Source: Deferribacteraceae bacterium (GTDB lineage Bacteria > Chrysiogenota > Deferribacteres > Deferribacterales > JAISNW01). From it: a stretch of DNA of 36,974 bases. The DNA is taken from positions 1 through 36,974 of the forward strand of contig JAIRQX010000095.1 in the NCBI GenBank assembly GCA_031256375.1, read 5' to 3'. Shown piece after piece: positions 1 through 36,974 of this stretch (its first letter is position 1; every line of letters begins with the position of its first letter). A model generated the notes under the pieces. That model searched no databases and was not told where the DNA came from. It saw nothing but the letters and a program-made list of their open reading frames with translations. The position numbers and the translations under genes are program-made.

Positions 1-466
1 TAGAACATAATAAAAATCAGGATGACTGTCTTTTAGCTTCTGTATTCCTGATACACTGAATTTCTCGCTACCTTTAGGAAGATTTTCACCCATTTCAAGA
101 TACATTGATTTAATTTCCCGCTTGATAGAAGATATCTTGTCTGTTGTACTGTGACGATATCTCAGTAATTTGCGAAATATCTCTTCTTCTCTGGTGGGAA
201 CGCCTATAGGCGCAAGCATATCTTTTAATGCGTACTCTGCAAGGACCAGATTCGTAAACTATCGAATGGTAATCCAAATCCATGCTTAATAACATGGATA
301 TAAGGGATTGATTATCTGATGGCATTGTCCATTCACAATAATCACCAGTTAAAGAGTAAATACAAATAGAATAACTCATCTTGTGAACATCCACACCGAT
401 GGACACCGGTTGGTCGTGATTCTGTGATACAAAACGCTCAAGTTTGGTGATATAATTTTTTGCCAT
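1..466 (-). pseudogene. IS110 family transposase, internally deleted and cut by the window edge
   Basis: The minus-strand frame from 466 opens with the IS110-type DEDD N-terminus (VSIGVDVHKMSYSICIYSL) and reaches the conserved YESGP motif near 250. There the reading shifts by one frame. From about 245 down to base 1 the other frame reads EYALKDMLAPIGVPTREEE and continues as the usual helical part (LLRYRHSTTDKISSIKREIK). IS110 proteins normally have some 35-40 residues between ESGP and this point, carrying the DRxD part of the catalytic centre; here they are missing. The copy is therefore inactivated by an internal deletion plus frameshift. A GAGG ribosome binding site precedes the ATG at 466. 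The C-terminal serine domain lies outside the window. Confidence 0.88.
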
Positions 467-556
467 ATTGCCCTCGTTTGGTTTTTTACCAGTAATACTC
501 GCATTCGTGCTTGAGGGCTACATGGTATTTCATAAAATTACCCAATAGCCTTCGAT

Positions 557-1162
557 ATGCTAAAAGCAAGAGTGGGGGTGCAGAAAATGTACAAAATACG
601 GGAGAAATTTGAAGAGATAGATGATTTGCGTCATCAAGGTTATGTAGAACATAAACTTTCAGATGTATTGATAATCGTGATGTGTGCAATACTTTGTGGT
701 CTTGACGAGCTTGGCGACATCCTATTGTTTGCTCAAAACAAGCTAAATTTTTAACAGAACATTTTGGAATTGATAAAATCCCGTCTAAACCGACATTGAA
801 TCGTATTTTAAATGATGTTAAGTTGTTTTTATCGGATAAATATAGCAACGCAATGCTTGAAACTCACAGCACATTGGAGAAGAATGCGGGGCGCATAGAG
901 GAGCGTATTTGCCGTAAAATCAAGGATATATCATGGTTAAATGGACGCCAAGAATGGTCTGTTAGATGTAGTTTTTTCAGAGGATGAATGTAAAATATTA
1001 TCCGAAAATGGTCATAAAACATTAAACTCATTTCGGAAACTTGCCTTATTGATTCATAAGAGATTTATTTCTGAACATCAAAAAAAGTCAACTGTAAAGG
1101 CTCATTTACTCTCTTGCTTGCTGAATGAAACCTTACTTGCCCAGATTTGCAAAAATTTATGA
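557..1162 (+). pseudogene. ISAs1 family transposase remnant with several deletions
   Basis: Three pieces in shifting frames resemble one ISAs1 (H-repeat associated) transposase. Piece 1 (from 587, after a GGGGG-rich ribosome binding site) carries the N-terminal helper domain: FEEIDDLRHQGYVEHKLSDV and CAILCGLDELGDIL. After a frameshift near 745, piece 2 continues with LTEHFGIDKIPSKPTLNRIL and then jumps to THSTLEKNAGRIEERI, so the segment with the first catalytic aspartates is gone. Piece 3 begins near 950 (LLDVVFSEDECKILSENGHK) and ends at the stop at 1162; the region between WLNGRQEWS and LLDVVF is also lost. At least two internal deletions make it non-functional. It lies head to head with the IS110 remnant, marking an old insertion hot spot. 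Confidence 0.88.
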
Positions 1163-1181
1163 AACGGGCATGGATTATTTC

Positions 1182-1211
1182 TTGACAAATATTGCTTAAA
1201 TATAGCACAAT
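1182..1211 (+). promoter_or_regulatory. Probable sigma70 promoter of the ferredoxin gene
   Basis: A perfect -35 TTGACA (1182-1187) is followed after 18 bases by CACAAT (1206-1211), a weaker -10. It lies 60 bases before the ferredoxin start and just after the transposase remnant, so the ferredoxin probably has its own promoter. Confidence 0.5.
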
Positions 1212-1270
1212 GTCATGGTATTAGCAGTGTCTGGTTTAGCATTCTAATATAAAATGAAGGAGTATAATTT

Positions 1271-1441
1271 ATGGCTTATTTTATCAATGAAGATTGTATA
1301 AATTGCGGTAGCTGTGAAGATATCTGCCCAAACGGCGCCATTTCATCCGGAGATGACCAATACGAAATTGACGCTGAGCAGTGTACCGATTGCGGTTCAT
1401 GTTGTGATGTCTGCCCTGTGGACGCTATTCATCCTAAATAG
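1271..1441 (+). CDS. Small 2[4Fe-4S] ferredoxin
   Basis: A 56-residue protein with two CxxCxxCxxxC-type clusters: C9-C12-C15-C19-P and C38-C41-C44-C48-P, with an extra cysteine at C45. This is the clostridial-type bacterial ferredoxin fold, a soluble low-potential electron carrier. AAGGAG at 1256-1261 precedes the ATG at good spacing. It stands alone between the insertion-sequence remnants and the convergent rubrerythrin gene, whose stop is 47 bases away. Its partner enzyme cannot be read from context; supplying electrons to the rubrerythrin next door is possible but unproven. Confidence 0.93.
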   Translation: MAYFINEDCINCGSCEDICPNGAISSGDDQYEIDAEQCTDCGSCCDVCPVDAIHPK

Positions 1442-1488
1442 AAGTCCCTTGTTTGGCTTTATAGTATTTTAACGTTATACGCCTGATA

Positions 1489-2097
1489 TTAATAATTTGT
1501 GGCGTAAATGCTAAAATATCCCTGCGGGTGGTCGCATACAGGGCACATAGCCGGTGCGGAGGCATTATTATGCACATATCCGCACTTGGCGCATACCCAC
1601 TTGGCGCACACCCGTTCCTCGGGCGCGTTTTTCTTGAAAAATGTCTCTTTTTCAACATCGGCTGCAAGTTTAAGGTAGCGTTTCTCGTGTTGTGTTTCTA
1701 TCTCGGCTACTTTACGAAAATGGAAGGCTATTTCGGGAAACCCTTCTTTTTCCGCTTCGTCTGCAAAGGCAATATAAACTACCGAGGATTCTTCGTGTTC
1801 TCCTGCGGCGGCAGCTTTAAGGTTTGTAAGCGTATCACCCAAAACAACCGGATAATCAGCGTTAACATTTACTGATATACAATTGTTTCGCCCCAATGAC
1901 TTAACTATATGCTCATAAAAAACATTAGCGTGTACACGCTCGTTATCGGCAGTTTCCAGAAAAATGCGTTCTATCTGAGAGTACCCTTCATTGGCGGCGA
2001 CGCCGGCAAACATAGCGTATCTGTTGCGCGCCTGAGACTCACCGGCAAATGCCTTCATTAAATTATGAATAGTTTTTGTACCTTTCAGATCCGGCAT
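1489..2097 (-). CDS. rbr: Rubrerythrin (diiron peroxidase with C-terminal rubredoxin domain)
   Basis: A 202-residue cytoplasmic protein. The N-terminal ferritin-like diiron domain (about 1-145) has AFAGESQARNRYAMF, the first ExxH (ETADNERVH) and the second (EIETQHEKRYL). The C-terminal rubredoxin domain has CAKCGYVH and CPVCDHP for the Fe(Cys)4 site. The family reduces hydrogen peroxide with electrons passed through the rubredoxin iron, a typical oxidative-stress defence of anaerobes. An AAGGAGG ribosome binding site sits just before the ATG. The promoter lies inside a long palindrome (2108-2150) shared with the divergent CHAD gene, so expression is probably under a repressor. A second, reverse-order rubrerythrin is encoded at 28386-29555. 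Confidence 0.96.
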   Translation of the reverse strand: MPDLKGTKTIHNLMKAFAGESQARNRYAMFAGVAANEGYSQIERIFLETADNERVHANVFYEHIVKSLGRNNCISVNVNADYPVVLGDTLTNLKAAAAGEHEESSVVYIAFADEAEKEGFPEIAFHFRKVAEIETQHEKRYLKLAADVEKETFFKKNAPEERVCAKWVCAKCGYVHNNASAPAMCPVCDHPQGYFSIYATNY

Positions 2098-2107
2098 AAC
2101 AGCCTCC

Positions 2108-2150
2108 TTGACTTTTTATACTATTCTATTTGAATAATATAAAAAGTCAA
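2108..2150. promoter_or_regulatory. 43-bp hyphenated palindrome overlapping the rubrerythrin promoter
   Basis: Arms at 2108-2126 and 2132-2150 are reverse complements over 19 bases with one mismatch (2121/2137), around a 5-base centre. On the minus strand TTGACT (2150-2145) and TAGAAT (2128-2123), 16 bases apart, make a good promoter for rubrerythrin. The outer end of the other arm puts the same TTGACT on the plus strand, facing the CHAD gene at 2186, although a plus-strand -10 is less clear. The symmetry and position suggest an operator for a dimeric regulator; a PerR/Fur-type peroxide or metal sensor is a guess. Confidence 0.65.
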
Positions 2151-2185
2151 CTTGTCATAAACCGTTCTATACAGTATATTTCATT

Positions 2186-3598
2186 GTGAATATTAATAAC
2201 GCAATATGGCTGTATTCTGAGAAACCGCTAAATTCCGCCACATTCAGGCATCTCCCGGTTTATTGCACAAAAGCCGGAAAATTCATCTATGAGCGCTTTA
2301 TCCTTTTTGATACTTACGATCTTGAGCTGAACAAATACGGAATAATCCTGTTCTGCAAAAAAACGGATATAAACCGTTTGTATCTTAATAAACTTTCTGA
2401 ACGTCATACGGCGCTTTTGCCTAAAAAACACAAAATTCCGTTCACAGCGGATATACTGAAGGAATCCGTTCTGAAAAAAACCGTTTCAGACGCCATAAAC
2501 TCGCGCCCGCTTCTGGCTGTCCAGTCTGTTACGCTTCTGGTAAAAACATTCAGCATTGTACACGGGGAAACTGGAGAAACAGTTAATGTCACTGAAAAAC
2601 GCTCATCTAACAGTAAGAACGGCTGTTATTACGAACTTACCCCTCCGGATTCACATATAACCGGTTTGGTTGCCCCCGCTCTCCTTGAGGCAGGTTTTAG
2701 CTATATCACACCTGCTGGCTATATGCGTTTCTTTCTCAATAAAAACTCTGTTGTAAAAAGATTTTTTACATCTTTTTCCATTGACAGCGTATCTGATCTG
2801 AAAATAACGCTGAAACAGCTTATGAATAGAGCTGCCGCAGCGCTGGAATTGACATTTGTTCATAACGATCCGAAAAGCGTACACGATATGAGAGTTTTTC
2901 TGAGAGTAATGATCTCTTTGATTTTTCAGAAACCTTTATTATATAAAACCGGATATACGGCGTATTATAAAAAAATATTTAAAAAACTTCGGAAACTTAC
3001 ATCTCCCATCAGAGACGGGGATGTATTTCTGAAGCGACTTAATCACCCTTCAATTAAAGAATACTCAAGGGAGCTTAGGGAAAAACTTTTGCACAGACGG
3101 TTGGAACTGCTGGAAGAACTCAAAAGCTACTGTGAAAACAATGACATTCATTCCGTATTAACAGATGAAAATGCTTTTTCTGATAACACTTCCGCGTATG
3201 CGGATAATTTAAACCTTTTTGTTACCGCGCGTCTGAGAAAAATACTTTCTTCCCTTAAAAAATTAAATGAAAAAACAAACGGCAAACTGCGCGGCGAACG
3301 TGGGCATAAAATACGCATTATTATAAAGAATCTGCGCTATCATTTAGAATTTTTCCCCTGCTCAGGGTTTGAAGAGATCAACAGTGAGCTTACAGAAACA
3401 CTTAAAGATATCCAGTCTGTGTTGGGACGGCTCAGCGACCGCTGCGCGCAAAAAAAGATACTTAACAATCTGGGAGCTGCAAAAACTGATAAGAGAGTTC
3501 TCCATGAAAAACTTGACAAAAAAGAGATTAAATCGGCGTATAACGCCATAGAACGGTTAATAAGGAACTGCCTATGCAGGATAGCGACCCTGGACTGA
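2186..3598 (+). CDS. CYTH-like/CHAD domain protein
   Basis: A 470-residue protein starting at GTG with no clear ribosome binding site. The C-terminal half (about 200-465) is a CHAD domain: helical, basic, with SVHDMRVFLRV (H233, R237), SPIRDGDV (about 273-280) and HKIRIIIKNLRYHLEFF (H374), the conserved histidine/arginine helices that bind polyphosphate in this family. The N-terminal part (about 35-175) looks like a worn CYTH (triphosphate tunnel) domain: FDTYDLELNKYGIILFCKK and a late YYELTPP strand. The ExExK motif that opens active CYTH enzymes is absent, so triphosphatase activity is doubtful. Its 3' end overlaps the next gene by 25 bases, implying translational coupling. No polyphosphate kinase is nearby. 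CHAD assignment is firm; CYTH is an inference. Confidence 0.85.
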   Translation: MNINNAIWLYSEKPLNSATFRHLPVYCTKAGKFIYERFILFDTYDLELNKYGIILFCKKTDINRLYLNKLSERHTALLPKKHKIPFTADILKESVLKKTVSDAINSRPLLAVQSVTLLVKTFSIVHGETGETVNVTEKRSSNSKNGCYYELTPPDSHITGLVAPALLEAGFSYITPAGYMRFFLNKNSVVKRFFTSFSIDSVSDLKITLKQLMNRAAAALELTFVHNDPKSVHDMRVFLRVMISLIFQKPLLYKTGYTAYYKKIFKKLRKLTSPIRDGDVFLKRLNHPSIKEYSRELREKLLHRRLELLEELKSYCENNDIHSVLTDENAFSDNTSAYADNLNLFVTARLRKILSSLKKLNEKTNGKLRGERGHKIRIIIKNLRYHLEFFPCSGFEEINSELTETLKDIQSVLGRLSDRCAQKKILNNLGAAKTDKRVLHEKLDKKEIKSAYNAIERLIRNCLCRIATLD

Positions 3599-5466
3599 CC
3601 CTGCTTGAACGCTTGGCAAAAGCCGGAATACAGATAATTGCCGCCGCAAAACTACCTGAGGAGACCCAGCCAGATCCCTCTCAGCCGGAAGATAAAACTT
3701 GCTTTTTTACCGTGCGCGGCCGAAAGGTTTATCTTGAGTTGCCTAAAAGCGCGGTTTTATGTACATCCGTACCGTATTATCGCGGTAACCGCGGGTTTTT
3801 TCATATTAAGGAAGGAGACGGAGAGTGTATCCTTTTGAAAAGCTGTTACGATGACTTCATAAGGATTGTTAAAAAAGGGATAACCCTCTCAAATGAATCG
3901 TTAAACGGCATTTCCCGCACACTGTCGCAGATTGAAGGTTTGCTGGAAGGGCTTTTTGAAGTAGTTTTCTTCAATTCAGACGGGCAAACATTTATCTTTG
4001 AAGTGAACAAAGCGGAACCGCAATACCAAGACGGATTATTCAGAGATCCTTTGATTCCGCGCCCCCTGACTGCAACGGAATACTGCGATTCTATGTCAGA
4101 TTTGATCCCTGACAAATCACTTTTTTCCCGCTCAATGCTTCAAATAATATTTCCCGAACAGGTATCTTTTTTTATGGTCTCGCTGTTTAAAAAATACTCT
4201 GAAATCCTGAATCCGTTTTTTCTCTTTTTTGACGCAAAAGTGGATTCTCCCTCTGTAAAATGTATAGATTTCAGACCTTATGTAAATATAACCGCTCTTT
4301 TGCGAGGTTTCAGTGAGATTAAGTCAGACAGAAAACTGTTCTGCAGCTTTTATATGCCGTGGCAGAAAATATTTTCCGGCGACAAACCGAAAAAAGCGGA
4401 GCTTTTTATAAGCAAGCGAATATCCGTCTGCGATATAGAAAGTTTTATGGATGAAGTTGAGAAAGAGTATCTTAAAAAAGATTCTTACAATTTGTATGAA
4501 GCGGACTATTTTGATCCTGTCATAAAAATGTCTATGATGGCTATGATTCTGAACTTTATTTTTCAGGAACAATTTGCTTACTTTGCAGATTATGTAAAAG
4601 CGGCGCGTGAAGATGCGCTCCGGTGGATATATAAGACCCGCGGGAACTCATTTTTCATAAAAGGGGAAAAACTGACGCTACCTGTCTATTTTGATTTAGC
4701 AACAGCTCCGGAAGAGGTTCAATTTTTCCCTTACGCGGCTGCATCGGATAAAGACGTTATTTTCCCGCATCTTTCTGCATTTTCTCGCTGGCGCCGCAAA
4801 AAAAAGGCGTTTAAACTACTGGATTCATTGCACAAAATACTTGATCTGCGGGACAGACTTCTTAAAAACGCTGCCGATTATCACTCAAAAACAAGAAAAT
4901 ATATCCTTGACAGCGCCAATTATATGGTTAACAGGGGAAAATTCCAAAATGACCGGCAGGTGTTTCTGTTTGATGTTGCCGATTTGCGCCGGATTACAAA
5001 TGACACATTTTATACAAGTCTTGCGCCGATGTTGGAGTATAAAGAAAGTTTGCTACGCCGTTCCGCCGCTCAGATTATGCCTTATGAGATATATGAAGTA
5101 GATATCCCTTATGCGGGAATGATTGCTGAGGATCAATACTTTAAGAGCGGCGCAGAAAAAAGTTATAAATGCGAAAGTTATAATACAGCGGACATAACCG
5201 GCGAAGCGTTTGCTTTTGACGCCTATGTGACAGACGGTGCGGTCAGCGGAGAAAAAATATACTGTTCCCGCGCTATACCCTTAGCCTCCGTGGCAAAACT
5301 TAATAAACCGCAGGCGGTCATAACTGATATAGCCCCCGCTTTTTCTTATATTACTGAATATTGCCTCATCAATGATATCCCGCTCTATTTCGGAATCCGT
5401 TATTGCGACCTTTTACTTGCCGGAAAAAAGGTAAAGCTAGGGAAAAATAAAGCGGAATCGCTATAG
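3574..5466 (+). CDS. PEP synthase-like protein lacking the phospho-histidine; probable pseudoenzyme
   Basis: A 630-residue protein with no standard name. Parts line up with the PEP synthase/rifampin phosphotransferase family. Residues 123-149 (LLEGLFEVVFFNSDGQTFIF) resemble the last ATP-grasp strands, and 180-245 (IFPEQVSFFMVSLF, then FRPYVNITALLR) the central linker. Residues about 440-530 match the helical segment before the swivelling domain, and 547-620 the PEP-utiliser mobile domain. In that domain the usual GGxxSHxAIVARE is APAFSYITEYCLIN (587-600): the catalytic His falls at Tyr592, the downstream Arg-Glu is also lost, and INDIPLYFG keeps the frame of the motif. The ATP-binding core is largely missing from the short N-terminus. 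AAGGA lies before the ATG, inside the CHAD gene. The stop codon lies in a copy of a repeat end (5462-5472). Confidence 0.6.
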   Translation: MQDSDPGLTLLERLAKAGIQIIAAAKLPEETQPDPSQPEDKTCFFTVRGRKVYLELPKSAVLCTSVPYYRGNRGFFHIKEGDGECILLKSCYDDFIRIVKKGITLSNESLNGISRTLSQIEGLLEGLFEVVFFNSDGQTFIFEVNKAEPQYQDGLFRDPLIPRPLTATEYCDSMSDLIPDKSLFSRSMLQIIFPEQVSFFMVSLFKKYSEILNPFFLFFDAKVDSPSVKCIDFRPYVNITALLRGFSEIKSDRKLFCSFYMPWQKIFSGDKPKKAELFISKRISVCDIESFMDEVEKEYLKKDSYNLYEADYFDPVIKMSMMAMILNFIFQEQFAYFADYVKAAREDALRWIYKTRGNSFFIKGEKLTLPVYFDLATAPEEVQFFPYAAASDKDVIFPHLSAFSRWRRKKKAFKLLDSLHKILDLRDRLLKNAADYHSKTRKYILDSANYMVNRGKFQNDRQVFLFDVADLRRITNDTFYTSLAPMLEYKESLLRRSAAQIMPYEIYEVDIPYAGMIAEDQYFKSGAEKSYKCESYNTADITGEAFAFDAYVTDGAVSGEKIYCSRAIPLASVAKLNKPQAVITDIAPAFSYITEYCLINDIPLYFGIRYCDLLLAGKKVKLGKNKAESL

Positions 5467-5472
5467 CAGTTC
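5462..5472 (+). repeat. Solo end of the MITE-like repeat
   Basis: These 11 bases (TATAGCAGTTC) equal the left terminus of the repeat at 17628-17764, but no repeat body follows. The TAG in it is the stop codon of the PEP synthase-like gene, exactly as the same motif ends hisA. Confidence 0.45.
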
Positions 5473-5485
5473 TTAAATAAGAAAC

Positions 5486-5505
5486 GGGCGCAGTAAGCTG
5501 CGCCC
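5486..5505. terminator. Intrinsic terminator between convergent genes
   Basis: A perfect 8-bp GC stem (GGGCGCAG / CTGCGCCC) with a 4-base loop. On the minus strand it is followed by GTTTCTTATTT, a U-rich tract fitting termination of the lipoprotein gene that stops at 5533. It may also stop plus-strand transcription from 5466, although no T run follows on that side. Confidence 0.75.
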
Positions 5506-5532
5506 TGAACTAAAACCAGTCAACCTGACGGT

Positions 5533-6105
5533 TTATTTCGGGAACTCTTTGTTAATAGCTGAGGAAAGCTCATCCTGAGCTTTTTGAGCCTGAAACTGCT
5601 GCCACAAAGCTTTTTCATCTTTATAGCTTGAGTTAACGGATTGTTTCACCGCCGCCTGTACAGCAGCAGAATCGGCAGCTACCAAAATATGAAGCTCGCT
5701 GCATGGTGATGTCCAGCTTGCTTTCTGTACGGTACCTTCCAGCGTTTGGCTTGCAACCTGCTGGGATACTGATGCGGTTACCTTGTCAACAACTGCGTCA
5801 TTGCCTATGCCGGTAACTTGAGTAAAGTCTTTCAGCATATTGTTGACCTTTACGCTTATAGATCTAGCCATTTCGTCTCTTGCATTACCCATTGCCGCTG
5901 TACGGGCAAACGACAAACCTGCCGCCGTGATTTTTGAGGAACCGGCTGCTGAAAAACCGCCTTCCGCGCCTCCGTTCATAACCCAATCCGGAGCGCCGAC
6001 AAGACACTGGTTAACAGGCGCGGAAGGAGCTGAAGTTGTGCCCGATCCACCGCAACCCACTGCGACAAATGCCACAATAACAATCAAAATAAGAACTTTT
6101 TTCAT
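5533..6105 (-). CDS. LPP20-like lipoprotein
   Basis: A 190-residue protein with a lipoprotein signal: MKKVLILIVIVAFVAVGC, lipobox AVGC, lipidated Cys18. After a Ser/Ala/Pro linker come APDWVMNGG and a region like the LPP20/LPOA family (FARTAAMGNARDEMARSISVKV), with alternating helix and strand. The family is found in outer membranes of Campylobacterota and other anaerobic Gram-negatives; its biochemical role is poorly known. GGAGA precedes the ATG, and a strong promoter (6133-6161) and a terminator (5486-5505) bracket it, so it is a single-gene unit. Confidence 0.75.
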   Translation of the reverse strand: MKKVLILIVIVAFVAVGCGGSGTTSAPSAPVNQCLVGAPDWVMNGGAEGGFSAAGSSKITAAGLSFARTAAMGNARDEMARSISVKVNNMLKDFTQVTGIGNDAVVDKVTASVSQQVASQTLEGTVQKASWTSPCSELHILVAADSAAVQAAVKQSVNSSYKDEKALWQQFQAQKAQDELSSAINKEFPK

Positions 6106-6132
6106 AAATTGTCTCCTATAAGAATTACTGGA

Positions 6133-6161
6133 ATTCTATCAAAGTTATATTGATATGTCAA
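6133..6161 (-). promoter_or_regulatory. Sigma70 promoter of the LPP20-like gene
   Basis: On the minus strand TTGACA (6161-6156), a 17-base spacer and TAGAAT (6138-6133). This near-consensus promoter lies 28 bases before the start codon. Confidence 0.8.
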
Positions 6162-6168
6162 TAAGTAA

Positions 6169-7095
6169 CTATTTTATATCAGTAACAATAAAAATGGTCG
6201 TCAGGTTACCGTTTATTGTTCTTTCTAAAGTGTCAAACACCACGTTTGCCATTCCGCCTTTTTTTAGCGTCTGAACTTTTGGAAGCGCTTTTGTGGAAAC
6301 GATGAACGCCTGTTCCCCTTTCCCGATGTCAAAATAAGCGATTTCTCCGTCTATTGCAATATATTGTCCGATTCTTGTGGTGGTAGCAATCTTTTTGTCG
6401 GGAACTGCCGCCGCCGGTAAAGGAACTGCCGCAGGAGCGGGAGCAATTGCAGTAACCGCTGATACGGGCGCCGCTGCGGGGGCTGACGCTGAAGATGCGG
6501 GAGCGTAGGTTTTCGTAGGTTCAGGATAACCTAAAAATCTGCCGTCAAGAACCAACGCGTAAAGAGCGTTTACATCTTTTTTCCCCTCTTTGGGCGGACA
6601 TGAATCGCATTTGTATTCTGTCACCCAGTAAGCTTTGCCATCGCCCAGAGGTCTGAAATGCACTTCAATGGAGCTATCCCTTTTGTATGCATAGTATTTG
6701 TAGTATTCAAGAATTTGACGTATCTTGTTTTTATCGCTTCCGGACATATCGCTGTCTCTCATACCGTAATCGTAAGCGATCTCATAAAGTGATTTTCTTA
6801 TAGCGGCGCACTGATCTTCGGTAAGGGTTTTGTAAGCGTCGCTTTTCATATATTTACCGATCGTATCCTGATCAAAAATCCCTTTGAACACAACGATTTT
6901 TGCACCTGAATTATCTGTAATAACACCCCATTTCGGTTTCATAAAGAAATCTTCAAAGGCTTTCCCCGTGTTTGTGATTGGGTATCCGGCTATCTGTGTG
7001 TTTTTAGCCAGATCAATTTCGCTCTGCTGAGCGTACCCGATGGCTGCTAACGCAATAACAATAAATAATGACATTATAATTAATTTTCGTAACAT
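6169..7095 (-). CDS. Exported protein of unknown function with Ala/Pro-rich linker
   Basis: The start is set at the ATG at 7095 because GGAGG lies 5 bases upstream; a TTG at 7107 would place the ribosome binding site inside the gene. The 308-residue product begins with a signal peptide (MLRKLIIMSLFIVIALAAIGYAQ, cleavage probably after GYA). The mature N-terminal domain (about 25-195) has an acidic/lysine-rich helical part and a CDSCPP motif that could form a disulfide in the periplasm. A low-complexity Ala/Pro/Ser linker (about 198-235) then leads to a C-terminal domain of about 70 residues with beta-strand character. I recognise no family. A promoter with a palindrome lies directly upstream (7119-7147). 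Confidence 0.8.
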   Translation of the reverse strand: MLRKLIIMSLFIVIALAAIGYAQQSEIDLAKNTQIAGYPITNTGKAFEDFFMKPKWGVITDNSGAKIVVFKGIFDQDTIGKYMKSDAYKTLTEDQCAAIRKSLYEIAYDYGMRDSDMSGSDKNKIRQILEYYKYYAYKRDSSIEVHFRPLGDGKAYWVTEYKCDSCPPKEGKKDVNALYALVLDGRFLGYPEPTKTYAPASSASAPAAAPVSAVTAIAPAPAAVPLPAAAVPDKKIATTTRIGQYIAIDGEIAYFDIGKGEQAFIVSTKALPKVQTLKKGGMANVVFDTLERTINGNLTTIFIVTDIK

Positions 7096-7118
7096 ATTAA
7101 CCTCCAATTTATTTACGG

Positions 7119-7147
7119 AAGATAACTTGTTATCTCAAGGGTGTCAA
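7119..7147 (-). promoter_or_regulatory. Promoter with palindrome in the spacer
   Basis: On the minus strand TTGACA (7147-7142), a 17-base spacer and TATCTT (7124-7119). A perfect palindrome AGATAAC-TT-GTTATCT (7120-7135) covers the -10 and half the spacer, a position suited to a repressor. It lies between rsfS and the exported-protein gene and would drive the latter separately. Confidence 0.6.
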
Positions 7148-7157
7148 GGTAAAAATG

Positions 7158-7493
7158 TCATACAATATGGCGCGCTCCGCCCCAGATAGCCTGCAAATCA
7201 TATATCTCACGCTCCTTTTTCTTCATGATGTGTATAATTACATCTCCGTAGTCAACACACGCCCATGTACCCAAATCGAGTCCTTCATAAGCAAGTGGGG
7301 CAATGTCTACTTTTTTCATCTCTTCTATTAACCCCCATGAAAGCGCTTTAACATGAGTATCCGCTTTGCCGGTTACAATCATAAGAAAATCGGTAATCGG
7401 AGATACCCCCCTTAAATCAAGGCAAACGATATCTTCTCCAAGCCTGTTTCCGGCAATGCTTATCATTTTATTTGCCATTTCGTAAGAATCCAT
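7158..7493 (-). CDS. rsfS: Ribosomal silencing factor RsfS
   Basis: A 111-residue protein with the family pattern: DIVCLDLRGVSPITDFLMIVTG, AYEGLDLGTWACVDYGDVIIHIM and REIYDLQAIWGGA. RsfS binds ribosomal protein L14 (uL14) and blocks joining of the subunits when nutrients are low. It follows nadD after 33 bases, a very common bacterial pair, with GAGG upstream of its ATG, so the two are probably cotranscribed. Confidence 0.96.
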   Translation of the reverse strand: MDSYEMANKMISIAGNRLGEDIVCLDLRGVSPITDFLMIVTGKADTHVKALSWGLIEEMKKVDIAPLAYEGLDLGTWACVDYGDVIIHIMKKKEREIYDLQAIWGGARHIV

Positions 7494-7526
7494 ATAATAA
7501 TCCTCGGTATATATTTGTAAAAAAGG

Positions 7527-8162
7527 TCACTGATATAGATTATTGTTTATAATATAGCTATAAACATCTTCCGGCAACATCTTTCGGCATTCGCTTATAG
7601 ATGTATGCCCACGTATCTTTGTGCTGGAAACAGAAACAATGTCCATTTCATACAAAATTATCTTTCCTGACGGTTTACCGTCATACTTTTTATGCCATAT
7701 AACCCTTCCGCGCAGCTCCTCCGGAATAATATCCAGCATAGTATCAAACGGCATTTCCATTCTATTTGCCACTATGAAATTTGAAATTCCAAATATTTCG
7801 CGCCATTTTTGCCATGTTTTAATAGTGGCGAAAATATCTGAACCCGCGATAAAAAAAAGCGCCGCTTCTGGGTTTTCTTTGCTCCAATGGGATATAGTGC
7901 TGTAACTATAAGAAATGCCGCCTGTTTTGAGTTCATAATCAGACACAGAAAACCCTTCGCCAAGCAAGTTCGCCGTCAGCTTTGCCATTTCATAACGCTG
8001 CAACGCTGTCGCCCCTGAGACGTCTTTATGAGGAGGCAATTTGACAGGTATCAGGATTAGTTCGTCAAGTTTAAAATCTGAGAATACATTTTGCGCCAAG
8101 GCGGTATGTCCCAAATGTATAGGATTAAACGTACCACCCAGCAGACCAATGCGCTTGCTCAT
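7527..8162 (-). CDS. nadD: Nicotinate-nucleotide adenylyltransferase
   Basis: A 211-residue nucleotidyltransferase that adenylates nicotinate mononucleotide in NAD synthesis. It has the HxGH-type signature GGTFNPIHLGH (9-19), PPHK near 44, FIAGSD in the middle and the C-terminal SSTKIR (179-184) that holds ATP phosphates. The length is normal for NadD. No ribosome binding site is visible before the ATG, and the HU gene's terminator lies only 10 bases upstream, so transcription may depend on read-through from the HU gene. Confidence 0.96.
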   Translation of the reverse strand: MSKRIGLLGGTFNPIHLGHTALAQNVFSDFKLDELILIPVKLPPHKDVSGATALQRYEMAKLTANLLGEGFSVSDYELKTGGISYSYSTISHWSKENPEAALFFIAGSDIFATIKTWQKWREIFGISNFIVANRMEMPFDTMLDIIPEELRGRVIWHKKYDGKPSGKIILYEMDIVSVSSTKIRGHTSISECRKMLPEDVYSYIINNNLYQ

Positions 8163-8171
8163 CAGGATAGT

Positions 8172-8202
8172 AAAAAAGCCCCGACCTATGTTAAGATCGG
8201 GG
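8172..8202 (-). terminator. Intrinsic terminator of the HU gene
   Basis: Read on the minus strand, CCCCGATC pairs with GGTCGGGG (one G-U pair) around an 8-base loop and is followed directly by CTTTTTT. It lies 20 bases after the HU stop codon and just before nadD. Confidence 0.85.
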
Positions 8203-8222
8203 GTAGTTGACTTTTACTGAAA

Positions 8223-8495
8223 CTATTTGACTTTTTCTTTGAAGCTTTTACCGGCGGAAAACTTCGGCGCTTTACGGGCGGCTATTTTTATCTCTTTCCC
8301 GGTTTGTGGGTTCCGACCGGTACGGGCGGCGCGTTTAATAGATGAAAATGTGCCAAAGCCCACAAGGGTTACTTTGTCGCCTTTTTTCACAGTTTCCATA
8401 ATAGCTTCTGTCATTGCGTCGATTACAGCTTGCGTGTTTTTCTTTGGCACTTCAGCTTTTTTCGCTACTTTGTCAACAAGTTCCTGTTTATTCAT
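8223..8495 (-). CDS. hup: HU family DNA-binding protein
   Basis: A 90-residue histone-like protein: MNKQELVDKVAKKAEVPKK at the N-terminus, GFGTFSSIKRAARTGRNP and the DNA-embracing arm GRNPQTGKEIKIAARK, ending SFKEKVK. HU dimers bend and compact DNA. The start is placed at 8495 because AGGAGG lies just upstream; a longer frame to 8540 lacks support. It has its own promoter and terminator. Confidence 0.96.
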   Translation of the reverse strand: MNKQELVDKVAKKAEVPKKNTQAVIDAMTEAIMETVKKGDKVTLVGFGTFSSIKRAARTGRNPQTGKEIKIAARKAPKFSAGKSFKEKVK

Positions 8496-8516
8496 GTATG
8501 TCCTCCTGAATGATGG

Positions 8517-8547
8517 ACTATATTCACATATTTCAGACATTTGTCAA
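8517..8547 (-). promoter_or_regulatory. Probable promoter of the HU gene
   Basis: On the minus strand a perfect TTGACA (8547-8542) is followed by TATAGT (8522-8517) with a long spacer of 19 bases; GAATAT three bases earlier is an alternative -10. Confidence 0.5.
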
Positions 8548-8575
8548 TATAAAAAATAGAATAAATCATGTAAAT

Positions 8576-8604
8576 TTGATTTGATAAACGCTTGTTATTA
8601 TATA
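8576..8604 (+). promoter_or_regulatory. Probable promoter of the ilv operon
   Basis: TTGATT (8576-8581), a 17-base spacer and TATATA (8599-8604) lie 57 bases before ilvD. An 8-bp inverted repeat, ATAAACGC (8584-8591) and GCGTTTAT (8623-8630), flanks the -10 and may be a regulatory site. I see no leader peptide or T-box. Confidence 0.5.
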
Positions 8605-8661
8605 ACAGTTGAAATATAATGGGCGTTTATTATTGTTACGCGGAATTAATCGGAGGTCGGA

Positions 8662-10317
8662 ATGCGAAGCGGCAGGATAAAAGAGGGGTTTGAACGCGCT
8701 CCCGCGAGAGCTTTACTGTATGGCGTAGGTGTGCCTGAGAAAGAGATGAAACGCCCTTTTATAGGTATCTGCTCAAGTTTTACCGATCTTATCCCCGGTC
8801 ATTCGGGAATGAGGGTTCTTGAACGCGCCATTGAAAAAGGGGTGCATACAGGCGGAGGTTATGCCTTCATCTTTTCAACGCCGGGGATATGCGACGGCAT
8901 AGCCATGGGGCATATAGGGATGTATTACAGTCTGCCCAGCCGCGATCTTATCGCCGATATAATAGAGTGTATAGTTCAGGCGCACGCGCTTGACGGAGTG
9001 GTATTTCTTACTAACTGCGATAAAATCACCCCGGGGATGCTGATGGCGGCGGCGCGAATCAATGTACCGTCAATATTTGTAACTGCGGGACCTATGCCCA
9101 CAGGCAACTGGCGTATGAAAAAACGTTCTTTCATAACTGACACTTTTGAGGCGATCGGACGTTATAAAAAGGGGGAGATAGATTTAACCGAGCTTTCAAA
9201 TATGGAAAAAGCGGCTTGCCCTGCCGAGGGCGCTTGTCAGGGGATGTTTACGGCAAACACTATGGCGTGTCTGACGGAAGTTATGGGGATGAGCCTCCCG
9301 GGCTGCGCCACGGCGCTGGCAGGGCAAGCGAAAAAACGCCGCATAGCTTTTGAGTCCGGAGCGGCTGTCTGCGAGCTTGTGCGCAAAGATATAAAACCAA
9401 GAGATATAATGAACGAAAATGCCTTTCATAACGCCGTTGTAGCGGACCTTGCACTGGGTGGTTCCACAAACACCGCGCTGCATCTGCCGGCAATTGCTTA
9501 CGATGCCGGAATAACATTAAATATTGAACATTTTGATAAGTTAAGCCGCTCTACGCCGCATATCACAAGCCTTAATCCGGCGGGTCCCTACTATATGGAA
9601 GATTTGGATAACGCGGGGGGGATTCCTGCCGTATTGAAGCAGCTTTCGCCGCTTCTGCACGACAATGCTACAGTCAGTGGCTATGGCATAAAAGAGATAT
9701 GTGAGATGGCGGAGGTATTTGACGGCGAAATAATCAGACCTATGGGAAAGCCATACCACAGTGAGGGCGGAATTGCGGTACTTAAAGGGAATATTGCGCC
9801 GGAAGGCTGTGTGGTGAAACAGTCCGCAGTAAATGATGATATGCTTGTATTTACAGGCTCCGCCAAGGTATATGACAGTGAAGAAGCCGCCATGAAAGCT
9901 ATTATGGACGGGTTTATACAGAACGGAGATATAGTTGTAATCCGTTATGAAGGACCGAAAGGGGGACCGGGAATGCGTGAGATGCTTGCCCCCACATCGG
10001 CTATTATGGGGATGGGGCTAAACAGAGTTGCTCTGATAACAGACGGCAGATTTTCCGGCGGCAGTCGCGGTCCATGTATAGGGCATATTTCCCCCGAAGC
10101 AATGGAAGGTGGTATAATAGGGCTTGTAGAAAATAATGACAGGATTGAAATAGATATACCCGGACGCAAAATTCATCTGGATATATCAGACGATATACTT
10201 GCGGAACGCCGCAAAAAATGGGTAAAACCTGAACCCAAAATAAAAACAGGGTATCTGGCAAAATATGTCAGAGGGGTTTCAAATGCCGCAGCCGGCGCGA
10301 TATTTAAAACTGATTGA
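8662..10317 (+). CDS. ilvD: Dihydroxy-acid dehydratase
   Basis: A 551-residue enzyme that dehydrates 2,3-dihydroxy acids to 2-oxo acids in valine/isoleucine synthesis. Iron-sulfur motifs are [10 protein letters not shown] (C119) and [15 protein letters not shown] (C186, C192). Residues 45-47 read PGH, as in the E. coli-type enzyme, rather than the PCN of [2Fe-2S] enzymes, so an oxygen-sensitive [4Fe-4S] cluster is likely. The late [19 protein letters not shown] motif is intact and the length is normal. GGAGG precedes the ATG. It is the first gene of ilvDBNC; the ilvB start follows 32 bases later. Confidence 0.97.
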
Positions 10318-10349
10318 ATTTACAGCAAGGCTGCGGAGGGTTTAGTTAT

Positions 10350-12035
10350 ATGAACGGTTCAGATATACTTTTAGAATCTTTAAAGAGAGAGGGGGTAGAG
10401 ATAATATTCGGCTATCCGGGCGGTCAGATAATAGGCACCTTTGACAGGCTGTTTGACTGCGGTATAAAACATGTTCTTCCCAGACATGAACAGGGTGGCG
10501 TTCACGCCGCCGAAGGGTACGCAAGAGCTACAGGTAAGGTTGGAGTGTGTATAGCGACTTCCGGTCCGGGAGCGACAAACCTTGTGACGGGAATAGCGGA
10601 CGCTTATTCGGATTCAACGCCGCTGGTACTGATAACGGGGCAGGTGGGGACAACGCTTATTGGCGGAGACGCTTTTCAGGAGGCTGATATAATCGGGATT
10701 ACCCGCCCGATAGTTAAACACAGCTACCTTATAAAAAATATAAAAGAGATTCCTTCCGCTGTCAAAGAAGCGTTCCATATAGCCAGCACAGGCAGACCCG
10801 GTCCGGTGCTGATAGATATGCCGAAAGATGTGCAGGCCGCTCAGGGAAAATTTGAGTACCCGAAAGATATTGATCTCCCGGGTTATCAGCCAAACTACGA
10901 AGGACACTTAATGCAAATAAAAAAAATTCTGCATGCTCTTGAAAACGCAAAAAAACCGCTGATATTGATAGGCGGCGGAGTGCGCTTAAGCGGCGCTTCG
11001 GATGTACTTATTGTGTTTGCGGAAGCTACAGATATTCCGGTTTCCACGACATTTATGGGACAGGGAGCGTTTCCGTTTAACCATCCGCTATATGTTGGCT
11101 GGATGGGGATGCATGGCAACTATGCCAGCAATCAGGCAAGTTTAAACACTGATTACATTCTTGCTATAGGTACGCGCTTTTCAGACCGCACCACAGGGAA
11201 TTTCCGGGAGTTTGCCCCTAACGCCGCCGTGGCTCATATTGACATAGACCCCACGTCAATAAGTAAAAACATTCCTGTAAATACGCCTATAGTGGGCGAT
11301 GCCAAAACTGTGCTTAAACAGTTTATGAAATATATAAAGGAGTTTAAAGCGGAAAAAAACGCCAAAGCTCGTAAAATATGGCTTGAGGAGATAGCCGTCT
11401 GGAACAGTGAACGCCCTTTCAGCTATATAAAATCTGATAACATTATAAAACCGCAGTTTGTGGTGGAACAAATTTATCAGATTACCAAAGGGGAGGCAAT
11501 TATCACAACAGAGGTAGGTCAGAATCAGATGTGGGCGGGGCAGTTCTATAAATTTAAATATCCCAACCAATTTGTATCTTCCGGCGGGCTGGGGACTATG
11601 GGGTTCGGGCTGCCGGCGGCGATAGGCGCCAAGCTGGGCTGTCCCAACAAAGAGGTATTTGATATTGCAGGAGACGGCAGTATATTAATGTGTATTCAAG
11701 AACTTACTATGGCAGTGCAATACCGTATAGGCATAAAGGTGGCGATTTTAAACAACCGTTTTCTCGGAATGGTGCGGCAGTGGCAGCAGTTATTTTTTGA
11801 CAGGCGTTATTCGTTAACCTGTCTTGAAAGCCAGCCCGATTTTGTAAAAGTGGCGGAAGCATTCGGCTGTGTAGGTTTGCGCGCCGAAACTCCGCCTGAA
11901 GTCAGAACCGTGCTGGAAGAGGCGATGAAGGTTAAAAATATTCCGGTTGTAATGGATTTCCGCTGTGCGCGTGAGGAAAATGTGTTTCCGATGGTGCCCG
12001 CCGGTTCCGGTTTGGATAAAATGATATTTAGTTAA
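10350..12035 (+). CDS. ilvB: Acetolactate synthase large subunit
   Basis: A 561-residue thiamine diphosphate enzyme that makes 2-acetolactate or 2-aceto-2-hydroxybutyrate, the first common step of branched-chain synthesis. It shows the cofactor-activating glutamate in RHEQGGVHAAEGYARA (E47), then ATSGPGATNLVTGIADAYSD, and the GDGS...NN metal/ThDP motif (GDGSILMCIQELTMAVQ through LNN). The ATG at 10350 is preferred to a TTG at 10314: it has GGAGG upstream and avoids overlap with ilvD, although the spacing of about 12 bases is long. The small subunit follows 10 bases after the stop. Confidence 0.96.
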   Translation: MNGSDILLESLKREGVEIIFGYPGGQIIGTFDRLFDCGIKHVLPRHEQGGVHAAEGYARATGKVGVCIATSGPGATNLVTGIADAYSDSTPLVLITGQVGTTLIGGDAFQEADIIGITRPIVKHSYLIKNIKEIPSAVKEAFHIASTGRPGPVLIDMPKDVQAAQGKFEYPKDIDLPGYQPNYEGHLMQIKKILHALENAKKPLILIGGGVRLSGASDVLIVFAEATDIPVSTTFMGQGAFPFNHPLYVGWMGMHGNYASNQASLNTDYILAIGTRFSDRTTGNFREFAPNAAVAHIDIDPTSISKNIPVNTPIVGDAKTVLKQFMKYIKEFKAEKNAKARKIWLEEIAVWNSERPFSYIKSDNIIKPQFVVEQIYQITKGEAIITTEVGQNQMWAGQFYKFKYPNQFVSSGGLGTMGFGLPAAIGAKLGCPNKEVFDIAGDGSILMCIQELTMAVQYRIGIKVAILNNRFLGMVRQWQQLFFDRRYSLTCLESQPDFVKVAEAFGCVGLRAETPPEVRTVLEEAMKVKNIPVVMDFRCAREENVFPMVPAGSGLDKMIFS

Positions 12036-12045
12036 GAGAGTACAG

Positions 12046-12549
12046 ATGAAACATATAATATCAATAATTGCGGAAAATAAATTCGGGACGCTTTCAAGAG
12101 TTTCCGGTCTTTTTTCCGGACGGGGATATAATATAGAAAGTTTAACCGTAAACGAGACTGAAAAACCTGGTTTATCCAATATGACTATTGTAACAAGCGG
12201 TGAAAATCCTGTAATAGAGCAGATTATAAAACAGCTCCGCAAACTGGTCAACGTTTTGCGGGTGAGGGATGTTACTTCTCTGCCGGATCATATTGAACGG
12301 GAGATGTCGCTTATTAAACTTCATGTTATTTCTAAACAGAGACCGGAGGTTTTAGGCATAGTTGATACATTTCGCGCTAGAGTTATTGACATGTCACATG
12401 ATTCTGTGATAATTGAGATATCAGGTTCTGAAGAGAAAGTCAGCTCATTTATTGAACTTGTACGCCCGTATGGGCTTATTGAGGTGGTGCGCACAGGGAT
12501 TCTCGCTATGGCAAAAGGTTCCACTGTTACCGCTGAAACAAATAAATAA
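12046..12549 (+). CDS. ilvN: Acetolactate synthase small (regulatory) subunit
   Basis: A 167-residue protein with an N-terminal ACT domain (ISIIAENKFGTLSRVSGLFS, then RGYNIESLTVNETE) and the usual C-terminal domain (EMSLIKLHV, RPYGLIEVVRTG). It binds IlvB and confers valine feedback inhibition. GAGAG lies just before the ATG. The gene symbol ilvH is used for the same protein in some genomes. Confidence 0.96.
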   Translation: MKHIISIIAENKFGTLSRVSGLFSGRGYNIESLTVNETEKPGLSNMTIVTSGENPVIEQIIKQLRKLVNVLRVRDVTSLPDHIEREMSLIKLHVISKQRPEVLGIVDTFRARVIDMSHDSVIIEISGSEEKVSSFIELVRPYGLIEVVRTGILAMAKGSTVTAETNK

Positions 12550-12573
12550 CAAAAACTGAGGGGTTATAAATAA

Positions 12574-13590
12574 ATGAAAATTTACTATGAAAAAGACACA
12601 AATCTTGAATTAATCAAAAAGAAGAAAGTGGCGGTGGTAGGCTACGGCAGTCAGGGGTACGGGCATTCCAATAATATGCAAGAATCCGGCGCGGATGTTT
12701 GCGTTGGTCTGCGCAAAAACAGCCCTTCGTGGGAAAAAGCTAAATCCGCCGGCCTGAAAGTTATGGAAACGTCTGAAGCCGCTAAATGGGCTGATCTTAT
12801 TATGATCCTTACCCCTGATGAAAATCAGGGGGATATGTATAAAAGCAGCATAGAGCCATATCTGGATGCGAAAAAATATCTTGCTTTTGCTCACGGATTC
12901 TCTGTCCTTTTTGGGCAGATTGTGCCGCCTGCTGATGTAAACGTTATTATGATCGCTCCTAAAGGACCGGGGCATCTTGTCCGCGCTGAATATCAGAAAG
13001 GAAGCGGAGTTCCGTGCCTTGTAGCGGTACATCAGAATCCGTCGGGTGACGCGCTGGAGGTAGCGCTTTCCTATGCTGCAGCTATTGGCGGGGCAAGGGC
13101 GGGAGTTATCCAAACCACTTTTAAAGAGGAGGCGGAAACGGATCTTTTCGGCGAACAGGCAGTTCTTTGCGGCGGGCTTGTACAGCTAATAAAATACGGA
13201 TTTGAAACGCTCGTTGAGGCGGGTTATGCGCCGGAGATGGCGTATTTTGAGTGTATGCACGAAGTTAAGCTGATAGTGGATTTGCTGTATGAGGGCGGAA
13301 TATCAAATATGCGCTACTCTGTATCAAACACTGCTCAGTATGGCGATATTACACGCGGACCTAGGGTTATCACTCCCGATGTAAAAGATAATATGAAAAC
13401 AGTGTTGAATGAGATACAAAACGGAGTTTTCGCAAAAGAATGGTTGCTTGAAAATAAAGTAGGGAGACCTTCTTTTAACGCGCTTACAAGACAGGACGAA
13501 GAGCATCAGATAGAAAAGGTCGGCGGCGCATTGCGCGCAATGATGGGTTGGCTCGGGAAAAATAAAATAGTGGATAAAAACAAAAATTAA
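12574..13590 (+). CDS. ilvC: Ketol-acid reductoisomerase (class I)
   Basis: A 338-residue enzyme that isomerises and reduces acetolactate to dihydroxyisovalerate, feeding IlvD. The Rossmann loop [12 protein letters not shown] (about 23-34) and the [11 protein letters not shown] cofactor loop suggest the short class I enzyme; the Arg and Ser residues there fit an NADPH preference. [13 protein letters not shown] and the C-terminal all-helical knotted domain ([26 protein letters not shown]) carry the metal ligands. GAGGGG precedes the ATG. It closes the ilvDBNC operon. Confidence 0.97.
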
Positions 13591-13641
13591 TATATTGATT
13601 TTGTTTGTCCCTGATATAATAATATAGAGCAGAGGCAGTTA

Positions 13642-14781
13642 ATGGCGCAGCGTAAAATAATGAGAAAGATAGCCGGCGCGGGTTTTCTTTTTACAAGGAA
13701 GCAAAAGAACTATAACAAACTGTTTATGCCGTTATCCGGTCAAATAGACAGTATTCTGAATGATCTTCTGTCGCCTGTTTTGATTATTGACAAAGGTCTT
13801 TCGGTTATGTTCGCAAATAACGCGGCGATCGCTTTCTTTATGTCCGCTTTAGAAAAAAACTTTTTAGCGGTGATGCCCGGTATTGATAATATTGTGAAAG
13901 AATTTATCGCTAAAAATACTCAAACTGAGATATTTAACGAAGTGATGATCAAGTTTGACCGCGAAACTTGTTATATGAGAATAAAGATATCCAGAATCAC
14001 TGAAAATAAATTAATGCTGTGTTTAGAAGACATATCAAAAGAGGTTTCTTTAAGGTCTCAGCTCAGACAGGCGCAGAAGATGGAATCTATCGGGCATCTT
14101 ACAAGCGGTATAGCCCATGATTTTAACAATATTCTTACAGTTATCGGAGGATACGCTGACCTAATCAGGAAAAAACTTGAAGAGGAATCTTTGAAAAAAT
14201 ATGCAGAACAGATATACATTTCGGCGGAGAAAGGCACTACGCTTATACGCGGTCTTCTTACATTCAGCCGCAAAAATGAAACGGAATACACTCTCTGCAA
14301 CCTGAATCAACTGATAAATATGGTGGTATTTATATTTGACAGGATGCTGAAAGAGAACATAAAACTTATCGTTATTCCGATTAAGCAAGATATTTATGTA
14401 ATGGCGGACAGCATACAACTGGAACAGGTTATCGTTAATATGCTTACCAATGCTCAGGATGCCATGCCTGAGGGAGGTTTGATAACCATCACTCTGAATA
14501 CTGTCAGCGCTGAAGAGATTGATATGTCTTCCTCCAATGTGAATGAGTTTGCGGCTATAAAAGTCATAGATTCAGGTATGGGAATGGAATCGTTTGTTAT
14601 TGAGCATATTTTTGAACCGTTTTTTACAACAAAACCCCCTCACAAAGGCACCGGTTTAGGTCTTCCGATGGTTCAGGAGATCGTAAAAAACCACAAAGGG
14701 AAGATAGTATGCAGCAGCGTTGTGAGTGAAGGGACAACTTTTTATATATATCTTCCTTTAATGAGTATTGCCAAAGAATAA
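13642..14781 (+). CDS. Soluble sensor histidine kinase, orphan
   Basis: A 379-residue kinase without membrane segments. A PAS-like domain (about 30-130, LLSPVLIIDKGLSVMFANN) is followed by a HisKA dimerisation helix with phospho-acceptor H159 (GIAHDFNNILTVIGGYADLI) and a HATPase: N-box VNMLTNAQDAMP, G1 DSGMGM, F-box FEPFFTTKP and G2 GTGLGLPMV. The HDFNN form is typical of NtrB/hybrid-type kinases. AGAGG precedes the ATG at 13642. No response regulator is adjacent; it sits between ilvC and rho, so the partner is encoded elsewhere. The signal it senses is unknown. Confidence 0.9.
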   Translation: MAQRKIMRKIAGAGFLFTRKQKNYNKLFMPLSGQIDSILNDLLSPVLIIDKGLSVMFANNAAIAFFMSALEKNFLAVMPGIDNIVKEFIAKNTQTEIFNEVMIKFDRETCYMRIKISRITENKLMLCLEDISKEVSLRSQLRQAQKMESIGHLTSGIAHDFNNILTVIGGYADLIRKKLEEESLKKYAEQIYISAEKGTTLIRGLLTFSRKNETEYTLCNLNQLINMVVFIFDRMLKENIKLIVIPIKQDIYVMADSIQLEQVIVNMLTNAQDAMPEGGLITITLNTVSAEEIDMSSSNVNEFAAIKVIDSGMGMESFVIEHIFEPFFTTKPPHKGTGLGLPMVQEIVKNHKGKIVCSSVVSEGTTFYIYLPLMSIAKE

Positions 14782-14800
14782 TATAAGCGGAATATTTTGC

Positions 14801-14829
14801 TTGACAAAAAAAACAGCCGATATTATTTT
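14801..14829 (+). promoter_or_regulatory. Probable rho promoter
   Basis: TTGACA (14801-14806), a 17-base spacer and TATTTT (14824-14829). It leaves an AT-rich untranslated leader of about 90 bases before rho; rho is known to autoregulate through its leader in other bacteria, but no such structure is evident here. Confidence 0.55.
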
Positions 14830-14926
14830 AAATATGTTAAAATAATTTTATATCAGAAATATCAGTTATTCAAACCCGCTAATGTTTAGAAATATATTAT
14901 AATCATATATAATAAGGAGCTATTGT

Positions 14927-16168
14927 GTGAATTTAACAGAGCTAAAAAAGATGCCCATTGAGGATCTTGTGGCGCTTGGCATCAATCTTGGGATTGAAAA
15001 TGCGGGGGATTTTCTCCGTCAGGAACTTATGTTTGAAATCCTTAAAGCTACCAGTGCGCGTAACGGGCAAATCTACGGTCAGGGTGTTCTTGAAATACTG
15101 CCGGATGGTTTTGGTTTTCTTCGCTCCCCTGACTTTAACTATCTGCCGGGACCGGATGATATATATGTATCGCCTGCGCAGATCCGCCGTTTTGGGTTAC
15201 GAAACGGCGACACAGTATCCGGAGAGATACGCCCTCCGCGTGAAGGGGAAAAGTATTTTGCCTTACTGAAAGTTGAACAGATCAACGATGATCCGCCTAC
15301 AAGACAAAGAAAACTTTTTGAAAACCTTACCCCGCTTTTCCCTGAAGAGCGCCTTAATCTGGAAGCCTTCCCGTCTCACTATGATACACGGACAATAAAC
15401 CTTATTTCACCTGTGGGTAAAGGACAGCGCGGGCTTATAGTCGCGCCTCCGAAAACCGGAAAAACAATGTTGCTGAAATCAATCGCCAATAGCATCTCAA
15501 AAAACCATCCCGAAGTTATTATGATAATTCTTTTGATTGATGAACGACCTGAAGAGGTCACAGATATGCAGCGTTCGGTGCATGCGGAGGTTATAAGCTC
15601 AACATTTGACGAACCGGCTTACAGGCACGTTCAGGTTTCGGAAATGGTTATTAATAAAGCGAAACGGTTAGTGGAGCACGGCAATGACGTAATAATTCTG
15701 CTGGACAGTATCACTCGCCTTGCCAGAGCGTATAACTCCATTGAACCGCCTTCGGGCAAAGTTCTGTCCGGCGGCGTGGACGCCAATGCGCTTCATAAAC
15801 CCAAACGTTTTTTCGGCGCTGCGCGCAATATAGAGGAAGGGGGAAGTTTAAGCATAGTTGCAACTGCTCTTGTGGATACGGGATCCAGAATGGACGAAGT
15901 GATATTTGAAGAGTTTAAAGGCACCGGCAATATGGAACTGCATCTTGACCGCCGCCTTGTTGAACGCCGTACTTTTCCCGCCATTGACGTTAATAAATCC
16001 GGCACCCGCCGCGAAGAGCTACTGCTCACCAAAGAGGAACAGAACAAAGTCTGGATTCTGCGCAGATTTCTTTCTAATATGAACGCCGTGGACGCTATGG
16101 AGTTTCTGCTTGACAAGATGAAGGGCACTAAAACAAATCAAGAATTTTTAGATTCAATGGGAAAATAA
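14927..16168 (+). CDS. rho: Transcription termination factor Rho
   Basis: A 413-residue hexameric RNA helicase. The N-terminal helix-extension-helix ([18 protein letters not shown]) is followed by the cold-shock-like RNA-binding domain with GFGFLRS (62-67 area) and then the RecA-like motor: Walker A APPKTGKT (173-180), [11 protein letters not shown], Walker [17 protein letters not shown], and the Q- and R-loop region [20 protein letters not shown]. It lacks the long N-terminal insertion seen in some phyla. The start is GTG with AAGGAG upstream. Confidence 0.97.
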
Positions 16169-16184
16169 ATACCTATAAAATAAG

Positions 16185-16760
16185 ATGAAACAAATTGCGT
16201 TCCTTATCATCTGTTTTACAGCAGTCGCGTCTGTTTGTTATTCATGGGGAACGCTTACTGTTTTTGCCGGTGAAAAATTTCTGGATTCAAAACAGTGGAA
16301 ACCGGCTGATGAACATTTTTTGAAAGCTATCAGGTTTGATATCGGGGATCCGACGCAGTTCGCTAATATTTCTCTGGATTACTACGCTTCCGATTACAAT
16401 AAAATGACTTTTGAAAACAACGCTCTTACAAATATTTTAGCTAAAACCGAAGAGATACGGATCGGATTGAGGGGATATTACGGTCAGAAAGTTCGGTTTT
16501 TCGGCGCGGGCGGTATAGCGAATATCACCTCATCCCTCAGTAAACAAACAGCACAGGGGGAGAGTGTCTGTTCAGGTTCAACGGGGTACAATTTTTTTTC
16601 AAACGGAGTGTGGTTTGAAGCGGGTATGGACTACTCATTAAGCAATATGTTTATAGCGGGGCTTTCAGGCAGTTATTCAGACGGCAGGATTAAATGCGGC
16701 GGCAAAAACTTTCAGGTGGGCGGCGCCAACGCCGGAGCTTATTTCGGTATATCATTCTGA
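16185..16760 (+). CDS. Small outer-membrane beta-barrel-like protein
   Basis: A 191-residue protein with a signal peptide (MKQIAFLIICFTAVASVCYS). The mature part has alternating polar/apolar strands rich in Gly, Tyr and Phe (IRIGLRGYYGQKVRFFGAGG, FEAGMDYSLSNMFIAGLSG) and ends in Phe (AYFGISF), the usual C-terminal signature for barrel insertion. I do not recognise the family. It follows rho by 16 bases with only a weak ribosome binding site, so it may ride on the rho transcript. Confidence 0.65.
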   Translation: MKQIAFLIICFTAVASVCYSWGTLTVFAGEKFLDSKQWKPADEHFLKAIRFDIGDPTQFANISLDYYASDYNKMTFENNALTNILAKTEEIRIGLRGYYGQKVRFFGAGGIANITSSLSKQTAQGESVCSGSTGYNFFSNGVWFEAGMDYSLSNMFIAGLSGSYSDGRIKCGGKNFQVGGANAGAYFGISF

Positions 16761-16819
16761 TGCAAAAACGGAACATTATTTAGTACTACAGTTGTAATAA
16801 ATTTTGTATTATGATGATC

Positions 16820-16891
16820 GCAAATCTAGGTAATGCAAAAGTTTGCTGAAGTCCCGCAAAAGTCTATTAAACCTTGCGAGATTTGCTTTTT
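16820..16891 (+). ncRNA. Candidate structured RNA upstream of hisA
   Basis: GCAAATCT (16820-16827) is an exact reverse complement of AGATTTGC (16879-16886), which is followed at once by TTTTT. The 51 bases enclosed hold two more GCAAAA copies and an inner GCAAA/TTTGC pair. The long closing stem plus T run looks like a terminated small RNA or an attenuator in the hisA leader. I could not match it to a riboswitch class; function is unknown. Confidence 0.3.
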
Positions 16892-16909
16892 ATAAAAGAG
16901 GTATATAAT

Positions 16910-17632
16910 ATGTTGCTTATCCCCGCTATAGACCTTCTCGGAGGCAAGGTAGCGCGCCTATATAAAGGCGACATGACCGATTATAAAATATATTCCCAAA
17001 ACCCGGTTGACACCGCAAAATCATTCATTGATATGGGGGTTGCCCGCCTTCATATAGTTGACCTTGACGGAGCCAAAACCGGCGGCGCTGTCAACTATGA
17101 CTCAATAGAAAAGATTGCCTCTCTGGGAGATATTCAGATTGAAGCGGGCGGAGGGATAAGAGATATCGCGCGCGTTGATAAATATTTTTCAGCAGGGGTA
17201 TCTTTTGTGATCTTAGGAACCGCTGTTGTTAAAGATAAAGATTTTACAAGGCAGGCTCTGACAAAATATCCCCGCAGGATTGTGCTTGGCGTGGACGCTG
17301 AAAACGGAAAAGCTGCTGTCAGCGGATGGTATGAGGATTCAGGCATAGATGCCGCCGGTCTTATTGCAGAGTACCGCGGTTATGAGGCAGAAAGCGTTAT
17401 TTATACCGACATCAGTAAAGACGGTACGTTAACCGGTCTGAATATAAAAGAGACATTAAATATAGCGTCAAAATCACCTTTTCCTGTGATTGCTTCAGGC
17501 GGAGTAGCGTCTGCGCAAGATTTACACCTTCTATGTGAGGCGAAACATCCGCAAATCATCGGATGTATAATAGGGAAAGCGTATTATGAAGGGCTTATTG
17601 ATCTTCCCGCTGAACTCAATCGTTCAATATAG
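16910..17632 (+). CDS. hisA: Phosphoribosylformimino-5-aminoimidazole carboxamide ribotide isomerase (HisA)
   Basis: A 240-residue TIM-barrel enzyme of histidine synthesis that opens and rearranges ProFAR to PRFAR. The two catalytic aspartates are D8 (IPAIDLLGGK) and D129 (LGVDAENGKAAVSGW). Phosphate-binding glycines are in EAGGGIRD and VIASGGVAS. The start at 16910 has AGAGG upstream; a longer frame to 16874 would begin in the candidate RNA. It stands alone, unlinked from hisD at 25211. Its stop codon TAG lies inside the left end of the repeat at 17628, so the last residues may have been changed by the insertion; the length is still normal. Confidence 0.96.
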   Translation: MLLIPAIDLLGGKVARLYKGDMTDYKIYSQNPVDTAKSFIDMGVARLHIVDLDGAKTGGAVNYDSIEKIASLGDIQIEAGGGIRDIARVDKYFSAGVSFVILGTAVVKDKDFTRQALTKYPRRIVLGVDAENGKAAVSGWYEDSGIDAAGLIAEYRGYEAESVIYTDISKDGTLTGLNIKETLNIASKSPFPVIASGGVASAQDLHLLCEAKHPQIIGCIIGKAYYEGLIDLPAELNRSI

Positions 17633-17764
17633 CAGTTCCATAATACATTAACCGTCTTTGCGAGCGGAATGTTTTTTATGAAGCGTGGCAATTCATGCAG
17701 ATAAAGGCTTACACTGGATTGCTTCGTCACTGCGTTCCTCGCAAAGACGAGTGGAACTGCTATA
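17628..17764 (+). repeat. MITE-like repeat, complete copy
   Basis: A 137-base element bounded by perfect 13-bp terminal inverted repeats, TATAGCAGTTCCA (17628-17640) and TGGAACTGCTATA (17752-17764). Inside are a second inverted pair, CGTCTTTGCGAG (17653-17664) and CTCGCAAAGACG (17738-17749), and a related inner pair (GGCAATTCA / TGGATTGCT). It has no coding capacity. The TA at each outer edge may be a target duplication. A related element sits inverted at 36454-36574. It resembles the widespread CGTCxTTGCGAG...CTCGCAAxGACG intergenic repeats of proteobacteria. Its right end forms a TATAAT (17763-17768) ahead of cinA. Confidence 0.85.
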
Positions 17765-17788
17765 TAATATCATAAATGAGGACTATGT

Positions 17789-19009
17789 ATGATTCAGTGC
17801 GCCATATTTGCTATAGGCGAAGAGCTTTTGGAAGGCAGCGTTACAGATACCAATTCATCGTACATTGCAAAACGCCTTACATCCGAAGGACTGTTTCCGC
17901 GGCGCGTTGCGCTGCTGCCTGATGAAAAAGAATGTATATCCTCTTCTGTAGAAACGGCTATGCGAAATTATCCGCTTGTGATAACCGCCGGAGGGCTGGG
18001 ACCTACTTTTGACGATCTTACTACAGAGGCTATTGCTCAGGCTTGCGGTGTAAAAACCGCGCTGTATGAAGAAGCGGAAAAACATATTACCGAAAGACTT
18101 ACGCGACTAAATGTTAAAATCAATAAAAATCATTTACGACAAGCGTTTTTACCTGAAGGTTCCGTTTTGTTTCCTAATCCTCACGGCACAGCCTACGGTT
18201 TTGGCGCTGAAGCATACAACTCAATAGTAATCTCTTTGCCGGGGGTACCCTATGAAATGTACGCAATCTTTAATGAGAGCGTTATCCCCTTTCTGAAAAA
18301 CAGATTTACTCTTAAAGCGCCGTTTAAAGTAGATTTACGTTTCGGAGACATACCTGAATCCGATGTGGATTCTGTTATACGTAATATGAGTATCCCCGAA
18401 GGGATTAGATGCATCATTAATGTCAGCATGGGAGAGGTTGTGGTAAAGATCCGCGATGACGGCTTAAGTGGAGGGGAGCGGTTTGCGGAAAAGGTAAAAA
18501 AAGCGCTGGAATATCACTACCTCGGTAAAGATGATGAAAGTCCCGCAGTTATTGCGGTAAAACTTTTGAAAGAACATGGGTTTACGCTGTCCGTAGCGGA
18601 AAGCTGCACAGGGGGGCTTCTTGGAGGTGTAATAACCTCTGTGCCTGGCGTATCGGAACTTTTTACAGGTGGCATTATTTCGTATAAGAATAAGGTTAAA
18701 ACAGAACAGCTCCGCATATCGGAGGATACTGTGCGCAGATACGGCGCGGTTAGTGAAGAGTGCGCCGTTGCTATGGCAAAAGGGGTAAAAATACTTCTGC
18801 ATACGGATTGCTCCATAGCTGTTACCGGCATTGCCGGACCGGACGGCGGAACGCCGGATAAACCTACAGGTACCGTTTATATAGCGGTTATTACCGGGGA
18901 ATCTGTTGTATGCAAACGGTTTTTATTCAGCGGAGACCGGAGTTCAGTCAGAGACAGAACAGTAAAAAGCGCACTGGTTATGTTTGCTAAAACGCTTAAG
19001 AATCTATAG
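17789..19009 (+). CDS. cinA: CinA family protein: molybdopterin-binding domain plus nicotinamide-nucleotide amidase
   Basis: A 406-residue protein of normal length. The N-terminal MoCF/COG1058 domain (about 1-170) shows IGEELLEGSVTDTNSSYIA and ITAGGLGPTFDDLTTEAIA. The C-terminal amidase domain (about 255-406) has SVAESCTGGLLGGVITSVPG, GGIISYKNKVK and ITGIAGPDGGTPDKPTGTVY. The family hydrolyses NMN to nicotinate mononucleotide and an ADP-ribose pyrophosphatase activity belongs to the N-terminal domain, so it recycles pyridine nucleotides, feeding NadD. GAGGA precedes the ATG. The MITE-like repeat ends 24 bases before it and may supply the -10. Confidence 0.95.
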   Translation: MIQCAIFAIGEELLEGSVTDTNSSYIAKRLTSEGLFPRRVALLPDEKECISSSVETAMRNYPLVITAGGLGPTFDDLTTEAIAQACGVKTALYEEAEKHITERLTRLNVKINKNHLRQAFLPEGSVLFPNPHGTAYGFGAEAYNSIVISLPGVPYEMYAIFNESVIPFLKNRFTLKAPFKVDLRFGDIPESDVDSVIRNMSIPEGIRCIINVSMGEVVVKIRDDGLSGGERFAEKVKKALEYHYLGKDDESPAVIAVKLLKEHGFTLSVAESCTGGLLGGVITSVPGVSELFTGGIISYKNKVKTEQLRISEDTVRRYGAVSEECAVAMAKGVKILLHTDCSIAVTGIAGPDGGTPDKPTGTVYIAVITGESVVCKRFLFSGDRSSVRDRTVKSALVMFAKTLKNL

Positions 19010-19030
19010 TATAGTAATTTTGTTTGTCGT

Positions 19031-19957
19031 TTATAAATCCAGACCCTCTTCAATTATAAACTTAAGAGGGTTTATGGGTATGCCGTTAACAAGCACCTCA
19101 TAATGTGAGTGCGGTCCGGTGCTGCGACCGCTGGTACCCACTTTAGCTATAATTTGTCCTTTTTCAACCGTGTCCCCCACTTTTACATTTATATTTGAAT
19201 TATGCCCATATCTGGTGAGGTAACCATAACCGTGATCTATTGTAACAAGATAACCGTAACCCGGTTTCTGCCCTGCGTAAACGACTATTCCTTTTGCCGT
19301 AGCGCATATATCGGAACCAAAACGCGCCGCTATATCAATCCCTTCATGGAATGTATGGCGTCCGGTAAACGGTGATACACGGTAGCCGAACTGACCTGAA
19401 AGCCACCCCTTGACAGGCCATAGTGTGGGAGTATAAAGCACAACAAGGCGTTTCTCCTCAAGAGTAGAAGCCAGATCAGAAAGGTTCGCTTCCCGTTCCG
19501 CTATTTCATAACTAAGTTCTTCAAGTGTGCCTTCAAGTGAGTAAAAAAAATCTTTTTCGTTTAGAACGGCTACAGACGAGTATTCCCTGATTAAGTCAAC
19601 CTCTTTACCGCCGACAGCTATTGGTTTAAGGGGGATATTACCTTTCTGAAGGGTAACAAGGTCGCGTATTTTATATTCAAGATCATTAAGATCAGCTATT
19701 TTGGCGGAAATATTTTCCAGTTTCTGAGTATAAAGAGAAAGCTGTGACTTTATAAGGTTGTTTTCGCGGCTATATGTAATCAGATCATTTCGCTCACTGT
19801 AAAGAGAGTTCAGACGCAGCAACGCATAACCGAATATCCCCGACATTGACATAAAAAACAGAAGTACGCTTACAATTAAACGCTGGCTTATTGTTACTGT
19901 ACGAACCTTGCCCATCCTGTCCGTACCAAAAAACATAACGGTGTACTTTTTCTTCAT
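19031..19957 (-). CDS. Membrane-anchored M23 family peptidase
   Basis: A 308-residue protein. Residues about 27-47 are one membrane segment after a basic N-terminus (type II anchor), followed by a coiled coil (about 50-110) in the periplasm. The C-terminal LytM/M23 domain keeps the zinc ligands: H204 and D208 (HEGIDIA) and H283-x-H285 (PHSHYEV). It therefore probably cuts peptidoglycan cross-links, unlike degenerate EnvC/NlpD activators. The ATG has only a weak GGGA upstream. A promoter with palindrome lies upstream (19998-20025), so it need not be read from argG. It converges on cinA with 21 bases between the stops. Confidence 0.92.
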   Translation of the reverse strand: MKKKYTVMFFGTDRMGKVRTVTISQRLIVSVLLFFMSMSGIFGYALLRLNSLYSERNDLITYSRENNLIKSQLSLYTQKLENISAKIADLNDLEYKIRDLVTLQKGNIPLKPIAVGGKEVDLIREYSSVAVLNEKDFFYSLEGTLEELSYEIAEREANLSDLASTLEEKRLVVLYTPTLWPVKGWLSGQFGYRVSPFTGRHTFHEGIDIAARFGSDICATAKGIVVYAGQKPGYGYLVTIDHGYGYLTRYGHNSNINVKVGDTVEKGQIIAKVGTSGRSTGPHSHYEVLVNGIPINPLKFIIEEGLDL

Positions 19958-19997
19958 AACGTCCCAAAAACAATATTGCAGTATTACCCTGCAATGG

Positions 19998-20025
19998 TTA
20001 TTACATTCATTTGAATGTCCGTCAA
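19998..20025 (-). promoter_or_regulatory. Promoter of the M23 peptidase gene with palindrome
   Basis: On the minus strand TTGACG (20025-20020), a 16-base spacer and TAATAA (20003-19998). The spacer is occupied by ACATTCA-TT-TGAATGT (20003-20018), a perfect 7+7 palindrome. The half-site order is the reverse of an ArgR box (TGAAT...ATTCA), so I do not call it an ARG box. Confidence 0.5.
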
Positions 20026-20064
20026 CAGTTTTTTTGCATTTATTTATTTTTTTTTTAACAGCCT

Positions 20065-21279
20065 TTAAAACCTCTTCCGTCTTGAATCCGCCGCAAGCGG
20101 TATAGCGTGCAGCTTGATAAACCCAGTCGCAAGCGACTGGTCAAAAGCGCCCTGATCGTCATCCATAGAAACCACCTTCATATTGTAAAGCGAATATTTT
20201 GATTCCCTTGAAAGCGCCGTTATCCCCCCTTTATAAAGTTCCAGCGTTACTTTACCCGTAACATATTTCTGTGATTCGTTCAGCAGAGCCATAAGGCAAT
20301 CCATTTCAGAGCAGTACCAATATCCGCTGTACACTAGTTGAGCAAAACGCGGCATAAGCGTTTCTTTTAACTGTATAACGTTCCCTTCCAAGGTAAGACC
20401 TTCAAGGTCTCTGTGAGCGGCTACAAGGATTGTTCCGCCCGGCGTTTCATACACGCCGCGGGATTTCATGCCGACATAACGGCTTTCCACCATATCCATA
20501 CGCCCCACTCCGTTTCTGCCGCCGATTTTATTAAGCTCTGTGAGCATATTATACGGTGAGAGCTTTTGACCGTTCAGTTCAACCGGCGTCCCTTGCTCAA
20601 ACAGAAGAGTAATAACTTCAGCCTTATCCGGCGCCATTTTCGGGCTGACTGAATATTCAAACATATCATCTGGCGGCGTTGCTGCCGGGTCTTCAAGTAT
20701 TCCCGCTTCAAAGCTGATGTGCATGGCATTTTCGTCGCTGGACCAAGGCTTTTTAGCCGTAGCTTTTATAGGTATATTATGTTTTCTGGCAAAAATCATC
20801 GCTTCGGCGCGCCCTTTTATCTCGTCATAAAATTCAGGCATTCGCCACGGTACGATTACTTTCAGTTCAGGGTCAAGCGCCGCGGCAGTTAGCTCAAAGC
20901 GCACCTGATCGTTCCCTTTCCCCGTCGCCCCGTGAGATATATATTTGGCTTGGATTTTATGCGCCGTATCCACAAGCCCTTTCGCAATAAGCGGGCGCGC
21001 AAGGGAAGTTCCGAGCATATAACGCCCCTCGTATAAAGCGTTAAAACGTATGGACGGAAAAACAAAGTCACGCACAAATTCCTCTTTAAGATCGCCTATA
21101 AAAAATTCTTTAGCGCCTGATGCTTTGGCTTTAGCCTCCAGCATAGACAAATCATCCCTCTGTCCCAAATCCGCCACAAAAGCGGTTACATCATACCCCT
21201 GCAAATCAAGCCATTTTAAAATCACGGAGGTGTCAAGTCCTCCGGAATAAGCCAATACAACCTTTTTTCGCTTTGTCAT
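20065..21279 (-). CDS. argG: Argininosuccinate synthase
   Basis: A 404-residue enzyme that joins citrulline and aspartate with ATP. It has the PP-loop AYSGGLDTS (10-18), SHGATGKGNDQVRFE (the citrulline/aspartate loop), and the C-terminal ETPGGTILVAAHRDLE. It follows argF after 16 bases in the msbA-argD-argF-argG series. The argininosuccinate lyase gene argH is not in this window. The C-terminus is basic (DSRRKRF). Confidence 0.97.
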   Translation of the reverse strand: MTKRKKVVLAYSGGLDTSVILKWLDLQGYDVTAFVADLGQRDDLSMLEAKAKASGAKEFFIGDLKEEFVRDFVFPSIRFNALYEGRYMLGTSLARPLIAKGLVDTAHKIQAKYISHGATGKGNDQVRFELTAAALDPELKVIVPWRMPEFYDEIKGRAEAMIFARKHNIPIKATAKKPWSSDENAMHISFEAGILEDPAATPPDDMFEYSVSPKMAPDKAEVITLLFEQGTPVELNGQKLSPYNMLTELNKIGGRNGVGRMDMVESRYVGMKSRGVYETPGGTILVAAHRDLEGLTLEGNVIQLKETLMPRFAQLVYSGYWYCSEMDCLMALLNESQKYVTGKVTLELYKGGITALSRESKYSLYNMKVVSMDDDQGAFDQSLATGFIKLHAIPLAADSRRKRF

Positions 21280-21295
21280 AAAATATTCCCCAATA

Positions 21296-22216
21296 TTATA
21301 TTATATCTAACATTATCGCTTTCTGAACGTGCAACCTGTTTTCAGCCTCATCAAATACCAATGAAAAAGAGGACTCAAAAACTTCTTCCGTAACCTCTTC
21401 CCCTTTATGAGCGGGAAGGCAGTGCAGAAAAACAGCGTCTTTCCCCGCGGCTTTCATAAGCGCGGCATTTACCTGATAAGATTTTAACATCTCTGATTTA
21501 CGCGCCGCGTCTTTCTCCTGCCCCATACTTGCCCAGACATCGGTGGTTACAACATCTGCGCCGTTTACAGCTTCCGCGGGATCAGCAGTTATAATTATGT
21601 TCGCGCCTGTTTTTTTTGCTTCATTAATAGCCAATGCTGTAATATTTTTGTCCGGTTCACACCCGCCCGGCGATGCGATTGCCAGATCAAAACCGAACCG
21701 CGCCGCGCCGTTCAGCCATGAATGGGCAATATTGTTACCATCGCCGATATAAGCCACTTTTATGCCGCGGTATATCCCAAAACGCTCGTAAAATGTCATA
21801 ACATCCGCCATGATCTGACACGGATGGTATTCATCTGTAAGTCCGTTTATGACCGGCGCTGACGCGTAACCGGCAAATTCTTCCAGTCTTGAATGGGCAA
21901 AAGTGCGTATCATAATGATATGCACATATCTGGACAGCACGCGTGCGGTATCGCTGACGCTCTCTCCGCGCCCAAGCTGTATATCAGATACAGACAGATA
22001 AATTGGGCGTCCGCCAAGCTCGCTAACCCCCACATCAAACGATACGCGTGTCCGCGTGGAAGATTTTTCAAATATCAGCGCCACGCTTTTGCCCGCAAGG
22101 GGCGTATTGCGTAAAATTCCGGCGCCGCGCTCTTTTTTCAGACGAATAGCTTCATCTATCAGATGTTTTAGCTCGTCAGTAGTCCTGTCAAGCAATGTAA
22201 GAAAATCTTTTTTCAT
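21296..22216 (-). CDS. argF: Ornithine carbamoyltransferase
   Basis: A 306-residue enzyme that makes citrulline from ornithine and carbamoyl phosphate. The carbamoyl phosphate motif STRTR is at 53-57, HPCQ at 131-134, the ornithine SMG region appears as WASMGQE, and the catalytic loop as HCLPAHKGEEV. Its start overlaps the argD stop by 4 bases (ATGA type), so translation is coupled. Confidence 0.97.
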   Translation of the reverse strand: MKKDFLTLLDRTTDELKHLIDEAIRLKKERGAGILRNTPLAGKSVALIFEKSSTRTRVSFDVGVSELGGRPIYLSVSDIQLGRGESVSDTARVLSRYVHIIMIRTFAHSRLEEFAGYASAPVINGLTDEYHPCQIMADVMTFYERFGIYRGIKVAYIGDGNNIAHSWLNGAARFGFDLAIASPGGCEPDKNITALAINEAKKTGANIIITADPAEAVNGADVVTTDVWASMGQEKDAARKSEMLKSYQVNAALMKAAGKDAVFLHCLPAHKGEEVTEEVFESSFSLVFDEAENRLHVQKAIMLDII

Positions 22217-23391
22217 TTAAAAAATCCTGATTCATGTTGAGTTGCAAGCGCAGCTTTTGCCATTTTCCCTACCCCTTCTTCCAGTTCCGCCATTGAAGCG
22301 TTAAGCGGAGGGTAAAAACGGACAGATTTTGTACCGCCGCCTATAACCAGAATCTTCTCTTTCATAGCGTTTTTTATAAACGTTTTATTATCCGAAGGAA
22401 GTTCAACCCCTATCAGCATCCCTCTGCCTCTGACAGATATTCCGTACTGTAACAGTGTTTCTTTCAGCATAGTCTGCGTTTTTTCCCCTTTTACGGCGAC
22501 CTCATCCAGAAAACCTTCCGCCAGCAAAATATCCAGCACAGCGTCCGCCGCCGCACACGCCAACAAATTTGCGCCAAAGGTGCTTCCATGTGTTCCGTGG
22601 GTAAAAAGCGCGGCTATTTCCGGTTTTGCCATTATACCGCCCATAGGAATCCCGTTAGCCATCGCCTTAGCCATGGTAATAATATCCGGGACAATACCGA
22701 AATGAGAATACGCAAACAGTTTACCCGTCCGTCCGTACCCTGTCTGTATCTCATCAATTATCATAAGCGCGCCGTATTTGTGGGTAAGTTCGCGCAAATT
22801 CTTTACGAAAACGGGGTCTGCGGGTAAAACTCCCGCCTCCCCCTGATACAGTTCCAACATAACGGCGCAGACGTCGCCTTTCGCAAGCTCCGCTTCCGCC
22901 GCCGCCGTATCGTTATAAGGTATATATGAGAAAAAGGAGGCCGCCGGCTCAAACCCTTTACGTATCTTTTCTTGAGCAGTTGCGGACATCGCGGCGTAAG
23001 TGCGCCCGTGAAAACCATTCACCATGGTTATTATACGCGGTTTTTTGCCGTTATACACATTGTTGTTGTATTTTATAGCAAGTTTAATCGCCCCTTCGTT
23101 AGCTTCCGCACCGGAGTTGCAAAAAAACATCTGTCCGCCAAAAGCAGCTTCCGATAAGCGTTTAGCCAGCTTTTCAGGCAGTTTGTTCGGAAACAGATTG
23201 GATGTGTGCCACAATTTTTCCGCCTGTTCCATAAATTTTCCTGTAATATACGGGTGAATGTGTCCGAGATTTGTTACCGATATCCCACAGGCGCAGTCAA
23301 GATAAGCGGTTTCCGTTTCGTCATACAGATAAGAACCTTTTCCCCGAGCAAATGTGATGTCATATTGAGCGTAATTTTGCATCAGCGTCAT
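22213..23391 (-). CDS. argD: Acetylornithine aminotransferase
   Basis: A 392-residue class III PLP aminotransferase converting N-acetylglutamate semialdehyde to N-acetylornithine. It shows CNSGAEANEGAIKLA, GFHGRTYAAMSATAQ, IIDEIQTGYGRTG and the PLP lysine K242 (TMAKAMANGIPMGG), then HGSTFGANLLACAAA. One departure: the usual EPIQGEGG reads ELYQGEAG at 180-187, keeping the QGE core. The start overlaps the msbA stop by 4 bases. It may also serve lysine synthesis, as in other bacteria. Confidence 0.95.
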   Translation of the reverse strand: MTLMQNYAQYDITFARGKGSYLYDETETAYLDCACGISVTNLGHIHPYITGKFMEQAEKLWHTSNLFPNKLPEKLAKRLSEAAFGGQMFFCNSGAEANEGAIKLAIKYNNNVYNGKKPRIITMVNGFHGRTYAAMSATAQEKIRKGFEPAASFFSYIPYNDTAAAEAELAKGDVCAVMLELYQGEAGVLPADPVFVKNLRELTHKYGALMIIDEIQTGYGRTGKLFAYSHFGIVPDIITMAKAMANGIPMGGIMAKPEIAALFTHGTHGSTFGANLLACAAADAVLDILLAEGFLDEVAVKGEKTQTMLKETLLQYGISVRGRGMLIGVELPSDNKTFIKNAMKEKILVIGGGTKSVRFYPPLNASMAELEEGVGKMAKAALATQHESGFFK

Positions 23392-25130
23392 ATAGTCTGC
23401 CTTTGTTCAGCCTGCATACTGTACAGTTTATTATATGTTTCATTACCGGCAATCAGCGTTTCATGTTTGCCTGTGGCGTTTATTTCGCCGTTCTCCATCA
23501 CAACTATTAAGTCTGCGTTGATTATTGTGGTAAGCCTATGCGCTATAACAAACGATGTCCGCCCCATCATAAGGTTATCGAGCGCTTTCTGCACCTCCCG
23601 TTCCGACTCGCTGTCAAGGGAACTGGTAGCTTCATCTAGAATAAGTATTGGGGGGTTTTTCAGAAGCGCCCTCGCTATGGTAAGCCGTTGTTTCTGACCT
23701 CCGGACAGCCGCACGCCGCGTTCCCCTATAACAGTTTGATACCCTTCCGGAAGGCGCGTTATGAATTCATGCGCGTAAGCCGCTTTGCAGACAGTCATGA
23801 TCTCTTCTTCAGTATGATATTCATCGGAGTAAGCTATATTATTATAAACGGTATCATTGAACAGAAACGGTTCCTGCGACACATAACCTATATTTTTTCT
23901 CAGCGAATGCACTTTATACTGCTTTATGTTCACTCCGCCTACAAGCAGTTCCCCGTCGGTAACATCATAAAAACGGGATACAAGGTTTATGGCAGTGCTT
24001 TTACCCGCGCCGGAATGTCCCACAAACGCAACTGTAGCGCCGGGTAAAACAGTCAGGTTGATATTTTTTAATATATCTTCCCCTTTTTTATCATATCTGA
24101 AAGTAACTCTGCGGAATTCCACATTTTTATTTCTTGCGTCACAGTCCAGCGTACCGTCATGGTCCAATATTTCGTTGCCAACGTCAAGTATTTCAAAAAC
24201 CCTTTCAGACGCGGCAAGCGCCTGCTGAATCACGCCATTTGCATTACTGAGGCGTTTTATAGGTTCATAGACCATCACAAGGGCTGCCAGAAATGAGAAA
24301 AATGCTCCGGTGGTGGACTGTCCGTTTATAACCTGAAAACCACCGTAAAATACTATAAAAGAGAGTCCTATGGAACCCACAAACTCCATCATAGGGGAGG
24401 TAACCTCAGACGCCATCCCCGCTTTCAACATGGAACGGACTACCTGATTATTTACCTTACCGAACCTGTCTATCTCTTTTTTCTCCTGAACAAATGCTTT
24501 AACAACACGTATCCCTGAAAATGTCTCCTGCAGCGCGGAAGTTAGCCAGCCCATTTGTTCCTGTCCTTTTTTGCTGTATTTTCTTATACGGCGGCTTATA
24601 ATTATAAGCGGGTGTATGAAGATCGGATAAACCAACAGCGACATAGCAGCCATTTTTGGGTTTATATAAAAAACATAACCTATAAGACCCAGAACGGAAA
24701 GGATATCCCTGACCACAGATACAACGGTAGTAATAGCCGACTGCATCATATTTACATCGTTTGTAATGCGTGACATCAGTATCCCGGTGGAGTTGTCGCT
24801 GAAAAAACGCAGGGGAAGGTATATTATCTTATTATATAATCTATCCCTTAAACACTGAATTACTTTTTGCGCCATATACCGCAGAGTATAATTGAGAGCA
24901 AAACGCAGCGCGCTTTTTAAAAAGTATAACCCCACAAGGATAAAAGGGATTATCTTAAGCAGGTTTTTGTCCTGTCCTATAAAGACTTTGTCCATCAGGG
25001 GCTTTATAACGGATACGAGACCAATGTCAGTGCCGGAGCTTATCACCGACATAACAAGCGCCAAGACTATAAGCCATTTATACGGTTTAAAATATTGCCA
25101 AAGTTTCTTATATATAAAAGCCTCCCGCAT
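23388..25130 (-). CDS. msbA: MsbA-type ABC exporter (lipid A flippase family)
   Basis: A 580-residue half-transporter: six membrane helices in the first 300 residues (for example 18-38, 60-80, 140-155, 162-178, 250-268, 275-292), then an ATPase with Walker A GHSGAGKST (371-379), Q-loop YVSQEPFLFND, signature LSGGQKQR, Walker B ILILDEATSSLD and H-loop IAHRLTT. The family flips core-lipid A across the inner membrane, although close relatives export drugs or other lipids, so the substrate is inferred. It is the first gene of the unit with argD, argF and argG, and has its own strong promoter (25153-25181). Confidence 0.88.
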   Translation of the reverse strand: MREAFIYKKLWQYFKPYKWLIVLALVMSVISSGTDIGLVSVIKPLMDKVFIGQDKNLLKIIPFILVGLYFLKSALRFALNYTLRYMAQKVIQCLRDRLYNKIIYLPLRFFSDNSTGILMSRITNDVNMMQSAITTVVSVVRDILSVLGLIGYVFYINPKMAAMSLLVYPIFIHPLIIISRRIRKYSKKGQEQMGWLTSALQETFSGIRVVKAFVQEKKEIDRFGKVNNQVVRSMLKAGMASEVTSPMMEFVGSIGLSFIVFYGGFQVINGQSTTGAFFSFLAALVMVYEPIKRLSNANGVIQQALAASERVFEILDVGNEILDHDGTLDCDARNKNVEFRRVTFRYDKKGEDILKNINLTVLPGATVAFVGHSGAGKSTAINLVSRFYDVTDGELLVGGVNIKQYKVHSLRKNIGYVSQEPFLFNDTVYNNIAYSDEYHTEEEIMTVCKAAYAHEFITRLPEGYQTVIGERGVRLSGGQKQRLTIARALLKNPPILILDEATSSLDSESEREVQKALDNLMMGRTSFVIAHRLTTIINADLIVVMENGEINATGKHETLIAGNETYNKLYSMQAEQRQTI

Positions 25131-25152
25131 TCATTTGAGTTGAAACACTGGC

Positions 25153-25181
25153 AATATAAAAATAATTATTTATATTGTCAA
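25153..25181 (-). promoter_or_regulatory. Strong promoter of msbA-argDFG with palindrome
   Basis: On the minus strand TTGACA (25181-25176), a 17-base spacer and TATATT (25158-25153), near consensus. Exact 9-bp inverted arms, CAATATAAA (25152-25160) and TTTATATTG (25169-25177), span the spacer. This is either an operator or a chance product of AT-rich promoter sequence. Confidence 0.7.
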
Positions 25182-25210
25182 TTAATTGCATTGTCTAATT
25201 GCATTACCGC

Positions 25211-26473
25211 TTATTCTCTGACCGAAATTGATCTGCTGTGGGCGGAAAGCCCTTCTGTCTCCGCAAGGAGTTTTATCATCTCTCCGTGCGCCTTTAAAGA
25301 CGCGCTGTCATAACAGATCAAAGCGGAGCGTTTTATAAAATCGTAAACGCCGAGCGGGGAGAAAAACCGCGCTGTCCCGCCGGTAGGAAGAACGTGATTT
25401 GATCCCGCAAAATAATCCCCGACAGCTTCCGGAGTGTAATGCCCCATGAATATCGCGCCGGCGTTATGAATTAAACGCGCCGTTTCCATAGGAAAGGCCA
25501 CGCACAGTTCAAGATGTTCCGGAGCGATAGCGTCCGACACTTCGCACGCCTCTTTTACATCTTTAACCACCACAATAGCCGCATAGCGGTTCAGCGATTT
25601 TTCCGCCGTATCTTTACGCGGCAGCAGTTTAAGTTGCTTATTCAGTTCGGTTTTAACCCTTTCCGCCATATCATTGGAGGTTACAATTGCAACAGCGGAC
25701 GCCAGTTCGTCATGTTCAGCCTGTGACAGCATATCAGCCGCTACATATGCCGGCGTAGCCGTTTCATCAGCAATTATCAGAATTTCACTCGGACCTGCTA
25801 TCATATCTATATCAACTGTACCAAAAACCATCTTTTTGGCAAGCGCCACATAAATGTTCCCCGGCCCCACAATTTTGTCAGTTTTAGGAACTGTTTGCGT
25901 ACCGTATGCCATTGCGCCCACAGCATGCGCGCCGCCTATAAGAAATACCCTGTCCGCTCCCGCCAATTCAGCCGCCGCCAGAGCCGTATGGTTTACCTTT
26001 CCTTCCGGGGCGGGCGTTACCATTATAATCTCCTTTACCCCAGCCACTTTAGCCGGAATAATGTTCATCAAAACACTTGAAGGGTATGCCGCGCTTCCAC
26101 CGGGTACATATACCCCCACCCTTTCAAGTGGCGTAACCTTCTGCCCAAGCAGAATCCCGTTGTCGTCATAGAGCCAGCTTTTTTCCCGCTGTTTTTCATG
26201 GAACACAGTTATCCGCTCCTTTGCGCACGTCATGGCATATTTTAAATCAGGGGGGAGAGCGTTGAGGGCATTTTTCAGCATATCTTCAGATACTTCAAAT
26301 CCGCCGGCAGGATCAAAACGGTCAAAACGCTTTGTATATTCTAACAGGGCAGAGTCGCCGTTATTTTTAACATTTTCTAATATCTCCAGCACTTTCGGAA
26401 GATATTCTTTCTCAAAATATTCCCCTCTGCGTATAATCTTTTGCAGATTCGGATCGTTTCGGTTTATAATCAT
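25211..26473 (-). CDS. hisD: Histidinol dehydrogenase
   Basis: A 420-residue zinc enzyme for the last two steps of histidine synthesis, oxidising histidinol to histidine with NAD. It has VPGGSAAYPSSVLMN, GPGNIYVALAKK, DMIAGPSEILIIAD, the metal ligands in LSQAEHDE, the catalytic APEHLEL and GHYTPEAVGDYFAGSNHVLPTGG. Length is normal. The start ATG at 26473 faces the DHH gene across a 95-base divergent region. msbA follows after 80 bases but with its own promoter. Confidence 0.97.
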   Translation of the reverse strand: MIINRNDPNLQKIIRRGEYFEKEYLPKVLEILENVKNNGDSALLEYTKRFDRFDPAGGFEVSEDMLKNALNALPPDLKYAMTCAKERITVFHEKQREKSWLYDDNGILLGQKVTPLERVGVYVPGGSAAYPSSVLMNIIPAKVAGVKEIIMVTPAPEGKVNHTALAAAELAGADRVFLIGGAHAVGAMAYGTQTVPKTDKIVGPGNIYVALAKKMVFGTVDIDMIAGPSEILIIADETATPAYVAADMLSQAEHDELASAVAIVTSNDMAERVKTELNKQLKLLPRKDTAEKSLNRYAAIVVVKDVKEACEVSDAIAPEHLELCVAFPMETARLIHNAGAIFMGHYTPEAVGDYFAGSNHVLPTGGTARFFSPLGVYDFIKRSALICYDSASLKAHGEMIKLLAETEGLSAHSRSISVRE

Positions 26474-26568
26474 AATTTTATGTTATACTCATATTTTGTT
26501 ACAATCTATTGTTTTTTTTTGCAGTTCGTTGTAAATTAGAAAAACTATACAATAAAAGGGGTGTATTT

Positions 26569-27495
26569 ATGGAAAATAATAGAAAATACAGACTGGTTAC
26601 GCGCAGCGATTTTGACGGGCTGGTTTGTGCGGTTCTTCTGAAAGAGATAAACCTCATAGAAGACATCCTTTTTGTGCATCCGAAAGATATGCAGGACGGT
26701 ATAATAGAGATAACCTCAAATGATATTACAACAAACCTTCCGTTTGTAGAGGGGGTTCATCTGGCTTTTGATCACCACGAGAGTGAAACTATCCGTATAA
26801 CAAAAAAACATGAAAACCATATTATAGAAAAACATGCGCCTTCCGCCTCCAGAGTGCTTTACAACTACTACGGAGAGGCATCGTTCCCTAATATCTCAAA
26901 AGATATTTTGGAAGCTGTGGATAAAGGGGATTCAGCGCAGTTTAATCTGGAAGAGGTGTTGAACCCAACAGGCTGGAACCTAATAAATTTCATTATGGAC
27001 GCGCGGACTGGTCTCGGACGGTTTAAAGAGTTCCGTATCTCAAACTATCAGCTTATGATGGAGCTTATTGAACACTGCAAAAATATGTCAATAGAGCAGA
27101 TACTGAATTTGCCTGACGTTAAAGAGCGGGTTGATCTTTATTTTCACTACGAGGAAAAATTTAAGGATCAGCTTAAACGCTGTTCCAAACTGATTGATAG
27201 TGTTGTTTTGCTTAATCTGCGCAACGAGGATATAATTTATCCGGGTAACCGGTTTGTTATTTACGCGCTCTATCCGCAGGCAAAAGTCTCCATACATGAA
27301 TTATGGGGAATTAACAGACAAAACACAGTTTTTGCCGTAGGTAAATCTATTTTTGACAGGACATCCAACATAAACATCGGTGAGGTTATGTTACACTATG
27401 GGGGAGGCGGGCACGCAGCCGCGGGAACATGTCAGGTGTCACATGAAAACGCCGAAAAAGTGAAAACAGAATTAATAAACGCGCTGAAGGGCTAA
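26569..27495 (+). CDS. DHH/DHHA1 family phosphoesterase
   Basis: A 308-residue cytoplasmic protein. Motif I is TRSDFDGLVCAVLL (D14, D16), motif III FDHHES (D68, H69, H70), and the DHHA1 substrate-binding end GGGGHAAAGTCQV. The family comprises manganese phosphoesterases such as nanoRNases, pAp and cyclic dinucleotide phosphodiesterases; the exact substrate cannot be read here. The start at 26569 has AAAGGGG upstream; a longer frame to 26509 is unsupported. The stop is 3 bases before the TauE-like gene. Confidence 0.88.
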   Translation: MENNRKYRLVTRSDFDGLVCAVLLKEINLIEDILFVHPKDMQDGIIEITSNDITTNLPFVEGVHLAFDHHESETIRITKKHENHIIEKHAPSASRVLYNYYGEASFPNISKDILEAVDKGDSAQFNLEEVLNPTGWNLINFIMDARTGLGRFKEFRISNYQLMMELIEHCKNMSIEQILNLPDVKERVDLYFHYEEKFKDQLKRCSKLIDSVVLLNLRNEDIIYPGNRFVIYALYPQAKVSIHELWGINRQNTVFAVGKSIFDRTSNINIGEVMLHYGGGGHAAAGTCQVSHENAEKVKTELINALKG

Positions 27496-27498
27496 CAT

Positions 27499-28323
27499 TT
27501 GACTATTGCCGCTATTTTTCTTTGTGGCTGTATTGTCGGTTTTCTGGGCGCTTTTCTGGGAATCGGCGGCGGGGTGATTATAATCCCCTTTCTGACCATA
27601 GTTTTGGGATACCCAATACATGAAGCGATAGCTACTTCACTTGCGGTTGTAGTTGCCAACAGTATTACCACATCATACGCATATCTTAGCGGCAATATGG
27701 TAAACCTGCGATTGGGGTTTGTTATAGCTCTATTCAGCATACTGGGTTCAGTTTTAGGCGGAATTATAGGGCTGAACGCAACAGCGCAGGCGCTTTATCT
27801 GACCATCGGCGCCGCGCAGATGATAACAGCCATATTTATGCTGAAAAAGCGCAATGCGGAAATTTTGTCAGGCGAAGGGGGGGGGTGGCTCTCAGGGGAG
27901 TATTATGACCCCGCAGAAAAAAAGATTATAAGATATACCCCTAAAAGACTGACTTCAGTTTTCGGAGTGGCAGGTGCGGCGGGCGTACTCTCAGGGATGG
28001 TAGGGATAGGAGGCGGAGTATTTCTTGTACCTGCCATGAATATTCTTTCCCGTGTGCCTATAAAAGCTGTTACCACCACAAGCGGACTAATTATGGGCTT
28101 CACTGCCGCCGGCGGCGGAATACTTTATATGCTTCACGGATACACACGGACAAATGTTGTGGCGGTCATGTTTCTCGGTATATTCATAAGTACGCGCATT
28201 GCCGCGAAACATTTTACAAAGGTCAACAGTATAAATATATACCGGGCATTTGTAATCTTTCTGCTGTTCGTTGCGGTACAAATGATATACCGCGGTATTA
28301 TGAGCAACTCCGCAACAAATTAG
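27499..28323 (+). CDS. TauE/SafE family permease
   Basis: A 274-residue membrane protein with about eight helices in two homologous halves, each marked by a glycine signature: GAFLGIGGGVIIIPFL (about 18-33) and SGMVGIGGGVFLVPAM (about 168-183). The family exports sulfite, sulfonates or other organic anions. A charged cytoplasmic loop (about 112-150) joins the halves. The start is TTG with GAAGGG upstream, inside the end of the DHH gene, so the two are probably coupled, although no functional link is known. Confidence 0.88.
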   Translation: MTIAAIFLCGCIVGFLGAFLGIGGGVIIIPFLTIVLGYPIHEAIATSLAVVVANSITTSYAYLSGNMVNLRLGFVIALFSILGSVLGGIIGLNATAQALYLTIGAAQMITAIFMLKKRNAEILSGEGGGWLSGEYYDPAEKKIIRYTPKRLTSVFGVAGAAGVLSGMVGIGGGVFLVPAMNILSRVPIKAVTTTSGLIMGFTAAGGGILYMLHGYTRTNVVAVMFLGIFISTRIAAKHFTKVNSINIYRAFVIFLLFVAVQMIYRGIMSNSATN

Positions 28324-28339
28324 AGTAATTTACAAATGC

Positions 28340-28351
28340 GGAACTGCTATA
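28340..28351 (+). repeat. Solo end of the MITE-like repeat
   Basis: GGAACTGCTATA equals the last 12 bases of the repeat at 17628-17764. No repeat body precedes it. It lies in the gap between the TauE-like gene and the convergent rubrerythrin fusion. Confidence 0.45.
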
Positions 28352-28385
28352 TTAGCGGCAAGTAACAGCCAGCTTTTAAAAATTA

Positions 28386-29555
28386 TTAAAAGTATCTTTT
28401 TAGCAGTCCTTGAAACGCCATACCGTGGCGCGCTTCATCCTTACACATCTCATGCACAGTATCATGTATGGCATCAAGGTTAAGCTGTTTAGCCTTTGTT
28501 GCAAGGTCTTTTTTCCCCTGTGTGGCTCCATGCTCCGCCATAACGCGCATTTCAAGGTTTTTCTTGGTTGATACATCAACAACTTCGCCCAGAAGTTCCG
28601 CAAATTTAGCGGCGTGTTCCGCTTCTTCATAAGCAATTCTTTTATAGGCTTCCGCCACTTCGGGATAACCCTCTCTATCGGCTTGACGGCTCATTGCGAG
28701 ATACATTCCCACTTCGGTACATTCGCCCATAAAGTTTTGACGAAGTCCTTCAATAATTTCAGGGGCTACGTCTTTTGCGACACCGATTCTGTGTTCATCG
28801 GCAAAAACCATGCTTTTGTCGGACTGTTCGTTAAATTTAGATGCGGGAGCTTTGCATTGTGGGCAATGTTCCGGAGCTTCCAAACCCTCGTGTACATAAC
28901 CGCAAATAGAACAGATAAATTTTTTCATTTTCATTTCTCCTTTTGATGTGTTAATTATTTTTATAAAATCAGTTGCGCCATGCTTGCATATAGGGCAAAT
29001 AAAATCATCCGGCAATATATCGCCCTCATGAACGTAACCGCAAATATTGCACCGGTAGCCATTTTTCCGGACAGACTGCGGTTTTGGTTTGATATACTGT
29101 TGGTAATACGAATATGTAACACTTTCAGTTTTGCTGACTGCTTCCCCGTCCTTTATGTTGGCTTTAAACATAGAGTGTGTACCAAAATCTATTATTTCCG
29201 TAACCTCAAAAGACAGGTATGCGTTTGTATATTTTGTAAGATATAAAATGCCGTTTTTGCTTCTCGCAGCGTAATCAAAATCAGCAAACTTGTTAACTGT
29301 TCCGCCGGATTGAAAGCCAAAACGTGTAAATATTTCAAACGGCGTTTCCGTTGTCAAAACCGAAACGTTGAACTTTTTTGATTTATTGATCATTTCATGG
29401 GTATAGTTTTGCTTGTTGACAGTTATAACGCCGACAAGCGGAGAAGTTGTAACCTGTAAAACAGTGTTGATGATACAGCCGCTATCCCTGCCTCCGTCTT
29501 GCGCTGTTAATACATAAAGCCCGTATCCCAGCCTAAATAACACCGTATTATCCAT
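28386..29555 (-). CDS. Flavin reductase-rubredoxin-reverse rubrerythrin fusion
   Basis: A 389-residue single frame with four modules. Residues about 1-150 are a flavin reductase-like FMN domain ([17 protein letters not shown], ending [10 protein letters not shown]). Rubredoxin 1 is at 167-197 ([22 protein letters not shown]); together they form a high-molecular-weight rubredoxin (Hrb). From 210, rubredoxin 2 ([21 protein letters not shown]) precedes a ferritin-like diiron domain (about 255-389; [16 protein letters not shown]), the order of reverse rubrerythrin peroxidases. The whole would pass NAD(P)H electrons through FMN and two rubredoxins to peroxide. A strong internal ribosome binding site and start at 28928 suggest the second half is also made alone (180 residues). 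AAAGGA precedes the outer ATG. Confidence 0.88.
28926..28944 (-). promoter_or_regulatory. Internal ribosome binding site and start within the fusion
   Basis: On the minus strand AAAAGGAG (28944-28937) lies 8 bases before an in-frame ATG (28928-28926) that begins [15 protein letters not shown], the usual reverse-rubrerythrin N-terminus. In the long frame these bases encode the linker K-G-E-M-K-M. Confidence 0.75.
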
Positions 29556-29584
29556 TTTTACACGTCCTTTAAGACAACTTAGAC

Positions 29585-29613
29585 ATTCTATTCCATACTT
29601 GATTTTTTCACAA
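29585..29613 (-). promoter_or_regulatory. Promoter of the rubrerythrin fusion gene
   Basis: On the minus strand TTGTGA (29613-29608), a 17-base spacer and TAGAAT (29590-29585). The -10 hexamer equals that of the rubrerythrin promoter at 2123-2128, but I see no matching palindrome. Confidence 0.55.
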
Positions 29614-29673
29614 GTTAATTTTGATTTAACGGCGCGTCAAGTCAAAAACAGTTAATTTTTATTGGAATTATCC

Positions 29674-29707
29674 CGCGTACCCCAATTTTTAGAATGGAGG
29701 GTACGCG
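29674..29707. terminator. 9-bp inverted repeat between divergent genes
   Basis: CGCGTACCC (29674-29682) and GGGTACGCG (29699-29707) are exact reverse complements around a 16-base AT-rich loop. No T run follows closely on either strand, so it may be a regulatory site or an old element end rather than a terminator. Confidence 0.35.
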
Positions 29708-29720
29708 AAGTACAAAAGAG

Positions 29721-29748
29721 TTGACTTATCAAACTTTTAATATATAAT
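29721..29748 (+). promoter_or_regulatory. Promoter of the MORN-type repeat gene
   Basis: TTGACT (29721-29726), a 16-base spacer and a perfect TATAAT (29743-29748). The start of transcription would fall near 29755, just before the palindrome at 29771. Confidence 0.75.
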
Positions 29749-29770
29749 GATATTTATGCTGTTACTGGCA

Positions 29771-29788
29771 TAGAAAAGCGCTTTTCTA
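29771..29788. promoter_or_regulatory. Perfect 18-bp palindrome, possible operator
   Basis: TAGAAAAGCGCTTTTCTA is fully self-complementary. It lies about 15 bases downstream of the predicted transcription start of the MORN-type gene, where a bound repressor would block the polymerase. Confidence 0.5.
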
Positions 29789-29848
29789 AACTTGGGACAG
29801 CAAATGGAAACCATCAAAGCGAAAACTTGGAACCTCAAAAGAAAGCAG

Positions 29849-30607
29849 ATGAAAAAACTAGTTATACTCATTATTCTTTGTCTATGTGTACACATTGGAA
29901 ATGCACAGGAAAACTGTCAACATAAACTCAGTAACATCGTAAACAAAAATGAGATAATGTATCAGAAGTCAACTAACCTGCCGGTTAATGGTATAGTATG
30001 CTATTATCATCGTAACGGAAAATTACAAGGGGAAGTTTCTCATAGAGATGGCATATGGGATGGGGTTGTTAGGTTTTACTATGAGAATGGAAAGTTATCT
30101 TCTGAAAGTACTTATAAAACTGATATAAAGGATGGAATTGCAAATTATTACTATGAAAATGGGAAGTTACAATATGAATTTCCCTTTGTAAATGATAAAG
30201 TGGAAGGGATTTCAAAAGGTTACTACAAAAACGGGAAATTACAGTATGAAACTCCATATAAAAATGACAAAATGGAAGGAATTTCAAAAGGTTATTATGA
30301 GAGTGGAAAATTGCAATACGAAATTCCCTATAAGAATGATAAGATGGAAGGAATCGGAAAGTTTTACTATGAAAATGGGAAGTTAAATAAAGAATCTACC
30401 TTCAAGAATAACAAAAAAGATGGGTATGAGAGTATATATTCCAAAAATGGACAGCTATGGGGTAGAATATTTTATAAAAACGATGAAGCTGTCAACGGCG
30501 CTTGTAACAATGGTAAAGAGTTTACCTCAACAGATATTCTTTACTGGGGGAATAGGCAAACTGTTTCCTGCGATACTGAGAAAACGCCAAATATAGCTAA
30601 AAAATAA
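29849..30607 (+). CDS. Exported MORN-type (YwqK-like) repeat protein
   Basis: The start is set at ATG 29849, giving a 252-residue product with a signal peptide MKKLVILIILCLCVHIGNAQ; TTG 29792 and ATG 29804 would bury that signal. Residues about 35-215 are seven or so repeats of 24 residues of the form YYENGKLQYExPYKNDKxEG, the MORN_2 pattern seen in YwqK proteins. The middle repeats are nearly identical in DNA with a 72-base period (30218, 30290). The family is annotated as antitoxin-like in databases on thin evidence; surface binding is as likely. The gene is clearly more AT-rich than its neighbours, suggesting transfer, and the ribosome binding site is weak. Confidence 0.8.
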   Translation: MKKLVILIILCLCVHIGNAQENCQHKLSNIVNKNEIMYQKSTNLPVNGIVCYYHRNGKLQGEVSHRDGIWDGVVRFYYENGKLSSESTYKTDIKDGIANYYYENGKLQYEFPFVNDKVEGISKGYYKNGKLQYETPYKNDKMEGISKGYYESGKLQYEIPYKNDKMEGIGKFYYENGKLNKESTFKNNKKDGYESIYSKNGQLWGRIFYKNDEAVNGACNNGKEFTSTDILYWGNRQTVSCDTEKTPNIAKK

Positions 30608-32641
<2,034 letters not shown>

Positions 32642-32716
32642 CAGAAAACCACTGCCGCCACTTAAAAGCGAATAGGATATGTAGAATAATACCAAGTATT
32701 TTTGATAAGCTGATAT

Positions 32717-32827
32717 ATGAAAAAATTACTCATTTTTTTAATTGTCTTGTGTTTTTCACCAACCCTACAGTATATCCAAAATGGAGTTGACGGCTTCTTT
32801 TATTTTATTTCGCTTGTTTTCGGGTAG
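32717..32827 (+). other. Short signal-peptide-like frame, possible gene remnant
   Basis: A 36-codon frame from ATG 32717 encodes MKKLLIFLIVLCFSPTLQ, a plausible signal peptide, then 18 residues ending at a stop inside the antisense of the regulator gene. No ribosome binding site is visible. It may be the start of a lost exported-protein gene, overwritten at its 3' side; it may equally be chance. Confidence 0.2.
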
Positions 32828-33097
32828 TTTTGAAATTCTTTTCACAATAATGTCTAGGTCTTTGTCTGCCAAATAATCCCTTTCATCTTCGCCAAATAGA
32901 TAACCTAGCGGAACGCCCAACACCTCAGACAGCTTGATTAATATGTCAATCCCTATAGAACAGCTTCTTTTTCCGTTCAAAAAACGAGTCAGATTAGGAT
33001 AAGATATTTCAGCCAGTTCCGTTACTTTTAGTCTTGAGAGATTTGATTGTCTTATTGCGCTATTAATACGCTCCCTTATAAGGTTATTCCTATCCAT
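32765..33097 (-). CDS. XRE family helix-turn-helix regulator
   Basis: A 110-residue DNA-binding protein. The lambda-Cro type HTH spans about 15-65: LKVTELAEISYPNLTRFLNG with LSEVLGVPLGYLFGE as the following helices. The C-terminal 40 residues (DLDIIVKRISKLPENKRNKIKEAV) form a short helical dimerisation tail. No ribosome binding site is seen before the ATG. It is divergent from the lipoprotein/beta-barrel operon at 33217, with 119 bases between the starts, so it may control that operon; this is inference. Confidence 0.85.
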   Translation of the reverse strand: MDRNNLIRERINSAIRQSNLSRLKVTELAEISYPNLTRFLNGKRSCSIGIDILIKLSEVLGVPLGYLFGEDERDYLADKDLDIIVKRISKLPENKRNKIKEAVNSILDIL

Positions 33098-33156
33098 GCT
33101 ATTATTTTATCGTATATAAATTCAAGGAAGTATAACCCTAAAGACGTAAAATATAT

Positions 33157-33183
33157 TTGACATTGTGACTATGAGCATATAAA
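33157..33183 (+). promoter_or_regulatory. Possible promoter of the lipoprotein operon
   Basis: TTGACA (33157-33162) and TATAAA (33178-33183) with a short 15-base spacer. A short spacer often marks promoters that need an activator, which would fit the divergent XRE regulator. Confidence 0.45.
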
Positions 33184-33216
33184 CTAAAGTAATCCGTTAA
33201 TATATTGGGGTATTGT

Positions 33217-34896
33217 ATGAAAAAATTAAAGTGTCTATCTTGTGCTTTGCTTATCTTTTCAGTTTTAGTTGGTTGTGGAAGTAGCGTTGATGATGACAAT
33301 AGAGGTACACCGAACAACAACGGTGATGGGCGGCAACACGGCATTGTACCTGTTGAATACCGCGGGCAGTGGGTTTACGTACACAATGCTCAGGAGGTCT
33401 TTTTAGGCGCATACACTAATTTAACTCTTGAGTACACTGATGGAAATATAATCACTGTTAAAAATCAAAATAGCGCTGACAGACACCTTATACGCGCCAA
33501 TTCCTCTGATGTACGGTTACATGGTACAGTTGAAGGGCTTGCTTCCGTTAGCGCGCAATCTTCCGGCAACAGGCTTATGGCTATAGGAGGTATGAATTTA
33601 ATAGCCAGAAACCTAACCGATCCTAATATAAACGGACAGGCAAAAACGGATACTGACGGCAACTATTCCATAGATGATCTGCCCAACGGTTCGTATGAAG
33701 TGATAGTTGATAATAACACAGTTAAAACCGATCTGATAGATTCGGATAACGATCTTGGTATAATTACCGTTATCAATGACAACGGCTGCAATTTTAAATC
33801 TTCCGTTAAAATGGATAATCGTTTTATATACGGCGATTATACAGCATACAACGGCAATGTAATAATTCAGAATATAGGCAGGGCTGAGTGTACCGGGCTT
33901 GAATATACAATAAGCACAACAAATACTTATGTTGATAACTTCACATTTACAAGAACTCCAGGTACGCTTCTCCCAGACAGATCGATAAATATTCCTATAA
34001 AAGTATCATTCAAATATATTGATGAATCTGAAAAATATATACCTTTCATTATTGAAATGCGCGATGTAAGAGGAAGGGTATGGAATGACAGGTTAAGGCT
34101 GAAAGTTTATAGAAGCGGTTTAACGGTAAATTTTGACAGTCAGAGGCAAGTACGTGGGCAGATAATTGTACCCGGGCAGAACGCTGTAAGGATTAACTCA
34201 GCGAAAACGGGTGTAACTTTGCCGGAAATGCCCGGCAAAGAGTACCTGATAGTATTGTCAAACCCCGATGACTTAGCATATGAAACTTACTACTCTGTCG
34301 GCGTAAATACGTCTGCCAACAATCCAAACTCAATAACAGATAATGTTGATAAAGGAAACAACAGAACAGATACCGCCAAGGTATTGAATTTAGGTGGTAA
34401 AACCGACGGGTTTCTTTATAGAGGCGCTATACATACTTTCAAAATAGTAATGGATTCGGGTATATCCCATAAAGCGGTGGATCTCTTCGTAGATAAAATG
34501 GGTGTATTCTATGATACAGTTGGCAACAACGACGGTATTCTTAATAAAGGTGAAACCGCACGTTTCGACATAGGTATACACAACTCCGGTTTGTCAACAG
34601 CTAACAGAGTTTTAACAACATTGTCTGTAACAGATCCATATATAACCATTACAAAGGGTTCTTCAAGTTATTGCTCCAATCCTAACATCGGGGGCGGCAA
34701 AACAGTTGACACCAGTTACTATGGCAGAGATTCAACACATTTCAGTTATTTGAGTAATGGTTCCTCCAACGCTTGTTTTCAAGTGAGCGTTTTAAATACC
34801 GCTCCAGATAATCACATAGCTACTGTAACAGCTACAATGACAGATCAGTTCTACAACGTATGGACAGATACATTTAATATAAGTGTACTCCCATGA
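33217..34896 (+). CDS. Large surface lipoprotein with carboxypeptidase-regulatory-like and CARDB-like domains
   Basis: A 559-residue lipoprotein from ATG 33217 (GGGG upstream). The signal MKKLKCLSCALLIFSVLVGC has lipobox LVGC and is followed by an acidic SSVDDDN stretch. Around 95-175 a carboxypeptidase regulatory-like fold is suggested by VRLHGTVEG and TDTDGNYSIDDLPNGSYEVIVDN. Later parts have Ig-like, CARDB-type strands twice: FIYGDYTAYNGNVIIQNIGR and YDTVGNNDGILNKGETARFD...IGIHNSGL. No protease or adhesin motif is visible. It overlaps the next gene by 4 bases (ATGA), so translation is coupled to the two barrel proteins; a surface complex is likely. Confidence 0.75.
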   Translation: MKKLKCLSCALLIFSVLVGCGSSVDDDNRGTPNNNGDGRQHGIVPVEYRGQWVYVHNAQEVFLGAYTNLTLEYTDGNIITVKNQNSADRHLIRANSSDVRLHGTVEGLASVSAQSSGNRLMAIGGMNLIARNLTDPNINGQAKTDTDGNYSIDDLPNGSYEVIVDNNTVKTDLIDSDNDLGIITVINDNGCNFKSSVKMDNRFIYGDYTAYNGNVIIQNIGRAECTGLEYTISTTNTYVDNFTFTRTPGTLLPDRSINIPIKVSFKYIDESEKYIPFIIEMRDVRGRVWNDRLRLKVYRSGLTVNFDSQRQVRGQIIVPGQNAVRINSAKTGVTLPEMPGKEYLIVLSNPDDLAYETYYSVGVNTSANNPNSITDNVDKGNNRTDTAKVLNLGGKTDGFLYRGAIHTFKIVMDSGISHKAVDLFVDKMGVFYDTVGNNDGILNKGETARFDIGIHNSGLSTANRVLTTLSVTDPYITITKGSSSYCSNPNIGGGKTVDTSYYGRDSTHFSYLSNGSSNACFQVSVLNTAPDNHIATVTATMTDQFYNVWTDTFNISVLP

Positions 34897-35834
34897 GAAA
34901 GACTTTATTAATAACGGTTTTCCTGACTGTGACCACCGCCGTATCTCATGCGGCGGAGTTTCAGTTTTCCGAAGGCGCCGACATCAATATCGGCATCTTA
35001 AAAGGTGACATTGTTCCGTCTTTGACTCTCCCTATTCATTGGGGGCAGTCTTTTTATTCCGTTATGGGTTTACATATTTACAATACATCTGAATCAACGA
35101 CTCTTTCCAGCTTCTCCGAAAGCAGAAACGCCATATTCAGCAGAGAGATTGAGGCTACCCTCTCCCCTATCGGTTACAGAAACTCTGTTTCCTTTTTCAG
35201 TTACTTTTTAAGCCTGAACTATAACTACAGAAACACGGAGCGCAAGGAATTTGGGTATATTCATCTGCCTAATGTTCTGGGCGGCGATTGGGTTTCCCAT
35301 GAAAATAACGTTAATTTTGATATTCACAGCGTATCTCTTTCAGCCGCTATTGTTTACCGCGCGGGAAATCTATATGTAAAGCTCTCTGCGGCAGGTTCAC
35401 CGTGGCATTATATGAACTTAAAGCAGGATACGATGATGAAGCCAATAATCTCAAATGACGCCGATTTAAAAACTTCATCTACCGGAAAAGGGTTAAGTTA
35501 TCAACTTTTGGCGGATACCGGTTATAAATTCAACGAGTATTTGGGTATCAAAGTATATTTAGGGTATGATTTTCTTCCGCTTAAATACGATCTGGAACTT
35601 GCGGATTATGAAGCGGCAACTTCAACTTTTTATTTTGCAAAGGAGCGTATTGATGAGGAAAATATCAAGATCATATACGGCGCGCAGTTGTTCTTTCCCG
35701 CAATCAGCGCCGCTAAATTAAGCCCGACAATAGGCTATGAGATACGCGAAATATATGTAAAATATAAAAATTCTGACAGTAGCTCCGGTAGTATTGAAGG
35801 GGTTATCATAGCCGGATTTACTTATAATTGGTAA
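34893..35834 (+). CDS. Outer-membrane beta-barrel protein
   Basis: A 313-residue protein with a signal peptide (MRKTLLITVFLTVTTAVSHA, cleaved before AEFQF). The mature part alternates Tyr/Phe/Leu with polar residues over some 12 strands (FFSYFLSLNYNYRN, IKVYLGYDFLPLKY, LSPTIGYEIREIYVKY) and ends in FTYNW, the aromatic C-terminus used by the Bam machinery. I recognise no family. It is translationally coupled to the lipoprotein upstream and followed after 14 bases by another barrel. Confidence 0.75.
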   Translation: MRKTLLITVFLTVTTAVSHAAEFQFSEGADINIGILKGDIVPSLTLPIHWGQSFYSVMGLHIYNTSESTTLSSFSESRNAIFSREIEATLSPIGYRNSVSFFSYFLSLNYNYRNTERKEFGYIHLPNVLGGDWVSHENNVNFDIHSVSLSAAIVYRAGNLYVKLSAAGSPWHYMNLKQDTMMKPIISNDADLKTSSTGKGLSYQLLADTGYKFNEYLGIKVYLGYDFLPLKYDLELADYEAATSTFYFAKERIDEENIKIIYGAQLFFPAISAAKLSPTIGYEIREIYVKYKNSDSSSGSIEGVIIAGFTYNW

Positions 35835-35848
35835 CGTGAGGTTGTTTT

Positions 35849-36451
35849 GTGAAAAGGATTGTTTTGGTAATTTTATTTATCTTGCTCTTTTTCGTATCGG
35901 TATGCCAAGCGGAAGGGATGCGTCTATGGTTGGAATTAGGGTATTTCATGCCGTCCGCTGAAAGCGTTAATTATAATGAGTACGATTATAATATGCTTTC
36001 AGGCGCTGATATAGGGGGAAAATTAGCGTATTATTTCAACAATTACTTCGGTTTTAACTTTGGAATCAGACAATATGGTTCAGGGAAAAATGGTGACAGT
36101 ACGAGCAGTTGGTCGGACAACAATGATGATCAGATGGAATATTCCGTCATCACTTACGCGGCGGGACTGTCTTTACGCTACCCTCTAGATCCGATTGAAT
36201 GTTTTATAGATGGTGGGTTAACCTATAACAATAATAAAATTATATTATACGGCAGAAACTCCGACAATGAATTGAAAGGCTCCGCATCCGGTTATTTTGT
36301 GGATACCGGTATAAGGATTGCTCAGGATAAAGGTTGGCTTATGGGTTTTACCGTAAGATATGCCAGCAACGATCAGAAATATAAAAACCATAGCGATTTA
36401 AAGCTAGGCGGGTTTACTATTCTATATGATGTTGGGTTTGCATATAAATAA
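35849..36451 (+). CDS. Small outer-membrane beta-barrel protein
   Basis: A 200-residue protein starting at GTG with GAGG upstream. A signal peptide (MKRIVLVILFILLFFVSVCQA) precedes about eight strands (LWLELGYFMPSAES, GGKLAYYFNNYFGFNFGIRQYG, TYAAGLSLRYP, GFTVRYASNDQKY), resembling OmpA/OmpW-type eight-stranded barrels (OMP_b-brl). It ends VGFAYK rather than in an aromatic residue. It is the last gene of the lipoprotein operon. Confidence 0.75.
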   Translation: MKRIVLVILFILLFFVSVCQAEGMRLWLELGYFMPSAESVNYNEYDYNMLSGADIGGKLAYYFNNYFGFNFGIRQYGSGKNGDSTSSWSDNNDDQMEYSVITYAAGLSLRYPLDPIECFIDGGLTYNNNKIILYGRNSDNELKGSASGYFVDTGIRIAQDKGWLMGFTVRYASNDQKYKNHSDLKLGGFTILYDVGFAYK

Positions 36452-36453
36452 AT

Positions 36454-36574
36454 ACAGTTTGCGGGGAACGCAGGAACGTTGCAATCCATTGGGAGTTTTT
36501 ACCTGCATGGATTGCCGCGCTTCATAAAACCATTCCGCTCGCAAAGACGGTCAATGTAATGTGGAAATTCTATA
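36454..36574 (-). repeat. MITE-like repeat, second copy, inverted and eroded
   Basis: On the minus strand this matches the element at 17628-17764: CCGTCTTTGCGAGCGGAATG, then TTTTATGAAGCGCGGCAATC, GGATTG and CTGCGTTCC.CGCAAA in the same order. The left terminus is changed (TATAGAATTTCCA) and the right terminal repeat is missing beyond 36454, so this copy is truncated. It begins 3 bases after the stop of the barrel gene. Confidence 0.8.
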
Positions 36575-36639
36575 AGCGCAAAATTTTTTTATATTTTTAT
36601 TATTTTTCTCTTGCTTTTTATAAAACAGTAGATTATATT

Positions 36640-36974
36640 TCTCGTCTGCGTGATATACGCTATTGATGGAAACAACCTTTTAACAGTCTGCTTAGACTGT
36701 TACGGGAGTTTACAAGGCTCCGGTAAGCGAGTTTCCGACAAGACATTATAATATGCAAAATAGAACGATTGTATGGGGGGGAACGGTTCTCCCGATAAAT
36801 CGGCGGGTGGACAGTGTTTGCCCCTGCATAGTACGACCCGCGCATAAGCGCGGGGACGATGTACAAGGCGCCCGCAGGATGCGGGCAAGATAGCCGCCCG
36901 ACAAGCAAAGCGCCGGAGGGACGAAGCGGCGTACCGCAAGGCGGATTTACTCCGCCGAGGATAAAGCCGCGTGA
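36640..36974. other. GC-rich chain of hairpins, no gene recognised, cut by the window end
   Basis: After an AT-rich stretch (36575-36640), GC content rises well above the window average. Stems with exact arms occur at 36681-36702 (9 bp), 36792-36803 (CCGAT/ATCGG), 36837-36854 (CCCGCGC/GCGCGGG), 36868-36884 (GCCCGCA/TGCGGGC) and 36940-36956 (GGCGGA/TCCGCC). The reading frames across it look like artefacts. It could be a palindromic repeat cluster or the start of a structured RNA; the remainder lies outside the window. Confidence 0.45.

Follow-up and report, generated by a model that had tools for sequence, protein, structure and literature searches.

An apparent pseudoenzyme of the rifampin phosphotransferase branch kept across the Deferribacterales

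Gene organization of the locus

The window, that is, the whole stretch of DNA analysed (36,974 nucleotides), was one whole contig of a 1.95-Mb draft genome. The gene under study starts with ATG and encodes a protein of 630 amino acids; its frame was real and unbroken, as had been claimed in the first-pass annotation, which was made from the window sequence before this analysis. The third-position GC of the gene was 0.42, like that of the neighbouring genes. Residues 587–600 of the product were APAFSYITEYCLIN, with Tyr at residue 592. The features of the locus were as follows:

2186..3598, + strand: upstream gene of a CHAD-domain protein
3574..5466, + strand: whole gene of the RPH-type pseudo-phosphotransferase
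3757..4011, + strand: what is left of the ATP-grasp domain, from its final part (residues ~62–146)
4087..5160, + strand: region corresponding to the substrate (rifampin)-binding domain (residues ~172–529)
4849..4854, + strand: Arg426-Asp427, at the acceptor-site pair Arg666-Glu667 of RPH-Lm
5176..5463, + strand: swivelling domain of the phospho-His type, without the His (residues ~535–630)
5347..5349, + strand: codon of Tyr592, aligned with the catalytic His (His825 in RPH-Lm)

The CHAD gene (Pfam CHAD, E 1.5e-22) overlapped the start of the pseudoenzyme ORF by 25 bases. Among the genomes searched, a CHAD gene lay beside the pseudoenzyme gene in the window genome only, and the other CHAD matches in the order were located elsewhere. 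As this adjacency was unique to the window genome, the CHAD protein was not supported as a functional partner.

Homology to rifampin phosphotransferase

Single-sequence searches with the window protein gave no match in Pfam and none in the PDB, and the NCBIfam PEP synthase PRK06241 was reached only at a non-significant E of 0.12. A scan of the contigs of the genomes with this protein alone recovered zero relatives. Of 24 orthologues, 16 matched the PRK06241-type PEP synthase in NCBIfam (best E about 1e-7) and four matched RIF_Ptrans_rph, the rifamycin phosphotransferase model. A search of the PDB with the family profile (A1) placed three sequences of the rifampin phosphotransferase (RPH) RPH-Lm at the top, with E about 0.007 (0.0065). 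Alignment of the family with three full-length RPH-type proteins by hhalign covered 487 columns (97.8%, E 1e-12), and S591-Y592 fell on S808-H809 of L055, a full-length RPH-type protein; an unrelated alignment, used as negative control, reached 0.2%. The relationship was thus clear with 24 orthologues, though the single sequence was too diverged for Pfam, NCBIfam, and the PDB.

The C-terminal domain alone (535–630) aligned to the swivelling domains of RPH, PPDK, and enzyme I with an hhalign score of 38.95, while the best of 100 column shuffles scored 16.2. Tyr592 lay on the catalytic His both in this alignment and in the full-length one, bearing out the earlier claim that Tyr592 stands where the phospho-His should be. 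The match to the swivelling domain, which had been described as gapless, was also recovered, but with one 1-residue gap downstream of the motif.

On these alignments and on the models described below, the product of 3574–5466 is a distant, PEP-synthase-like relative of RPH, the phospho-His domain being C-terminal in RPH. Fold and full-length profile similarity speak for descent from RPH and not for activity. The parent was the RPH-type branch with its C-terminal His domain and not strictly PpsA or PPDK, which corrects the first-pass annotation on this point. Among 385 genomes, no truncated form was found outside the order, where the sole matches were the three full-length RPH-type proteins.

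Predicted structure

AlphaFold models, each built on eight sequences, were obtained for the window protein (pLDDT 73.7) and for a second family member (pLDDT 74.7). In Foldseek searches, six RPH-Lm structures ranked first for both models (E 6.7e-11 for the window protein and 1.2e-12 for the second orthologue), and the next unrelated match came only above E 7e-3. PPDK was found at E about 0.03–0.1 with a probability of about 0.1. The structural similarity to PEP-utilising enzymes that had been predicted was therefore seen with two orthologues.

TM-scores against RPH-Lm were at most 0.48 and the rmsd was 11–17 Å, because the domains were placed differently in the models and in RPH-Lm; the confidence of the models themselves was moderate (pLDDT about 74). 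The match to RPH is not a single rigid superposition; each domain matches in turn along the chain.

Loss of the donor half

In RPH-Lm, the nucleotide is held by Lys22, Arg117, and Thr136 of the ATP-grasp domain, and the swivelling domain carries His825 (PMC4844700). Profile alignment, hhalign, and secondary structure showed a remnant of the ATP-grasp domain in the window protein, with beta strands at 61–100, a helix at 107–124, and strands at 128–146. Profile positions 63–106 aligned to RPH-Lm 267–310, so that the N-terminal strands, as had been proposed, corresponded to the end of the ATP-grasp domain; the hhalign alignment with the RPH-type proteins began near residue ~237 of L055. The preceding ~190 ATP-grasp residues were absent. 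Because the alignment began only near the end of the domain, the nucleotide-binding residues were missing, and the ATP-grasp domain with Lys22, Arg117, and Thr136 expected of an active RPH was not present. PF01326 (PPDK_N) had no match in the gene or anywhere in the window genome.

An active RPH would also carry GGxxSH, with the catalytic His, in its C-terminal swivelling domain; this was likewise not found. Column 592 of the 42 orthologues held Tyr in 24, Phe in five, Leu in five, His in four, Pro in three, and Ala in one, and no GG preceded it. The four sequences with His had neither the GG motif nor the ATP-grasp core. The window copy was therefore not a lone decayed exception among homologues that keep the SH motif, a possibility raised by the first-pass annotation itself; the protein was a trait of the Deferribacterales, with 42 of 46 genomes carrying it. 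The conservation of Tyr592, suggested as a check at the same time, did not hold, and phosphotransfer based on this Tyr was rejected for that reason.

Since the nucleotide-binding part and the phospho-carrier His were both lost, a relay from ATP to His to substrate should not run. No ATP-driven phosphotransfer is predicted, and phosphorylation of rifampin is not expected because the ATP site and the His are missing. The protein probably does some other job than taking up phosphate from ATP.

Conservation of the acceptor half

The counterpart of the substrate-binding domain was delimited by hhalign and by column counts in the 42 sequences. The protein was about 25% identical between families. 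In this counterpart, P226, S227, D374, H420, L423, D427, R496, and D510 were invariant or nearly so. Seven residues of the protein, E169, P226, D374, L423, D427, R496, and D510, were present in 42/42 orthologues, and H420 in 41/42.

Two alignments (profile against PDB, and hhalign) placed Arg426-Asp427 on Arg666-Glu667 of RPH-Lm, the RPH-Lm residue numbers being counted from the chain coordinates. In RPH-Lm, these two residues of the rifampin-binding domain are essential for the second phosphotransfer (PMC4844700). Asp427 was found in all 42 orthologues, and Arg426 in 35, with Lys in three more (Arg/Lys in 38/42). The acceptor-site Arg-Glu pair of RPH was thus kept as Arg/Lys-Asp, with Glu conservatively replaced by Asp. 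As judged from the alignments, the position of RPH-Lm Lys670 was not Lys in the pseudoenzyme, and Gln337 had no evident conserved counterpart.

The donor half of the reaction was lost, whereas several of the best-conserved positions lie in the acceptor half. This pattern is what chiefly goes beyond the first-pass annotation, which had spoken of a frame that "lost its catalytic residues". That wording holds for the ATP-grasp core and the phospho-His, but not for the acceptor pair, kept as Arg-Asp with an invariant Asp427.

Distribution, phylogeny, and selection

The gene was present as a single copy in 42 of the 46 Deferribacterales genomes. It was not found in the other four, namely both f4 genomes, G001 (76% complete), and G036 (families and genomes are given by our own labels), nor in five other genomes of the phylum. 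The 817-aa frame of G036 encoded another PEP-synthase-like protein, not of this family, whose SH motif was intact. All titled related loci were from Deferribacterales, Denitrovibrio, Seleniivibrio, or Deferribacteraceae, on contigs of genomes assigned to the same order as the window genome, which thus belongs to the Deferribacterales. In the gene tree, f1, f2, f3, f5, and f6 each formed one group, f5 with weaker support. Such family groups are as expected for vertical inheritance within the Deferribacterales.

Close pairs gave dN/dS of about 0.04–0.26; these came from the computable pairs only (many pairs gave none), and the individual ratios are rough because several synonymous distances were large. 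The dN/dS check that had been proposed thus pointed to a constrained gene, and the earlier view that this is not a decaying gene stood. The orthologue of G003 (L003) had an in-frame TAG after the ATP-grasp remnant, reflecting either an assembly error or a pseudogene.

Genomic context

The window genome (G000, 95.6% complete) had no match to PPDK_N (PEP synthase, PPDK) or to ATP-type PEP carboxykinase. Its one protein with an intact swivelling domain was enzyme I-like and lay on contig C88. The PPDK_N domain (PF01326) was not detected in any f1 or f6 genome, several of them drafts. The pseudoenzyme gene nevertheless persisted in 19 of the 20 f1 and f6 genomes; neither PPDK nor PEP synthase nor a separate ATP-grasp partner of the PPDK_N type was detected in them, and the pseudoenzyme was the only PEP-synthase-like sequence found there. 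Since these two families keep the protein without a detectable PPDK_N protein, regulation of PPDK or PEP synthase by the pseudoenzyme seems unlikely. As PF01326 matches were zero in f1 and f6, a split enzyme whose ATP-grasp half is a PPDK_N-type protein encoded elsewhere was rejected for these two families.

Frames of about 860–880 aa were common in the free-living families and in f10. In L059, L060, L061, L062, L064, L065, and L066, the long N-terminal part appeared P-loop/RecA-like by eye; in L059, this part was followed by a full PPDK_N ATP-grasp domain, without a phospho-His domain. These PPDK_N proteins and the PPDKs of other families were rejected as close kin (hmmsearch E above 0.02).

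A gene of an ADP-ribosylglycohydrolase (PF03747, E about 1e-50 to 1e-55) lay directly downstream in 13 genomes of f2, f5, f7, and f8. In the loci read, the two genes overlapped by a few bases. The adjoining hydrolase looked intact, with the metal-site motifs GDMLG, DDT, and GGDxDT kept, and these hydrolases had a common N-terminal extension (V.DC). The ADP-ribosylglycohydrolase genes included:

L035, 4233–5192
L037, 7474–8442
L040, 7292–8242
L042, 7199–8161
L043, 4687–5664
L046, 7314–8291

The hydrolase gene was not adjacent in f1, f3, f6, and part of f5, nor in the window, and is therefore not an obligate partner in those families. The link to ADP-ribosylation is a lead and not a result. Separately, in the loci read from f1, f6, and f8, the pseudoenzyme gene adjoined dnaA or was separated from it by a few genes (loci L031, L033, L034, L036, L044, and L046; genomes G003, G004, G009, G016, G028, and G018), dnaA being named from the translated sequence and not by a family search.

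Proposed function and alternatives

An RPH-derived pseudoenzyme under selection is very probably what this gene encodes. The earlier pseudoenzyme reading was sound in that the fold is kept, the ATP-grasp core and the phospho-His are gone, and the gene is constrained, but not as regards the conservation of Tyr592 and a full loss of catalytic residues; the structural or regulatory task proposed with it is a conjecture. The best explanation of the whole, to which we give a probability of about 0.5, would be a vertically inherited pseudo-phosphotransferase of the RPH branch that serves as a cytosolic ligand-binding protein. With modest confidence, its putative function is ligand binding rather than catalysis.

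Two parts of the RPH machinery are gone, the N-terminal portion of the ATP-grasp domain that binds the nucleotide and the carrier His, so that the relay from ATP through His to the substrate should not run. What remains is the final part of the ATP-grasp domain, the substrate-binding domain carrying the Arg/Lys-Asp pair, and the swivelling domain. A small, probably phosphorylated or anionic, putative ligand could then sit in the substrate cleft against Arg426/Asp427 and the neighbouring invariant residues. The swivelling domain may shut the cleft like a lid, and in this closed state the protein may act on a partner. Where the genes are adjacent, the ADP-ribosylglycohydrolase or its substrate would be the first candidate partner.

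Ligand binding with a swivelling lid appears the most economical reading, and a repurposed active site ranks next. The invariant polar residues H420, D427, D374, R496, and D510 are as compatible with a functioning active site as with ligand binding. The central domain might thus be an ATP-independent active site (e.g., a phosphatase, phospholyase, or isomerase) acting on a small phosphorylated substrate through Asp427, His420, Arg496, Asp510, and Asp374, and the swivelling domain would again serve as its lid. Such an enzyme is favoured by the seven residues, most of them polar or charged, that stay invariant at so low an identity, and by the Arg-Asp pair retained at the phosphate-handling site of RPH; however, those invariants that have no equivalent in RPH may play a structural role, and Pfam and NCBIfam recognise no known catalytic motif. 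We consider it a credible but clearly less likely possibility, roughly one chance in a few.

A combined form, in which an ATP-independent enzyme or ligand sensor on the RPH fold reuses the acceptor site, has discarded the donor site and the His, and works with the ADP-ribosylglycohydrolase, is rather unlikely. Slightly less likely again is a scaffold or specificity subunit of the neighbouring DraG-type hydrolase, which would provide the hydrolase with a target or respond to a nucleotide signal. The directly downstream hydrolase with its kept motifs in 13 genomes favours this idea, but the pseudoenzyme persists unpaired in f1, f3, f6, and part of f5, and gene neighbourhood by itself is weak evidence.

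Very improbable is phosphotransfer in trans, in which the phospho-His domain of another protein, e.g., PTS enzyme I, charges the acceptor site. The window genome does encode an enzyme I-like protein with an intact swivelling domain, and the acceptor-site Arg-Asp is kept; the pseudoenzyme's own swivelling domain, however, would occupy the docking site, and both the Lys at the Lys670 position and an evident conserved counterpart of Gln337 are missing from the alignments. We know of no such trans phosphocarrier arrangement for RPH. A decaying gene on its way to loss, as the TAG in the G003 orthologue and the absence from 4/46 genomes might suggest, is refuted by the dN/dS values and by conservation in 42/46 genomes with nearly all frames open, and that TAG may be a draft-assembly error.

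Comparison with known systems

RPH-Lm (PDB 5FBS, 5FBT, and 5HV1; PMC4844700) and the RPH-type PEP synthases (PRK06241, RIF_Ptrans_rph) resemble the pseudoenzyme in overall fold, in the position of the acceptor pair, and in domain order, which in both runs from the ATP-grasp domain through the substrate-binding domain to the C-terminal swivelling domain. Unlike RPH, the pseudoenzyme is without about 190 N-terminal ATP-grasp residues, the catalytic His, the GG motif, and the Lys at the Lys670 position, and the identity is about 15%. With PpsA and PPDK it has the swivelling PEP-utiliser domain and the ATP-grasp ancestry in common; however, their His domain is central, and the fold search gave no significant match to them. 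No PEP-utilizers_C (PEP/pyruvate-binding) domain was matched by Pfam in the pseudoenzyme, so the barrel with central phospho-His of PEP synthase and PPDK was not found. Clade Q of RPH, the most distant phosphotransferase homologues, is likewise far from rifampin specificity and keeps the Arg-Glu pair (here Arg-Asp). General phosphotransferase activity was expected by the authors for clade Q members (PMC4844700); the pseudoenzyme differs from them in having neither ATP site nor His.

Automated annotation as "PEP synthase" would be wrong here, and neither gluconeogenesis nor rifampin resistance should be read from the presence of the gene. Among kinases and phosphatases, pseudoenzymes are familiar, but we know of none described in the swivelling phospho-His phosphotransferase families. 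In open-access full texts, with most subscription journals outside this coverage, no earlier description of a truncated RPH-type family or of a pseudoenzyme in these families was found. What is new here is a lineage-wide pseudoenzyme of the otherwise known RPH superfamily. With one half of a two-site reaction lost and the other constrained throughout an order, it offers a natural test of the RPH substrate domain without phosphotransfer.
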